From NCBI GenBank assembly GCA_958295805.1, contig OY282373.1:1583001-1647000 (forward strand): 64,000 bases of DNA. The letters run 5' to 3'. Both the position numbers and the translations under genes were made by a program. This DNA comes from an uncultured Nitrospirales bacterium. GTDB lineage: Bacteria; Nitrospirota; Nitrospiria; Nitrospirales; UBA8639. Below, one piece after another: positions 1 to 64,000 of this stretch (position 1 is the first letter of the stretch; each line of letters opens with the position of its first letter). The notes under the pieces are model-generated. The model saw nothing but the letters and a program-made list of their open reading frames with translations, searched no databases and was not told where the DNA came from.

Positions 1-210
1 ACGAGTGCCAGGAGCCGTGCGACCCCTGTAGTCCACCGTGCAACAAGTGCCAGGGGCCGTGCGACCCCTGTAGTCCACCGTGCAACGAGTGCCAGGGGCC
101 GTGCGACCCCTGTAGTCCACCGTGCAACGAGTGCCAGGAGCCGTGCGACCCCTGTAGTCCACCGTGCAACGAGTGCCAGGGGCCGTGCGACCCCTGTAGT
201 CCACCGTGCA
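1..210 (+). repeat. 42-bp tandem repeat, five copies
   Basis: Units begin at 1, 43, 85, 127 and 169, and a degenerate sixth starts at 211. Copies differ at a few positions (gag/aag, cag gag/cag ggg). The unit length is a multiple of three, so changes in copy number keep the frame of the enclosing gene. The array continues beyond the left edge. Confidence 0.95.
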
Positions 211-851
211 ACAAGTGCAAGGAGACATTGGCCGAAACCTGTATGAAGAAGGTTATCAAGAAGTTTAATGGGCCGTATGAACCTGACACGAATTACCAAT
301 GGCGGCCCTTTCTCGGCTGCGGCAGCAAAGAGACTCTCCCTACGTTCGCGTTTGATCGGTTCAAACCCAAGATCGAAGAAGCGATCAAAAAACAGGAGAA
401 AGCCAGGAGGGAATTGAATGCTCTCGTCTTGCAGGAAATCACAGAGGATTGTAACTGTGAAAAAGAAAAGAAAAACCAAAATATCCGTGCGCTAAATGAA
501 AAAAAGAAAACCTTGATCAGCAAATCCAATGACCTAATTGAACAGGCAGAAAACAAGATGAACGAGGAGACGCGCAATGAACTCGAAACCCTTGAGACTG
601 ACAGCACGCGCTTCCAGGATAAACTGCAAACGGCGAAGGCTGATCATGAGAGAGAATTTTACCAACTGGAATTGCGGCGCCAGTGTATTAAGGCGAAAAA
701 AGAATCCAAAGAGTACGAAGCACTCTTAACGAAAATTAAAACCGAGACCGAGAAGTTGAAGCTCCACAGCAAGAAAATGGAGAAGGAGGGTGCCACAGTG
801 GAGGAGGCAGGTGCCACCAAAATAGAACACGCAGGAGTGAGCAATGGCTGA
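3..851 (+). CDS. Cys-rich repeat protein with C-terminal coiled coil (5' end outside window)
   Basis: The reading frame is open from the left edge to TGA at 849-851, so the gene starts upstream. The visible N-terminal part is a 14-residue repeat with four cysteines per unit (pattern NECQGPCDPCSPPC), five full copies plus a partial. After it come a short globular stretch and about 150 residues rich in Glu, Lys and Gln with heptad-like spacing, probably a coiled coil. The Cys/Pro repeat suggests a secreted or surface, disulfide-linked or metal-binding stalk, which is inference. A TTG at 228 could be taken as a start, but it lies inside the open frame and has no convincing ribosome binding site. 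Family not recognised. It lies just upstream of the DGR targets on the same strand, with no shown functional link. Confidence 0.6.
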   Translation, partial: ECQEPCDPCSPPCNKCQGPCDPCSPPCNECQGPCDPCSPPCNECQEPCDPCSPPCNECQGPCDPCSPPCNKCKETLAETCMKKVIKKFNGPYEPDTNYQWRPFLGCGSKETLPTFAFDRFKPKIEEAIKKQEKARRELNALVLQEITEDCNCEKEKKNQNIRALNEKKKTLISKSNDLIEQAENKMNEETRNELETLETDSTRFQDKLQTAKADHEREFYQLELRRQCIKAKKESKEYEALLTKIKTETEKLKLHSKKMEKEGATVEEAGATKIEHAGVSNG

Positions 852-1089
852 TACGCGACGAAAGACCGCTTACCCGATCTGTAAGAGTTGACCAATTCGC
901 GGACAGAATCACCGACTCTCGTCATGCCCGCGCACAGGCTGTTCCGTGGTTGAGACGGGGCGGGAATGCAGGGGAAGGGACAGGGCCACCGGCTGACGCA
1001 GGAAGAAGCACAGAGAAAAGGCGTGGGCCAACCGGCTTTCACCCTGGCGAGGGAGGGTGATGGTTATGAACGACGGGAGGACGTTGACG

Positions 1090-2271
1090 ATGAGCACAGT
1101 GATGACCTTGGTGTGCGTGCTTCTGAGTCTGGGGTGGGGCGGGACGGGGATGGCCCAGGACCGGCTGCCGGAGATTGTGATGGATCAATATTCCTTGGAA
1201 GGGACAAAGGCTTTGGACAAAGGGCAGGCGTACCTGGCGAGACGGGCGTTTGAGAAGATCGAAGCCCTGCCGATCGAGCCGACGCCGGCGTTCTTGTTTA
1301 CGGACGGCCAACGGCTGGTGGAACACGGCACCATGGAGGCGAAGGTGCGCAAAGGCGCAGGCTTGCTCAAACAATTTATTGTCAAGGAGACAGAAGAGTC
1401 CGAACGGTACGCCGCGACGTTGACCCTGCTGTCGCGGGCCGATTGCCTGGGCTGTCAGTCGGCCGCGGGCTGTCAGTCGGCCGCGGGTTGTCCGGCGGAG
1501 GCGGAACAGGCAAAGGCGAAATGTCGGGCGGAGCGACAAAAGCAGAACCTAGAATGCCTCCTCCGGCCAGTCTCCATCCCGGGCGCCCGTTTCCCGATGG
1601 TCTCCATCCCGGGCGGCAGCTTCAAGATGGGCTGCACCCGTGAGCAGCGTGAGTGTGATGACGACGAATACCCGGTACATGAGGTGCGGGTGCGGGCCTT
1701 TGAGATCGGGCAGTATGAGGTGACGAAGGAGCTGTGGGATGCCGTCATGTTCGAGATCCCGAGTCATTTCAGGGACTGTGAACAGTGTCCCATGGAGTCT
1801 GTCAGCTTTGTTGAAATCCAGCGGTTTCTCAAGAAACTGAGCTTGCAAACGGAACACCAGTATCGGTTGCCGACGGAGGCAGAGTGGGAGTATGCGGCCC
1901 GCGGGGGTCAGCAGAGTCGTGGCTACCAGTATGCCGGGAGTGACATCCCGGGTGAGGTGGCGTGGTATGACGGGAATAGCGGGAAGGAGACCACTCCGGT
2001 GGGGCAGAAGGATCCCAATGAGTTGGGGCTGTACGACATGAGCGGGAACGTGTGGGAGTGGGTGCAAGACTGCTGGCATGACTCGTATGGGGTTGCCCCG
2101 ACTGATCGGCGGCCGGCGTGGGAGTCAGGGGACTGTTCCAAGCACGTGCGGCGGGGTGGGTCCTGGCGCGACAGCCCGAGGAGCCTCCGTTCCGCGAATC
2201 GCTACTGGGTCTCCGCCGGGGACCGGACCCCCTTCATCGGATTCCGGCTGGCTCGGACGCCCACCCCATGA
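1090..2271 (+). CDS. DGR target protein A: secreted FGE-sulfatase-fold protein with C-terminal variable repeat
   Basis: A 393-residue protein. Residues 1-22 form a signal peptide (hydrophobic core, cleavage likely after GMA). Residues 25-150 are a helical region (ALDKGQAYLARRAFEKIEAL) that looks TPR-like. Residues 167-390 form a formylglycine-generating-enzyme/SUMF1-type domain with SIPGGSFKMGC, YRLPTEAEWEYAARGG and LYDMSGNVWEW motifs. The VR follows at RRGGSW and lacks the FGE active-site cysteines, so a ligand-binding C-type-lectin-like role is more likely than catalysis. ATG 1090 is chosen because GGGAGG lies about 9 nt upstream and the signal peptide starts there. An upstream in-frame ATG at 1057 would add a polar extension. 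Two Cys-containing QSAAGC repeats sit before the domain. Confidence 0.88.
   Translation: MSTVMTLVCVLLSLGWGGTGMAQDRLPEIVMDQYSLEGTKALDKGQAYLARRAFEKIEALPIEPTPAFLFTDGQRLVEHGTMEAKVRKGAGLLKQFIVKETEESERYAATLTLLSRADCLGCQSAAGCQSAAGCPAEAEQAKAKCRAERQKQNLECLLRPVSIPGARFPMVSIPGGSFKMGCTREQRECDDDEYPVHEVRVRAFEIGQYEVTKELWDAVMFEIPSHFRDCEQCPMESVSFVEIQRFLKKLSLQTEHQYRLPTEAEWEYAARGGQQSRGYQYAGSDIPGEVAWYDGNSGKETTPVGQKDPNELGLYDMSGNVWEWVQDCWHDSYGVAPTDRRPAWESGDCSKHVRRGGSWRDSPRSLRSANRYWVSAGDRTPFIGFRLARTPTP
2143..2262 (+). repeat. DGR variable repeat VR1
   Basis: 120 bp, colinear with the TR at 10052-10171. The AAC/AAT codons of TR are replaced by CGC, GAC, AGC, TAC, GTC, ACC, CCC, TTC and ATC. The 3' end reads CTGGCTCGG rather than the CTCGCTCGG of the closest targets, and several non-A changes are present, so it may be inactive now. 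Confidence 0.88.
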
Positions 2272-2346
2272 CTCGTGACCTCCTGACCACTAGGGGGGAG
2301 GGCCAGGGAGCGGGTGATGGTTATTAACGAAAGGAGAACATTGACG

Positions 2347-3309
2347 ATGAGCATAGTGATAACCTTGGTGTGCGTGATTTTGAGTTTGGGGTGGGGCGGG
2401 GTGGGGATGGCCCAGGACCGGCTGCCGGAGATTCTGATGGATCAATATCTGTTGGAAGGGAGCGAGGCACTGGAGAAGGGGGAGCCGGACCGGGCGAAGC
2501 GGGCGTTTGAGAAGATCGAAACCCTGGAGGTCAAGCCGCCGCCGGCGTTTTTGTTTGCGGAAGGCCAACTGGTGGTGGCACAGGGCAGGGTGGTGGCGGA
2601 CCGCCAGCGACAAGAGCAGTTCGGGGAGCACCTCCGGATGGTGTCCATCCCGGGCGGCAGCTTCAAGATGGGCTGCACCAGCGAGCAGCGTGAGTGTAAT
2701 GACAACGAATACCCGGTGCATGAGGTGCAGGTGCGGGCCTTTGAGATCGGACGGTATGAGGTGACGCAGGCGCTGTGGGAGGCCGTCATGGGCGGAAATC
2801 CGAGTCACTTCAAGAACTGCGCGCAGTGTCCCGTGGAGAGCGTGACCTGGGATGCCGTCCAGCGGTTTCTCAAGAGACTGAACATGCAGACGGGGTCTCA
2901 GTATCGATTGCCGACGGAGGCGGAGTGGGAGTATGCGGCGCGCGGGGGGCAGGAGAGTCGGGGCTACCGGTATGCCGGGAGTAACGACCCGGGTGTGGTG
3001 GCGTGGTATGAGGGGAATAGCGGGAAGGAGACCACTCCGGTGGGGCAGAAGGGTGCGAATGAGTTGGGGCTGTACGACATGAGCGGGAACGTGAGGGAGT
3101 GGGTGCAGGACTGCTGGCATGGCTCGTATAAGGGTGCCCCATCTGATGGGCGGGCGTGGGAGTCGGGGGACTGTTCCAGTCGCGTGCTGCGTGGCGGGTC
3201 CTGGCTCATCTCTCCGAGGTACCTCCGCTCCGCGTATCGCCTCGGGCTCACCACCGGGTTTCGGAGCAGCGAGTACGGGTTCCGTCTCGCTCGGACGCTC
3301 ACCCCGTGA
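2347..3309 (+). CDS. DGR target protein B: secreted FGE-fold protein with VR2
   Basis: A 320-residue protein with a signal peptide at 1-22 (cleavage after GMA), a shortened helical linker, and an FGE-like domain from about residue 97 (SIPGGSFKMGC, YRLPTEAEWEYAARGG, LYDMSGNVREW), ending in a variable tail after LRGGSW. ATG 2347 is preceded by AAAGGAGAAC and matches the starts of its paralogues. Cysteines in CTSEQRECN, CAQCPVE, DCWH and DCS suggest disulfides outside the cell. This target has the VR framework closest to the extant TR, together with E and the third domain of F, and is followed by a strong hairpin. Surface display and ligand binding are inferred from DGR targets in general. Confidence 0.9.
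   Translation: MSIVITLVCVILSLGWGGVGMAQDRLPEILMDQYLLEGSEALEKGEPDRAKRAFEKIETLEVKPPPAFLFAEGQLVVAQGRVVADRQRQEQFGEHLRMVSIPGGSFKMGCTSEQRECNDNEYPVHEVQVRAFEIGRYEVTQALWEAVMGGNPSHFKNCAQCPVESVTWDAVQRFLKRLNMQTGSQYRLPTEAEWEYAARGGQESRGYRYAGSNDPGVVAWYEGNSGKETTPVGQKGANELGLYDMSGNVREWVQDCWHGSYKGAPSDGRAWESGDCSSRVLRGGSWLISPRYLRSAYRLGLTTGFRSSEYGFRLARTLTP
3181..3300 (+). repeat. DGR variable repeat VR2
   Basis: 120 bp. Hand alignment to TR gives 19 changes at the 30 TR adenines and only 3 at the 90 other positions (GCC to TCC, the third base of one AAT codon, and the C/G IMH difference). The first 24 bp are identical to TR. This is the classic adenine-specific signature. Confidence 0.95.
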
Positions 3310-3339
3310 CTCGTGACCTCCTTACCTCCTGCGGGGGGT

Positions 3340-3362
3340 CCAGGGGGGCCGTGCCCCCCTGG
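3340..3362 (+). promoter_or_regulatory. GC-rich hairpin downstream of VR2
   Basis: A perfect 10-bp inverted repeat with a 3-nt loop (CCAGGGGGGC cgt GCCCCCCTGG), 40 bp after the VR. Hairpins or cruciforms just 3' of the VR assist target recognition in the Bordetella phage DGR. It could instead be part of a terminator, although no U-tract follows. The same hairpin recurs at 8463-8485. Confidence 0.6.
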
Positions 3363-3447
3363 TTCGGATTTTTGGGAGCCTGCCTTGGCCTGAGGTGGCG
3401 TGAAGCAAGCCAAACGATGAGGACCGGCGCCATCCCGAGAGACGAGC

Positions 3448-3633
3448 ATGATCCATGAACAACACCGGCACGCCCGCCGACCTTGCCCCGTCGGAAGCCC
3501 CCACCCCCCGATGGTGCCCGGGTCACGGGTCCGGCCCTGGAAACCCACGATCGCTTCCTTCTCCGGCTGCCCGAACCGACGGCCTTACGGGACCGCCGGG
3601 CGCGTCCGTGAACATCCGGGGGCGGTCATGATA
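3448..3633 (+). pseudogene. Remnant of a second avd-RT-TR cassette
   Basis: 3448-3569 closely matches the start of the avd gene (8571-8690), beginning atgatccatga. At about 3570 it switches directly to sequence matching the region just downstream of the TR (about 10178-10240, gaaccgacggccttacggg). The rest of avd, the whole RT and the TR are missing. The gap from the stop of target B to this start is 139 bp, the same as from target E to the intact avd, so the whole module was duplicated and later lost its core by deletion. No functional product is expected. Confidence 0.82.
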
Positions 3634-3640
3634 AACGAGG

Positions 3641-4600
3641 GGCCGGGATGTTCCTGACATTCCGACTTCCCACTGGCATTCCGGCCACCCCTTTGTCATT
3701 CGCGTGTCAACGGGAATCCAGTGTCTTTTCCCCCTCCGCAACGTGCTGGGGGCCGGGCGCCCTGGGGCCTTCCGCTGGATTCCCGCTAAAGCCTGCGGGA
3801 ATGACAGAAGGGCAAGCCAGCGGGCATGACCGGAGGGGAACATCGGGCATGACTGGAGGGGAACATCGGGCATGACCGGAGGGAAGGTCGGGCATGACCG
3901 GAGGGAAGGTCGAGCATGACCGGAGCAAGGCAGGGAAGGACCGGGAGAGGGGCCGGGATGTTCCTGACATTCCGACTTCCCACTGGCATTCCGGCCCCCT
4001 CATTGTCATTCCCGTGTCAACGGGAATCCAGTGTCTTTTCCCCCTCCGCAACGTGCTGGGGGCCGGGCGCCCTGGGGCCTTCCGCTGGATTCCCGCTAAA
4101 GCCTGCGGGAATGACAGAAGGGGAAGCCAGCGGGCATGACCGGAGGGGAACATCGGGCATGACCGGAGGGGAATGTCGGGCATGACCGGAGGGAGGGTCG
4201 GGCATGACCGGAGGGAAGGTCGGGCATGACTGGAGGGAGGCAGGGAAGGACAGAGCAAGGCAGGGAAGGACCGGGAGAGGGGCCGGGATGTTCCTGACAT
4301 TCCGACTTCCCACTGGCATTCCGGCCCCCCCTTTGTCATTCCCGTGTCAACGGAAATCCAGTGTCTTTTCCCCCTCCGCAACGTGCTGGGGCCGGGCGTC
4401 CTGGGGCCTTCCGCTGGATTCCCGCTAAAGACTGCGGGAATGACAGAAGGGGAAGACTGCGGGAATGACAGGAGGGGAAGGTCGGGCATGACCGGAGGGC
4501 AAGCCAGCGAGCATGACAGAAGGGCAAGCCAGCGGGCATGACAGGAGGGGAACGTCGGGCATGACCGGGCGGTCGTGATGAACGGGGGGTCGGTGCCGCT
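3641..4600 (+). repeat. Three tandem 310-330-bp repeat units with internal 20-25-bp subrepeats
   Basis: Units start at 3641, 3951 and 4281, each with ggccgggatgttcctgacat. Each contains an imperfect palindrome (cattcccgtgtcaacgggaat ... gattcccgctaaagcctgcgggaatgac) followed by short direct repeats of the type gggcatgaccggaggggaac. Subrepeat number differs between units, which accounts for the length variation. No gene is visible here. Long ORFs in either strand are repeat translations. Confidence 0.88.
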
Positions 4601-4657
4601 TCTGTCTTGCTCCGGCGGGAGCGGGTGATGGTTATTAACGACGGGAGGACGTTGACG

Positions 4658-5779
4658 ATGAGCATAGTAATGACCTTGGTGTGTGTGCTTTTGAGTCTGG
4701 GGTGGAGCGGGGCGGGGGTGGCTCAGGACCTGCCGCCGGAGATTATGATGGATCAATATCTGTTGGAAGGGACCGAGGCACTGAAAAAGGGGGAGGTGGA
4801 CCGGGCGAGGCGGGCGTTTGAGAAGATCGAAGCCCTGGAGGTCGAGCCGCCGCCGGTGTTTTTATTTACGTACGGCCGACTGCTGGTGGAACAGGGCAAG
4901 ACGGAGGCAGAGGTGCGCAAGGGCACAGGCTTGCTCAAACGCTTTATTGTCAAGGAGGCCAAAGGGTCCGAACGGTACACCTCGACGTTGAAACTGTTGT
5001 CGCGGGCGTCGGAGCACCTGGCCTGTCAGGCGGACGCGCACTGTCGGGCGGAGGCGGAGCGACAGCGCCAGCGACAAGAGCTGATCCGAGACGGCTTCAA
5101 GATGGTCTCCATCTCGGGCGGCAGCTTCAGCATGGGCTGCACCCGTGAGCAGCGTGATTGTCATGATGACCAATGCCCGATGCACAAGGTGCAGGTGCCG
5201 GCTTTTCAGATCGGACAGTATGAGGTGACGCAAGATTTGTGGGAGGCCGTCATGGGCGGGAACCCGAGTTCCCACAACTGCGCGCAGTGTCCCGTGCAGA
5301 ACGTGAGTTGGAGAGACGTCCAACAGTTTCTCGATGCACTGAATGTTCAGACGAGGGGCCAGTATCGATTGCCGACGGAAGCGGAGTGGGAGTATGCGGC
5401 GCGCGGCGGGCGGCAGAGTCAGGGGTACAAGTATGCCGGGAGTGACACCCCGGGTCTGGTGGCGTGGTATGAGATGAGCAGAGGGAATACGAGCCATCGG
5501 GTAGGGCAGAAGGAACCCAATGAACTGGGGCTGTACGACATGAGCGGCAACGTGCTTGAGTGGGTGGAAGACTGCTGGCATGAGGACTATACGGGCGCCC
5601 CGGCGAATGGGAAGGCGTGGGATTTAGAGAACTCAGGGGACTGTTCCCGTCGCGTGGTGCGGGGCGGGTCCTGGAACCACAGCGGCCCGGGGGACCTCCG
5701 CGTCGCGTATCGCGACTGGTACACCACCGGGAGTCGGCTTCCCTTCCACGGGTTCCGGCTGGCTCGGACGCTTCCGTGA
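4658..5779 (+). CDS. DGR target protein C: secreted FGE-fold protein with VR3
   Basis: A 373-residue protein. Signal peptide at 1-22 (cleavage after GVA), TPR-like helical region at about 25-125 (DRARRAFEKIEALEVEPPPVFL), FGE-like domain from about residue 148 (SISGGSFSMGC, YRLPTEAEWEYAARGG, LYDMSGNVLEW), and a VR after VRGGSW. ATG 4658 follows GGGAGG with 9-nt spacing. It is a near duplicate of the broken gene at 5946-7150. The variable tail carries one extra codon compared with TR. Confidence 0.88.
   Translation: MSIVMTLVCVLLSLGWSGAGVAQDLPPEIMMDQYLLEGTEALKKGEVDRARRAFEKIEALEVEPPPVFLFTYGRLLVEQGKTEAEVRKGTGLLKRFIVKEAKGSERYTSTLKLLSRASEHLACQADAHCRAEAERQRQRQELIRDGFKMVSISGGSFSMGCTREQRDCHDDQCPMHKVQVPAFQIGQYEVTQDLWEAVMGGNPSSHNCAQCPVQNVSWRDVQQFLDALNVQTRGQYRLPTEAEWEYAARGGRQSQGYKYAGSDTPGLVAWYEMSRGNTSHRVGQKEPNELGLYDMSGNVLEWVEDCWHEDYTGAPANGKAWDLENSGDCSRRVVRGGSWNHSGPGDLRVAYRDWYTTGSRLPFHGFRLARTLP
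5651..5773 (+). repeat. DGR variable repeat VR3
   Basis: 123 bp, one codon longer than TR (an inserted GGC near the start of the variable zone). The variable codons are identical to VR4, so neither has been rewritten since the gene duplication. The 3' recognition end has CGGCTGGCTCGG instead of CGTCTCGCTCGG. Confidence 0.85.
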
Positions 5780-5945
5780 GTCGTGACGGCCTGACCTCCT
5801 GCGGGAGGCCAGGGGCCGTGCCCCCCGGGTTCAATTGTTTGAAGTCATTCGCGGGGCGTCCCCGGGCGTGGGACAATCGGCTTTCAACGGGGCGGGGAGG
5901 GCCAGGGAGCGGGTGATGGTTATTAACGAAAGGAGGACAGTGACG

Positions 5946-7150
5946 ATGAGCATAGTAATGACCTTGGTGTGCGTGATTTTGAGTCTGGGGTGGGGCGGGA
6001 CGGGGATGGCCCAGGACCTGCCGCCGGAGATTGTGCTGGATCAATATCTGTTGGAAGGGACCGAGGCCCTGGACGAGGGGAAGCCGGACCGGGCGAGACG
6101 GGCGTTTGAGAAGATCGAAGCCCTGAAGGTCGAGCCGCCGCCGGCGTTTTTGTTTACGTATGGCCAACTGCTGGTGGAACAGGGCAAGACGGAGGCAGAG
6201 GTGCGCAAGGGCACAGGCTTGCTCAAACGATTTATTGTTAAGGAGGCCAAATGGTCCGAACGGTACACCGCGACATTGAAACTGTTGTCGCGGGCCGCGG
6301 GCGAGATCGAACGTCTGGGCTGTCAGGAAGACGCGTACTGTCGGGCGGAGGCGGAGCGCCGACGGGCGGAGCGCCAACGGACGGAGGCAGAGCGCCAACG
6401 GACGGAGGCAGAGCGCCAACGGGCGGAGGCGGAGCGCCAGCGACAAGCTCTGATCCGAGACGGCCTCCGGGTGGTCCCCATCCCGGGCGGCAGCTTCAAG
6501 ATGTGCTGCATCCGTGAGCAGCGTGATTGTCATGATGACCGATGCACGAGGTGCAGGTGCAGGTGCGGGCTTTTCAGATCGGACAGTATGAGGTGACGCA
6601 AGATTTGTGGGCGGCCGTCATGGGCAAGAACCCGAGTCACTTCGAGAACTGCGCGCAGTGTCCCGTGCAGAACGTGAGTTGGAGAGACGTCCAACAGTTT
6701 CTCAATGCACTGAATGTTCAGACGAGGGGCCAGTATCGATTGCCGACGGAAGCGGAGTGGGAGTATGCGGCGCGCGGCGGGCGGCAGAGTCAGGGGTACA
6801 AGTATGCCGGGAGTGACACCCCGGGTCTGGTGGCGTGGTATGAGATGAGCAGAGGGAATATGAGCCATCGGGTAGGGCAGAAGGAACCCAATGAACTGGG
6901 GCTGTACGACATGAGCGGCAACGTGCTTGAGTGGGTGGAAGACTGCTGGCATGAGGACTATACGGGCGCCCTGGCGAATGGGAAGGCGTGGGATTTAGAG
7001 AACTCAGGGGACTGTTCCCGTCGCGTGGTGCGGGGCGGGTCCTGGAACCACAGCGGCCCGGGGGACCTCCGCGTCGCGTATCGCGACTGGTACACCACCG
7101 GGAGTCGGCTTCCCTTCCACGGGTTCCGTCTGGCCCGGACGCTTCCGTGA
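5946..7150 (+). pseudogene. DGR target D: frameshifted FGE-fold gene with VR4
   Basis: The first part (from ATG 5946) encodes a signal peptide, a helical region, a Glu/Arg-rich repeat (four RQRxEAE-like copies at 6355-6440) and PGGSFKMCC, then shifts frame near 6540. The remainder (6542-7150) continues the FGE-like domain in another frame. Compared with gene C, about 7 bp were lost and a 6-bp gcaggt was duplicated, net minus one. The conserved MGCTREQ is also MCCIREQ. The 3' half can be translated from ATG 6542 but would lack a signal peptide. Probably non-functional. Confidence 0.8.
7022..7144 (+). repeat. DGR variable repeat VR4
   Basis: The variable zone is identical to VR3. The only differences noticed lie in the 3' recognition end (CGTCTGGCC against CGGCTGGCT). 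It sits in the frameshifted gene D. Confidence 0.85.
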
Positions 7151-7316
7151 GTCGTGACGGCCTGACCTCCTGCGGGAGGCCAGGGGCCGTGCCCCCCGGG
7201 TTCAATTGTTTGAAGTCATGCGCGGGGCGTCCCCGGGCGTGGGACAATCGGCTTTCAACGGGGCGGGGAGGGCCAGGGAGCGGCTGATGGTGACGAACGA
7301 AAGGAGAACGTTGACG

Positions 7317-8432
7317 ATGAGCATAGTAATGGCCTTGGTGTGCGTGCTTTTGAGTTTGGGGTGGGGCGGGGTGGGGGTGGCTCAGGACCTGCCGCCGGAG
7401 ATTGTGCTGGATCAATATTGGTTGGAAGGGACAGAGGCCCTGAAAAAGGGGGAGGTGGACCGGGCGAGGCGGGCGTTTGAGAAGATCGAAGCCCTGGAGG
7501 TCGAGCCGCCGCCGGTGTTTTTATTTACGTATGGCCGACTGCTGGTGGAACAGGGCAGGACGGAGGCGGAGGTGCGCAAGGGCACAGGCTTGCTCAAACG
7601 CTTTATTGTCAAGGAGGCCAAAGGGTCCGAACGGTACACGGCGACGTTGAAACTGTTATCGCGGGCGGCGGGCGAGATCGAACGTCTGGGCTGTCAGGAA
7701 GACGCGTACTGTCGGGCGGCGGCGGAGCGCCAGCGACAACAGCAGATCCGAGACCGTTTCAAGATGGTCTCCATCCCGGGCGGCAGGTTCAGCATGGGCT
7801 GCACCCGGGAGCAGGGTAAGTGTTATGACGACGAGAACCCGGTGCATGAGGTGCAGGTGAACGACTTTGAGATGGGGCAGTATGAGGTGACGCAGGAGGC
7901 GTGGGCGGCCGTCATGGGCGCGAACCCGAGTGACCACAAGTGCGCGCAGTGTCCCGTGGAGAACGTGAGTTGGGCTGATGTCCAGCGGTTTCTTAAGAGA
8001 CTGAACGAGCAGACGGGGCCCCAGTATCGGTTGCCGACGGAGGCGGAGTGGGAGTATGCGGCGCGCGGGGGTCAGCAGAGTCGGGGGTATCAGTATGCCG
8101 GGAGTGACACCCCGGGTGTGGTGGCGTGGTATCGGGAGAATAGCGGGGGGAAGACCCATCCGGTGGGGCAGATGGAGCCGAATGAGTTGGGGGTGTACGA
8201 CATGAGCGGGAACGTGTGGGAGTGGGTGCAGGACTGCGGGCATGGCTCGTATAAGGGCGCCCCATCTGATGGGCGGGCATGGGAGTCGGGGGCCTGTTCC
8301 GATCGCGTGCTGCGTGGCGGGTCCTGGGCCGTCTCACCGAGGTACCTCCGCTCCGCGGTTCGCATCAGGGACACCTCCGGGATTCGGGACAACGAGAGCG
8401 GGTTCCGTCTCGCTCGGACGCTCACCCCGTGA
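7317..8432 (+). CDS. DGR target protein E: secreted FGE-fold protein with VR5, next to avd-RT-TR
   Basis: A 371-residue protein. Signal peptide at 1-22 (cleavage after GVA), TPR-like helices at about 25-125, FGE-like domain from about residue 150 (SIPGGRFSMGC, YRLPTEAEWEYAARGG, VYDMSGNVWEW) and a VR after LRGGSW. ATG 7317 follows AAAGGAGAAC, with the same leader as the other targets. This is the proximal target of the intact DGR core: avd begins about 145 bp downstream and the hairpin at 8463 lies between them. Its VR framework matches TR closely, so it is a likely active target. Confidence 0.9.
   Translation: MSIVMALVCVLLSLGWGGVGVAQDLPPEIVLDQYWLEGTEALKKGEVDRARRAFEKIEALEVEPPPVFLFTYGRLLVEQGRTEAEVRKGTGLLKRFIVKEAKGSERYTATLKLLSRAAGEIERLGCQEDAYCRAAAERQRQQQIRDRFKMVSIPGGRFSMGCTREQGKCYDDENPVHEVQVNDFEMGQYEVTQEAWAAVMGANPSDHKCAQCPVENVSWADVQRFLKRLNEQTGPQYRLPTEAEWEYAARGGQQSRGYQYAGSDTPGVVAWYRENSGGKTHPVGQMEPNELGVYDMSGNVWEWVQDCGHGSYKGAPSDGRAWESGACSDRVLRGGSWAVSPRYLRSAVRIRDTSGIRDNESGFRLARTLTP
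8304..8423 (+). repeat. DGR variable repeat VR5
   Basis: 120 bp. By hand alignment, 16 changes at TR adenines and 3 elsewhere. The non-A changes are the same as in VR2 (GCC to TCC, AAT third base to G, and the C/G IMH difference). The first 24 bp are identical to TR. Confidence 0.95.
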
Positions 8433-8462
8433 ATCGTTACCTCTTTACCTCCTGCGGGGGGT

Positions 8463-8485
8463 CCAGGGGGGCCGTGCCCCCCTGG
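8463..8485 (+). promoter_or_regulatory. GC-rich hairpin downstream of VR5
   Basis: The same 10-bp stem and CGT loop as at 3340-3362, at the same distance (about 40 bp) from the end of the VR. Probable DGR target-recognition structure, alternatively a transcription attenuation site between target E and avd. Confidence 0.6.
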
Positions 8486-8577
8486 TTCAGATTTTTGGGA
8501 GCCTGCCTTGGCCTGAGGTGGCGTGGGGCAAGTCAAGCGACGAGGACCGGCGCCATCCCGAGAGGCGAGCATGATCC

Positions 8578-8904
8578 ATGAGACAGGCCGGCACGCCCGC
8601 AGACGTTGCCCCGTCGGAGGCCCCCACCCCCGATGGTGCCCGGGTCACGGGTCCGGCCCTGGACGCCCACTATCGCTTCCTTCTCTGGCTGGTGCCCGCG
8701 GTGGAACGCTTCCCTCGCAGTCAGAAGTTCCTGCTGGGTGACCGCATTCAACGCACCGCGCTGGACGTGCTGGAATGTCTGCTTGAGGCCACCTACACCC
8801 GGCAGCGGGGCCACCACCTCACCCGAGCCAACCTGGGCATCGAGAAACTGCGCGTCCTCATCCGGCTGGCTCACGACCTGCGTGCTGGATGGGCGGCGGT
8901 ATGA
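8578..8904 (+). CDS. avd: Avd accessory protein of the DGR (C-terminus out of frame)
   Basis: Avd proteins are small basic four-helix-bundle proteins that bind the DGR reverse transcriptase and template RNA. Residues 30-100 match the bAvd pattern: YRFLLWLVPAVERFPRSQKF, then ALDVLECLLEATYTR and LRVLIRLAHDLR. The in-frame ORF stops at 8902-8904 after 108 residues. The expected final helix (RRYEHAARCLDETGRKIGAW) is present in the next frame up to 8995, so a one-base gain or two-base loss occurred near 8877-8886. This could be a sequencing error, a recoded shift or a real mutation. Start ATG 8578. An ATG at 8571 is in another frame. Confidence 0.82.
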   Translation: MRQAGTPADVAPSEAPTPDGARVTGPALDAHYRFLLWLVPAVERFPRSQKFLLGDRIQRTALDVLECLLEATYTRQRGHHLTRANLGIEKLRVLIRLAHDLRAGWAAV

Positions 8905-8995
8905 ACACGCGGCCCGGTGCCTGGACGAGACCGGCCGGAAGATCGGGGCTTGGAGCAAGACGCACCGTGCCAAAGACGCATCACGATCTGTTTGA
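8880..8995 (+). other. Out-of-frame C-terminal helix of Avd
   Basis: The +1 frame after LAHDLR reads LDGRRYEHAARCLDETGRKIGAWSK and ends at TGA 8993-8995, the usual end of an Avd protein. Restoring the frame would give about 139 residues, a normal Avd length, overlapping the RT start by about 29 nt. Seen in sequence; the family comparison is from memory. Confidence 0.75.
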
Positions 8996-10181
8996 CGGCT
9001 TGGCCACGTTCTCCGCGTTGCGGGCCGCGGCCCTGCGCGCGGCTCGGGGCAAGCGGACCACGCCCGGGGCTGCGGCGTTTCTGGCCAACCTGGAACCGGA
9101 GGTGCTGCGCCTGGAGCGGGAATTGATCGGCGGGCGCTACCGGCCGGGCCGATACACGACCCTTGAAGTGTTCGACCCGACGCATCGGATCGTGTCCGCG
9201 GCGCCCTTCCGGGATCGGGTGGTGCATCACGCGTTCTGCGCGGTGGTGGAGCCGTTGTTCGAGCGGGGCTTCATCTTCGACAGCTACGCCAACCGCCTGG
9301 GCAAGGGCACGCATCGGGCCGTGGCGCGCTATGAGCAGTTCAGGGATCGTTTCCGCCACGTGCTGCGGTGTGACGTGTACCGCTATTTCCCGGCCATTGA
9401 CCACGCGATCTTGAAGCGCGACTTGCGGCGGCGGCTCGCCTGTCCCCGCACCCTGGCGTTGGCGGACCGGATTATTGATGGGGCGAATCCCCAGGAGCCG
9501 GTCTGTCTTCATTATCCGGGCGACGACCTGTTCACGCCCTTCGAGCGTCGGCGCGGCCTGCCCATCGGCAACCTGACCAGTCAGTTTTTTGCCAACGTCT
9601 ATCTGGACGGTCTGGACCACTTCTGCAAAGAGGTCTTACGGGCGAAGGGCTATCTGCGGTACGTGGATGATTTTGCGCTGTTTCACGACGACCCGGCCCA
9701 GCTTGCGGCGTGGCGGCACCGGCTGGCCGAGTTCTTGGCCGGTCGCCGGGTGCGGCTGCACCCGCGCAAGACCCGGATTGTGGCGACGGCGGCCCCGGCG
9801 GAATTTCTGGGCTTTGTGCTGCTGGCGGGCGGCTGGCGGCGGCTGCCGGAAGCGAATGTGCGCCGTTTCCGCAACCGCCTGCGGGGGCTGCGGGCGCGCT
9901 GGGGCCACGGCCGGGTGACACAAGACGAGGTTGACCGCCGGGTGGGGGCGTGGGTGGCTCACGCCGCTCACGCGCACACGTGGCGCTTGCGCCACGCGAT
10001 CTTTCGGGACGGGGTTCTCCCCTCCCGGGAGCCTGACCGTCCCCCTGTGTACGCGTGCTGCGTGGCGGGTCCTGGAACAACAAACCGAGGAACCTCCGCG
10101 CCGCGAATCGCAACAGGAACACCACCGGGAATCGGAACAACAATAACGGGTTCCGTCTCGCTCGCACGCTCCGTTGCCTGA
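8967..10181 (+). CDS. DGR reverse transcriptase
   Basis: An error-prone reverse transcriptase that copies TR RNA into mutated cDNA for transfer to VRs. Family features are RGKRTTPG near the N-terminus, SAAPFRDRVVHHA, ERGFIFDSYANRLGKGTH, DVYRYFPAIDH (first catalytic Asp), RRGLPIGNLTSQFFANVYLD (the IGxxxSQ motif diagnostic of DGR RTs) and YLRYVDDF (catalytic Asp pair). GTG 8967 is chosen because family members start a few residues before LFD and the upstream residues would overlap the avd C-terminal helix. ATG 8889 or 8901 (ATGA overlap with the avd stop) are alternatives. The RT core ends near 10040, and the frame then reads through the TR to TGA 10179-10181. Confidence 0.93.
   Translation: MPKTHHDLFDGLATFSALRAAALRAARGKRTTPGAAAFLANLEPEVLRLERELIGGRYRPGRYTTLEVFDPTHRIVSAAPFRDRVVHHAFCAVVEPLFERGFIFDSYANRLGKGTHRAVARYEQFRDRFRHVLRCDVYRYFPAIDHAILKRDLRRRLACPRTLALADRIIDGANPQEPVCLHYPGDDLFTPFERRRGLPIGNLTSQFFANVYLDGLDHFCKEVLRAKGYLRYVDDFALFHDDPAQLAAWRHRLAEFLAGRRVRLHPRKTRIVATAAPAEFLGFVLLAGGWRRLPEANVRRFRNRLRGLRARWGHGRVTQDEVDRRVGAWVAHAAHAHTWRLRHAIFRDGVLPSREPDRPPVYACCVAGPGTTNRGTSAPRIATGTPPGIGTTITGSVSLARSVA
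10052..10171 (+). repeat. DGR template repeat (TR)
   Basis: 120 bp carrying 30 adenines, 29 of them in a 72-bp core built from AAC, AAT, AAA, AGG and ACC codons. In the VR frame it would read LRGGSWNNKPRNLRAANRN and so on, matching the tails of the targets. It ends CTCGCTCGCACGCTC (IMH*), one base from the CTCGCTCGGACGCTC IMH of the closest VRs. It lies immediately downstream of the RT core, inside the 3' extension of the RT frame. Confidence 0.95.
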
Positions 10182-10700
10182 ACCGACGGCCTTACGGGGC
10201 CGCCGGGTGCGTCCGTGAGCGTCCAGGGGCGGTCATGATGAACGCCAAGCCGGTGCCGCTCCTGCCCCGCTCCGGCGGGGGAGGGGTGCCGGACTCCCCA
10301 TCCGGTCAGGCGGCCCGCAGACCACGGCTCCAGCCCGCTCCTGTAAAGACGCCGGATTCCCGCGGGCGTGGGAAGGATAGGAGTCCCCCCCATTGTCATT
10401 CCCGTGTCAACGGGAATCCAGGGGAAAGGACGAAACGCCTCCGGCAGGTCTGCACACCGCGACGGCCTTTTGGCTTCCCGCGGGCGTGGGAAGGACGTCC
10501 TGGCTGGCTCCGCTCGTCTCGTGCCTCACCCTGGATTCCCGCTCCCCGATAACAAATGTCGGGGACAGGCTTCGCGGGAATGACAGGAGGGGAACGTTGG
10601 GGATGACCGGGCGGTCATGATGAACGGGGGGCGGGGCTGCTCTTGTCTCGCTCCGGCGGGGGAGTGCTTGATTGTTACTAACGACGGGAGGAGGTTGACG
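10182..10700 (+). other. Non-coding spacer with dispersed repeats
   Basis: Begins with the segment also found at the remnant cassette (gaaccgacggccttacgggg). It then carries cattcccgtgtcaacgggaat palindromes and a 56-bp element at 10531-10586 that recurs inverted at 17163-17218. It ends with the leader shared by all targets. No credible gene seen. Confidence 0.7.
10531..10586 (+). repeat. 56-bp dispersed repeat (copy 1)
   Basis: Starts ctggattcccgctccccg and ends cttcgcgggaatgacag. It is itself an imperfect palindrome. An exact reverse-complement copy is at 17163-17218, bracketing target genes F, G and H and the dehydrogenase. Confidence 0.9.
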
Positions 10701-13118
10701 ATGAGCATAGTGATGACCCTGGTGTGCGTGCTTCTGAGTCTGGTGTGGGGTGGGGCGGGGATGGCCCAGGACCGGCCGCCTGAGATTGTGATGAATTCCT
10801 CTTCGGTGGAAGCGACCGTGGCGCCGGAGAAGGGGCAGGCGAACCAGGCCGACGCCGAGCGACGACAAGCCGGGCTCACCTCGCTCTTGGGCCACCTCCG
10901 GATGGTCTTCGTCCCGGGCAGCAGCTTCAGGATGGGCTGCACCCGGGAGCAGCGTGGTTGTGGTGAAAGTGAGAAACCGGTGCATGAGGTGCAGGTAAAC
11001 GACTTTGAGATCGGGCAGTATGAGGTGACGCAGGAGCTGTGGGAGGCCGTCATGGGCGAGAACCCGAGTCACTTCGGGAACTGCGCGCAGTGTCCCGTGG
11101 AGAACGTGAGTTGGGAGGACGTCCGGCGGTTTCTCAAGAAACTGAACGTGCAGACGGAGGACCAGTATCGATTGCCGACGGAGGCGGAATGGGAGTATGC
11201 CGCCAGAGGCGGCCAGCAGAGTCGGGGATACCCGTATGCCGGGAGTGACACCTTGGGGTTAGTGGCGTGGTATTGGGAGAATACCGGGGGGAGGACCCAT
11301 CCGGTGGGGCAGAAGGAGCCCAATGAGTTGGGGCTGTACGACATGAGCGGGAACGTGGCGGAGTGGGTGCAAGACTGCTGGCATGACTCCTATACGGGCG
11401 CCCCGGCTGATGGGCGGGCATGGGAGTCAGAGCACTCAGAGAAGTGTTCCTTGCGCGCGCTGCGGGGCGGGGCCGGGCTCAGCGACCTGAGGTTCCTCCT
11501 CGCCGCGTTCCGCGACGGGAGCACCTCCGGGAACCGGCTCACCTTCGTCGGGTTTCGTCTGGCTCGGACGCTCACCCCGGTGGAAGCAACCGCGACGCCG
11601 GACACGGGGCAGGCAGACCGGGCCGATGCCGAGCGACGCCGACAAGTCAGGCTCAACCAGCTCCCGGAGCGCCTCCCGATGGTCTCCATCCCGGGCGGCA
11701 GCTTCAGCATGGGCTGCACCCGGGAGCAGGGTCATTGTAATCGTGACCAATACCCGGTACATGAGGTGCAGGTGGGGGCTTTTGAGATCGGGCAGTATGA
11801 GGTGACACAGGAGGTGTGGGAGGCCGTCATGGGCGAGAACCCGAGTCGATTCAGTGACTGCGCGCAGTGTCCCGTGGAGTCTGTCAGTTTCGGTGACGTC
11901 CGGCGGTTTCTCGATGAATTGAATGCCCGGACGGGAGGCGGGTATCGATTGCCGACGGAGGCGGAGTGGGAGTATGCGGCGCGCGGAGGGCAGCAGAGTC
12001 GAGGATACCGGTATGCCGGGAGCAATACCCTGGATGCGGTGGCGTGGTATGGGGAGAATAGCGGGGGGAAGACCCATCGGGTGGGGCAGAAGGAGCCCAA
12101 TGAACTGGGGCTGTACGACATGAGCGGGAACGTGAAAGAGTGGGTGCAAGACTGCTGGCATGACTCGTATAGGGACGCTCCGGCGGATGGGCGGGCGTGG
12201 GAGTCGGAGGACTGTTCCCAGCGCGTGCTGCGGGGCGGGTTCTGGCTCACCTTCCCGGCGACCCTCAAAGCCGCGTACCGCGACTGGTTCTCCCCCGGGG
12301 TCCGGGGTGCCGTCATCGGGTTCCGGGTGGCTCGGACTCCGGTGGAAGGGACCGCGGCGCCGGAGAAGGGGCAGGCAGACCGGGCCGCCGCCAAGCGACG
12401 ACCAGCCGGGCTCACCCCGCTCTTGGTCCCCCTCCCGATGGTCTCCATCCCGGGCGGCAGGTTCAGCATGGGCTGCACCCGGGAGCAGGGTAAGTGTTAT
12501 GACGACGAGAACCCGGTGCATGAGGTGCAGGTGAACGACTTTGAGATGGGGCAGTATGAGGTGACGCAGGCGCTGTGGGAGGCCGTCATGGGCGAGAACC
12601 CGAGTTGGTTCATGGACTGCGCGCAGTGTCCCGTGGAGCAGGTGAGTTGGGATGACATCCAGGTGTTCCTCAAGAGACTGAACGAGCAGACGGGGTCTCA
12701 GTATCGGTTGCCGACGGAGGCGGAGTGGGAGTATGCGGCGCGCGGGGGCCAGCAGAGTCGGGGCTACCAGTATGCCGGGAGTAACGACCCGGGTGTGGTG
12801 GCGTGGTATGAGGAGAATACCGGGGAGAAGACCCATCCGGTGGGGCAGAAGGAGCCGAATGAGCTAGGGCTGTACGACATGAGCGGGAACGTGTGGGAGT
12901 GGGTGCAGGACTGCGGGCATGACTCGTATAGGGGCGCTCCGTCTGATGGGCGGGCGTGGGAGTCAGAGAACTCAGGGGACTGTTCCAAGCGCGTGCTGCG
13001 TGGCGGGTCCTGGATATTCACTCCGAGGTACCTCCGCGCCGCGTACCGCTTCAGGACCACCCCCGGGAATCGGAACATCGACGTCGGGGTCCGTCTCGCT
13101 CGGACGCTCACCCCGTGA
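10701..13118 (+). CDS. DGR target protein F: three FGE-fold domains, three variable repeats
   Basis: An 805-residue protein with a signal peptide at 1-22 and three successive FGE-like domains at about 68-291, 327-547 and 580-803. Each has its own PGGxF-MGC start, YRLPTEAEWEYAARGG and LYDMSGNV motifs, and each ends in a VR. Short linkers (EKGQANQADAERRQAG-like) separate the domains. The typical TPR-like region of targets A-E is missing. ATG 10701 follows GGGAGGAGG. The third VR (VR8) is close to TR and could be active. VR6 and VR7 have diverged, with VR6 losing GGSW (GGAG). Three lectin-like heads on one chain suggest a multivalent binder, which is inference. Confidence 0.9.
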   Translation: MSIVMTLVCVLLSLVWGGAGMAQDRPPEIVMNSSSVEATVAPEKGQANQADAERRQAGLTSLLGHLRMVFVPGSSFRMGCTREQRGCGESEKPVHEVQVNDFEIGQYEVTQELWEAVMGENPSHFGNCAQCPVENVSWEDVRRFLKKLNVQTEDQYRLPTEAEWEYAARGGQQSRGYPYAGSDTLGLVAWYWENTGGRTHPVGQKEPNELGLYDMSGNVAEWVQDCWHDSYTGAPADGRAWESEHSEKCSLRALRGGAGLSDLRFLLAAFRDGSTSGNRLTFVGFRLARTLTPVEATATPDTGQADRADAERRRQVRLNQLPERLPMVSIPGGSFSMGCTREQGHCNRDQYPVHEVQVGAFEIGQYEVTQEVWEAVMGENPSRFSDCAQCPVESVSFGDVRRFLDELNARTGGGYRLPTEAEWEYAARGGQQSRGYRYAGSNTLDAVAWYGENSGGKTHRVGQKEPNELGLYDMSGNVKEWVQDCWHDSYRDAPADGRAWESEDCSQRVLRGGFWLTFPATLKAAYRDWFSPGVRGAVIGFRVARTPVEGTAAPEKGQADRAAAKRRPAGLTPLLVPLPMVSIPGGRFSMGCTREQGKCYDDENPVHEVQVNDFEMGQYEVTQALWEAVMGENPSWFMDCAQCPVEQVSWDDIQVFLKRLNEQTGSQYRLPTEAEWEYAARGGQQSRGYQYAGSNDPGVVAWYEENTGEKTHPVGQKEPNELGLYDMSGNVWEWVQDCGHDSYRGAPSDGRAWESENSGDCSKRVLRGGSWIFTPRYLRAAYRFRTTPGNRNIDVGVRLARTLTP
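11454..11573 (+). repeat. Variable repeat VR6 (internal)
   Basis: Colinear with TR over 120 bp, but the framework GGGTCCTGG is GGGGCCGGG and further non-A changes are present. Probably no longer a homing target. Confidence 0.8.
12222..12341 (+). repeat. Variable repeat VR7 (internal)
   Basis: The 5' framework matches TR except GGGTTCTGG. The end has drifted (GTGGCTCGGACTCCG) and CGC is replaced by AAA at one codon. An older, probably inactive VR in domain 2 of protein F. Confidence 0.8.
12990..13109 (+). repeat. Variable repeat VR8
   Basis: 120 bp. By hand, 15 changes at TR adenines and 5 at other positions including the C/G IMH difference. The first 24 bp and the last 20 bp (except IMH) equal TR. 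A likely active target at the C-terminus of protein F. Confidence 0.92.
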
Positions 13119-13192
13119 CTCGTGACCTCCTGACCACTGGGGGGAGGGACAGGGAGCGGTTGATGGTTACTAACGAAAGGAGAACATCGACG

Positions 13193-14074
13193 ATGAGCAC
13201 AGTGATGACCTTGGTGTGCGTGCTTCTGAGTCTGGGGTGGGGCGGGACGGGGATGGCCCAGGACCGGCCGCCGGAGATTGTGATGGATTCCTCTGCGGTG
13301 GAAGGGAGCGCGGCGTCGGACACGGGGCAGGTAAACCGGGCCGACGCCGAGCGAGGACAAGCCGGGCTCACCTCGCTCTTGGGCCACCTCAAGATGGTCT
13401 CCATCCCGGGCGGCAGCTTCATGATGGGCTGTACGGCGCGCCGTGAGTGTGATGATGATAACCCGGAATACTCGGAGCATGAGGTGCAGGTGAACGACTT
13501 TGAGATCGGACAGTATGAGGTGACACAGGAGGTGTGGGAGGCCGTCATGGGCGAGAACCCGAGTCGATTCAGTGACTGCGCGCAGTGTCCCGTGGAGAAC
13601 GTGAGTTGGGAGGACGTTCAGCGGTTTCTCGATGAATTGAATGCCCGGACGGGAGGCGGGTATCGGCTGCCGACGGAGGCGGAGTGGGAGTATGCGGCGC
13701 GCGGAGGGCAGCAGAGTCGGGTGTCCCAATATGCCGGGAGTGACGACCCGGGTGCGGTGGGGTGGTATGAGGCGAATAGCGGAAAGAAGACCCATCCGGT
13801 GGGGCAGAAGGAGCCCAATGAGTTGGGGGTGTACGACATGAACGGGAACGTGTGGGAGTTGGTGGAAAACTGTGGGCATTGCACTGACACGGGAGCGCCG
13901 AGTGATGGGCTGGCATGGGAATCAGGGAACTGTTCCGAGCGCGTGCTGCGGGGCGGGTCCTGGAACCTCAGTCCGGAGTACTTCCTCTCCGAGCTTCGCG
14001 TCAGGAACACCACTTGGCTTCGGGACCCCAGCCTCGGGTTTCGTGTAGCTCGGACGCACTCGTTCTCTCCTTAA
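13193..14074 (+). CDS. DGR target protein G: secreted FGE-fold protein with VR9
   Basis: A 293-residue protein: signal peptide at 1-22, a short DSSAVEGSAASDTGQ-type linker and one FGE-like domain at about 69-290 (SIPGGSFMMGC, YRLPTEAEWEYAARGG, VYDMNGNVWEL). ATG 13193 is preceded by AAAGGAGAACATC. No TPR-like region. The VR follows LRGGSW, and the tail ends ARTHSFSP rather than ARTLTP, so its 3' recognition end has diverged. Closely related to the first domain of protein H, suggesting local duplication. Confidence 0.88.
   Translation: MSTVMTLVCVLLSLGWGGTGMAQDRPPEIVMDSSAVEGSAASDTGQVNRADAERGQAGLTSLLGHLKMVSIPGGSFMMGCTARRECDDDNPEYSEHEVQVNDFEIGQYEVTQEVWEAVMGENPSRFSDCAQCPVENVSWEDVQRFLDELNARTGGGYRLPTEAEWEYAARGGQQSRVSQYAGSDDPGAVGWYEANSGKKTHPVGQKEPNELGVYDMNGNVWELVENCGHCTDTGAPSDGLAWESGNCSERVLRGGSWNLSPEYFLSELRVRNTTWLRDPSLGFRVARTHSFSP
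13940..14059 (+). repeat. Variable repeat VR9
   Basis: Alignable to TR across 120 bp, but AGG is GAG, CTC is TTC, and the end reads GTAGCTCGGACGCAC. Adenine-directed differences are still visible. Probably inactive. Confidence 0.78.
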
Positions 14075-14152
14075 GAAAGGGCCTGGGGCAACCGGCTTGC
14101 AAACGGGTGAGGGCGGAAGCCGTTGATTGTTACCAACGAAAGGAGACCGTCT

Positions 14153-15805
14153 ATGGTGAGCACAGTCGTGAGTTTGGTGTGCGTGCTTTTGAGTTGGGGG
14201 TGGGGTGGGACGGGGATGGCCCAGGACCGGCCGCCGGAGATTGTGATGGATTCCTCTGCGGTGGAAGGGAGCACGGCGCCGGACACGGGGCAGGTAAACC
14301 TGGCCGACGCCGAGCGAGGACAAGCCGGGCTCATGCCGCTCTTGGGCCACCTCAAGATGGTCTCCATCCCGGGCGGCAGCTTCATGATGGGCTGTACGGC
14401 GCGCCGTGAGTGTGATGATGATAACCCGGAATACCCGGAGCATGAGGTGCAGGTGAACGACTTTGAGATCGGGCAGTATGAGGTGACGCAGGCGCTGTGG
14501 GAGGCCGTCATGGGCGAGAACCCGAGTCGGTTCCCGGACTGCGCGCAGTGTCCCGTGGAACTCGTCAGTTGGGCGGACGTTCAGGGGTTTCTCGATGAAT
14601 TAAATGCCCGGACGGGAGGCGGGTATCGGTTGCCGACGGAGGCGGAGTGGGAGTATGCGGCCCGCGGGGGCCAGAAGAGTCAGTACTCGTCTGCCGACCC
14701 CACGGGTCTGTGGGGGTGGGAGATGACTTCGCGGCCTCATCCGGTCGGTCAGAAGCAGCCCAATGAGTTGGGGCTGTACGACATTCAGGGGAACGTGTGG
14801 GAGTGGGTGGAAGACTGCCGGCATGATTCCTATACGGGCGCCCCGGCTGATGGGCGGGCGTGGGTATCAGGGGACTGTTCCGAGCGCGTGCTGCGGGACA
14901 TAAACCGTCACGTAAGCTTGGCGGGCTACACCGAGTCGCGCCGCGTATCGTCGACCTGGGAGCGAAGTTCCGACGTCGGGTTTCGTGTGGCTCTGACGCT
15001 CACTCCGGTGGAAGCGACCGCGGCGCCGGACACGGGGCAGGCGGACCGGGCCGCCGCCGAGCGAGGACAAGCCGGGCTCACCCCGCTCTTGCCCCCTCTC
15101 CGGATGGTCTTCGTCCCGGGCGGCAGGTTCAGGATGGGCTGCACCCGTGAGCAGCGTGAGTGTGCGAAGACCGAATACCCGGTGCATGAGGTGCAGGTGA
15201 ACGACTTTGAGATCGGGCAGTATGAGGTGACGCAGGCGCTGTGGATGGCCGTCATGTTCGGCATCCACCCCGAGAAGCCGAGTTACTTCACGAACGACGG
15301 GGAAGTGCCGTGTCCCGTGGAGTGTCCCGTGGAGAGAGTCAGTTGGGAGGACGTTCAGAAGTTTCTTGATGAATTGAATGCCCGGACGGGAGGCGGGTAT
15401 CGATTGCCGACGGAGGCGGAGTGGGAGTATGCGGCGCGCGGGGGGCAGCAGAGTCGGGGGTACGAGTATGCCGGGAGTCACACCCCTGGTGCCGTGGCGT
15501 GGTATAGGCGGAATAGCAGGGAGCATTCCCATCCGGTGGGGCAGAAGCAGCCCAATGAGTTGGGGCTGTACGACATGAGCGGGAACGTGACGGAGTGGGT
15601 GGAAGATTGCTGGCATGACTCCTATACGGGCGCCCCGGCTGTTGGGCGGGCGTGGGTATCAGGGGACTGTTCCAAGCGCGTGGTCCGGGGCGGGACCTGG
15701 TTCTACTTCCCGAAGACCCTCCGCGCCGCGAGCCGCGCCAGGCTTCCCACCGACGTCCGGGTCAGCAGCGGCGGGTTTCGTCTGGCTCGGAGGCTCACCC
15801 CGTGA
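14153..15805 (+). CDS. DGR target protein H: two FGE-fold domains, two variable repeats
   Basis: A 550-residue protein: signal peptide (WGWGGTGMA, cleavage near residue 22), an FGE-like domain at about 68-283 ending in the degenerate VR10, a linker, and a second FGE-like domain at about 317-548 ending in VR11. ATG 14153 follows AAAGGAGACCGTCT. Domain 1 has a shortened loop before the QGNVWEW motif, and its tail lacks RGGSW (LRDINRH). Domain 2 contains a repeated CPVECPVE. Last gene of the target array. The convergent dehydrogenase ends 51 bp downstream. Confidence 0.87.
   Translation: MVSTVVSLVCVLLSWGWGGTGMAQDRPPEIVMDSSAVEGSTAPDTGQVNLADAERGQAGLMPLLGHLKMVSIPGGSFMMGCTARRECDDDNPEYPEHEVQVNDFEIGQYEVTQALWEAVMGENPSRFPDCAQCPVELVSWADVQGFLDELNARTGGGYRLPTEAEWEYAARGGQKSQYSSADPTGLWGWEMTSRPHPVGQKQPNELGLYDIQGNVWEWVEDCRHDSYTGAPADGRAWVSGDCSERVLRDINRHVSLAGYTESRRVSSTWERSSDVGFRVALTLTPVEATAAPDTGQADRAAAERGQAGLTPLLPPLRMVFVPGGRFRMGCTREQRECAKTEYPVHEVQVNDFEIGQYEVTQALWMAVMFGIHPEKPSYFTNDGEVPCPVECPVERVSWEDVQKFLDELNARTGGGYRLPTEAEWEYAARGGQQSRGYEYAGSHTPGAVAWYRRNSREHSHPVGQKQPNELGLYDMSGNVTEWVEDCWHDSYTGAPAVGRAWVSGDCSKRVVRGGTWFYFPKTLRAASRARLPTDVRVSSGGFRLARRLTP
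14885..15001 (+). repeat. Degenerate variable repeat VR10
   Basis: 117 bp. The first 15 bases and the last third align to TR, but the GGGTCCTGG framework is lost and one codon is missing. Best read as a retired VR. Confidence 0.6.
15677..15796 (+). repeat. Variable repeat VR11
   Basis: 120 bp, starting CGCGTGGTCCGGGGCGGGACCTGG. Most TR adenine codons are replaced (TTC, TAC, TTC, ACC, AGC, GCC, CTT). The end reads CTGGCTCGGAGGCTC, two changes from the best IMH. Confidence 0.82.
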
Positions 15806-15856
15806 CTTGTTCTCTCTTTACCTCGGGGGACCAGGGGGCGACGACTCCTGGTCCAA

Positions 15857-16876
15857 TTATTTGGGGTCATGCGCGCGGGCGTCCCCGGGCGTGAGGTGCC
15901 CCTCTGCCTGCTCCGGTTCCTGCGTCAGGTCCACGATCACTTTCAGCACGCCGTTTGTGGCGGCCCAGTCGAAGGCTTTGTTGCCCTCGTGAATGGGGAA
16001 GCGTTTGTGAATCAGTGCCTGCACGTCAACGGCATGGTCCCGCAGCAGTGCCATCGCCGGGGGAAACGGACCGCACCGTGAGCCTACGACGGTAATCTCG
16101 TTGACGACCAGCGCGGTCACGTCCACGGTCGGTTGCTCGTGGCAGGTGGACTTCAGCACAATCGTGCCTCTCGGACGGACGTATGCCGAGGCCCATGCAA
16201 GGCCGTCGGGGGTGCCGGTTGCCTCGACTACGATATCGAATCCCCTGGACGGGAGGTGAGAATCCTGATGGGTGTGGATGCCCCGCTGGGCAAGAATCTG
16301 CAATTTTTCATGATGCCGTCCCAGGACCGTGAGGTGGCAGGGGACGTGGTGCAAGAGTTGGGCGCACAGCAGGCCCAGTTTGCCGTCACCCATGACCAGG
16401 ACGCGGTCTTGTGCGCCGATGGGGACCTGTTCGAGAATTTGACAGGCCGCGGCAAGCGGCTCCACAAAGACGGCTTGGTCATTCGTGATGTCATCAGGAA
16501 GCGGATAGAGATTCTCAGTGGGGAGACAGAGAAAATCGGCAAAGGCCCCATCACGCCGGTCAATGCCCAAGGTGGTGCGATGGGGGCAATGGGTATGTCT
16601 CCCGGCTTGGCAGGTGGAACAGACTCGACACGCCGCGTTGATTTCACCGACGACGCGCTGACCCCTGAGTCCGGTCTCGACGGGAGCCTCTTCCACGATT
16701 CCGACGAATTCATGGCCCGGCACTCCTTGAAAGCCCATGTAGCCTCGGACTAATTGCAAATCAGTGGCGCAGATTCCCGCTTGGAGCACTCGAACGAGTG
16801 CTTCGCCTTTGGCCGGTTCCGGGGTGGGGTATTGATCGCAATACTCCAGGGTTGTCTTCAACGTCAGGGCGCGCAT
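15857..16876 (-). CDS. Zinc-dependent MDR-family alcohol dehydrogenase
   Basis: 339 residues. The N-terminal catalytic zinc region has GICATDLQL (Cys) and PGHEF (His-Glu). The structural zinc loop CRVCSTCQAGRHTHC is intact. The nucleotide-binding fold has the glycine motif MGDGKLGLL around residue 180. This fits a threonine/sorbitol-dehydrogenase-like NAD(P)-dependent oxidoreductase; the substrate cannot be read from sequence. ATG 16876 gives the normal MRALTL start. Convergent with target gene H and not obviously part of the DGR. The tail after residue 320 is polar and may be non-conserved. Confidence 0.9.
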   Translation of the reverse strand: MRALTLKTTLEYCDQYPTPEPAKGEALVRVLQAGICATDLQLVRGYMGFQGVPGHEFVGIVEEAPVETGLRGQRVVGEINAACRVCSTCQAGRHTHCPHRTTLGIDRRDGAFADFLCLPTENLYPLPDDITNDQAVFVEPLAAACQILEQVPIGAQDRVLVMGDGKLGLLCAQLLHHVPCHLTVLGRHHEKLQILAQRGIHTHQDSHLPSRGFDIVVEATGTPDGLAWASAYVRPRGTIVLKSTCHEQPTVDVTALVVNEITVVGSRCGPFPPAMALLRDHAVDVQALIHKRFPIHEGNKAFDWAATNGVLKVIVDLTQEPEQAEGHLTPGDARAHDPK

Positions 16877-17278
16877 GGGGTTAGCCGCCTTTTTCCACGT
16901 GGCTAGAGGAGACGAGTCCTTTCCCCGTCAACGTAGTGGGAACGTGCCGTTTTCTCAAGTTTTGTACCCGCGTTCAGGACCCGTGCGACCCAATCAGGCC
17001 GTCCGTGTGATCGATGTATCATACGTCACCCCGACGACTGCCGTCATCCCGCATTGTTCCATCCTTCCCGGCCTCGCTCTCGGGCCTGCCCGGCCTTGCT
17101 CCTCGTCCTGTCCGGCCCCGCTCTCGGGCGTTTCCGCCCTCTCTGTCATTCCCTGTCCCCCTCTGTCATTCCCGCGAAGCCTGTCCCCGACATTTGTTAT
17201 CGGGGAGCGGGAATCCAGGAAGCCATCGCGGTGCGCGGACCTGCCGGAGGCGCCTAGGCCTCCCCCTGGCTTTTCTAA
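16877..17278 (+). other. Intergenic repeat-rich spacer
   Basis: No gene recognised. Contains short GC-rich direct repeats (ctcgggc, gtccggcc) at 17070-17140, tgtcattccc motifs and the 56-bp inverted repeat copy at 17163-17218, then the left flank of the IS30-type element. Confidence 0.6.
17163..17218 (-). repeat. 56-bp dispersed repeat (copy 2, inverted)
   Basis: Exact reverse complement of 10531-10586. Together they form a 6.6-kb-spaced inverted pair. Confidence 0.9.
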
Positions 17279-18296
17279 ATTCACAAACGAAGTGCAACAC
17301 CTTGCTAAGGTGTTGTCATGGGCACCCACTCTCACCACCTCACCCTGGAAGACCGATGTGACTTGGCCCGTCTACATGCCGACGGGCGCTCGCTCCGGCA
17401 CATCGCGGCAGCTCTGGATCGCCCGCCATCAACCGTGGCTCGCGAACTGAAGCGCAATCGCTCCCGCACCCAGGACTCCCAGCCCGGCTCTGCCGAGCAG
17501 ACCCGCGCTCGCCGGTGGCGTGGTGCCAAACTGGCCCGCGATGCCCTCCTCCGCACCACAGTCCTCACCCACCTCCAACAGGGCTGGACCTCCGAGCAGG
17601 TGGCCGGGCGCCTCGCCCGCGACGCCGGGCGGCCGGTTATCTCCCACGAAACCATCTACCGGTTCCTCTACGCCCAGATCGCCCGAACGAAAACTTATGC
17701 CTGGCGCCACTATCTGCCCCGAGCCAAAGCCACCCGCGGCCGCCGCCGCACACGCCGCAGCCCCGCCGCCTTGATGGCTCACCGCCGCCCTCTCGCCGAG
17801 CGTCCCGCCGCAGCGGCCGACCGCCAGACCCCCGGCCATTGGGAAGCCGATCTGATGCTCTTCCGCACCTATGGCCAAGCCGGCCTCACTCTCCACGAGC
17901 GCACCTCCCGCCTCCTCCTTGCCGTATGCCCACCGGGCAAGGCCGTCGCCCCTATCGCCCACGCCCTGACTCACCGCCTCCCGCCCGTGCCCCCTCACGG
18001 CCGCCAGACTGTCACCTTCGACCACGGCACGGAATTCGCCTCTCATCACTACCTCCATGCCCGCGGCATCGAGACCCTCTTCTGTGACCGTTACGCCCCC
18101 TGGCAAAAAGGCGGCGTCGAGAACGCCATCGGCCGCCTGCGCCGCACCCGGCCGCGTAAAACCGACTTGGCCACCCTGTCTGACCAGCGGGTTCATCATT
18201 TGGTTCACGCTTACAACCACACCCCGCGGAAATGCTTCGGGTATGCCAGTCCCGCGGAGATTTTTATCCACCAAGTGGTGCACTTGAAATGTGAAT
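17279..18296 (+). mobile_element. IS30-family insertion sequence
   Basis: About 1.0 kb. The left end (17279, attcacaaacgaagtgcaac) and the right end (18271-18296, reverse complement attcacatttcaagtgcacc) form imperfect inverted repeats. The transposase fills the interior. It sits inside dispersed repeat DNA. A target duplication could not be defined with confidence. Confidence 0.8.
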
Positions 18297-18730
18297 CCAC
18301 ATCCAGAGGCTGTATTTTTGCAGATGGAGGAAAAAGCAAAAATGCTGGATTCCCGATGAAAGATGTCGGGAATGACAAGAGGGGAACCGGAATGGCAAGG
18401 GGGAACCGGAATGACAAGAGGGAAACCGGAATGCCAAGAGGGGAGCCGGAATGCCAAGGGGGAACCGGAATGCCAAGAGGGGAGCCGGAATGTCAAGGGG
18501 GAGTCGGAATGCCAAGGGGGAGCCGGAATGTCAAGGGGGAACCGGAATGCCAAGGGGAAACCGGAATGCCAAGGGAGGAGCCGGAATGTCAAGGGGGAGT
18601 CGGAATGCCAAGGGGGAGCCGGAATGTCAAGGGGGAGCCGGAATGCCAAGGGGGAGTCGGAATGTCAGTAGCATCCCGGCCTCGCTCTGTCATTCCCGCG
18701 TGCGCGGGAATAACGGAATGGTGGATTTGA
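17318..18730 (+). CDS. IS30-family transposase with read-through C-terminal extension
   Basis: Residues 1-60 hold an HTH (LTLEDRCDLARL, RHIAAALDRPPSTVARELKRN). The DDE integrase core has GHWEADL (first Asp), TVTFDHGTEF (second Asp) and QKGGVENAIGRLRR (Glu). The family-typical end is near HLKCEST at about residue 328, at the right inverted repeat. Here no stop follows, and the frame continues about 140 codons into short repeats (GMPRGEPECQG-like) to a stop at 18728-18730. The extension is probably an accident of insertion. ATG 17318 lies just inside the left repeat. Confidence 0.88.
   Translation: MGTHSHHLTLEDRCDLARLHADGRSLRHIAAALDRPPSTVARELKRNRSRTQDSQPGSAEQTRARRWRGAKLARDALLRTTVLTHLQQGWTSEQVAGRLARDAGRPVISHETIYRFLYAQIARTKTYAWRHYLPRAKATRGRRRTRRSPAALMAHRRPLAERPAAAADRQTPGHWEADLMLFRTYGQAGLTLHERTSRLLLAVCPPGKAVAPIAHALTHRLPPVPPHGRQTVTFDHGTEFASHHYLHARGIETLFCDRYAPWQKGGVENAIGRLRRTRPRKTDLATLSDQRVHHLVHAYNHTPRKCFGYASPAEIFIHQVVHLKCESTSRGCIFADGGKSKNAGFPMKDVGNDKRGTGMARGNRNDKRETGMPRGEPECQGGTGMPRGEPECQGGVGMPRGSRNVKGEPECQGETGMPREEPECQGGVGMPRGSRNVKGEPECQGGVGMSVASRPRSVIPACAGITEWWI
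18344..18690 (+). repeat. About 19-bp tandem repeat array flanked by palindromes
   Basis: Roughly fifteen imperfect copies of ggaatgccaagggggagcc, with variants tcaag, ggaacc and gtc. It begins after gattcccgatgaaagatgtcgggaatgac and ends before cattcccgcgtgcgcgggaat. There are no unique spacers, so it is not a CRISPR. Confidence 0.88.
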
Positions 18731-18732
18731 CT

Positions 18733-18762
18733 TTGAACAGGCACAAGGGATTAGTGTAGAAT
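18733..18762 (+). promoter_or_regulatory. Possible sigma-70 promoter for htrA
   Basis: TTGAAC at 18733-18738 and TAGAAT at 18757-18762, with an 18-bp spacer, about 120 bp before the htrA start. It lies just outside the repeat array. Sequence match only. Confidence 0.35.
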
Positions 18763-18884
18763 TTCTTTTATCAGCAACCAGAGCGGGTTTATCCTCATAA
18801 CAACGGCCAGCCGGAACCACTCCGTATTCTTTTTACGACGGGGTATCGCTGACCTCAGCTATTAACGTTAAAGGATCATTTTTT

Positions 18885-20378
18885 ATGAACATGGAAACTT
18901 TATCGGGACGTCGCAAAGAACGTTTTGGAGTATGGATGATTGCCCTCTTTTTTTGCGGAATCTTGTCGGGAGGGGCACCGCAGGCAACTTCGGCAACGGT
19001 TCCCGAGGCGTTTAGCCGGGGGTTTTCGGATATTGTCGAGAAAGTCCGTCCCGCCGTGGTAAACGTCGCGGTGACCGGATCAGCGGGACCACGTGGATCT
19101 CGTCGCCTTCCCCCTGGACCGTTTGGCGGCCCACCCGGCCCTCCCATGCCGGGTCCTCCCATGCAGCCACCAGGCCCGCCAAGACCGTTCGGGCCTCCCG
19201 GGATGAGTGCCGGTTCGGGCGTCATTATCAACCCGGAAGGATTCATCGTGACCAACAACCACGTGGTGGAAGATGCGGAACGGATTACGGTGACCAACTT
19301 TGAAGGGAAAGAATTCTCAGCGAAAATCATCGGCACTGATCCGAAAACGGATTTGGCCGTGATCAAAATCGAGGAAATCAACCTCCCATTCGTGTCATGG
19401 AGCACGGACGAAAAAGTCAGAGTCGGCGATCTGGTCTTGGCCGTAGGCAGTCCTTTTGGGCTGAAGGCTTCGGTAACGATGGGGATTATTAGTGCATTGG
19501 GTCGTGGCAACGTCGGCATCACGGAATATGAGGACTTTATCCAGACCGACGCGCCGATTAACCCGGGAAATTCTGGTGGTCCTCTTGTCAACATGTCGGG
19601 CGAAATTGTCGGCATCAACACGGCGATTTTTTCTCGTACCGGTGGATCGGAAGGGATTGGATTCGCGATTCCCGTTGAAATTGTCAGAGACATTACTCAG
19701 AGCCTCATCAGGTCCGGTCGGGTCGTGCGAGGCTGGATGGGGATTGCCATTCAAGAGTTGACGCCGGCCCTGGCCCAGTCTTTTCAGCTGCCGGAGTCTC
19801 ATCCCGGCGGGGTGCTGATCAGTGAGGTCCACGAACTGGGTCCCTCGGCGAAAGGCGGGATACAGCGGGGAGACGTGCTGTTGGAATACCGGGGAGAAAA
19901 ACTGAGAGACGTGAATCACCTCCGACACATTGTGGCGAGGACGCTTGTTGGTGAGGACGTTGAAATCCTTGTGTTACGCGACGGCGAGCAGAAGGCGCTG
20001 ACCGTGAAAGTCGGGGAACGTCCCACCGATGAAATGCTGGCCGGTCGACAACCCCCCTCGCGTCCTTCCGCGTCAGAAAAATTCGACAACGTGCTGGCAG
20101 GCTTGGACGTTGTCCCGTTGACGGACGAACGAAGACAACAGCTTAATCTTCCCGAAGACGTGGCCGGCGTGGTCGTGAATGAAGTCAAACCCGGCAGCGA
20201 GGCAGAGGCCGCGGGGTTACAACAAGGTGACGTCATTCAAGAAGTCAGTCGAAAGGTGATTACAAGTCTGGGTGATTACCAGAACATTGCCTCGAAGATC
20301 GAAAAGAATGAAATGGTCGTCCTCTTGTTGAGCCGTCGTGGTAACAACCTGTTTGTCGCCGTGAATCCGGATAAATAA
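18885..20378 (+). CDS. HtrA/DegP-family periplasmic serine protease
   Basis: 497 residues. Signal peptide or membrane anchor at about 15-38. Pro/Gly-rich linker at about 65-105, unusual in length (PPGPPMPGPPMQPPGPP). Trypsin-like domain with His in TNNHVVEDAE (about residue 125), Asp in TDLAVIKIE and Ser in NPGNSGGPLV. Two PDZ domains follow (about 285-370 and 405-490). Degrades or refolds misfolded envelope proteins. ATG 18885 is preceded by AAAGGATC. tatC follows 67 bp downstream on the same strand, so both envelope functions may be co-transcribed. Confidence 0.93.
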   Translation: MNMETLSGRRKERFGVWMIALFFCGILSGGAPQATSATVPEAFSRGFSDIVEKVRPAVVNVAVTGSAGPRGSRRLPPGPFGGPPGPPMPGPPMQPPGPPRPFGPPGMSAGSGVIINPEGFIVTNNHVVEDAERITVTNFEGKEFSAKIIGTDPKTDLAVIKIEEINLPFVSWSTDEKVRVGDLVLAVGSPFGLKASVTMGIISALGRGNVGITEYEDFIQTDAPINPGNSGGPLVNMSGEIVGINTAIFSRTGGSEGIGFAIPVEIVRDITQSLIRSGRVVRGWMGIAIQELTPALAQSFQLPESHPGGVLISEVHELGPSAKGGIQRGDVLLEYRGEKLRDVNHLRHIVARTLVGEDVEILVLRDGEQKALTVKVGERPTDEMLAGRQPPSRPSASEKFDNVLAGLDVVPLTDERRQQLNLPEDVAGVVVNEVKPGSEAEAAGLQQGDVIQEVSRKVITSLGDYQNIASKIEKNEMVVLLLSRRGNNLFVAVNPDK

Positions 20379-20445
20379 GGCGTCTGCTCAGGAAAACGGG
20401 CGATGGTGGGCAGTCGGTCCGAACGTCGGTGATGGAGCATCAGAT

Positions 20446-21387
20446 ATGACCGGGCAATCAAAATTTTCAAAATGGATGCAGGACAAAGTCTTTAATCCTT
20501 TTGAGGATAAAAAGATGCCGGTCATGCAGCACTTGTTTGAATTTCAAGCAAGGCTGACCAAAGCCGTCATTGTGGTGGCCGTGTTTTTTGTCGGGACGTT
20601 TTTTTACGCCGATACGTTGGTCCAATGGTTGCGCATTCCCTTACAGAATATGTTTGTGCCTGGAAGCCTGGAATGGGTCCCGACGGACCTGCCCAAAATT
20701 CCATTTGTCTTTTTGGCTCCGGCCGAAGCCTTGTGGCAGAACCTCAAAGTCGCCGCGCTGTTTGCCCTGGTCCTCGCTACGCCGTACATTCTGTGGGAAA
20801 CGTGGTCGTTTATCGTACCCGGCCTGCACGTGCAGGAACGTCGCTTCGTGGCGCCGTTTGTCGTCACCAGTACCATCGCGTTTTATTTAGGACTGGGATT
20901 TTGTTTTTTCTTCGTGTTGCCGTTTGCCCTCAACTTTTTGATTTCCTACGGCGTGCAGGCCGGATTCATTCCCCAATTGTCGATTGCCAGTTACGTGGGC
21001 TTTGCGTTGTGGTTCCTGGTGGTCTTCGGTCTGGTGTTTGAAGTGCCGTTGGCGCTCACGCTCATGGCCAAATTGGGGTGGGTTGATGCCCCGTTTCTGA
21101 AAAAGTACCGCAAATGGGCCTTTCTGGGGGCGTTTCTCTTTGCCGCGCTCTTAACGCCGACCCCTGATCCGTTTAATCAATGTCTGATGGCCTTGCCTAT
21201 GTATTTTTTCTATGAAGTCGGCATTATCAGCGCCGGCTTCTTTAAGAAAAAACCAACGGCTGAGGAGAGTGAAACTGAAACGGACGCGTTATCAGGCACT
21301 TCAAAGGAAACGAGCGTGCTCAAACCCAAAACGGCAACCGCAGGCGGTACGGGTGGTCCTGATGATGAGTACCTGAGCGTTCCCTGA
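20446..21387 (+). CDS. tatC: Sec-independent protein translocase TatC
   Basis: 313 residues, with six predicted membrane helices between about 38 and 260. TatC is the receptor of the twin-arginine export pathway. Family features include the N-terminal MPVMQHLFEFQARL segment, a first periplasmic loop ending FVFLAPAEALWQNLKVA, and LTPTPDPFNQCLMALPMYFFYE before the last helix. The 50-residue polar C-tail (EESETETDALSG) is longer than in E. coli. No tatA/tatB is seen nearby. Confidence 0.92.
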   Translation: MTGQSKFSKWMQDKVFNPFEDKKMPVMQHLFEFQARLTKAVIVVAVFFVGTFFYADTLVQWLRIPLQNMFVPGSLEWVPTDLPKIPFVFLAPAEALWQNLKVAALFALVLATPYILWETWSFIVPGLHVQERRFVAPFVVTSTIAFYLGLGFCFFFVLPFALNFLISYGVQAGFIPQLSIASYVGFALWFLVVFGLVFEVPLALTLMAKLGWVDAPFLKKYRKWAFLGAFLFAALLTPTPDPFNQCLMALPMYFFYEVGIISAGFFKKKPTAEESETETDALSGTSKETSVLKPKTATAGGTGGPDDEYLSVP

Positions 21388-21413
21388 AATTCTGAAGGCG
21401 ATTCCAGGCAGAA

Positions 21414-22436
21414 ATGTCAGATGAAAAACCAGCAAAACCTCAAACCAAAATATCAGCCAGTCATCATGATGTTTTCTTTAAGAGCTTTTATTCCAATCCC
21501 AAATTTGCCGTTGAACTCTTTCGGCTCATCTTCTCCAAAGAAGAACTCAAAGCTTATGACTGGAAAAAACTGAAAACGGAAAAAGACACGCTGCAAGATA
21601 AACGAGCGGATCTTGTTTTCTCCGTTCCACTGAAAAGCAAGCCGCACGTTCGCTTTCGAATCTTTATTCTTCTGGAACATAAATCCCATTACGACCCTCA
21701 GCTTTTCACCCAACTTTTGTATTATCAGACCTTCATCCATCAACAGACGGTTCAATCAGGCCGGCCCAGTCCTGTTATTCCCGTCCTGTTTTATCATGGG
21801 AAAAAGCCCTGGAAATGGAAAGTATCTTTCCAGGAAGCTGTTTGGGCGAGCTCTTTGTCTGAAATTCCTGTCGCATCTCGAAAAAATATGATAAATTACA
21901 CGCTAAAGTTATTAAATACTCATGACCCGAAGGCAAGAGGTGTATTGAAGGATAAAAGTTTTCAAAGTCGAGGTGTTTTACATTTATTGGGGCGGATATG
22001 GTCTTTAGAACTGTCCCGGACTGAGTTAAAAGAGGTGCTTGCTCTATTTGGTGATTTTTCAGGGAAGCGGAATGATTTGATAGTGAGTGTGGCGGATTAT
22101 TTGGAAGCTGTTTTGAAAGAGAGCCGTAAGTTTCGTCGTTTATGGGAACAAGTGGAAAAAGAGTTGGTGGAAGAGGGCATCTTTCAAAGAGGGGGATTTA
22201 TGGATATAAGAGAACATATTAGAGAAAAAGGCATCCAGGAAGGCATACAGAAGGGTATACGTAAGGGTCGGCAAGAAGGTCGGCAAGAAGGCCGGCAGGA
22301 AGGCCGGCAGGAAGTTGTCTTAAACATGCTGAAAGAAAAAACAGAAGTTTCCTTTATTTCCAAGGTGACGGGGCTTTCCAAGGATGAAATCAAAAAACTG
22401 AAAAATGGTTCTTTGCAAATGTCACGCCCTGTTTAA
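21414..22436 (+). CDS. Rpn-family recombination-promoting nuclease / PD-(D/E)XK transposase-like protein
   Basis: 340 residues. The N-terminal part has HDVFFKSFYSNPKFAVELF, then DLVFSV and FILLEHKSHYDP, which fits the PD-(D/E)XK core (Asp, then E-x-K) of the Rpn/YhgA-like family. These proteins nick DNA and promote RecA-independent recombination in E. coli. The C-terminal 70 residues contain a run of GRQEGRQE units encoded by 12-bp repeats near 22264-22313, a common length-variable hinge in this family, then a small helical end. ATG 21414 lies 26 bp after tatC. Confidence 0.85.
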   Translation: MSDEKPAKPQTKISASHHDVFFKSFYSNPKFAVELFRLIFSKEELKAYDWKKLKTEKDTLQDKRADLVFSVPLKSKPHVRFRIFILLEHKSHYDPQLFTQLLYYQTFIHQQTVQSGRPSPVIPVLFYHGKKPWKWKVSFQEAVWASSLSEIPVASRKNMINYTLKLLNTHDPKARGVLKDKSFQSRGVLHLLGRIWSLELSRTELKEVLALFGDFSGKRNDLIVSVADYLEAVLKESRKFRRLWEQVEKELVEEGIFQRGGFMDIREHIREKGIQEGIQKGIRKGRQEGRQEGRQEGRQEVVLNMLKEKTEVSFISKVTGLSKDEIKKLKNGSLQMSRPV

Positions 22437-22469
22437 TAGCTCCTCAACCCTCATTTCGACTACAGACCT

Positions 22470-22985
22470 GTGATAGAGATCATGATGATTGTTGTCGCGG
22501 TAGTCGTGATCAACAGTAAGATTTATTCGGGAGAAGTGGAAGACAAGGGAGCAGAAAGCCTACGGCGATATTTGCAGGAACACGATGCCCTGATCGTGGA
22601 CTATGAAGTCGTACCGGATGATCGGGAGAGCATTCGCAAGCAGTTGTTGCACCTGTGCGAGGTTCCGAACCTTCACGTGATTTTGACCATTGGCGGAACG
22701 GGCGTCCGTCCCACCGATTGGGCTCCTGAAGCCACACGAGACGTTATCGAAAAAGAAATCCCGGGGATTGGCGAAGTCATGCGAGCGGAAAGTCTTAAAA
22801 AAGTGAAGACCGCCATGCTGTCCCGGGGAACGGCGGGAATTCGCGGCATGACCATGGTGATTAATCTTCCAGGAAGTCCGAAGGGCGCGATAGAAAATTT
22901 ATCGGTGTGCCTTCCGATTCTGGATCATACCGTTGCGAAATTATCCGTAAAGAGGAAAGGTGAAGTGGGGACAATCTCACAATAA
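22470..22985 (+). CDS. moaB: MoaB/Mog-family molybdenum cofactor biosynthesis protein
   Basis: 171 residues. Contains the molybdopterin-binding signature LTIGGTGVRPTDWAPEAT and NLPGSPKGAIENL, which bind molybdopterin during adenylylation. Possible starts are GTG 22470 or ATG 22482/22485; the latter would remove a few hydrophobic residues. First gene of a molybdenum-cofactor group (moaB, Mrp, moeA, mobB) interrupted only by a repeat spacer. Confidence 0.88.
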   Translation: MIEIMMIVVAVVVINSKIYSGEVEDKGAESLRRYLQEHDALIVDYEVVPDDRESIRKQLLHLCEVPNLHVILTIGGTGVRPTDWAPEATRDVIEKEIPGIGEVMRAESLKKVKTAMLSRGTAGIRGMTMVINLPGSPKGAIENLSVCLPILDHTVAKLSVKRKGEVGTISQ

Positions 22986-23327
22986 ATAGGTCATTCTGAA
23001 TATGTCATTCTGAAAATCTGTCATTCTGAGCGAAGCGAAGAATCTCCTACTGAACAGCATATCCTTCACTTCGTTCAGGATGACAGGTTGGCCGTTCAGG
23101 GTGACGGGCTGACCGTTCAGGGTGACGGGCTGGCCGTTCAGGATGACGTAATGTCATTCCGAGTGCAAAGAGAAACCTGAGGTACAAATCGTTCGTGGAC
23201 CGGCATGCGCTTAGATTCTCCGTCGCTACGCTCATCAGGACTTGTCCTGAGCTTGCCGAAGGATCACAGGGAAAGGGAGTTTGTAAAGTTGTCTTAATCG
23301 ACCGTAACCGAAAACGTGGAGGCGTTC
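22986..23327 (+). repeat. Dispersed tcattctgag/ggatgaca palindromic repeats
   Basis: 23019-23085 is an imperfect inverted repeat starting tgtcattctgagcgaagcga and ending cgttcaggatgaca. It is followed by four short direct repeats of gccgttcagg(g/a)tgacg. A related copy lies at 27498-27574. Looks like a small non-autonomous palindromic element. No gene. Confidence 0.75.
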
Positions 23328-24284
23328 ATGAGTCCTGAGTTGAAAATGTATCAACCCTCAACGCAAAGCGATGCCTGTACTTATATGTGGGCATGTGCCA
23401 TTTGCGATGAAAATGAAACCTGTCAGAAAGATAAAGAAGGACATAGTCGATGGTTGGTGGCGAAACGCATGGAGCGCATTGACTATAAGATTCTCGTCAT
23501 GAGTAACAAGGGCGGGGTCGGCAAAAGCACCGTCTCCACGAACTTGGCCGTGAGCTTGGCGTTGAAGGGCTATGAGGTGGGCATCTGTGACATGGACATT
23601 CACGGCCCCAATATTCCCAAAATGGTGGGGGCCGAAGGGCAACGCCTCAAGATCAGCACGGGTGGCGGGATTATTCCGCATCAGGCCTACAACATGAAAA
23701 TCGCGTCAATGTCGTTCCTGCTCCAAAACTCCGACGATCCCATTATCTGGCGGGACGCCTATAAGTTTGAATTCATCAATCAATTACTCGGCGGCGTGGA
23801 ATGGCAGGATTTGAATTTTCTGATCGTGGATTTGCCGCCCGGCACGGGCAATGAATCGGTCACGACGATTGATCTGATTGGAGAAGTGACGGGGTGCGTG
23901 ATCGTTTCTACTCCCCAGGAAGTCGCGTTGCTTGACGCGAGAAAGTCCGTCACGTTTGCGAGGGACAGTGAGTTGCCGATTATCGGCATCGTGGAAAACA
24001 TGAGTGGCCTCGATTGTCCGCATTGCCATGAGCACATCGAAGTCTTTCGGATGGGTGGGGGAGAGGCGTCTGCCCATGACATGCAGGTTCCCTTTTTGGG
24101 ACGAATTCCGCTTGATCCTGAAGTTGTGCGGCAAAGTGATTACGGCGAACCGTATGCACTGTTTCATTCCGATCTGCCCACGGCCGACGCCTATCACAAC
24201 ATTGCCAATCAGGTTGATGATTTTTGCAAGAAAAAAGGCTCGCTGGTTCAAATCGCCACCAAGAGCCCCTTTAAGAAAAAATAG
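23328..24284 (+). CDS. Mrp/NBP35-family ATP-binding Fe-S carrier
   Basis: 318 residues from ATG 23328, which follows GGAGG by 5 nt; a GTG at 23316 is part of that site. A deviant Walker A NKGGVGKSTVSTNLA, DMDIHGPNIPKMVG and IVDLPPGTGNE are characteristic of the ParA/MinD-like scaffold for Fe-S clusters. The N-terminal CAICDENETC gives extra cysteines like eukaryotic NBP35, and CPHC near residue 237 matches the C-terminal cluster site. Probable role: loading Fe-S clusters, here next to molybdoenzyme cofactor genes. Confidence 0.9.
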   Translation: MSPELKMYQPSTQSDACTYMWACAICDENETCQKDKEGHSRWLVAKRMERIDYKILVMSNKGGVGKSTVSTNLAVSLALKGYEVGICDMDIHGPNIPKMVGAEGQRLKISTGGGIIPHQAYNMKIASMSFLLQNSDDPIIWRDAYKFEFINQLLGGVEWQDLNFLIVDLPPGTGNESVTTIDLIGEVTGCVIVSTPQEVALLDARKSVTFARDSELPIIGIVENMSGLDCPHCHEHIEVFRMGGGEASAHDMQVPFLGRIPLDPEVVRQSDYGEPYALFHSDLPTADAYHNIANQVDDFCKKKGSLVQIATKSPFKKK

Positions 24285-24289
24285 CGATC

Positions 24290-25516
24290 ATGAATGGATT
24301 AACGCCGTTAAAGGAAGCGCAGCGCGTCGTGTTGGATGCCGCCGCTTCGTTGGGGTGCGAGAAAGTCGGATTGCTCAATGCGCTCGGTCGCGTCCTGGGC
24401 GAGGATATTGTCGCGCCGCGGGACAATCCTCCATGGAACAATTCGGCCATGGACGGATTTGCCGTTCGTTGGGAGGACATCAAAAAAGATCATGCCATCA
24501 CCAAACCGGCGGAACTGGCGGTCGTGGAAGACGTGCCGGCCGGACAAGTGGCCACGAAAACCGTGGGGCCGGGTCAAGCCATTCGGATCATGACCGGAGC
24601 GCCGATGCCCGACGGCGCCGATACCGTCGTGCGCGTTGAATTTACTGAACCGTCCGACGCCGGCGTTCGGATTTTTCAACCGGAACCCCAGGGAGCCAAC
24701 ATTCGCCCGAAAGGAGAAGACGTTCAAGAAGGCGACTGTATCATTCCCACGGGCACCCAACTGCGTCCCGCCGAAATCGGCATGTTGGCGATTCTGGCCA
24801 AATCATTCGTCGTGGTGCATCAACGCCCGCGAGTGGCCATTCTCTCGACCGGTGATGAACTGGCGGACCTTGATGAGAAGTTTGATGAAAACAAGATTGT
24901 CAACTCGAACAGCTACGGCATCGCCGCGGCCGTCCAGGAAGCCGGTGGAATCCCGCTGTTGCTGGGCATTGCCAAGGATACGCCTGCATCGTTAAAGGAA
25001 AAAATTTCTCATGGATTGGGCTGTGACGTTCTGGTGTTATCGGGCGGCGTGTCCATGGGTGACTATGATTTTACCAAAGCCGTGTTCGCGGAACTGGGAG
25101 CGGACATGCACTTCTGGAAACTGGCCATTCGTCCGGGCCAACCCGTGGCCTTTGGAAAGATCCAAGGCACCCTGGCGTTTGGATTGCCGGGAAATCCCGT
25201 ATCCTCCATGGTCACGTTTGAACAACTGGTTCGATTAGCGGTCATGAAAATGGGCGGGTATCGGCACGTTGCACGCCCCGTGGTTCAGGCCGCGTTTCAA
25301 GAAACATTTTCCAAACGTCCCGACCGCCGCCATTTCTTACGAGGAATTCTGGAACACCACGATGGACGGCTCACGGTTCGGACGACCGGACCACAAGGCT
25401 CTGGAATCTTGACCTCGATGGTGAAAGCCAACGGGTTGATTGATATTCCGGAAGAGGTCGAAACGATCAACCCCGGGGATATCGTTCAGGTTCAAGTCCT
25501 CAGTCAGAATTTTTGA
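24290..25516 (+). CDS. moeA: Molybdopterin molybdenumtransferase MoeA
   Basis: 408 residues. Inserts molybdate into adenylylated molybdopterin. Motifs: NSAMDGFAV near residue 45, MTGAPMPDGADTVV, LSTGDEL, NSNSYGIAA, SGGVSMGDYDF and FGLPGNPVSSMVTFEQ. Domain IV occupies the last 80 residues. ATG 24290 is 6 bp after the Mrp gene and mobB follows 4 bp later, so one operon. Confidence 0.95.
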   Translation: MNGLTPLKEAQRVVLDAAASLGCEKVGLLNALGRVLGEDIVAPRDNPPWNNSAMDGFAVRWEDIKKDHAITKPAELAVVEDVPAGQVATKTVGPGQAIRIMTGAPMPDGADTVVRVEFTEPSDAGVRIFQPEPQGANIRPKGEDVQEGDCIIPTGTQLRPAEIGMLAILAKSFVVVHQRPRVAILSTGDELADLDEKFDENKIVNSNSYGIAAAVQEAGGIPLLLGIAKDTPASLKEKISHGLGCDVLVLSGGVSMGDYDFTKAVFAELGADMHFWKLAIRPGQPVAFGKIQGTLAFGLPGNPVSSMVTFEQLVRLAVMKMGGYRHVARPVVQAAFQETFSKRPDRRHFLRGILEHHDGRLTVRTTGPQGSGILTSMVKANGLIDIPEEVETINPGDIVQVQVLSQNF

Positions 25517-25519
25517 CCC

Positions 25520-26023
25520 ATGGCCCCGCCCATCTTATCCTTCGTCGGACGCTCCAATAGCGGGAAAACCACGTTGATTGAGCGCGTGATTCCAGAATTA
25601 ACGCGAGCGGGGTATCGCGTGGCCACAGTCAAACACGCGGGACATGGTTTCGAGTTGGACACGGAAGGCAAAGACAGTTGGCGACACAAGCAGGCCGGAG
25701 CGAGCACCGTCGTGGTCGTTTCCAAGGGCAGCATGGCCATGTTCGCCGACGTCTCGGAAGAAATGAAAGTGGAAGAAGTCAGGGATCGTTTTCTTGACAA
25801 CCAAACGGATTTGATTATTGCCGAAGGTTGGAAAAGTGAAGGATATCCCAAAATAGCAGTCGTTCGTGAACAATTTGAAGAAGTGAACGTCTCTCTTGAC
25901 GGATTATTAGCCATTGTCTCGATGAAACCCATCGAAGCGCCCGTGCCGTGTATTGATCGGAACGATATTGCGACGCTTGCCAAACTGATTATTCAACACT
26001 ACCCCAAACCCGCCTCCGCGTAA
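25520..26023 (+). CDS. mobB: Molybdopterin-guanine dinucleotide biosynthesis protein MobB
   Basis: 167 residues, a GTP-binding adaptor for MGD synthesis. Walker A GRSNSGKTTLIERVI at about residue 10, then VATVKHAGHGFELD and LIIAEGWKSEGYPKIAVVR, typical of the family. Start ATG 25520, 3 bp after moeA; stop one base before the next gene. Confidence 0.93.
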   Translation: MAPPILSFVGRSNSGKTTLIERVIPELTRAGYRVATVKHAGHGFELDTEGKDSWRHKQAGASTVVVVSKGSMAMFADVSEEMKVEEVRDRFLDNQTDLIIAEGWKSEGYPKIAVVREQFEEVNVSLDGLLAIVSMKPIEAPVPCIDRNDIATLAKLIIQHYPKPASA

Positions 26024-26024
26024 C

Positions 26025-26726
26025 ATGAATCGAAGGACCGTAACCGTCCCGTTGGTGGCCGTCGGAGTCCTCATGGTCCTCGGCACCGCCGCGATTCCGA
26101 TTACCAACCATCCGGAGTTTTGTGCGTCCTGTCATACCATTCGCCCATCCGTTGACAGTTGGAAACGCTCGTCGCATCAAGACGTGACCTGCGTGGATTG
26201 CCACGTTCGACCGGGCTTCCGGGGATTTATCGAGGATAAGGTCTTCGCGGGACTCGAAGACGTGGCCATCACGTGGTTCGGGACGCCGACCGATCCGCAC
26301 GACTTGAAATCGTCCGTGGATTCCGACGTCTGTTTAGGCTGTCATCGGGCCATTCTTCGAGTGTCTGAAGTATCAACGCGAGACTTGCCGAAACCCGTCA
26401 ACGACGTTGGGTTGGTCATGAGCCACCGGAAACACATGAAGGCGTTTGAAAAACGGGGGCAAAGGGAAGGCTGTACCACCTGTCACGCGCGCGTGGTCCA
26501 CGGCAAGCCCGTCAAAGGATATCCGATTGTGATTCCTCGAGGTCACGTCAAATTGGACGTGGAGTCGCACGATCCCGATCATCCCGAGGGGTCCGCGTTA
26601 TGGAAGTCCTCCCTGGCTGATTGCGTGCGGTGCCATGACAATCAAACAACCTATGACGGACGGGCACTGCGCAAGGATTGTGACGTGTGTCACGTCCCGG
26701 AAAAAATTTCAGATTTTCTGTTTTAA
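26025..26726 (+). CDS. NapC/NirT-like membrane-anchored multihaem cytochrome c
   Basis: 233 residues. One N-terminal membrane anchor (about residues 5-25), then six CXXCH haem sites: CASCH, CVDCH, CLGCH, CTTCH, CVRCH and CDVCH. NapC/NirT proteins pass electrons from quinol to periplasmic reductases. Most have four or five haems, so six is slightly unusual. Start ATG 26025 directly after mobB, so translated with the cofactor genes, consistent with service to a periplasmic molybdoenzyme (inference). Confidence 0.88.
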   Translation: MNRRTVTVPLVAVGVLMVLGTAAIPITNHPEFCASCHTIRPSVDSWKRSSHQDVTCVDCHVRPGFRGFIEDKVFAGLEDVAITWFGTPTDPHDLKSSVDSDVCLGCHRAILRVSEVSTRDLPKPVNDVGLVMSHRKHMKAFEKRGQREGCTTCHARVVHGKPVKGYPIVIPRGHVKLDVESHDPDHPEGSALWKSSLADCVRCHDNQTTYDGRALRKDCDVCHVPEKISDFLF

Positions 26727-26744
26727 TCCCACGGAATCCCATTC

Positions 26745-27473
26745 ATGGCTGACCCCATCGTTCGAGTGCAGAATCTCACCAAACGGTTTGGGGACTTTAC
26801 CGCGGTGGATCACATTTCCTTCGAGATCCAACCGGGAGAAACCGTAGGGTTGCTGGGACCCAATGGCGCGGGGAAAACCACGACCTTTCAAATGCTCTTA
26901 GGCGTCATCACGCCCACGCACGGGACGATCGAGATGTTTGGCCTCGATCTGATGAAGCATCGGGAAACCATTCTCCGGCAGGTCAATTTTTCATCCACTT
27001 ATGTTGCAATGCCGTATTCGTTGACCGTGGAAGAAAATCTCCGCGTGACGGGCAAGTTATACGGCACTCCTGACGTCATGAGACGAATCGACGACGTGGT
27101 GAAGAAATTGGAGATGGAGGATATTCGCCATAAACTCGCCCGCAAATTGTCGTCCGGCCAAATGACGCGGCTGACCCTGGCCAAAGCCGTGATGACTGAA
27201 CCCAAAATCCTGTTTCTGGATGAACCCACGGCTAGCCTGGACCCTGATATCGCTTACAAGATCAAAGGGTTTTTGAAAGAGTATCGTGAAACGTCAGGAT
27301 TAAGTATGCTGTACACCTCACACAACATGCACGAAATGGAAGAGATGTCGCATCGAATGATCTTCCTGCAACAAGGGAAAATTATCGCCCAAGGCACGAC
27401 TAAGGAAGTCATGGCCCAATACGGCGAACACAACCTTGAACAAGTCTTCCTGAAAATCGCCCGTGGCGGTTGA
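26745..27473 (+). CDS. ABC transporter ATP-binding protein
   Basis: 242 residues. Walker A GPNGAGKTTT (about 43), signature LSSGQMTRL, Walker B ILFLDEPTASLD and the H-loop TSHNM. Of the ABC-2 export type. ATG 26745, 18 bp after the cytochrome gene. The matching permease lies 218 bp downstream, beyond a repeat element. Substrate unknown. Confidence 0.93.
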   Translation: MADPIVRVQNLTKRFGDFTAVDHISFEIQPGETVGLLGPNGAGKTTTFQMLLGVITPTHGTIEMFGLDLMKHRETILRQVNFSSTYVAMPYSLTVEENLRVTGKLYGTPDVMRRIDDVVKKLEMEDIRHKLARKLSSGQMTRLTLAKAVMTEPKILFLDEPTASLDPDIAYKIKGFLKEYRETSGLSMLYTSHNMHEMEEMSHRMIFLQQGKIIAQGTTKEVMAQYGEHNLEQVFLKIARGG

Positions 27474-27497
27474 AGAAGGTCTGCGTGAGCCACTTCT

Positions 27498-27574
27498 TGT
27501 CATTCTGAGCAAAGCGAAGAATCTCAAGAATCTCTCAGTAGAAAAGCAGATCCTTCACTTCGTTCAGGATGACA
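27498..27574 (+). repeat. Palindromic dispersed repeat, copy of the 23019 element
   Basis: Starts tgtcattctgagcaaagcga and ends cgttcaggatgaca, an imperfect inverted repeat related to 23019-23085, inserted between the two ABC genes. Confidence 0.78.
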
Positions 27575-27690
27575 GGGGATGTTCAGGGCGACAGGGATGT
27601 TCAGGATGACGTGATGATTCCGATGTTTGGGGAAGACTTGACTACCCGAGAGTACGTGATGAATGATCGTCTGGATAGGATACCCACTCC

Positions 27691-28482
27691 ATGAACGTCG
27701 GCCGTATCTCAGCCTTGATCGCCAGGCATCTGTTTCTTTACCGCCGGAGCTTTCCGCGGCTGTTGGAGATTTTTTACTGGCCTTTATTGGATCTGGTGGT
27801 TTGGGGATTTATTACGATCTACCTGGCCCAGGAAGGAAAAGGCATGCACGGGGCCGTGACGTTTTTTCTGGGGGCGCTGATTTTCTGGGACATTCTGTTT
27901 CGCGCCCAACAGGGGATCACCATTTCGTTTCTGGAAGAAATCTGGTCCCGAAACCTGATGAATCTCTTTGCCAGTCCATTGACGGCAGGAGAATTCCTTG
28001 CGGCCACGATGGCCATGAGCGTCTTCAAGGTCGCCGCGGTTTCCATCATCATGGCGGTCTCCGCTCTGTTCTTTTATTCGTACAACGTCTTTATCATGGG
28101 GTTGACGCTCATTCCCTTTGTCTTGAATCTGATTGCCGCCGGGTGGCTCATCGGCATTCTGACCATGTCGGTCATCATGCGATTCGGTCAGCAGGCAGAA
28201 GTCCTGGCATGGGGACTCGTGTTCCTCTTCCAACCGATTTCGTGCGTGTTCTATCCAATGTCCGTCCTTCCCGTTTGGCTCACGCCCTTGGCCTTGGCCA
28301 ACCCGGCTGCTCACGTGTTTGAAGGCATGAGAGGGGTCCTGCTGGACCAAACGGTACCATTGGCCCATCTCGGATGGGCTACCGGCCTGAACGTCCTGTA
28401 TCTGCTGATCATGATTGTCATCTATCAATACACCTTCTCGGTGTGTAAGGATCGAGGCATGTTGGTACGGGTCGGGGAGTAA
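27691..28482 (+). CDS. ABC-2 type transporter permease
   Basis: 263 residues, about six hydrophobic helices, with the ABC-2 end region FQPISCVFYPMSVLPVWLTPLALANPAAHVFEGMRGVLL. Partner of the ATPase at 26745. ATG 27691 is chosen; an overlapping ORF starting at 27663 in another frame is a shadow. Confidence 0.9.
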   Translation: MNVGRISALIARHLFLYRRSFPRLLEIFYWPLLDLVVWGFITIYLAQEGKGMHGAVTFFLGALIFWDILFRAQQGITISFLEEIWSRNLMNLFASPLTAGEFLAATMAMSVFKVAAVSIIMAVSALFFYSYNVFIMGLTLIPFVLNLIAAGWLIGILTMSVIMRFGQQAEVLAWGLVFLFQPISCVFYPMSVLPVWLTPLALANPAAHVFEGMRGVLLDQTVPLAHLGWATGLNVLYLLIMIVIYQYTFSVCKDRGMLVRVGE

Positions 28483-28544
28483 GGGGGAAGGATTGTTAAT
28501 TGAGTATTTGGAAATCAGCAATCTGAAATCTAAAATCCACAAAT

Positions 28545-29987
28545 TCAGCCGTTGGATTGTTTCAGCCGATCCAGGCGCGTTTGTTCTATCTTGACCCACA
28601 CGGTTTTTTCTTGCGTCACGGTAACTGAGCCGGGTTTCGCGCCTTTGGGTTTTCTGACGTGTTTTCTCAACGTGTAGATCACGTCACCTTTTCCGCTTTT
28701 GCGCACGTCGCTGTAAAACAACGCCAGGGTCGCGGCATCTTTTAACGTTTCCGGTGGGACTTGTTGTTTCTTGTCCAACTCGACGATCACGTGTGACCCG
28801 GGAGTGCCGCGGGCATGGAGCCAGAGATCGTCGGCCTTGGATACCTTGAAGGTGACGGCGTCATTGTCCTTGGCGGTTTTGCCGACCAGAATGGCGTGTC
28901 CATCCTGCGAGTAAAACCGACGATAGGGTATCGCCGTTGGCGTTTTGATCCTGGACCGTCGGGTATCTTGCGGCAGAGTCGGCGACATCAACGGTTCTGA
29001 CGGTTGTCCAGAAATGTCCGTCGTCTTTCCACTTTCTAATTCCTGTAATTCTTTCTGAAGTTTCACCAAGTCGGTTTTAGCTTGTTCAAGTCGAGGCACG
29101 AGGTTTTTTTGTGCCCCGATAAATTTCCCATGTTTTTTGAAATAGTCGTCGAGATTCGCGGGTCCGGTTTTTTCAGGGTCCAGTAGAAGCGTGAGTTCGG
29201 GCAGGCGTTCATCAAAATAATCAACGACGGTAATCTGATTGTGTCCTTTTCTCATGGCGGAAACGTGGCTTTTCAAGAGTTCACCGTATCGTCCGTATTC
29301 CCGATACGCACGGACTTTTTCCAAATCTTGAGTTAAGCCCGTTATCCGGCGCTGAAGTTTTTTGACGTGTTTTCGCAAGCGGGTTGCTTGTTGCAGGCGT
29401 TGGTGCTCAACAAACGTGTTTCGTTGTGACGTGACGTAAGCTTCTTCGATTCGTTGAGATACGGGAAAGCCTCGATCTTCAACGTCATCAGAAATTGGAA
29501 CCATTGCCTGGTCTGACGCCGTTGCACAAGGAAATGAAGAGAGTCCAAAAGGTTGCCCCACGGACTGACGACTTGGTTTCAAGGATCGCAACACCATAGT
29601 CTGAGAATCCAGAACGAACACGTTGGCGGAACGTCCCGTGAGGGCGAGAACCAGGAACAACGTGGTTTCCTTTTTGTGCAATTCAAACCAGACGATTCGA
29701 TCGTTCGGCGTTTCAGCAAGCCGATGAATTTTTGCCCCTGAAACGTGAGCCCGCAAATATTGACAGAACGATGGGGGTTCCGGCGAACTTGCAATTTTTG
29801 TCTGTACGACGTGCAGGCGGCCGTGTTGAGAATGAGCCGAGAGTAACAACGAAAGGGAACGCCCGGGACGACGAAGAGAGAGGATAATCGTATCAGGCGT
29901 CGGCTGTTGAATTTTCTGAATGAAACTGCCGGCACACGCCGGTGCCAGTTCGGCAACGACTCCATGTACGTCATCAAGGCTGAGCAC
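28545..29987 (-). CDS. RqcH/NFACT-family ribosome quality-control protein
   Basis: 480 residues. N-terminal NFACT-N part (MLSLDDVHGVVAELAP, IILSLRRPGRSLSLLLSAHS), a central coiled coil (about 190-330) and a C-terminal NFACT-R part with LWLHARGTPGSHVIVE and RKSGKGDVIYTLRKHVRKPKG. In bacteria these bind stalled 50S-peptidyl-tRNA and add alanine tails. The length is at the short end of the family. Located 18 bp after trpA on the same strand, so possibly co-transcribed with trp. Confidence 0.88.
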   Translation of the reverse strand: MLSLDDVHGVVAELAPACAGSFIQKIQQPTPDTIILSLRRPGRSLSLLLSAHSQHGRLHVVQTKIASSPEPPSFCQYLRAHVSGAKIHRLAETPNDRIVWFELHKKETTLFLVLALTGRSANVFVLDSQTMVLRSLKPSRQSVGQPFGLSSFPCATASDQAMVPISDDVEDRGFPVSQRIEEAYVTSQRNTFVEHQRLQQATRLRKHVKKLQRRITGLTQDLEKVRAYREYGRYGELLKSHVSAMRKGHNQITVVDYFDERLPELTLLLDPEKTGPANLDDYFKKHGKFIGAQKNLVPRLEQAKTDLVKLQKELQELESGKTTDISGQPSEPLMSPTLPQDTRRSRIKTPTAIPYRRFYSQDGHAILVGKTAKDNDAVTFKVSKADDLWLHARGTPGSHVIVELDKKQQVPPETLKDAATLALFYSDVRKSGKGDVIYTLRKHVRKPKGAKPGSVTVTQEKTVWVKIEQTRLDRLKQSNG

Positions 29988-30005
29988 CGTTTGGAAGGAA
30001 AATTG

Positions 30006-30824
30006 TTACGTGACGTCGTGAGAGACGGCAGCTTTGAGGTTGGCCGTGAACCGGCTGACGGCTTGAATAAAATCAGGATCGTGCCGGCGTGCTTCGACCG
30101 TTTGAACAAGGGCGCTGCCCACAATGACGCCGTCCGAAAACGCGGCGATGCGTCGGGCATCGTCTGGCGTCGCAATGCCAAATCCCACGGCTACGGGTTT
30201 TCGGGCTTTCTTGCGGAGTGCGCGCACGTTGCGTTTGATGGAATCCCTCTCTCGCAGTTTCGCCCCGGTGATACCGGTCATGGACACGTAATAAATGAAG
30301 CCGCTGGTTCGTTCGATCACGTGGGCTTTTCTCGTGGCCGTACTCGTCGGTGCAAGGAGAAAAATGACGCACAGTCCATTTGCCTGAGATGCCTCTTGCA
30401 AGACGTCGGCTTCTTCCGGCGGCATGTCCGGCACAATGACGCCATCCACTCCGGCTTGGACGGCCTCGCGACAAAACGTTTGTTCCCCCATTGCCATAAT
30501 GGTGTTGTAATAGGCCATCAGAATGAGCGGTACTTGAGTCCGGGTTCGCAAGGATGTGACCGTCCGTAAAATACGGCGAAGCGTCGTGCCTGATCGTAAG
30601 GCCCGTTCAGCCGCCTTCTGGATCACGGGTCCATCGGCAATGGGATCGGAAAACGGCACGCCGAGTTCAATCAAATCGGCTCCGGCTTGTTCTAGTGCCG
30701 GCACCAGGGCTTCCGTCTCCGCCAATGAGGGATCTCCGGCCATAATATAGGGAATCAACGCTTTTTCCCCTCGTTGTCGAAGTCGCTCAAAGGTGGCAGC
30801 AATGCGATTGGAAGGTATGAGCAT
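30006..30824 (-). CDS. trpA: Tryptophan synthase alpha chain
   Basis: 272 residues. Cleaves indole-3-glycerol phosphate. The catalytic Glu lies in ELGVPFSDPIADGP and Asp in VPDMPPEEA; the phosphate-binding GFGIATPDD and DGVIVGSALV are present. Last trp gene of the cluster, after trpB. Start ATG 30824. Confidence 0.96.
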   Translation of the reverse strand: MLIPSNRIAATFERLRQRGEKALIPYIMAGDPSLAETEALVPALEQAGADLIELGVPFSDPIADGPVIQKAAERALRSGTTLRRILRTVTSLRTRTQVPLILMAYYNTIMAMGEQTFCREAVQAGVDGVIVPDMPPEEADVLQEASQANGLCVIFLLAPTSTATRKAHVIERTSGFIYYVSMTGITGAKLRERDSIKRNVRALRKKARKPVAVGFGIATPDDARRIAAFSDGVIVGSALVQTVEARRHDPDFIQAVSRFTANLKAAVSHDVT

Positions 30825-30866
30825 GACGGATGATCTTGAAGGTCTACTTCTGAGTGGAATCGGCCC

Positions 30867-32060
30867 TTAGAATTGAATGCCCTGCATTTGAGCAATCTGG
30901 TTGACGTCTTTATCTCCGCGGCCGGACAGGTTCATAATCAGAATTTGGTTTTTCTTCATCCTGGGAGCGCGTTTGATGACTTCGGCGACTGCGTGCGCAC
31001 TTTCCAGGGCAGGGATGATGCCTTCGACTCGTGATAACAGATCAAAGGCTTCCAGAGCTTCCTCATCGGTCGCCGAGGTATACTGAATCCGTCCCGAGTC
31101 GTGGTGCATGGCATGTTCGGGGCCGACGGCCGGATAATCGAGTCCGGCCGATACGGAATGGGTGAGCTTGACTTGACCGTGCGAATCCTGAAGCAAGTAG
31201 GTCATGGTTCCATGAAGCACCCCCGGGGCTCCGCCGGCAAATCGAGCCGCATGTTTTCCACTGGTCAAGCCCATCCCCGCGGCTTCGACTCCCACCATTT
31301 CAACCCGGGCGTCATGGATGAACGGGTAGAATAGGCCGATGCTGTTGCTTCCACCTCCCACGCATGCGACCAGACAATGTGGAAGCGTGCCTTCCGCGGT
31401 GAGAATCTGCCGGCGTGCCTCGCGGCCGATGATGGATTGGAAGTCACGAATCATCATCGGGTATGGGTGCGCCCCTAACACGGAGCCCAGCAAGTAATGC
31501 GTGGTGCGGACGTTGGTCGTCCAGTCGCGCATCGCCTCGTTGATGGCGTCTTTGAGAGTTCGACTGCCCGCATCCACTCCCGTCACCTTGGCGCCTAATA
31601 ACCTCATGCGGAAGACGTTGAGCGCCTGCCGCTCCATGTCTTCCGTGCCCATGTAAATTTCTGCGTCCAGCCCGAACGTGGCCGAGACCGTGGCCACGGC
31701 TACTCCATGTTGTCCCGCGCCGGTTTCCGCGATGATTCGGCTTTTTTTCATGCGTCTGGTCAGCAACGCCTGTCCCACCGCGTTGTTGATTTTGTGCGCG
31801 CCGGTGTGACACAAGTCTTCCCGTTTGAGATAAATCTTGGCCCCGCCCAACGTTCTGGTCAATTGTTTTGCAAAGTACAGCGGGGTAGGCCGGCCAACGT
31901 ATTGTTTGAGACGTTCTCGAAACTCTTTTTGAAAGCCACGGTCCTTCCGAAGAGTGACGTACACCTTTTCGAGTTCAAGAAGGGCGGGCATGAGGGTTTC
32001 GGGAACGTACCGTCCTCCGTAGTTGCCGAAACGTCCTCGTTTGTCTGGAATCAAGGCCAT
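30867..32060 (-). CDS. trpB: Tryptophan synthase beta chain
   Basis: 397 residues from ATG 32060 ([16 protein letters not shown]), the normal family start; an in-frame TTG at 32120 would add 20 residues of AT-rich sequence and is rejected. PLP-binding Lys in [11 protein letters not shown], serine-binding GAGQHG and the phosphate loop VGGGSNSIG. Condenses indole with serine. Confidence 0.96.
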
Positions 32061-32127
32061 GGAATTGTAGATTGAGAATTTTCGATTGATGATTGTAGAT
32101 TTCAGATTGTGAATGCGCAATTAAAAA

Positions 32128-32820
32128 TCAGCAAAGCACTCGTTTCACCGCCTGGATAAAGGCGTTTATTCTGGCAGGATCTTTCTTTCGGCGACTTGCT
32201 TCAACGCCGCTGCTGACGTCGACGCCATACGGCCGCACTTTCTTGATGGCTTCCTGTACGTTCTCCGGAGTGAGTCCCCCGGCCAGCAAGAACGAGAAGG
32301 ACTGCGCCGCTTCGGCCGCCACGTTCCAGTCCGTCACGGTTCCGGTCCCTCCGTAGGCGTCTTCCGAAAAGGCATCCAGGACAAATCCCCGAACCCGCGC
32401 GCGTCCCTTGTATTCCGCCATGGCCAGAAACGTGTTGCGGTCACGCAGTCTGATCCCTCGAATCACGGGACGACCCAGTGTTTCACAATAATCAGCCGTT
32501 TCATCTCCGTGGATTTGGGCCAAGGCCAAGCCGCACGCATCCATGACGTCACGAACCACGTGAGTTTCTTCATTCACAAACACGCCGACGGGCAAGACGA
32601 ACGGCGGCAGATCGGCCACGATGCGTTTGACCACGGTGGGGCTGACGTGGCGGGGACTCTTTTTATAAAACACAAAGCCCAACGCATCGGCGCCCGCGCC
32701 AACGGCGTGTAACGCGTCGATGGCATTGGTAATCCCACAAATTTTGATTTTCGGTACGGTCATGGTTGTCCGTGTATGAGAAAGGCGTTCGTTGGACTTG
32801 GCGACGGCCTTGAGAGGCAT
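32128..32820 (-). CDS. trpF: Phosphoribosylanthranilate isomerase
   Basis: 230 residues from ATG 32820, which follows the trpC stop closely and has GAAGGG upstream. A second ATG at 32763 (MTVPKIKICGIT) gives the usual 211-residue enzyme. Catalytic Cys in IKICGIT and Asp in GFVLDAFSE; LLAGGLTPENV and GVDVSSGVE complete the barrel. The 19-residue extension would be unusual. Confidence 0.93.
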   Translation of the reverse strand: MPLKAVAKSNERLSHTRTTMTVPKIKICGITNAIDALHAVGAGADALGFVFYKKSPRHVSPTVVKRIVADLPPFVLPVGVFVNEETHVVRDVMDACGLALAQIHGDETADYCETLGRPVIRGIRLRDRNTFLAMAEYKGRARVRGFVLDAFSEDAYGGTGTVTDWNVAAEAAQSFSFLLAGGLTPENVQEAIKKVRPYGVDVSSGVEASRRKKDPARINAFIQAVKRVLC

Positions 32821-32825
32821 GACGT

Positions 32826-33644
32826 TTACCCTTCTTTCAGAGTAACCCCGCGCAGGTCTTGAATTTTTTTGCCGATATCATCGGCTCGAATCAACGATTC
32901 ACCCACCAGCATGACCTTGGCGCCGGCTTTGAGAATTTGAAGCACGTCGTCACGTTTGTGAATGCCGCTTTCACTTACGATGAGTTTATCCGGTGGAATC
33001 CGTTGGGCAAGCCTGGTGGTCAGGGCTAAATCCGTGGAAAACGTGTGGAGGTCTCGGTTGTTGATGCCGATCAGTTTAGCTTCGGGAACCCGTTCCAGAA
33101 CCAGATCAATTTCCCGTTCATGATGCGTCTCGACGAGGACGTCCACGTGCAATCCTTTGGCCATGGCGTAAAAATTTTCCAGTTGAATCCGATCCAACGC
33201 GGCCACGATCAGCAACACCGCGTCCGCTCCATGGGCACGGGCTTCATAGAATTGCACGTCTTCTATCATGAATTCTTTATTCAACGTCGGCAGGCCCACG
33301 TTGTCTTTGACGTGAACGAGATCATCCAACTTCCCTTGAAAAAAGGCGTGATCGGTCAAGACCGAGAGGGCGGCGGCGCCGTGCTTCTTATACGTGTCGG
33401 CGACCTTGACCGGATCAAATCGGTCATGAAACTCCGGACGCATCACCCCCTGACTCGGGGACGCTTTTTTGACCTCAGCAATCAGAGCAGGGGAGTCGGG
33501 AGTGCAGGCCTGCTCCAGCGCGAGGCAAAAATTCAACGGGTCAGGTCGATCCGCAATTTTTGCCTTCAGGCTCGCCAGATAACCGCGGTTGGCTTTCCGG
33601 CGGAGTTCTGCTTTTTTATGTTCGAGGATTCGATCCAGAATCAC
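32826..33644 (-). CDS. trpC: Indole-3-glycerol phosphate synthase
   Basis: 272 residues. Start MILDRILEHKKAEL is standard. EVKKASPSQG holds the catalytic Lys, then NKEFMIEDVQ, LIGINNRDLHTF and VSESGI. The start overlaps the trpD stop by 4 nt, which suggests translational coupling. Confidence 0.96.
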   Translation of the reverse strand: MILDRILEHKKAELRRKANRGYLASLKAKIADRPDPLNFCLALEQACTPDSPALIAEVKKASPSQGVMRPEFHDRFDPVKVADTYKKHGAAALSVLTDHAFFQGKLDDLVHVKDNVGLPTLNKEFMIEDVQFYEARAHGADAVLLIVAALDRIQLENFYAMAKGLHVDVLVETHHEREIDLVLERVPEAKLIGINNRDLHTFSTDLALTTRLAQRIPPDKLIVSESGIHKRDDVLQILKAGAKVMLVGESLIRADDIGKKIQDLRGVTLKEG

Positions 33645-34660
33645 GTGGCTACCCTATTTGAAAAGGCCACGAGTTTTTCAAATTTCTCATGGGCCGCGCC
33701 GCTGTCCAATGCCGCCGTTGCCTGATTGTACCCTTCTTTCAGGGTTTTGGCTTTTCCGCACGCCACAAAGGCCGGGGCGGCATTCATGAGGACCACGTCC
33801 CGTCTGGCGTGACGATGGCCCTTGAGAACGTCCTGAAGCATGACGGCGTTCTCTTTCGGCGTCCCTCCCTTCAATTCAGCCGGGTGGACTCGGGTTAATC
33901 CGAAATGTTCCGGACCAATATGATAGCTCGAGACCCGGCCGGCTTTGCCTTCGGAAACATAGGTAAAATCGGTCGAGGTGATTTCATCTAATCCGTCCTT
34001 ACCGTGGAGAACAAAACAACGTTGGGTTCCCAGGCGGATGAGGACTTGGGCCAATTTTTCCGTTAAGGCCTGGTCGTAGACTCCCAAAATCTGGATCGGG
34101 GCTCCGGCAGGGTTGGCCAAGGGACCCATGACGTTCATCAACGTCCGGATCCCCATTTCAGATCGCGGGGCGGCACAATGCTTCATGGCTCCGTGATAGA
34201 GCGGGGCAAACAGGAATCCAATCCCGATTTCATTGATGCAGGCTTCCACGCGTTCGGGTGGAAGATCAATGTTGATGCCCATCGCAGCCAACACGTCCGC
34301 GCTCCCGGACCGCGAGGACACGGATCGATTCCCGTGCTTGGCAACGGTCATCCCTCCACCGGCAACGACGAACGCCGTCGCAGTGGAAATGTTAAAGGTA
34401 TTCGCGCGATCGCCGCCGGTGCCACAGGTATCCACAACCAGGGGGTCACCCACGTGGACGCGCACGGCCATTTCACGCATGGCTCGCACCGACCCTGTGA
34501 TTTCATCGACGGTTTCTCCCTTCATCCGCAGCCCCATCAGGTAGGCTGCGATTTGTGCGTCCGAAGCCGCCCCGTGCATGATCTGGATCATGACGTCGTA
34601 GGCGTCCGTTTCCGTGAGGCTGATGCCGTCAGCCAATTTCGTTAAGGCGTCTTGGATCAT
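33641..34660 (-). CDS. trpD: Anthranilate phosphoribosyltransferase
   Basis: 339 residues. PRPP-binding VDTCGTGGDRANTFNIST near residue 78, AKHGNRSVSSRSGSADVL and GPLANPAGA. Follows trpG by 14 bp. No fusion to trpG. Confidence 0.96.
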   Translation of the reverse strand: MIQDALTKLADGISLTETDAYDVMIQIMHGAASDAQIAAYLMGLRMKGETVDEITGSVRAMREMAVRVHVGDPLVVDTCGTGGDRANTFNISTATAFVVAGGGMTVAKHGNRSVSSRSGSADVLAAMGINIDLPPERVEACINEIGIGFLFAPLYHGAMKHCAAPRSEMGIRTLMNVMGPLANPAGAPIQILGVYDQALTEKLAQVLIRLGTQRCFVLHGKDGLDEITSTDFTYVSEGKAGRVSSYHIGPEHFGLTRVHPAELKGGTPKENAVMLQDVLKGHRHARRDVVLMNAAPAFVACGKAKTLKEGYNQATAALDSGAAHEKFEKLVAFSNRVAT

Positions 34661-34674
34661 GGTGGAGAAGGGGA

Positions 34675-35268
34675 TTACGCCGCGAGCGGTGTTCCGCTGA
34701 AACGGTGAGGGTTGAGGAAATTTCTGAGGAGATCCATGCCGGCTTTCGTCAAAATCGATTCAGGATGAAATTGCACGCCTTCTGCGCCGGTGGGCATGTG
34801 GCGCAGACCCATGATTTCTCCCTCATTCGTCATCGCTGAAATTTCAAAATCCTGAGGCAGCGTTTCCCGATGAACAATCAATGAATGATACCGGGTGGCC
34901 TCAAATGGATTGGGCAAGCCTTGAAAGATAGTTCGGTCGTCGTGTGTGATCTGCGACGTTTTGCCGTGCATCAATCGATCTGCACGGATGATTTCCCCAC
35001 CAAAGGCATAGGCCAACGATTGGTGCCCGAGGCACACCCCCAGGACCGGAAGACGTCCGGCAAAGCGGCGAATGACCTCAACGGAGACACCGGCTTCTTT
35101 GGGCGTCCCTGGACCGGGAGAAACCACGATCTGCTCGGGTTTGAATTTCTCAATCGCCTCCAGGGTAATCTTATCATTGCGATGCACCTGAACATCCGCG
35201 CCCAGTTCACCGAAATATTGAACGAGGTTATAGGTGAATGAATCGTAGTTATCGATCATCAACAACAT
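34675..35268 (-). CDS. trpG: Anthranilate synthase component II (glutamine amidotransferase)
   Basis: 197 residues from ATG 35268 ([15 protein letters not shown]), preceded by GGGAGGTGAAGG; the longer frame from 35355 adds 29 atypical residues. Nucleophile Cys in GVCLGHQS, His-Glu in GVQFHPES, and the VSPGPGTP oxyanion loop. Supplies ammonia to TrpE. Confidence 0.96.
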
Positions 35269-35326
35269 GGTTACCTTCACCTCCCGCGTTCGCGGGTGCC
35301 CTCTTCCAACAGAGGAGAGAAGGAAG

Positions 35327-36823
35327 CTACTCCAATCCCTGTTCCGCCATTTCAATGCTTCGCATCATGGCCCGGGCCTTGTTATACGTTTCCTCGTATT
35401 CTCTGGTCGGATCGGAATCAGCGACGATTCCCGCTCCTGCTTGAACGAAGGCCTGACCATTCTTCATGACGATGGTTCGAATGTTAATACAGGTATCCAT
35501 GGATCCTGAAAAACTGAAATAGCCGACTGCCCCGGCGTAAGGCCCCCGCTGCGTGGGTTCGAGTTCTTCGATGATTTGCATGGCGCGAATTTTGGGGGCA
35601 CCCGAGACCGTGCCCGCCGGGAAGCACGCTTTCATCACGTCATAAGCCGTCCGGCCTTTCAGCAGGGTGCCGGTGACTTGTGACACAATGTGCATCACGT
35701 GGGAATAGCGCTCGATCGTCATGAATGGATCAACGGTGACCGTTTTGAACTGCGCCGCACGTCCGACGTCGTTGCGGCCGAGATCCACGAGCATGACGTG
35801 CTCGGCCCGCTCTTTTTCATCGGCAAGGAGTTCCGTTTCCAGGGCTTGATCTTGGGCCGGCGTCGATCCACGTTTCCGTGTGCCGGCAATGGGACGCACG
35901 ACGATCTGATCATCCTCGCATCGCACCAATACTTCCGGCGACGATCCCACCAGTTCAACCCCGGCCACTCGAAGATAAAACATATAGGGTGAGGGATTGA
36001 CCACCCGTAACGCGCGATAGATTTCCAAAGGTGGAACGTGAATCCTCGTCTCCCATCGCTGTGACACGACCGCCTGAACAATGTCTCCGGCTTGGATGTA
36101 TTCCTTCGTCCGCGTGACCATCTTTTCAAAATCGTCCTGCGTCACGTTGGACGTGAAGTGGACCGGTTGCACGCGGTGAGCGGTCAAACGGCGTGGAAGC
36201 GGTTTCTTGAGTTTCTCAATGATTTTTTCAATGCGGGCGACGGCGTCCATGTACGTTTTCTTCAAGGCGGATTTGGCGTGGGAAGCAACCAGGGCATTGG
36301 CCACGATTTTGATCGTATGGGCGACGTTATCGAAAATGAGGACGGTGTCCGTCAGTAGAAAAGCCAATAACGGCAAGTGTGACGACTCTTTGGAATAGGC
36401 CGGAATCGGCTCGAAATATCGAACCACGTCATATCCGAGATACCCTACCGCCCCCCCGATAAAGCGGGGCAGACCCGGAACGTGAACCGGTTGAAACGGT
36501 GCCAACATCTCCTGAACGTGATTCAAGGGATTATCATCCAAAGGAAGGTTCTCAAGCTTCAGGTCATGCTTTTTGACCAGTTTGCCGTGCTCTTCCCAAA
36601 TCACGTGAGTGGCACCGCTGCCCAGAAAAGAATAGCGCGTCCAGTTTTCGCCGCCTTCGATACTTTCAAAAAGGAAGGCGGTTTCGCCGGTATTGATTTT
36701 CGAAAATGCGCTGACGGGAGTCTCCAAATCCGCTAAAATTTCCCGATACACGGGCACCAGATTTCCCGCCAGCGCCAATTCGCAAAATTCCTCAAAACCA
36801 ACTGAATAACAAGGAGTTTTCAT
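35327..36823 (-). CDS. trpE: Anthranilate synthase component I
   Basis: 498 residues, the normal length. Chorismate-binding motifs [43 protein letters not shown] and [11 protein letters not shown]. First gene of trpEGDCFBA. The 174 bp upstream contain no leader ORF with clustered Trp codons that I could see, so control by attenuation is not supported. Confidence 0.95.
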
Positions 36824-36997
36824 CGGAGGAACGGTATCATGGGGGTAAAAAACAAGTCAATGAAACGCCGCTTCGCGCTGATTTCTCAACGACATCAGCC
36901 GCGTGTAGCGACAACGTGACAAGAACGCAGAGCGATGGGTCTCGACGAATCAGCAATTGATTCGCCGAGACTCCATCAACGATCCCGTTGAGTCGGC

Positions 36998-38008
36998 TTA
37001 CTGAAGGCCCTTGTAGACGTCGGGATTTTTTTTCCCTTTCACTTTCAAGAGGCCCAGCGCGCCTTTCTCGATGCGGAAGATCGAGTGGTCCACCGTAATA
37101 TACGTCCCAGGCACTTCGACGGTAAATTCCGCAATGGCAGACCCCGCAGCCGGGACCAGCGTAGTTTGCACGTTTTCCAGAGGTGGCGTCGTGAGAGAAC
37201 CCTCCGTCCATACTTTGTCGAAAATCTCACCGATGATGTGCCACGAAGCCACCAGGTTGGGACCGGCATTACCAAAGAAAATCCGAACGCGGTCACCGAC
37301 CATTGCCTTGAGGGGATTTTTGACCAAGGACCCGGCCATGCCGTTATACACGACGTAAGTCGGATGTTCGGCGGCCCCTTTCTCGTGATCAAACTCCAGG
37401 ACGTTGCCGCCAGCCTTGGCCTTTTTCGTATAAAAATCACTCTGCAAGAGATAGAATTCTTTATCCACGGGAGGAAGCCCGCCTTCCGGTTCCACCAGCA
37501 CCATTCCATACATTCCATTCGCAATGTGTGCAGGAATCGACGGCGAGGCCGTGGCGCAATGATACACGTAGAGACCGGGATTGATTGCCTTAAAACGCAG
37601 TCCGGTTGTCTCGCCAGGCTCGGTATTCAGCATCGCGGCACCACCGCCCGGGCCATTCACTGCATGGAAATCGATATTATGGCTCTCCGTGCTGTCCTTC
37701 GCGTTCGTCAAATGAATTTCCACGGTATCGCCCACCCGGACTCGGATCATGGGGCCGGGCACCGTGCCGTTAAAACTCCAGAATTTGTATTGCACCCCTT
37801 CCGCGAGCGTCCCGACGTATTCCTTCGCTTCCATCTCCACCACGACCGTTGCCGGTTTAGACCGGGTAATGGGAGGAGGAACATCCGGTGCCGTTGCAAG
37901 CTGCGCCTTGATTTGTTCCGCAAACACAGGCACCGGACAATAGGCAAGACACAAGGCCACCACCCACGCGCGACGAATCCCTAACATTCGAGAAAAGTGA
38001 TGCTGCAT
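36998..38008 (-). CDS. nirK: Copper-containing nitrite reductase
   Basis: 336 residues from ATG 38008, chosen for the strong AAGGAGGT site 7 nt upstream; the frame from 38047 is rejected. A signal peptide ends near VFA-EQ. Two cupredoxin domains. Copper ligands are seen in SHNIDFHAV, YVYHCATAS and IPAHIANGMYGM (type 1 His-Cys-His-Met and type 2 His), with a second-domain His in ASWHIIGEIFD. Reduces nitrite to NO in the periplasm. Divergent from hsdM across 57 bp. Confidence 0.93.
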   Translation of the reverse strand: MQHHFSRMLGIRRAWVVALCLAYCPVPVFAEQIKAQLATAPDVPPPITRSKPATVVVEMEAKEYVGTLAEGVQYKFWSFNGTVPGPMIRVRVGDTVEIHLTNAKDSTESHNIDFHAVNGPGGGAAMLNTEPGETTGLRFKAINPGLYVYHCATASPSIPAHIANGMYGMVLVEPEGGLPPVDKEFYLLQSDFYTKKAKAGGNVLEFDHEKGAAEHPTYVVYNGMAGSLVKNPLKAMVGDRVRIFFGNAGPNLVASWHIIGEIFDKVWTEGSLTTPPLENVQTTLVPAAGSAIAEFTVEVPGTYITVDHSIFRIEKGALGLLKVKGKKNPDVYKGLQ

Positions 38009-38031
38009 GATTTGGACCTCCTTAACTTGAA

Positions 38032-38060
38032 TTGACATATTTGCCATGTCTGCTATATGT
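38032..38060 (+). promoter_or_regulatory. Candidate hsdM promoter with overlapping inverted repeat
   Basis: TTGACA (38032-38037), 16-bp spacer, TATATG (38054-38059), only 6 nt before the hsdM ATG at 38066, suggesting a leaderless or near-leaderless mRNA. ACATAT (38035) and ATATGT (38055) form an inverted repeat over the promoter and GACAT/ATGTC a nested one, a plausible operator for the HTH domain of the HsdM protein. The nirK promoter must lie in the same 57 bp. Confidence 0.5.
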
Positions 38061-38065
38061 GAAAT

Positions 38066-39901
38066 ATGACTGATTTGAAAAACATATCGACAACGCTACG
38101 CGCCATTCGTGCCAATCTTGACCTCACGCAGGAACAACTTGCGGAGCGGCTCGGCGTCTCCTTCGCCAGTATCAACCGCTGGGAGGGCGGCGTGATGAGA
38201 CCGCAGAAGGCAGCACAGGAAGCCATTGCCGCACTCGCCGTCGAAGCGGGTGTTGACGCGGAGGAATCGGCGGCGGAGCCAACTGAAGCCGCAACACGGG
38301 TGACACGGCGGCGGGCCGGCGCTGCTCGTCGCACTTTTTCCCCTTCAACGAAACCCATGGAGGATATGCTATGGACCGCGGCCTGTTCCATCCGTGGGGA
38401 GAAAGACGCCCCGAAATTCAAAGATTACCTGCTTCCACTCCTCTTTCTCAAGCGCCTCTCGGATGTTTTTGACGACGAGATTGAGCGGCTGGCCGAGGAA
38501 TACGGAGACCGGGACGTGGCCAAGGAGATTGCCGAAAACGATCATGGCTTGCTGCGCTTCTACCTCCCCCCGGAAGCCCGGTGGGGCATCATCAGTGGAC
38601 ATGAAGCCCATGAGTGGCCGCTTGACGATCAGGGACGAAACACCCGGCCAAGAGACATCGGGGAGCATCTGACCAAGGCGGTGCGGGCGGTAGTCCGGCA
38701 AAACCCTTCGCTCTCAGGCGTCATTGATCTTGTCGACTTCGCATCCGAGCGCAACGGCGAGCGGGACGTCAACCCGGCGAAGTTCGCTGCGGTCGTCGAA
38801 ACCTTCTCCGACCCGCGTTACAGGCTCGGTCTCGCCGACGTGCAACCCGATTTTCTCGGCCGTGCCTATGAATTTCTCCTGCGCAAATTTGCAGAAGGGT
38901 CGGGCCAGAGCGCGGGCGAATTCTTCACGCCCACGGAAGTGGGGTTCCTGATGGCGCACATCATGCGCCCGAAACCAGGCGAGCAATGCCACGACTACGC
39001 CTGTGGCTCGGCCGGACTGCTCGTCAAGCTCCAACTTGTTGCCCGCGAGTTGGACCCAACCAGCCGCGTGCCGATCAAACTCAGCGGACAGGAACTCCAG
39101 GCAGAGAACTACGCCATTGCCCACATGAACGCGATCATCCACGACATGGACGTCAAGATCGCCCGCGGCGACACGATGATCAACCCGAAGTTCAAAACCG
39201 CTGCCGGCCAAATCGACGCACACGACATCGTGGTTGCCAATCCCATGTGGAACCAGCCATTCAGCCCCGACGTGTTTACCAACGACCCGTTCGACCGCTT
39301 CCACACCCGAGGCGGCGTCACGACCGGTAAGGGCGACTGGGCGTGGCTCCAACACACCCTGACCTGCCTGAACGAGCGCGGACGTGCCGCGGTGGTACTT
39401 GACACGGGCGCAGTAACACGCGGCTCCGGCGCCAAACACGAGGACAAGGAACGCAACATCCGCAAATGGTTCGTCGATCACGACTTCATCGACGGCGTAA
39501 TCCTGCTGCCGGACAACCTCTTCTACAACACGACCGCAGCCGGGGTGATCGTCGTGCTATCGAAACGCAAGCCTGCGGCGAGGAAGGGGCGGATTGTGCT
39601 GCTGAACGCGAGCAAGCGCGTGCGGAAGGGACGGCCCAAGAACTTCATCCCGGAGGAAGATATTCGGCCCTTGGCGGAGGCTTTCGTGAAGGGAGGATCG
39701 GTTGAAGGTGAAATCGCCGTCGTTACGCGGGAGCAGGCGAAGGAAGCCGACTATAATTTGAGTCCGAGCCGGTGGGTAGGGCAGATGATGGACGCCGACA
39801 CTGCTTCGGTCGCTGATCTAATCAAAAAGTTACGTCACCTGTCATCGACTTCATATGAAGTAGACAGACAACTTTTCTCTCTTCTGGAGAAGTTACAATG
39901 A
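38066..39901 (+). CDS. hsdM: Type I restriction-modification methyltransferase subunit with N-terminal XRE-type HTH
   Basis: 611 residues. Residues 8-60 are an XRE helix-turn-helix ([25 protein letters not shown]), then an Ala/Arg linker, the HsdM N-terminal helical region from about 95, and the N6-adenine methylase core with SAM motif [10 protein letters not shown] and catalytic NPMW (a variant of NPPY/F). Modifies host DNA together with HsdS. The fused HTH is not part of classical HsdM and suggests self-regulation of transcription. The stop overlaps the hsdS start (ATGA). Confidence 0.93.
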
Positions 39902-41127
39902 ACACGCCGGTTCCAACCGTCAAGCTAGGCGATTCAGATGTGGCGTCCGTAATTCTCGGCCAGTCGCCTCCCTCTTCGGTCTATAACGAAGTTGGTGACG
40001 GCTTGCCTTTCTTCCAAGGAAAGGCCGATTTTGGGTTGCTACACCCCATGCCTCGGGTCTGGTGTCGTACAGGTCAGAAGTTCGCATCTTCTGGAGATGT
40101 TTTGATTTCTGTTCGTGCACCTGTCGGTGACGTAAACGTCGCGACTGATGAGTGTGTTATAGGACGTGGCATTTCAGCAATTCGCGCAGAATCGAGAACT
40201 GATCCTTGGTTTCTTTATTTCGCTTTGCTCTACGCAAAACCAGTCCTTGAAAGCAGGGCGACGGGGTCGACATTTGCCAGCGTCAATAAGGCAACGTTGC
40301 TTGACCTCGACATTCCCTTTCCCGACAAGTCCCAACAGTCGAAAATAGGGTTGTTTCTTCATAATCTGGTCAAGCAGATTGAACAAGAGACGTTAATCAT
40401 CGCCGTCGCTCAAGACCTCAAAAAAGCCGCGATGCGGATTCTGCTCACGTACGGTCTGCGCGGGGAGGCACAGAAGGAGACCGAGATCGGTCCAGTACCG
40501 GAGAACTGGGAACTCATCCCTTGTGATAAAATCTTCAAACTCACCAGTGGAAGGAAGCGTCCTAACAATTTGTCTGACTGCCCGAGTGATGATAAGCCAT
40601 TTCCTGTTCTGGGTGGAAATGGAGTGATGGGATTCGCCCACGAGTGGCATTTGGATTCTTCCAAAATCCTCGTTATTGGACGGGTTGGCGAGTATTGCGG
40701 TGCAGTCCACATTGCTTCAGGCAAAATCTGGGTGACTGACAATGCGCTTTATGCGAAAGAATGGCTTAACGAAGATGCAGATTTAGAGTTTGTCGGAGCG
40801 TTTCTTTCGTACTTCGATCTGAATCGATTTAAGCGCATGGCGGGACAACCGTTGGTAACCCAAGGAATGATCAATGAGCACAGCATTCCGTTGCCAACAA
40901 CTCTTGCCGAACAACGCGAAATCGTCGCCGTCATCAACGCCATCGATCGGAAGATCAACCTTCACCGCCGCAAGCGTGCGGTGTTTGAAGAACTGCTCAA
41001 GGCTCTTCTCCACAAGCTAATGACCGGTCAAATTCGTGTTGCCGATCTCGATCTTTCAGATCTCTCCAAGACCGACCCTATTAGTTCCACAGAAAAACAC
41101 AGGGCAGTTAATCACGCAGAGAAGTAA
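39898..41127 (+). CDS. hsdS: Type I restriction-modification specificity subunit
   Basis: 409 residues. Two target recognition domains (about 5-150 and 205-360), each followed by a conserved helix: [24 protein letters not shown] and [36 protein letters not shown] 39898 overlaps hsdM by 4 nt. Recognises a bipartite DNA site; the sequence cannot be predicted here. Confidence 0.92.
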
Positions 41128-41133
41128 TTCTCC

Positions 41134-41682
41134 ATGCACACCACAAAATTGATCAGAATCATCAGAAGGATAGCAGTATGGGTAGCCGCCATATTTTTGT
41201 TATGGCTTTTTGTACGAAGTTTTTTAGAATCAGATGCTAATACCAGATCCAGCATTATCGGTCTAATTGTCATGTTTATAAGCGGACTGATTACGCACTA
41301 CCAAACAAAGAAACGCGAAATTTCTGCACGCCATTTTTCTGATAAGCGTGAAGCTTACACTAAATTTATTGATTTTTTCTTTGAGGTTGTTCAGTTGGTG
41401 AAAACCAAGAAACAAATGGAAGATGAAGAACTGATCGAAAAGTCTATGCTGATCAAGAAAGACTTAATCGTCTGGGGAGGGCCAGAAATTGTTGAATTAT
41501 GGAACTCTTTCGACACTAAAGCAAAGGATGGCTCATCACTCGAAGAAAAGATGCGTATGTTGGAAGATATATTAAGGGCAATTCGAAAGGACTTGGGACA
41601 TGACGATAGTACGCTTCCACATGGGAGTCTCGTAGCACTTTTATTAATTGCCGAAGACAAGAAGCTACTTCTTGAAAAATGA
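41134..41682 (+). CDS. Small two-transmembrane protein of unknown function
   Basis: 182 residues, starting 6 bp after hsdS. Two hydrophobic helices at about 12-31 and 40-57, then a Lys/Glu-rich, mostly helical cytoplasmic part (KKREISARHFSDKREAYTKFIDFFFEVV). Family not recognised. The layout resembles small membrane effectors of defence loci such as SLATT-type proteins, but no diagnostic motif was seen. Codon usage is more AT-rich than the flanking housekeeping genes, as for the following two genes. Confidence 0.72.
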   Translation: MHTTKLIRIIRRIAVWVAAIFLLWLFVRSFLESDANTRSSIIGLIVMFISGLITHYQTKKREISARHFSDKREAYTKFIDFFFEVVQLVKTKKQMEDEELIEKSMLIKKDLIVWGGPEIVELWNSFDTKAKDGSSLEEKMRMLEDILRAIRKDLGHDDSTLPHGSLVALLLIAEDKKLLLEK

Positions 41683-41775
41683 CTATAAAGCGAAGCGTCA
41701 GAGGAAATTCAATGCCGATAACATCTCTTATCAAGCTGGTCGGACCAAACGATTGCGAAAAATTCTCCTTATTCA

Positions 41776-42441
41776 ATGGGCTTTACGCATAGTAAAATAG
41801 ACACCATGGCTGACAGAATGACCTTTCTAAGGCCACGAATTATTACGCAATGGAGGCGGCTGCGTGCTTCCATTGACAAATTAGAATTGGAAATCATGAA
41901 GGCCGACTCTCCACTCCCAACTCCGAGAATGTGCGAGTTTTTGGTTATTGCTGAAGATCGTCGTTTCGCCCGACATCCGGGAGTGGACCTATGGGCACTC
42001 TGTCGTGCTGCTTGGAAGACTTACTTCTGTAACTCACGACAAGGCGGTTCGACAATTCCGATGCAACTGGTTAGAACGATAACAGGTTGCTACGAAGTGA
42101 CATGGCAACGAAAGATTACGGAGATTCTTCTCGCGATTCTTTTATCGCGATACGTTCCCAAAGACCGGCTTCCCGTTCTTTATTTATGGTGTGCATACTA
42201 TGGCTGGAAGATGAATAACTTTAGGCAGGCATGTTCCAGATTGCTGCTTGATCCCACATCTACCTGCGAATCTGACGATGCTCAGTTAATTGCACGCCTG
42301 AAGTACCCTCAGCCGCAAAGATATGATTCCGTACGAATGAGAAAAATACACAATAGAGGATGTCATATATTGACATTGGCAAAAGTCAAAAAAACTTGCC
42401 TTTTTGCAAAGTATTCGGAAATCCAGAATGAAGCCCTTTGA
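41776..42441 (+). CDS. GT51-type transglycosylase-like protein lacking a membrane anchor
   Basis: 221 residues. Contains VIAEDRRFARHPGVD and QGGSTIPMQLVRTIT, which match the catalytic ED-x-x-F-x-x-H-x-G and GGSTI-x-Q motifs of peptidoglycan glycosyltransferases, then QRKITEILLAILLSRYVPKD. No signal or membrane helix is apparent, unlike MtgA or penicillin-binding proteins. A weak ribosome site precedes ATG 41776. The 3' end overlaps the next gene by 14 nt, pairing it with the nucleotidyltransferase. Role in the restriction island unknown. Confidence 0.75.
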   Translation: MGFTHSKIDTMADRMTFLRPRIITQWRRLRASIDKLELEIMKADSPLPTPRMCEFLVIAEDRRFARHPGVDLWALCRAAWKTYFCNSRQGGSTIPMQLVRTITGCYEVTWQRKITEILLAILLSRYVPKDRLPVLYLWCAYYGWKMNNFRQACSRLLLDPTSTCESDDAQLIARLKYPQPQRYDSVRMRKIHNRGCHILTLAKVKKTCLFAKYSEIQNEAL

Positions 42442-43108
42442 AATTGCAAATCCGATAGCCACGTTGCGGGGTCCCTATCCAGATGCAAAGACACTTCTTG
42501 ATACCGCACATAAAGGTGGGAGGGAAGTTCAGATAGCCCTTGCTCAGTTATGGCTAACCGAGGGAATTCCATTTGCATTTACTGAGTGTCCAGCACTTTA
42601 TGATTCGATTCGTTCTTGGCTGGGCACCAAATTGGATGTACACGCGAAGGAAATAAGCATAGCGGGCAGTGCTCGTCTCGGCGAATCACTTAAGCCAAAG
42701 AAAATTGGCACGCCATTTAACAAGGCGTCTGATTTAGACTTGTTTGTCGTGTCTGGAAAACTGTTCAACCAACTTCGAAATGAGTTTAATGTTTGGTCGA
42801 ACGACTACGAATCCGGTGTAATTAAACCTCGCCATGATAAGGAGAAGGGATATTGGATGGAGAATAAGAAGAGAGGTCCGAAATTAATCAATCTAGGGTT
42901 TATCGACGCAAAAATGATTCCTACTTGGAATAGATACCAGATGTCACAAAAAACAGCGCATTCAATGTGGGAGTTGGTAGAAAAATTGAAATCTACTGCC
43001 AACTCACCCAAACCGCAGAGAGCTTCTATTCGCTGCTATAACAACTGGTCTAGTCTCATCGAACGCATTTCGTTGAATCTGCATTGTTTGGTGGCGCCAC
43101 CACGATGA
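42428..43108 (+). CDS. Nucleotidyltransferase-fold protein
   Basis: 226 residues from ATG 42428. The core AGSARLGESLKPKKIGT followed by ASDLDLFVVS fits the polymerase-beta-like NTase pattern (GS, then D-x-D), with a possible third Asp in LGFIDAKMI. This is reminiscent of CD-NTase/SMODS enzymes but could be another minimal NTase. The start overlaps the GT51-like gene. The end overlaps the DUF3800 remnant by 4 nt. Product and target unknown. Confidence 0.72.
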   Translation: MKPFEIANPIATLRGPYPDAKTLLDTAHKGGREVQIALAQLWLTEGIPFAFTECPALYDSIRSWLGTKLDVHAKEISIAGSARLGESLKPKKIGTPFNKASDLDLFVVSGKLFNQLRNEFNVWSNDYESGVIKPRHDKEKGYWMENKKRGPKLINLGFIDAKMIPTWNRYQMSQKTAHSMWELVEKLKSTANSPKPQRASIRCYNNWSSLIERISLNLHCLVAPPR

Positions 43109-43585
43109 ACGACTGCGCTTATATCTTCCTTGACGAGTCTGGAAATTTGGACTTCGGTGCCAATGGAACACGCTATTTTCTGCTGACCAGCGTCAGCCAG
43201 CGCCGACCGTTTCCCGTAATGGAATCACTCAACGCATACCGGCACGAGTGTCTTGAGTTCGGCTTGGATATGGAGTCTTTCCATTGCGCCAAGGACAACC
43301 GGCATGTACGAGGGCGCGTCTTCGATCTAATTGATGCTCATCTCGGTGAGATTTGCATCGATTGTCTTGTAGTGGAGAAACACACAAGGCGGCTCCATCG
43401 TTACGTCAATGATCCTACCTTTACCTGAAAATGTTGGGTTATCTACTCCGGTTTGTCATTCGTAAAGAGTTGGAGAAAGGCGCTAAGGAGTTTATCGTCA
43501 TCACGGATACCCTGCCGTTCACGGGGAAGCGACACACGGCGGAAACCATAGCACGACGAATGCTCCTCCTGACTACATCAGGACT
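43105..43585 (+). pseudogene. DUF3800-family protein, frameshifted and 3'-truncated
   Basis: Starts MNDCAYIFLDESGNLDF, the typical DUF3800 opening (RNase H-like fold, often in defence loci). The frame ends at 43428, but the downstream frame from 43431 continues with LRFVIRKELEKGAKEFIVITDTLPF, which reads as the natural continuation. The 3' part then runs into the antisense VapC gene, and the C-terminal domain is absent. Best read as a decayed fragment. Confidence 0.68.
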
Positions 43586-43986
43586 TCGAATGCGGCTTTG
43601 CGACCGCGGCCGTATCGGAAGACTGCAAAATCGTTATCGAATGAAATGACACGTGAGATACCGAGCCGTTCCATGAGCGCGAAGGAAGTGCGATCGACGA
43701 GAGAGAAGTCCTGGTCGGGGAAGTGCTCACCAATTGCCCACGCGGCTTCGAGGTCTGCACTGGTCGTCTGTTCAATGGTGGCGACACCGCTTCGCAATCC
43801 GTCCCAAAAAGTTTCTGCCGCCTCGGCAGAGATGAAATGGTGGATGAGACGCCAAGTCTCAACCAGTATGTGGTCACTTGTGACAAGTGGTTCGTCCGTT
43901 ATCAAAAGTTGCTTCGCACGGCCGTTTTGCCGGTCGCAACGATCAGCAGCCGCATACCAGGCCGAACTGTCCACGAAGATGCTCAT
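43573..43986 (-). CDS. PIN-domain toxin, VapC-like
   Basis: 137 residues. Acidic PIN residues seen in MSIFVDSSAWYAAAD, ILVETWRLI, DQDFSLVDRTSFALME and VISFDNDFA, the expected four-acid site for RNA cleavage. The ATG overlaps the stop of the RHH antitoxin gene at 43983-43986. With 43983-44246 it forms a toxin-antitoxin pair inside the restriction island. Confidence 0.88.
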   Translation of the reverse strand: MSIFVDSSAWYAAADRCDRQNGRAKQLLITDEPLVTSDHILVETWRLIHHFISAEAAETFWDGLRSGVATIEQTTSADLEAAWAIGEHFPDQDFSLVDRTSFALMERLGISRVISFDNDFAVFRYGRGRKAAFEVLM

Positions 43987-44246
43987 GATGAATTGGAATG
44001 GCGGTACTTGCTCGTGCTGGTCGCTGCCCCGATCATTCGGTCTTTTTCTGATGCAATGTCAGTGCCTTTCGATGTACCAAGGTCAAAGATAATGGAGCGG
44101 TCACAGCTTCGTGAAGATGGATTGGCCAAGTCCTGGTCTACAAGTCGGCGCATGTACTCAGCAATTGAAATGCCCAGCGTGGCTGCACGCGCACGAACTC
44201 GCGTATAGAGTTCTGAATTGAGAGATATCTGAGTGCGCATCATCAT
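43983..44246 (-). CDS. Ribbon-helix-helix antitoxin
   Basis: 87 residues from ATG 44246 (MMMRTQISLNSELYTRVRARA), with GGTGG upstream. The N-terminal beta strand RTQISL and helix ISIAEYMRRLVDQDL match RHH repressors. The C-terminal part should bind the PIN toxin. The longer frame to 44462 lacks conserved character. Probably autorepresses the operon. Confidence 0.8.
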   Translation of the reverse strand: MMMRTQISLNSELYTRVRARAATLGISIAEYMRRLVDQDLANPSSRSCDRSIIFDLGTSKGTDIASEKDRMIGAATSTSKYRHSNSS

Positions 44247-44891
44247 TATGGAGCCACCATACCACCACACTAACGATGTAACAAGACAATTGTATAGGGC
44301 CACCATCGTTGGCACGGAGGTTGCTGTTGGATAAGTCATGGTAGCGGAGATTGCAGCCCAAAATTGTGGGCGGGGAGGCGTTGGGGTCGTCGGCCGTGGA
44401 TTTTGTGCGGGCGATGAGGTAATGAGGAAACGGAAGGTTGGCTGACTCTTGCTGCTGGGCAATTTTCCAGAAGTGGCAGAAGGGGGAAAGTACTTGGTAC
44501 GACCGTATTAAACCAGCGGTGCGTGGGGAGTTTGATGTCTCTCGCGTGGGAACGGAGTGCCGATGGATGTTCCTGCCGGAAGGATGACCCCCCTGACTAC
44601 CCCATTACTAGGGAGGACACCCATGGCGTTCTTGTCATCAGGGAGGGACCTTTTGTCATCAGGCGAAAACCCTAGGACAACCGATGCCCCTCCTGACTAC
44701 TCCGTCACCGGAGAGGGCCCCTTGGGACCTTATCATCAGGAGGGGACTTGAACCTTGGTGTAAGCGTATATTTTTGATGTCGCGTGTGTCAATTGTGTGA
44801 TCAGAATTGAGGGACGTGCGTACGAAAAGATGCTTGTTTCACTCCATTGCCGGAGCGAGCACCAGTATCTGCACACGGAAGGTGAAATGAC
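44247..44891 (+). other. Intergenic region without recognised gene
   Basis: Holds the antitoxin promoter region on the minus strand (AT-rich around 44250-44330) and, at 44580-44760, several imperfect direct repeats (cctgactac, catcagg-aggga). A 64-codon ORF at 44557 is repeat-derived and not convincing. Confidence 0.5.
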
Positions 44892-45011
44892 ATGAATGAC
44901 TGCATGGGTAGCATCGAACCCCTTGATTCTCGTATTCTGATTGAGTACTTGGAATCTAACGATCTACTGGACGATTTCCTGGAGAATTACCTTACGGTGT
45001 CGCGAGACTAG
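44892..45011 (+). CDS. 39-residue acidic ORF upstream of the AIPR gene
   Basis: ATG 44892 to TAG 45009-45011, preceded by GGAAGGTGAAATGAC. It encodes a short acidic peptide (SRILIEYLESNDLLDDFLENYL) with amphipathic helix character. It lies 61 bp upstream of the AIPR gene on the same strand. It could be a small regulatory or antitoxin-like protein, or a leader ORF. No family recognised. Confidence 0.45.
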   Translation: MNDCMGSIEPLDSRILIEYLESNDLLDDFLENYLTVSRD

Positions 45012-45072
45012 GCAATCGAAGTACTTGAACGAAAGAAAATGTCCCTCGCCGGGAATTCAAAGGAGTAGGATT

Positions 45073-46779
45073 ATGTCTCTTGCTACGCAAATCATTGACC
45101 AGCAAGTTTCCGGCATCATCGAGAAATACGCAGACGCTTTTACCGATGAACTTCGGCTGGGAAACGACGAACGGAAGAAACGCTCGGCGGCGTTCCTGTT
45201 TCTCGTCGCTAAAACGGCATTCGATCTCACCGACGAGGAGACGTTCGACGGCATTGTCGACGGCGGTAACGACTTCGGGGTTGATGCACTGTACTTCGAA
45301 CCACCTAACGACGGCGAACTTCGCATCACCCTGATACAGGGAAAATACAAAACTGACCTCAGTGGAGACTCGGCGTTCCCCGAAAATGCTATTGCCAAGA
45401 TGATTGATGCAATTGGCGCCCTCTTTGACCCGAACAAAACCGTCACATTGAATGAGCGATTGGAGCAGCGGGTCGAAGAAATCCGTTCGTTCGTGAAAGA
45501 AGGCGCGATTCCGCGAGTCACCGCAGTTGCGGCGAACAACGGTACCTCTTGGACGATGGAAGCGCAGCAGCGTATCGACAACGCCGCGGCAGATTTCAAT
45601 GGACAAGTCGGGTGGCGACATATTGGGCCTGAAGATATCCTTGCGCTTTTACAGGCGAGACAACCCATAAGCGCCGAGTTAAAGCTCGTCGGACAGGCAA
45701 CCGTCGAAACTTTTGACTTTCGTCGCGTATTGATCGGGCGTATGTCGGTCTCTGAACTCGCACGTCTGACCAACGAATACGACAATCAGCTTTTTGAAAA
45801 AAACATCCGCCGCTATCTGGGTCTCGCCGGCAACCGCGTGAATGAGGAAATGGCCAACACTTTGCGTGATTCGAATAAACGGTCCAATTTCTATTTCTAT
45901 AATAACGGCGTCACGATCACCTGCTCCCAGTTCCGCCACAACGCGTTGCAAAAAGACAATTGGACCATCCACGTGAACGACCTCCAAATCGTCAATGGCG
46001 GGCAGACCGCGCGCACCGTTCAGAAGATGTATGAGAAGATCGGGCCGGAAATCGAAGGAGCAGAAGTGCTGATTCGCATATATGAACTTCAGCACAACGA
46101 CACTGAGATCGTTGAGGCGATTACCTTCGCCACCAACAGCCAGAACCCGGTTGATTTGAAGGATTTGAAAGCGAACGACTTGCGTCAAAAGGCACTTAGC
46201 GAGTCAATTGCCGGCCTAGGGTACAAATACCGCGCCAAACGCGAAGACCGATCGGTATCGCCTGATGAGTTTACGAGCGCCGTCGTTGCCGAAGCCGTCC
46301 TGGCGATCTGGAGGAGGAGACCCCATCAGGCGAGGTTCAGAAGCCGTGAACATTTCGGTGCGTTGTACGATACGATTTTCGAGAAAAATCTGAACGGCGC
46401 GCAAGCCATCATCGCCGCGCTCTTGCTCAGACATGCAGAAAATCGCCGTAAGAGGCCGCCGCAAGATGCGCCCGACTTCCTTGCGTATGGTTCCCGTTTC
46501 ATCGCCATGCTGATGGGACGCTATCTTCTGGAAGAGATGAACATTCCTCTTCATCAACTCGACCACCGGACCTTCGACCGGGCGAGGGAACGTGTAGAGC
46601 AGAAGTCGGACAACTATGTGTCTCGTGCTGAGCAACAGATTGGAGAGGCACTCAGCCCGTTGTTCAGCGAGAGAGACCGGACATTGCAGCGGCTGTCGGC
46701 AACCTTCCGCCGATCAGATCTGGTCGACACGCTTATGAATACCGGCGGGGAAATTTCGCCGCGACCAATCTCACTATGA
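45073..46779 (+). CDS. AIPR-family abortive phage infection protein
   Basis: 568 residues from ATG 45073, preceded by AAAGGAG; the longer frame from 44941 is rejected. N-terminal DGIVDGGNDFGVDALYFE and ITLIQGKYKTDLSG resemble a nuclease-like core (D...Q-x-K). The central part FYFYNNGVTITCSQF and VNDLQIVNGGQTARTV is the AIPR signature. AIPR proteins occur in abortive infection and near type I restriction systems. It stands alone between two toxin-antitoxin pairs. Confidence 0.87.
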   Translation: MSLATQIIDQQVSGIIEKYADAFTDELRLGNDERKKRSAAFLFLVAKTAFDLTDEETFDGIVDGGNDFGVDALYFEPPNDGELRITLIQGKYKTDLSGDSAFPENAIAKMIDAIGALFDPNKTVTLNERLEQRVEEIRSFVKEGAIPRVTAVAANNGTSWTMEAQQRIDNAAADFNGQVGWRHIGPEDILALLQARQPISAELKLVGQATVETFDFRRVLIGRMSVSELARLTNEYDNQLFEKNIRRYLGLAGNRVNEEMANTLRDSNKRSNFYFYNNGVTITCSQFRHNALQKDNWTIHVNDLQIVNGGQTARTVQKMYEKIGPEIEGAEVLIRIYELQHNDTEIVEAITFATNSQNPVDLKDLKANDLRQKALSESIAGLGYKYRAKREDRSVSPDEFTSAVVAEAVLAIWRRRPHQARFRSREHFGALYDTIFEKNLNGAQAIIAALLLRHAENRRKRPPQDAPDFLAYGSRFIAMLMGRYLLEEMNIPLHQLDHRTFDRARERVEQKSDNYVSRAEQQIGEALSPLFSERDRTLQRLSATFRRSDLVDTLMNTGGEISPRPISL

Positions 46780-46823
46780 CCGTGAGAGCGGCCTGATGAG
46801 CCAGTGGAGCCTGAAGGCGTGGT

Positions 46824-47210
46824 TTACCAGAGGCGGCGAACGCCATATGGGTCGAAGTGCGCCTCACTCGATATGAGAACGAGGTTGTGCGACAGTGCCT
46901 GGGCGATGAGCATTCTGTCGAAGGGATCGCGATGGGGTCCAGGCAGCGCTCCGGCGCGTGCTCCATCATCTACGGTAACCGGCAGTTCATCGAAGCCTTG
47001 GTCGGCGATGGCTCCGGCAACGTCAAGGGCGACTGCCTCGGCGTTTGGAAGCTTGCCGAGACGATGCTTGGTGGCAATTTCCCAAGCTGACGCCGCGCTT
47101 ATCAATACGTCATTCGCTTCGTTCTCGATAGCACGGCGGGCAGCGTCTGACAACCGATCGCTTCCAGCGAGCCACCAGAGGAACGCGTGGGTATCAATCA
47201 GAAGCCGCAA
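46824..47210 (-). CDS. PIN-domain toxin of a Phd/VapC module
   Basis: 128 residues. MRLLIDTHAFLWWLAGSDRL, SAASAWEIATKHRLGKLP and HRDPFDRMLIAQAL carry the PIN acidic residues. Belongs to the subgroup paired with Phd antitoxins. Located 3 bp after the antitoxin gene. Confidence 0.92.
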   Translation of the reverse strand: MRLLIDTHAFLWWLAGSDRLSDAARRAIENEANDVLISAASAWEIATKHRLGKLPNAEAVALDVAGAIADQGFDELPVTVDDGARAGALPGPHRDPFDRMLIAQALSHNLVLISSEAHFDPYGVRRLW

Positions 47211-47213
47211 CGC

Positions 47214-47444
47214 TTACGTCTCCCAGGCGGAGAGTTCAGCCTCCGGGAGCGGGTCGAAGAAGCTGTCGTTGATTACTATACGGCCCCGTAATACGCCGAA
47301 TTGCCGTTTACCCTGGCGCTGACATCGCACGAGCCGCGCAATCGGCTGGCCGTTGCGGGCAATGACGACATCCTCACCTGCCTCAGCCTGTGCGAGCAGG
47401 CGCGACAACTGGGTTTTTGCTTGATGGACATTCACAACTGGCAT
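47214..47444 (-). CDS. Phd/YefM-type antitoxin
   Basis: 76 residues. MPVVNVHQAKTQLSRLLAQAEAGEDVVIARNGQPIARL is the standard Phd DNA-binding fold; the C-terminal part (FDPLPEAELSAW) binds the toxin. ATG 47444 is preceded by an AT-rich stretch with promoter-like character. Confidence 0.93.
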   Translation of the reverse strand: MPVVNVHQAKTQLSRLLAQAEAGEDVVIARNGQPIARLVRCQRQGKRQFGVLRGRIVINDSFFDPLPEAELSAWET

Positions 47445-47573
47445 CGTTGAAATCCTTGAGATTATACGGTTAGCTAATTATATGACTAACACGGTAATAT
47501 CGTCAAATCAGACATCTTGGTCTGCACATCAACAACGTATCAAGACCACCTGGATAATCGGGGAAGGTGATCG

Positions 47574-50525
47574 GTGACCAACCTCAAGATCACAGAAGCC
47601 GGTTCCGTCCAGTTTCCTATGATTCGTCATGCGGCGGAGATCGGCTGGACGCCACTCCTCCCGCAAGCCGCGATGGACAAGCGCGGCGGTGAGGCAGGGA
47701 CGTTGTTTCGCAACGAACTTGAGTCGAAACTCCGCCAATTCAATCCCTGGATGACGGACGACGCCGTTCGCGCTACCGTTGAGCGACTCGAAGCACTCCC
47801 GCCGACGATTGAGGGCAACAGGGAGATGCTCGCCTGGCTGCGCGGGGAGCGGCAGTGGTACGACGAGGCAGAGAATCGTCACCGACCCGTCAGGCTCATT
47901 GACTTTGACGCGCCGGGCGTCAATGCCTTCCACGTCACGTGGGAATGGAAGGTCAAGCCTCCGGCCAGAAAGGGTAACCGTGCGGACGTGATGTTCGTCG
48001 TCAACGGCGTGCCGGTCGCTATCGTGGAGCACAAGAACCCGACGGATACCGATGCCATTGATCGGGGCGTCGCGCAGTTGCGGCGCTACGAGATGGAGAC
48101 GCCGGAATTGCTGGGCGCCACGCAACTTTTCAACGTCACGCATCTCCTTGACTACTGGTACGGCGTCACCTGGAACGCTTCGCGTCGCTTCATGGCACGA
48201 TGGAAAGGGCACCCGGAGGAGAGTTACCGATTTGCCGTCCAGTCCTTTTTCGAGCCGACCGATTTTCTGCGTACTCTGCGAGACTGGATACTGTTTTACG
48301 TCGAAGACGGAGAGACGCGGAAATCCGTGTTACGCCAGCACCAGCGCCGGGCAGTGGATCGCATCGTCGAGCGTTGCTCTGACTCGGCGAAACGGCGTGG
48401 GCTTATCTGGCATACGCAGGGTTCCGGTAAGACGTTTACGCTCCTTATCGCCGCGCGCCTGGTCATGGAACGCAAGGACCGGTTCGGTAAGCCGACGGTC
48501 GTGGTGGTCGTGGATCGAACGGAACTTGAAGGACAGATCAAAGGCTGGGTCGAGAGGTTGCTCGGCGAGATGCAGCAGCAGGATATCGCGGTGTGGCGCG
48601 CGAATTCCAAGGCCGACCTTCGGAATTTGCTCAAAACCGACAAACGCGGCCTGATTTTGTCCATGATCCACAAGTTTGAAGGCCTCGAAAAAAACGTCAA
48701 CACCCGTGACGACGTTTATGTATTCATTGACGAGGCGCACCGCTCGGTGGCCAAGGACTTGGGTACGTACCTGATGGCGGCCGTGCCCAACGCGACGATC
48801 ATCGGATTCACCGGTACGCCGATTGATCGGACCTCGCACGGGGAGGGCACCTTCAAGATATTCGGTGCCGACGATGAGTTGGGCTATCTTGACAAGTACA
48901 CCATCGCCGAGTCGATTGAGGACGAGACGACGCTGCCGATTCGCCATACGATGGCGCCGAGTGAAATGACGGTGCCCGCGGAACGGCTCGACAGGGAGTT
49001 TTTCGCCTTGGCCGAGATAGAGGGCGTCACCGACGTCGATGAACTGAACAAAGTGCTTGATCGTGCAGTCGGGCTGCGTACTTTTCTGACCGCCGACGAT
49101 CGTATCAAGAACGTTGCCGCATTCGTCGCTGAACACTTCAAGGAAAACGTCGCGCCACTTGGCTACAAGGCGTTCCTCGTGGGCGTCAATCGGGAAGCCT
49201 GCGCCAAGTACAAGCACGCGCTTGATACACTCCTGCCTTCCGAATGGACCGTGCCGGTCTATACTGAGAACGTGAACGACGTTATTGACCGCCCGCTTGT
49301 TGCGAAACTCCAACTCTCGTCGGAACGTGAGGCGGACACGCGCCTTATGTTCAAGAAGGCAGGTGAAAACCCAAAAATTCTCATCGTGACGGACAAACTG
49401 CTGACGGGCTACGACGCACCGATTCTCTACTGCATGTATCTTGACAAACCGATGCGGGATCACGTGCTTTTGCAGGCAATCGCGCGCGTGAATCGTCCCT
49501 ACGTGGACACGGTCGGCGCCCGTAAGCGTATTGGCTTGGTCATCGACTTCGTGGGCGTGCTGCGCGAATTGAGAAAGGCGCTGCGATTCGACTCGTCCGA
49601 CGTCAGCGGCGTGATTGAGGATCTTGATTTGCTTCTGCGGGACTTTCTGAACAAGATCGAAAGGGCAAAAACAGAGTATTTCGGGGATGAGGGAAATGAC
49701 GGCGCGGACGAGGGCCTCGAAAGGATCGTCTATAAACGCTTCCTGGACCCGGATGCCCGCAAGGCATTCTTCGATCGTTACAAGGAAATCGAGGCGCTTT
49801 GGGAGATATTGTCTCCTTCACCGGAACTCCGCGATCACGTCGATACCTTCAGGCGGCTTGCCCGTCTCTATACGGTCGTACGAAATGCCTATGCAAGTCG
49901 CGCCAACTACGTGATGGACTTGGCCAACAAGACGCACTCTCTGATACAGGACAGTGCGACGCAGGAAGGTCTTGGCTACCTGACAAAAACTGTGACGTTT
50001 GACTTGAGCACGTTCGAAGCACTTCGAGACAAGCAAGGCTCAGACGAGGCCAAGGCGTTCAATCTCGTGCGTGGCCTTCGGCATGAAATCGAAAATGAAC
50101 CGGAGATGGAACCCGTGCTGTTGCCTTTGAAGGATCGCGCTGAACGCATTTTGAAGGATATGGAGGATCGCAAGACGACCGGGCTCGCGGCGATGGATCG
50201 GTTAGCCACGCTCGTTGGTGAAAAGGAAGCGGCTATCGAAGCCGCGAGGGACAGTGGGCTGTCGCCACGCGCATTCGGCGTTCATTGGATGCTGAAAGAT
50301 GATCCACGTCTGGCGGCCGCCGGTATATCGACGTTGAGTTTGGCGCGAGAAGTGGAAGGGCTTCTCGGCCGTTTTCCCAACGCGACCGTCAACGCCGATG
50401 AACAACGGCGGCTGCGCGCGGCGCTCTATCGCCCGCTTCTTCGATTGGACGGGGATGAACGGAGCCGAGTCGTAGAAGGCATTCTCACAATTCTTCTGAA
50501 CGCGGATATTGATGAAGGTATATAA
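47574..50525 (+). CDS. hsdR: Type I restriction enzyme R subunit
   Basis: 983 residues from GTG 47574 with GGGGAAGG upstream. N-terminal nuclease site [17 protein letters not shown] (D...E-x-K), then SF2 motor: Walker [14 protein letters not shown] (about residue 285), [27 protein letters not shown] and IARVNRP. The C-terminal 250 residues are helical, for MTase contact. Functional partner of HsdM/HsdS although separated by about 6.4 kb of cargo. Confidence 0.95.
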
Positions 50526-50820
50526 CGAACGACGCGAGATTATTTGTGCCCGCGTCGAATGCTGGGCACAGCGATTGAACGTTCATCCACGACTGATTCG
50601 CGTTCAGCGCATGACGCGGAAGTGGGGATCTTGCTCGACTTCGGGAATCGTAACTTTGGCTGCTGATCTGGTCAATCAAGGTTCAAATTTCCAGGATTTC
50701 GTCATTGCACACGAGTTATTGCACCTGCGTGTGCCCAACCACGGCAAGCTCTTCAAAGCGTTGATGACGATGCACGTGCCTGATTGGAAAAGACAAGACG
50801 TCAGGAAAGGAACTTCGTGA
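50512..50820 (+). CDS. YgjP-like (DUF45) zinc metallopeptidase
   Basis: 102 residues from ATG 50512, overlapping hsdR by 14 nt. [24 protein letters not shown] and [18 protein letters not shown] give the HExxH zinc site and downstream His. These small metalloproteins are frequent partners of type I restriction operons; their role is not established. Completes the hsdR transcription unit. Confidence 0.88.
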
Positions 50821-51617
50821 AAATCGTCCGGTTTCAGGACAGCGCGGGTGACGTTCGGTATGGCGAGCAGGTGGACGAATGGTCCGCTCAACTCGTTGAG
50901 GGCAATATTTTTCAAACGTACCAAGTTACGAATTGCGTTGTTCGAATCGAGAAATTGCTTGCGCCGGTTGAGCCTCCGACGATCCTTTGCATCGGATTAA
51001 ATTACCGACGGCACGCGGAAGAGACGGGAGCAGCGATTCCGGAACGTCCCGTGCTGTTTATCAAGGCGGCAAACGCGCTCAATCATCCAGGCGATCCCAT
51101 TTTTATTCCAAAAGTCGCCCCAGGACAGGTCGATTATGAATGTGAATTGGCTGTGATAGTTGGAAAGTCTGGAAAAAACATTGAACGGCGTCACGCGCTG
51201 GACCACGTGCTCGGGTACACCTGCGCCAATGACGTCAGCGCGCGTCGTTGGCAAAAAGAAGGTGGCGGGAAACAATGGTGTCGCGGAAAATCCTTTGATA
51301 CGTTCTGTCCCCTCGGTCCTCGTCTGGTCACCACCGATGAGATTTCGAACCCCAATGCCCTCAGGATCAAAACCACGCTCAACGGTGAAATCATGCAGGA
51401 TTCGAACACCTCAGACATGATTTTCGACGTTCCGGCTCTGGTCAGCTTTTTGAGCGAAGGAACGACCTTGTTGCCGGGAACGGTTATCTTGACGGGGACG
51501 CCACAGGGAGTCGGGTTCGCCCGCAATCCGCCGATTTTTCTGAAAGATGGGGATCAAGTCACCATTGAGATTGAACGTATTGGCGCGCTGACCAATCCCG
51601 TTCAGGAAGAATACTGA
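50817..51617 (+). CDS. Fumarylacetoacetate hydrolase-family protein
   Basis: 266 residues from GTG 50817 ([11 protein letters not shown]), with AGGAAAGG upstream and overlapping the previous stop; the frame from 50784 is longer but poorly supported. LCIGLNYRRHAEETG, DYECELAVIVGK (metal-binding acidic residues), GYTCANDVSAR, KSFDTFCPLGP and LTGTPQGVGF are family motifs. Acts on 2-hydroxyhepta-2,4-diene-dioate or acylpyruvate-like substrates; the exact one is unknown. Confidence 0.92.
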   Translation: MKIVRFQDSAGDVRYGEQVDEWSAQLVEGNIFQTYQVTNCVVRIEKLLAPVEPPTILCIGLNYRRHAEETGAAIPERPVLFIKAANALNHPGDPIFIPKVAPGQVDYECELAVIVGKSGKNIERRHALDHVLGYTCANDVSARRWQKEGGGKQWCRGKSFDTFCPLGPRLVTTDEISNPNALRIKTTLNGEIMQDSNTSDMIFDVPALVSFLSEGTTLLPGTVILTGTPQGVGFARNPPIFLKDGDQVTIEIERIGALTNPVQEEY

Positions 51618-51794
51618 CATGGGGCCGAAATTGAGGATTCACTGAGTCGCTTGGAAGCATTTCGGGCCGTCCCTCGCGAGACGTTTGTGACGAATCGCGA
51701 TAGGCTTGACATTGCTTGCTACCGGTTGCTTACCGCGATGGAGGCAGCGTTATCGGTCTGTTTTCATGTTTCTGCGAAACACCTTGGATTTCGT

Positions 51795-53354
51795 TCAGGG
51801 CAGGGTGTCGGTTTTCAGATACGTGCGTGCTTGCCAAATGAGTGCGAGGACGGGGAGTCCTAGTAACGTGGTCATGATGAAGAAACGTGAATAGCCCGTG
51901 ACATCAACGATGGTGCCTGAATAGCCTCCCAGAATTTTGGGAAACAGGGTCATCAGCGAACTGAAGAGGGCGTACTGCATGGCGGTAAATTGGACGTTGA
52001 CGAGGCTGGAAAGAAACGCAACAAAGGCGGCACCGGCCAATCCTGCCGAAAGATTGTCGATGGAAATCACCACGTAGAGCATGTTGAGATTATGTCCCAT
52101 GGAGGCCAACGCGACAAAGAGCAGGTTGGTGGCGGCGGATAACAGGGCTCCCAAAAACAGGATGCGGATCACGCCGTATCGGACGGACAAGATGCCCCCC
52201 ACGAACCCGCCGGCAATGGTCATAAACAGCCCGAAGGTTTTCACCACGCCGGCAATTTCCGGCTTGGTGAATCCCACGTCCTGATAGAACACGTTGGCAA
52301 TTACGCCCAGGACAATATCGGAAATCCGATACACCCCGACCAACGTCAGAAGCAACAGCGCGGATTTCGTTCCGTATCGTTCAAAGAAATTTTTCACCGG
52401 GGCGAGATAGGTTTCCTGTATCATCTCCCGACTCACGATTCCGGCACGAATCACGAACGTGGCGACCAGCCATGCCGCGACAATCCCCGTGCCCAGTCGT
52501 GCCGTTTCGACCACAAATCCCGCGACAGTTTCGGCACCAACCACCTTGGTCAGGCTACGGCTGATATTGGCCGTCAATTCGGCTGAATAGTAAAAGGTCA
52601 GGATAAATCCAGTGGCCGCAGCGACAAAGGTGAACAGAAACCCTGCATAATCCCCGGTCGAGCGGGGAGACACGCGCGTTTGCCTGGTGGTTGGTTCGGA
52701 AATGACGAGCGTGGTAAGCACTCCTACGAACATGGCCATGGCCATGATGAAATAGGCCCACCGCCACGCCTGATAGTCATAGACGCCTTTGGCTGATCCA
52801 AAGGCACTGGCCAAAAACAGGGCTCCTGCCCCTGCGGCCAGCATCCCGACCCGATAGCCCGCAATATAGGTGGACGACATCAGGGCTTGAAGCGAGACGT
52901 CCGCGGATTCGATTCGGTAGGCGTCAATCACAATATCCTGGGTGGCGGATGAAAAACCAAGCAACACCGCAGCTAACGCCATCATGGTCAGGCTGGCACC
53001 TCCATCGGCAGGGTCAATCAGAGCCATGCCGGTAATCGCTGCAATGATGCAACCTTGTGCGAGCAACATCCAACTTCGTCGTCGGCCCAATCGATGCGTC
53101 AGGAAGGGGAGGGGTAATTTGTCCACGAGTGGCGCCCAGACAAACTTGAATGAGTAGCCTAACGCCGCCCAACTGAAAAAGGTCACGGCTGAGCGTTCGA
53201 CTCCCGCTTCACGCAACCACAATGACAGCGATGAGAAAATCAGCAGAAGGGGAATCCCGGCTGAAAAGCCGAGAAACAACATGGTGAGAACCCGCGGGTG
53301 CCCGAACGACTGGAAAGAGTGCCGCCAACGTCGTTGCGTCTTGTCCATTTTCAC
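51795..53354 (-). CDS. AmpG-like MFS permease
   Basis: 519 residues with about 12-14 hydrophobic segments. FGHPRVLTMLFLGFSAGIPLLLIFSSLSLWL, FKFVWAPLVDKL, LGRRRSWM and SATQDIVIDAYRIE are characteristic of AmpG, which imports anhydro-muropeptides for wall recycling. Start is a GTG at 53354, or ATG two codons in. Convergent with the FAH gene. Confidence 0.9.
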   Translation of the reverse strand: MKMDKTQRRWRHSFQSFGHPRVLTMLFLGFSAGIPLLLIFSSLSLWLREAGVERSAVTFFSWAALGYSFKFVWAPLVDKLPLPFLTHRLGRRRSWMLLAQGCIIAAITGMALIDPADGGASLTMMALAAVLLGFSSATQDIVIDAYRIESADVSLQALMSSTYIAGYRVGMLAAGAGALFLASAFGSAKGVYDYQAWRWAYFIMAMAMFVGVLTTLVISEPTTRQTRVSPRSTGDYAGFLFTFVAAATGFILTFYYSAELTANISRSLTKVVGAETVAGFVVETARLGTGIVAAWLVATFVIRAGIVSREMIQETYLAPVKNFFERYGTKSALLLLTLVGVYRISDIVLGVIANVFYQDVGFTKPEIAGVVKTFGLFMTIAGGFVGGILSVRYGVIRILFLGALLSAATNLLFVALASMGHNLNMLYVVISIDNLSAGLAGAAFVAFLSSLVNVQFTAMQYALFSSLMTLFPKILGGYSGTIVDVTGYSRFFIMTTLLGLPVLALIWQARTYLKTDTLP

Positions 53355-53841
53355 TAATCTGAAAGGACCGCGTACAGTGAAACCCGCGTTATTGATTGAG
53401 GTCGCCTTGTCCGTTAGTCTACCATGCTCTAGGATGATGCGTATTCTAATACGGGGAAGATGAAATACCCTGAGAGTAGAAGACCAGGTACATCAAACAC
53501 TTCAACGGCTGGCCGATGAGACGGAACGGTCTAAGAGCTATTTCATGAAGAAGGCTCTGGAACAATATCTGGAAGAATACAAGCAGCTTATTATCCTTGT
53601 CCTAAAAATCAGCCATTGTAAAGATGGCTACCAATAAGATTTTTTCCGTCATTTACTTCTTCCACGACTCCCAGGTAAGTGCAACGTTCCCAAGATTTCT
53701 CTCCTCCTTTACGGCGGAAACGGGAGTTGACGGTTTTTGTGCTGGCGGCAACCCTTATCAATCAAAACGTTGAAGTAACCGAGCATCGCCGTTTCTGACT
53801 GCCGCAGATCATTGCACGTTGTTATCCAGCGGAGGAGAAGA
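53355..53841 (+). other. Intergenic region with antitoxin remnant
   Basis: 487 bp between ampG-like and the methyltransferase gene. Apart from the degenerate RHH antitoxin at 53460-53637, no gene is recognised. Promoters for the two divergent genes should lie here. Confidence 0.55.
53460..53637 (+). pseudogene. Remnant of an RHH antitoxin gene
   Basis: The frame 53470-53637 encodes LRVEDQVHQTLQRLADETERSKSYFMKKALEQYLEEYK-type sequence, typical of RHH/RelB-like antitoxins. ATG 53460 is one base out of frame, so the start has been lost by an indel. No toxin gene follows. Confidence 0.65.
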
Positions 53842-54792
53842 GTGCGGACGAAATATACCGACTTCATCAACTACCACCTGACGATGCTGATTGATGAGGT
53901 GCGGACCAGCTCGTATGGCCAGGCGATTTCTCAGGTTGTGAAGCCGGGTGACGTGGTTGTTGACGTGGGGTGCGGCTCAGGCATTCTCTCTTTTTTGGCG
54001 TGCCGCGCCGGGGCGCGTCACGTGTATGCCATTGAAAGCGAAGCCGTCATTGACGTTGCCAGACTGGTGTCGGCAAAAAACGGCCTCCGGGACCGCGTGA
54101 CGTTTTATCATGACCTGTCGTTCAACGTGCAGTTGCCCGAGCAGGCGGACGTGATCGTGACCGAGACGATGGGGACCTTCGGCTTTGAAGAAGGCATCCT
54201 CGGGTCGCTCACCGATGCGCGGGATCGTTTTTTGAAGAAAGGCGGCACACTCATTCCGCATCGTCTGGATTTATTCCTGGTTCCCGTCGAACTCCCACAA
54301 TTTTACGAGCACGTGGTTGATTTCTGGGTGAAGAAGTGCCAAGGCTTTGATTACTCACCCGTGCGCAACATGACCGTCAACAATTTCCATTCCTTGAAGC
54401 TGCATGAAGGGACGTTCCTGAGCGATCCTGCCCGCGTGGAAGACATCCAATTTGCCGACACCACCCGGACGGAGGTGAACGCCAAGGTTTCGTTGTATGC
54501 CAAACGTCGGGGGTGGTTGCACGGGTTAGCCGGTTGGTTCAACGCGGCGTTGCTTCCGAATCTTCACGTTTCAAATGGTCCGATTGATAAAGCCTCGCAT
54601 TGGGGTCTCGCTTTTTTCCCTCTCGATCGACCCGTCCGCGTCGATCGCGGCAACCGTATCGACGCACACGTTTTCTCAAATAAGAACGGAGAATCCTGGG
54701 CGTGGACGGTCAACGCAAACGGGTCGCAATTTGAGCAATCCACCGATCAAGGTGCTCCCCGTCCTTTTCCGAATGCTCAACGCGGTTCGTGA
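53842..54792 (+). CDS. PRMT-like class I SAM-dependent methyltransferase
   Basis: 316 residues from GTG 53842, preceded by GGAGGAGAAGA; a TTG at 53812 is less likely. SAM motif VVVDVGCGSGILSFLACRAGA, acidic loop AIESE, and VIVTETMGTFGFEEG resembling the double-E region of protein arginine methyltransferases. A beta-barrel-like C-terminal half follows. True arginine methylation in bacteria is rare, so the substrate is open. Confidence 0.83.
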   Translation: MRTKYTDFINYHLTMLIDEVRTSSYGQAISQVVKPGDVVVDVGCGSGILSFLACRAGARHVYAIESEAVIDVARLVSAKNGLRDRVTFYHDLSFNVQLPEQADVIVTETMGTFGFEEGILGSLTDARDRFLKKGGTLIPHRLDLFLVPVELPQFYEHVVDFWVKKCQGFDYSPVRNMTVNNFHSLKLHEGTFLSDPARVEDIQFADTTRTEVNAKVSLYAKRRGWLHGLAGWFNAALLPNLHVSNGPIDKASHWGLAFFPLDRPVRVDRGNRIDAHVFSNKNGESWAWTVNANGSQFEQSTDQGAPRPFPNAQRGS

Positions 54793-54993
54793 ATTGGGCG
54801 CTTTGTCTTTCCGGCGTTGGACTGGTTGGGTTCTCTCCGGAGAACTTGGGTTGAGTGCCGCCAAGTCACGTCGTGGCATGTTCGTCTTCTTCTGCGGTGT
54901 TTCTGAATAAAGGTATGAGACTCGTGCCAAGACACGAATCCCTGGAAGAAGAATGCGTTCTCAAACGGGGAACGGCGTTGTGAGGATGAACGG

Positions 54994-55626
54994 TCAGGGC
55001 TGACTGACGATGAGCCGTTGGCCAATCGAAATGTTATTGCTGGAAAGCTTATTCCACAGTTTCAATTGACGAACGGTCACCTCGTATTCACGAGAAATGC
55101 GGTATAACGTTTCTCCCTGAACCACGGTGTGATACGTCGGTTCTCCGATGGCACCGATCTCCGGTGCTTCACCGCCAATGTCGGCAAAATCTGCTTCGTC
55201 GAATGAAAGATCACCCAGGCCGAATTCTGCAAGAGACTCCTCGGATAAAGGCTCATCCTCTTGTGACGCGTCAAGGTCACTTGACGGAGCGGGAACGACA
55301 CCGGGTGCCGCGTCTTCTTGCGGTCTTGTTGTTTTCGAGCGAAGGGCTTCAAGCTCAACGGTCGCGTCGCTCTTTTGTGTTTCTAACTTCGTGACTTGGC
55401 TTTTTGCCTCTTCCAACTGAGTTTTCAGGTTATCGGCCAATTTTTCCTCTTGCGCCAATAAGCGTTGAAAATTCAAAGCACGCGCTTTTTCCGCTTCATA
55501 CTTTCCCGAACTGACGCAGCCGGATAACAGGGCAACACCCAGCAGACAGAGCGTTCCCCGATAGACCGATCGTCCGGTTGCTGATGAGTGATGGTGACGC
55601 TGCGATCCGTGCTGAGGTGTGGTCAT
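54994..55626 (-). CDS. LysM-domain lipoprotein
   Basis: 210 residues from ATG 55626 with AAGGGAG upstream; the 70 extra residues of the longer frame are rejected. Lipobox LLGVALLSGC near residue 35, coiled coil (KYEAEKARALNFQRLLAQEEKLADNLK, about 40-95), an acidic Ser/Pro linker, and a C-terminal LysM domain (YHTVVQGETLYRISREYEV, NNISIGQRLIV). Probably outer-membrane-anchored and peptidoglycan-binding. Confidence 0.87.
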   Translation of the reverse strand: MTTPQHGSQRHHHSSATGRSVYRGTLCLLGVALLSGCVSSGKYEAEKARALNFQRLLAQEEKLADNLKTQLEEAKSQVTKLETQKSDATVELEALRSKTTRPQEDAAPGVVPAPSSDLDASQEDEPLSEESLAEFGLGDLSFDEADFADIGGEAPEIGAIGEPTYHTVVQGETLYRISREYEVTVRQLKLWNKLSSNNISIGQRLIVSQP

Positions 55627-55796
55627 GATCGGGCTCCCTTGATGGCTTATGGTTTTGTAGCCAGCAGTCGATTTGAGACGTATTTTACTCTCTCTAGATA
55701 CCGGAAATCTTAGGCCGTAAGAATAAATTGAGAGGTTGGGAATGTCAAATGCGAACACGAGGGATTTTCGCGGGCAACCGGTCTTTATGACGTTCC

Positions 55797-56319
55797 GTGC
55801 TCCGTTCCTACTGTGACGTGGAGTTCGTTGACCCATTGGTTCCCATTCGCCACGGCAGCCCCGATGTAGCCCAGACCATCCGCGACCTGTGGTTGAGCCA
55901 ACGATTTGATTGTGTCGGTCTTCCCTTACCGGTCTCCGGGGAGCGTCCGGTAGAGGAAGGAGTCAATCTCCTGCCGATCATCAGCCTCGTCGTCATGCCG
56001 GAACCGGATGGGGAGCCCGGTCCTCAAGGGAGCTATATTCCCATCGATCCCTGTCAACCCGTGATTGCCGCGATCCGTATGGCCATGGAGGAGGGGATTG
56101 ATCGGGCCTATCTTGATCGAGACGTTGACGTGTATGAGCCCACGGAATATCCTGCCCTCGATCCCTACGCGCTCAAATACGTCTCCCTTGCTTCCTTTTC
56201 AGGTGCCTCATTGCCTTTTCTTCCCACCGGCCCGCGGCAACGTCGAAACCGTGGTTTTCTTATTCGAGGTCCCTGCAAATCCAACAAAATTTTCCTGGCA
56301 AGATGCAAAAGAACAATGA
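55797..56319 (+). pseudogene. Conserved-looking hypothetical, frameshifted and truncated before ligA
   Basis: From GTG 55797 the frame reads as a protein for about 140 codons (YCDVEFVDPLVPIRHGSPDVAQ, GVGLPLP-like and VVMPEPDGEPGPQG). Near 56210-56225 a natural-looking continuation (RGNVETVVFLFEVPANPTKF) shifts to another frame and stops at 56319. The ORF in the first frame runs on to 56414 with atypical sequence, overlapping ligA. I do not recognise the family. Read as a decayed or interrupted gene. Confidence 0.5.
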
Positions 56320-56355
56320 CGTACGCAGGTGAGAAGTGGACGACCCTTTCGATAA

Positions 56356-59124
<2,769 letters not shown>

Positions 59125-59283
59125 CGAGCCGAACCTCGAAACATCGCGTCTCGGAAAGGACACGGGGCCACATTGGACGAGGCCAAGCACCTGGGCGTTG
59201 CACAGTCCTCAATGAAGCAGCATTCATGACGCTCATCGGGAACCATGAGGCGACGAGAAGCCCTGAGTGCTCACCAATGGGTT

Positions 59284-60567
59284 TTATTCGGAAGAGACGG
59301 CGGGAGAAGGCGTGGGTTCTGCCTGAGAGCCTTCAGCCGAAGGTTCTTCGACCTTATGGATTTGGACGCTTTTGATGGATTTTTTATCGGCGTCGTTGAC
59401 AATCAACAAACAGCCGTCCGCGTGCAGTTTTTCGCCGACGGAGGGAATGTATCCAAGTCTCTGTTGAATGAGGCCGCTGATCGTATTTTGTTCTTCTTCA
59501 TCAAGGTCGACCTCTAAGGCCTCATTGATTTTTCGAACTTCCGTTCGTCCTCTCGCCAGAATTTTATCTTTCCCAATCCGTTTGATGAGTTCTTCGGTAA
59601 TGTCGGTCTCGTCTAAAATCTCACCGACGAGTTCTTCGAGGAGATCTTCCGTGGCGACCAATCCCATGACCCCGCCGAACTCATTCACGACAATGGCAAT
59701 GTGTCGCTTCTCTTGCTGGAATTGTCTCAACAAATCATCCGCTGGTTTGGCACCGGGAATGAACAGCGGCGGGCGAGCCAGTTCTTTGAGGGTTCTTTTG
59801 TGATGTCCGCGAGCCAATTCTCGCAGGGCGTGGGTGCGATAGAGAATCCCCGTTATATTATCGATATCACCTTCATAGACGGGAATCCGTGAATATTTGG
59901 ACTCCAGTAAGCCTTCCTTTGCCTTCTCCAGGGTGAGACGGGCATTCATCCCGAACATGTAAATCCGCGGCGTCATCACGTCTTTGGCCGTGAGGTCGGT
60001 GAATTCAAACACGTTTTTAATCATCTTGACCTCGTGCGCATCAAGCACGCCGGCTTTGTCTCCGGCATCCAGCATAATCTTGAGTTCTTCTTTCGTCACA
60101 AATGGAACGGTGAGTCCTCGTCCACCGGTCAACTTCAAAATCAAGGGTTCCAACAGGTAGAGAACCGGAGAAAAGAGTTTTTCTACCCAATAGAGGGGAT
60201 GAGCCAGCAGTTGCACCACGGAAGTCGCGTGTTTGACGCAGAAGGTTTTAGGAACGATTTCTCCGAACAGCATGACGAAAATCGTCAAGACCCCCATGGC
60301 CACCGCAACTCCCTGAGAGCCGAAACGTTGAAAGGCAACGACCGAGACCAAGGAAGCCGCAGCCAGATTGACGATGTTGTTCCCGATTAAAATAGTCGAG
60401 AGTAGTCGCTGAGGGTTTTGTCGGAGAAACAGTGCCAGCTTGGCCGTTCGTCGCCCTTCCTCGACCATGGTTAGCAGGCGGCTCTCCGTAATGGAGAAAA
60501 ACGCAATTTCAGCTCCTGAGAATAAACCGGAGAGCAGTAAACAAATCAGGATGGCAAGATATTCCAT
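59284..60567 (-). CDS. CNNM/CorC-HlyC family transporter with CBS domains
   Basis: 427 residues. N-terminal DUF21/CNNM membrane region with about four helices (LLLSGLFSGAEIAFFS, GEIVPKTFCVKHA), a CBS pair (about 205-325, with MTPRIYMFGMN and IPVYEGDIDNITGILY) and a CorC_HlyC C-terminal domain (ARGRTEVRKINEAL, LGYIPSVGEKL). Probable Mg or Co efflux or ion homeostasis. Confidence 0.92.
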   Translation of the reverse strand: MEYLAILICLLLSGLFSGAEIAFFSITESRLLTMVEEGRRTAKLALFLRQNPQRLLSTILIGNNIVNLAAASLVSVVAFQRFGSQGVAVAMGVLTIFVMLFGEIVPKTFCVKHATSVVQLLAHPLYWVEKLFSPVLYLLEPLILKLTGGRGLTVPFVTKEELKIMLDAGDKAGVLDAHEVKMIKNVFEFTDLTAKDVMTPRIYMFGMNARLTLEKAKEGLLESKYSRIPVYEGDIDNITGILYRTHALRELARGHHKRTLKELARPPLFIPGAKPADDLLRQFQQEKRHIAIVVNEFGGVMGLVATEDLLEELVGEILDETDITEELIKRIGKDKILARGRTEVRKINEALEVDLDEEEQNTISGLIQQRLGYIPSVGEKLHADGCLLIVNDADKKSIKSVQIHKVEEPSAEGSQAEPTPSPAVSSE

Positions 60568-60899
60568 AAAAGTCGGTCAGAGATGGGACATCTGAAACGG
60601 GGGTGGGCAGTGAGAAGCCTCACGCCTTTTGGTCTGATACGGCCATTGAGCGAAATTACCGTAGAAGAACAGCCCGGAGGGTGGTTGGAGATCCTTAAGC
60701 CGGCGGGGAAAACATCGTCTGGGACCGTCGTCATCCATCGCTTCTATGAGCGTAGCACAGGACTTTCTTGCTTTCAACTGCTATCCATCCTCGATTGTTC
60801 ATATTTGTTCATATACATCCATCCAGGCCGGTGCTCCCATCACGTCGCCACCCGTTCAATTATTGGAAAAACCTTTATTTGGCAGACAGTTACAAATGC
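60568..60899 (+). other. Intergenic region without recognised gene
   Basis: About 330 bp. Only short ORFs without family character. The upstream control region of the CNNM gene (minus strand) should lie at its left end. Confidence 0.5.
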
Positions 60900-62129
60900 T
60901 TATTGATGAGATTGTTCAAATTTGTAGCTTTGCTTGCTCAAAACGGGGAAAACCGTAAAGATCGGCGTGCTATGGGGAATCAAGCCCGTCTCCGTGCCTG
61001 GACTCAAGGTCAGGTGTAAGTTGACAAAGTTAAAACTTAACCCTTCCTGCCACGGTTGGGATTGGGCTTCGGCGTAGGTTTGGACTTTGTCCGAGGCATA
61101 CGACCGGGTCATCAGGCCGGCCCCGCCTTGGAGGCCATATTCATACAGATCCGGCGCGCCCTGTATCAAAATGGAGACCTTGGCGGCATCAAACCATATC
61201 TTAAAATTACAACTCACCTGAATGAACGGCCCCAGGCTGCCCGTATGTTCCAGCACGGCGTGGGGATAGGCGTATTCCGGTGGCACGTCAGGCGGAGGCG
61301 GCACGGAATGGGTGGGAAACTCGGAATCTTTAATGCCGGAGACGGAGACGAACAACAAATGAGGGTCATCAAGGGCAACGTCATACACCTGACCGTCATG
61401 GTAACTGCACAATTTTCCCATTTCATACCGAAGCGGGTACGAGTATCCCATTTTGGCATAGAAAATACGGACGCCGGCCTCCAGCGGATCATCAGGCCGC
61501 CGGCTGATTTTCAAGTCGAAGGGCAGCATCAGATGAAAGGCATTGGTCCGAACGGCCATGAAGGGGGCACACGCACCGGGGAATTCTTTGTGCAAGGCCT
61601 CATTGTCGGGTTCAAATCGCTTGGGCGTCCCACCAAAATGCTGAGCCGTTTTGGCTTCCTTTGTCAGTCTGTATTTGTTCTGATAATAGGCGCTCGCGCG
61701 TTTTTGAGCCAGATCTAAAAAATATTCAGGAAGATCCGTCTCGACGATCAACGTGTGACGGTCGAGGCCAGGATGACGAGACGATTTCATGGCCTCAGTA
61801 TAGATGTGTAACTCGGCGCTGGTTTTCTGAATATCGTGATCCAATTGCTGCGCCAGATCAGGATCGAAATATCGCGTATCCGGTAAAAGCTGCCGAGCTT
61901 TTTGCAGCAATTCCAATTTGATTGAATATCGTTTGGGTTCCGATGCAAACGCTTGGGTCGTAGCAAAGAGCAGATTGAATTGTTCTTCCGGAGAAAGCCC
62001 GAGGGCGTTCAAGTCCCGTTCGCGAAGAAACGTCATGGCCAAAGGGCCAAACGCTTCTTCGCGGCGAAGACTTAACGTGAGGAGATAATTGAGATACGAG
62101 CGGGCTTCATCAGGGGTCATGGGTCTCAA
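60900..62129 (-). CDS. Hypothetical protein, 409 residues
   Basis: Not recognised. A soluble, mixed alpha/beta-looking protein with no signal peptide or membrane helix. N-terminal helical part (TPDEARSYLNYLLTLSLRREEAFG, FNLLFATTQAF), a central Tyr/Pro-rich part and a C-terminal part rich in beta-like hydrophobic patterns (LGPFIQVSCNFKIWFDAAKVSILIQG). A clean, well-formed frame with housekeeping-like codon use supports a real gene. Start ATG 62129, or ATG 62120 three codons in. Confidence 0.72.
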   Translation of the reverse strand: MRPMTPDEARSYLNYLLTLSLRREEAFGPLAMTFLRERDLNALGLSPEEQFNLLFATTQAFASEPKRYSIKLELLQKARQLLPDTRYFDPDLAQQLDHDIQKTSAELHIYTEAMKSSRHPGLDRHTLIVETDLPEYFLDLAQKRASAYYQNKYRLTKEAKTAQHFGGTPKRFEPDNEALHKEFPGACAPFMAVRTNAFHLMLPFDLKISRRPDDPLEAGVRIFYAKMGYSYPLRYEMGKLCSYHDGQVYDVALDDPHLLFVSVSGIKDSEFPTHSVPPPPDVPPEYAYPHAVLEHTGSLGPFIQVSCNFKIWFDAAKVSILIQGAPDLYEYGLQGGAGLMTRSYASDKVQTYAEAQSQPWQEGLSFNFVNLHLTLSPGTETGLIPHSTPIFTVFPVLSKQSYKFEQSHQ

Positions 62130-62666
62130 CCTGCGTGCATTCTAAGGAAACCGGGTTCGAGAGGACAAGGGACAAACGTCCGGCACGACAGCGTCCACCT
62201 CATGTCGGATCACGCGCGTCAGCCAAGCCACGTCGCGCTTGATCGAATCTTGCAGCGAAGGACCTGCTGCGATATGGTAACGAGATGGCACTTCGATCCT
62301 TGCAAGAACGTCGGGAGTCGGCTGCTGTCCATGATTCTCACCACGTGCGAGAGAAATTTCGACCAGCCGGACGGATCGAGTAACGGTACCTCGACTCAAT
62401 GGCACACGACGCACCCTGCTCTCTGCAATACAAAATATCCACCCCCGTCATTGCCTGCCTAGAGAACGCATGCCGTCGGGGGACACGGCACTACAAGTTG
62501 GTCGTTCAGCACGTCGAACCCACCTCGTTTAGGAGAGAAGTACCGGCTGATGATTGGCCGGCCATCACGATCACATTGCGTGCTTCGGCTTCAGTGATCG
62601 AGCTTGCGCGGCACGTCGTTCAGCCTATCGCGACCTCGCGAGGAACTCTTTCTGAAACACTGATTC
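62130..62666 (+). other. Intergenic region without confident gene
   Basis: About 540 bp. Three overlapping ORFs of 86-91 codons on both strands (62142-62414 minus, 62202-62462 plus, 62399-62674 plus) have no recognisable motif and conflict with one another. None is supported by a good ribosome site. Confidence 0.45.
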
Positions 62667-64000
62667 ATGCCTGATCCCTCTGCCGTTTCCCGTACCCAAC
62701 AATCTCTCGAATGGCCACGCGTGTTGGATGTGTTGGCTTCCTACGCCCATTCTTCATTGGGAGCGAATGCCTGCATGACTCTGTTTTTGGAGGAAACCGT
62801 TGAGTCTGCTCGGCTTCGAATGCAGGAAACGACGGAGATGGTTGAGATGCTCAATACGCCAACGCCCTTTCCCACCTTGCAATTTAACGACTTATCCCAT
62901 GCTCTCCTGAAGGTGGAAAAGGGAGGAGCGTTGGACCTGAAAGAGTTTCGAGACCTGTCGGTCCTGGTCAAGGCGTCCGGTGCCGTTCAGCGGTGCCTCG
63001 TGGCAAATCAACGGATCGCACGGACACTGTTTTCATTGTATGCGTCCGTGCCCGATCTCTCCGAACTCCAACGGGCCATCGATCAATGCGTCAGTGCAGA
63101 AGGAGACGTTCTTGAACGAGCCTCGCCGGCTCTCTATGAAGCCATTCAGACGGCTCAAAATCTGAAACAACGCATACGTCACCGGTTGGAAGGCATGGTG
63201 GCCTCATCGCGGCATCGAGATCTGCTGCAAGAACCGTACTTCACGCAGCACGAAAACCGATACGTCCTGCCGATTAAGGCAGAACATCGGCACGACCTCC
63301 AAGGGATTGTTCATAGCGTATCGGCCAGCGGGGCGACGGTGTTCATGGAACCGCGGGAACTGATTGACTTGAATAATCGGATCAAAGTCGCCGAGAGTCA
63401 GGTATCCAGTGAAATCAACGGGATTCTTCGAGATCTCACGTGTCACGTCTCGAACCACCTGCAAGACGTAAAAAAACTGCTGAGGACCTTGACGACCTTG
63501 GACTGCATCGGCGCCAAGGCGCGCCTGAGCGTCTTCATGAAGGGCACGTCCGTTCAGCTCAATGAACGTGGACACATTCGTCTCTGGAAGGCGCGCCATC
63601 CGTTGCTCCTGACAACCAAAAAAGACGTGGTTCCTAACGACGTCACCTTTGAAAAGGAGTACAACGTGTTGGTCATTTCCGGTCCCAATACCGGAGGAAA
63701 AACCGTGACGATGAAATTATTGGGGCTCTTCAGTTTAATGGTGCGATGCGGTCTCCTTCCTCCCTGCGGAGACGGGTCGGAAATGGCATTTTTTAGAGAA
63801 ACGTTTGCGGACGTTGGCGACATGCAGGACTTGACCAAAGATCTGTCAAGTTTTTCCGCCCACGTCATCAGAATCGTCGGTCTGCTCAAACGCATTCAAG
63901 CCCGCCCGATCAGCGCGACCACGCATGTCTTCGTTCTCTTGGACGAAGTCATTGGTTCAACCGATCCGGCCGAAGGGGCGGCGCTTGCAGAAGCACTCCT
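62667..64000 (+). CDS. mutS2: Endonuclease MutS2 (3' end outside window)
   Basis: ATG 62667, open to the right edge, 444 codons visible. Starts MPDPSAVSRTQQSLEWPRVLDVLASYA; core and lever regions with YFTQHENRYVLPIKAEHRHDL and IVHSVSASGATVFMEP; Walker A ISGPNTGGKTVTMKLLGL; then MQDLTKDLSSFSAHV and LLDEVIGSTDP (Walker B). This order is specific to MutS2 rather than MutS1. MutS2 resolves ribosome collisions or suppresses recombination. The C-terminal Smr domain would lie beyond the window. Confidence 0.93.
   Translation, partial: MPDPSAVSRTQQSLEWPRVLDVLASYAHSSLGANACMTLFLEETVESARLRMQETTEMVEMLNTPTPFPTLQFNDLSHALLKVEKGGALDLKEFRDLSVLVKASGAVQRCLVANQRIARTLFSLYASVPDLSELQRAIDQCVSAEGDVLERASPALYEAIQTAQNLKQRIRHRLEGMVASSRHRDLLQEPYFTQHENRYVLPIKAEHRHDLQGIVHSVSASGATVFMEPRELIDLNNRIKVAESQVSSEINGILRDLTCHVSNHLQDVKKLLRTLTTLDCIGAKARLSVFMKGTSVQLNERGHIRLWKARHPLLLTTKKDVVPNDVTFEKEYNVLVISGPNTGGKTVTMKLLGLFSLMVRCGLLPPCGDGSEMAFFRETFADVGDMQDLTKDLSSFSAHVIRIVGLLKRIQARPISATTHVFVLLDEVIGSTDPAEGAALAEAL

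Follow-up and report, generated by a model that had tools for sequence, protein, structure and literature searches.

The window analyzed here, 64,000 nucleotides of a contig from an uncultured Nitrospirales bacterium, contains a cluster of target genes arranged around an avd gene, a reverse transcriptase (RT) gene and a template repeat (TR). A whole-genome search placed all relatives of the TR in the single-contig 2.9-Mb genome within this one cluster, which spans 15 kb and holds eleven variable repeats (VRs) and one TR; no second TR was found elsewhere in the genome. The features, by position in the window, are as follows.

1057-2271, + strand: target gene T1 (FGE domain), with VR1 at 2143-2262
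2314-3309, + strand: target gene T2 (FGE domain), with VR2; matches TvpA
3181-3300, + strand: VR2, one of the two most recently written targets
3340-3362, + strand: hairpin of 10 bp 3′ of VR2, CCAGGGGGGC(CGT)GCCCCCCTGG
3373-3640, + strand: relic of a second diversity-generating retroelement (DGR) cassette, with the 5′ part of an avd joined to a decayed copy of the Sp RNA
4607-5779, + strand: target gene T3, with VR3 at 5651-5773 (old)
5835-7150, + strand: target gene T4, a copy of T3, with VR4 at 7022-7144; reading frame split at about 6550
7206-8432, + strand: target gene T5, with VR5
8304-8423, + strand: VR5, the other of the two most recently written targets
8463-8485, + strand: hairpin of 10 bp 3′ of VR5, sequence and spacing as at VR2
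8578-8904, + strand: avd (accessory variability determinant), PF22296 bAvd above cut-off
8889-10181, + strand: reverse transcriptase (RVT_1), conserved part to about 10050
10052-10171, + strand: TR, with 30 adenines and, in the frame of the VRs, 11 AAY codons
10164-10171, + strand: IMH*, the 3′ end of the TR, GCACGCTC; C10165 (C114 of the TR) differs from every cleanly aligned VR
10172-10308, + strand: structured Sp-like RNA 3′ of the TR; covariation in 26 loci, covariance-model match of 111 bits
10617-13118, + strand: target gene T6, with three FGE domains and VR6 at 11454-11573, VR7 at 12222-12341 and VR8
12990-13109, + strand: VR8, without a hairpin; written later than VR6 and VR7, earlier than VR2 and VR5
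13160-14074, + strand: target gene T9, with VR9 at 13940-14059 (old)
14123-15805, + strand: two-domain target gene, with VR10 at about 14885-15001 (degenerate) and VR11 at 15677-15796 (old)

Each of the eleven VRs ends an FGE-sulfatase domain; these domains belong to eight genes lying between 1057 and 15805. PF03781 was found in all five target proteins scanned, the best solved match of T2 by sequence is TvpA (T. denticola variable protein 1; 2y3c), and the N-terminal sequences make the target proteins look secreted. The start of T9 was set from the repeat of the gene family; the longest open reading frame there begins at 12956. The frame split in T4 reflects either a frameshift or a sequencing error. 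VR4 has the same pattern at its adenine sites as VR3, and their host genes are near-identical copies; thus neither VR has been rewritten since the duplication. Fragments of the RNA that follows the TR lie at 4567-4627 and 10609-10668, directly upstream of T3 and T6, suggesting that targets were duplicated along with pieces of the cassette. Positions 3613-4575, between T2 and T3, hold direct repeats about 310-330 nt long that match, in inverted orientation, an array at 18342-18688 made up of 19-20-nt repeats. An open reading frame at 17318-18730, judged by eye to resemble an IS30-type transposase, adjoins the cluster, and at 1-222 five copies of a 42-nt tandem repeat stand in register ahead of the open reading frame at 228.

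In the cassette itself, avd also matches NF033474 (DivGenRetAVD) at E 1e-18, which is under the curated cut-off of that model. The closest solved structure to the RT is 8ub7 (E 1.7e-41), which we take to be the reverse transcriptase of the DGR of Bordetella phage BPP-1, its record title being only “Reverse transcriptase,” and motifs IGNLTSQ and YVDD are seen in the translation. The RT frame is open and continues through the TR in a frame other than that of the VRs. We considered whether the TR encodes an RT C terminus, but among relatives the RT stops before, inside or after the TR, and in varying frames, so this overlap looks incidental. Besides its 30 A, the TR contains 41 C, 34 G and 15 T, and only one of its codons (AAA) can become a stop. 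The cluster has a DGR-type RT, an Avd (an accessory protein common, although not universal, in DGRs), adenine differences between TR and VR, an IMH that differs from IMH*, and VRs at the 3′ ends of targets assigned to the C-type lectin fold by sequence-based family and the TvpA match. It is almost certainly a chromosomal DGR. DGRs are a known kind of system, and as a DGR, the locus is ordinary.

The first-pass annotation had counted by hand an adenine-specific excess of substitutions in three of the VRs and read it as the mark of mutagenic retrohoming. Gapless alignment to the TR returned exactly the same counts: VR2 differs at 19 of 30 adenines and 3 of 90 other bases, VR5 at 16 and 3, and VR8 at 15 and 5 (Fisher test of A versus non-A sites, p = 1.0e-11, 3.0e-9 and 2.4e-7, respectively). 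The first 24 bases of all three are identical to those of the TR. Pooled over these VRs, adenines changed to T 28 times, to G 13 times and to C 9 times, and 48 of the 50 changes fall at codon positions 1 and 2 (26 and 22, with 2 at position 3). A115 is unchanged in all 8 tabulated VRs, leaving 29 adenines mutable in practice. C114, in turn, is replaced by G in all VRs that align cleanly and is therefore a fixed distinction between TR and target rather than noise. The other VRs are biased toward adenines as well (24 of 30 versus 17 of 90 in VR7; 20 of 30 versus 12 of 90 in VR6), with 9-17 non-adenine changes each. The retrohoming interpretation is supported by the presence of avd, a DGR RT and a TR, by an adenine-specific asymmetry confined to the VRs, and by the same gene order in 25 or more relatives. 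A rival reading, in which duplicated genes diverged in the ordinary way with their binding residues under positive selection and the TR is another degenerate copy, would accord with a tandem target family that is 9-23% divergent in the domain core and with variable residues at a binding face. The contrast between A and non-A sites across many loci refutes it, however, and it is highly improbable given that the changes cluster on the TR's adenines (19 of 30 versus 3 of 90), that VR2 and VR5 differ at 17 of 29 adenine sites but at 0 of 81 other VR sites, that the TR lies outside any target gene and behind a DGR RT, and that relatives have the same asymmetry with 0 non-adenine changes.

The VRs differ in age. 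The TR alleles T12 and C108 occur in VR2, VR5 and VR8 only, the other tabulated VRs having G12 and either G or A at 108, which supports the earlier choice of these three. Within the three, VR2 and VR5 are the most recently written, and VR8 was written before them. Identity of VR2 and VR5 at all 81 non-adenine VR sites stands against 35 differences in the 300-nt domain core (p = 3e-4), and no other pair of VRs has such low non-adenine divergence relative to the core. VR8 differs from VR2 and VR5 at 5 of 81 non-adenine VR sites and at 27-29 of 300 in the flank, and it carries private non-adenine changes. In this cluster, the 10-bp GC hairpin is found at VR2 and VR5 only, exactly at +40. A hairpin 3′ of the VR is needed for efficient homing in BPP-1 (PMC3240598; PMC12875486). 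Among relatives, stems of at least 7 bp accompany 64% of VRs, versus 7% of random windows; a hairpin is not a requirement for all VRs, being absent at VR8 and at the VRs of one relative (L015). The first-pass annotation had gone further and named VR2, VR5 and VR8 the best candidates for currently active targets. For VR2 and VR5 this stands in the sense of most recent writing (0 of 81 versus 35 of 300, hairpin intact); for VR8, whose 5 of 81 is not different from its flank and which has private changes and no hairpin, the case is weaker. The words “currently active” find only partial support. T93 of the present TR occurs in no tabulated VR.

This mismatch bears on present activity. A94 or A95 is mutated in VR2, VR5 and VR8, so the last write of each ran through position 93, and the absence of T93 from all tabulated VRs means that none of them was last written by the TR in its present form. 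VR2 and VR5 have the common alleles T49 and G93, and the G49 of the present TR is absent from both; the template that last wrote them thus differed from the present TR. Either the TR changed after the last write or another TR wrote VR2 and VR5. The relic at 3373-3640, directly after VR2, bears on the second possibility. About 200 nt of it share homology with the beginning of avd and the sequence upstream of it, and its decayed Sp RNA scores 41 bits with covariance model R1; the rest of avd, the RT and the TR are deleted. This lost cassette may have been the source of the writing in VR2 and VR5. It is rather unlikely, in our judgment, that the whole locus is a dead DGR that records past retrohoming, with VR2 and VR5 last written by the second, now deleted cassette. 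The disagreement of T93, and of T49 for VR2 and VR5, with the present TR, the avd and Sp relic beside VR2 with its RT and TR deleted, and the several targets that are old or broken would all be expected of such a locus, but avd, RT, TR, Sp helix and the hairpins of VR2 and VR5 are intact, and the RT frame is open. In many relatives, the best VRs have zero non-adenine differences outside the IMH (comparison set, one genome per species); by this comparison, the present locus looks less recently active than is typical. From the sequence of this one genome, retrohoming activity today is a possibility.

The region downstream of the TR, aligned from 26 loci and folded with RNAalifold, contains a conserved RNA with two covarying stem-loops, and 22 of the 31 predicted pairs have changed on both sides at least once. 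The last 8 nt of the TR (GCACGCUC) form a helix with GAGCGU[C/U]C, which lies some 45 nt further 3′ and is followed by a conserved A. In the present locus, GAGCGTCCA at 10217-10225 pairs with 10171-10164, and A10225 is left unpaired as a candidate cDNA-priming adenine. Within this helix, the TR base neighboring the adenine side is paired in 26 of 26 loci, the equivalent of base 114 in 0 of 26, and the bases that follow in 22-26 of 26; the candidate priming adenine is unpaired in all 26. A covariance model added 13 further copies of the RNA, spread over 12 related loci. A search of Rfam gave no match. A Spirochaetia-labelled MAG (L054) has copies of the RNA at 10617-10780 (+) and 8177-8338 (-) near one RT match, and no VR was found near these copies.

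The constancy of G at base 114 in the VRs, together with the unmutated A115, implies that transfer stops between 108 and 114, and the position of the helix coincides with this limit, which was deduced independently from the VRs. A10225 is a likely candidate for the cDNA primer. The equivalent of A115 has changed to G in a VR of a same-genus locus (L013, 5534-5657 versus 2430-2553) and also in L033, a rare exception to its usual constancy.

The base that is never paired in the TR is paired in the target. At the equivalent of position 114, two bases from the unpaired adenine, the VR base can pair with the RNA in 26 of 26 loci (25 Watson-Crick, 1 wobble), and the TR base in 0 of 26. The held-out RNA copies agree: in 13 of 13, the TR has C or T opposite an RNA C and is mismatched, and the three of these loci in which a VR could be detected (L028, L032 and L034; the L032 RNA reads AUCCA at the key site) all have the pairing G. 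With U at the key base of the RNA, the VR base is A at four loci and, at one, a G that forms a wobble. The RT tree shows three changes of the Sp base from C to U; the VR base followed from G to A in two of these cases and remained G (wobble) in the third, so that there are only two independent both-sided changes, and the proposed guide step turns on a single base pair. We tentatively propose, with slightly less than even confidence, that in DGRs of this lineage and in BPP-1 the Sp segment before the priming adenine is a target guide, complementary to the IMH of the VR and kept mismatched to IMH* of the TR at one base, by which the retroelement may distinguish target from template. Such an RNA-guided pairing rule is possibly new.

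A different account, which we consider possible but rather doubtful, is that the difference at position 114 is kept by arginine coding in the VR and by RNA architecture in the TR, namely an internal loop beside the primer adenine, the match to Sp being incidental. Indeed, the VR codon at the key base is CGN or AGR (Arg) in 26 of 26 loci, and in the 16 with AGR, coding limits the VR base to A or G. Coding is not the full explanation, however, because in the CGN loci, where the base is synonymous and therefore free, the VR is complementary to Sp in 10 of 10, including 3 with CGA and an Sp U. Moreover, the pattern recurs in BPP-1, which has a different target: C in the TR, A in the VR and U in Sp.

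In BPP-1, Sp 47-56 pairs with VR 118-127 through nine Watson-Crick pairs and one wobble, and the TR is mismatched at 120 in the same register. The segment ends at A56, the published priming adenine. In both BPP-1 and the present locus, then, the Sp strand before the adenine is complementary to the VR and mismatched to the TR two bases away; the BPP-1 match alone has a p of 0.04-0.09 when Sp is shuffled and any position is allowed. When duplexes were sought automatically in 12 phage DGRs and several cellular ones, the results were noisy and for the most part negative. Across the phage DGRs, the VR was favored over the TR only in BPP-1 and YPCBV-1 (perhaps also Dulem 37), and masking the key base added FP_Lagaffe. 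The masked search recovered the helix where it was expected, at 57-62 nt, in some 15 loci of the present family, all with the TR unpaired and the VR paired, and missed it elsewhere. By eye, the rule fits in part at the G111 loci L076 and L077, whose RTs are 45-50% identical. We rejected a general Sp-VR rule for all DGRs, as most other phage DGRs yielded no clear signal in these searches.

The following sequence of events best explains the locus. From a TR-Sp RNA, the RT-Avd complex copies the TR portion into cDNA, with misincorporation at template adenines, and the cDNA replaces the homologous VR of the FGE-fold target genes. The Asn codons at what is putatively the binding face are thereby randomized, chiefly at positions 1 and 2. 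Synthesis would begin at the unpaired adenine, by analogy with BPP-1, and C114 and A115 would then lie beyond the start and not be copied. On the guide reading, the RNA strand before the adenine, joined to the cDNA, would match the target IMH and have one mismatch to the TR, making the RNA-cDNA chimera a near-continuous complement of the VR and not of the TR. The mismatch would protect the template from rewriting and help to keep the flow of information one-way, from TR to VR. Alternatively, the primer RNA might itself be copied into the VR and so impose the match, but the unpaired A faces C or A in the VR, which argues that at least this A is not copied.

Relatives come from many phyla and share the order target-avd-RT-TR, the TR in most starting within about 100 nt of the conserved end of the RT. 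A match was found in 11 of 118 related genomes. Most genomes of the same genus lack the system, and only two in the genus, besides the present one, have a match (one of them, G009, by a partial RT match). In the tree, the RTs of L011-L047, from Nitrospirota, Binatota, Latescibacterota and Acidobacteriota, are interleaved within a single supported clade, which suggests that the cassette has been transferred horizontally.

Three known systems invite comparison. First, the BPP-1 system (mtd/avd/brt) has an avd, an RT, a TR, adenine-specific transfer and an IMH/IMH* difference (PMC3240598; PMC12875486), as well as a hairpin 3′ of the VR and an Sp RNA with a priming adenine, here a candidate. Its order is avd-TR-RT with one target, whereas here TR and Sp follow the RT and there are 11 VRs; its IMH difference comprises several bases, here one; and its hairpin has a GRNA loop at 4-34 nt, in contrast to a 3-nt loop 40 nt downstream here. 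Second, TvpA of Treponema denticola (2y3c) is likewise a target of the FGE-type C-type lectin fold with a VR at its C terminus. The present targets look secreted rather than like lipoproteins, and they are encoded by several genes, one with three domains, with a VR ending each domain. Third, Thiohalocapsa PB-PSB1 has cellular DGRs that likewise combine several VRs and several targets, with VRs of unequal activity and, at one locus, FGE targets; it differs in having 9 loci, 21 VRs and conflict-system proteins, compared with one 11-VR cluster of stand-alone proteins here (PMC10907252).

As a DGR, the locus adds a cluster of eleven VRs and one TR, with copies of different ages, in a genus represented by Nitrospira-labelled MAGs. 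The observation on the RNA, that one base is unpaired in every template and paired in every target, matters more than the DGR itself. The step from cDNA to VR was still described as incompletely understood in a 2026 paper (PMC12875486). The guide reading, if true, would explain why information is transferred in one direction only, and it could allow DGRs to be directed at genes of choice, by changing a short stretch of the RNA and the IMH along with it.
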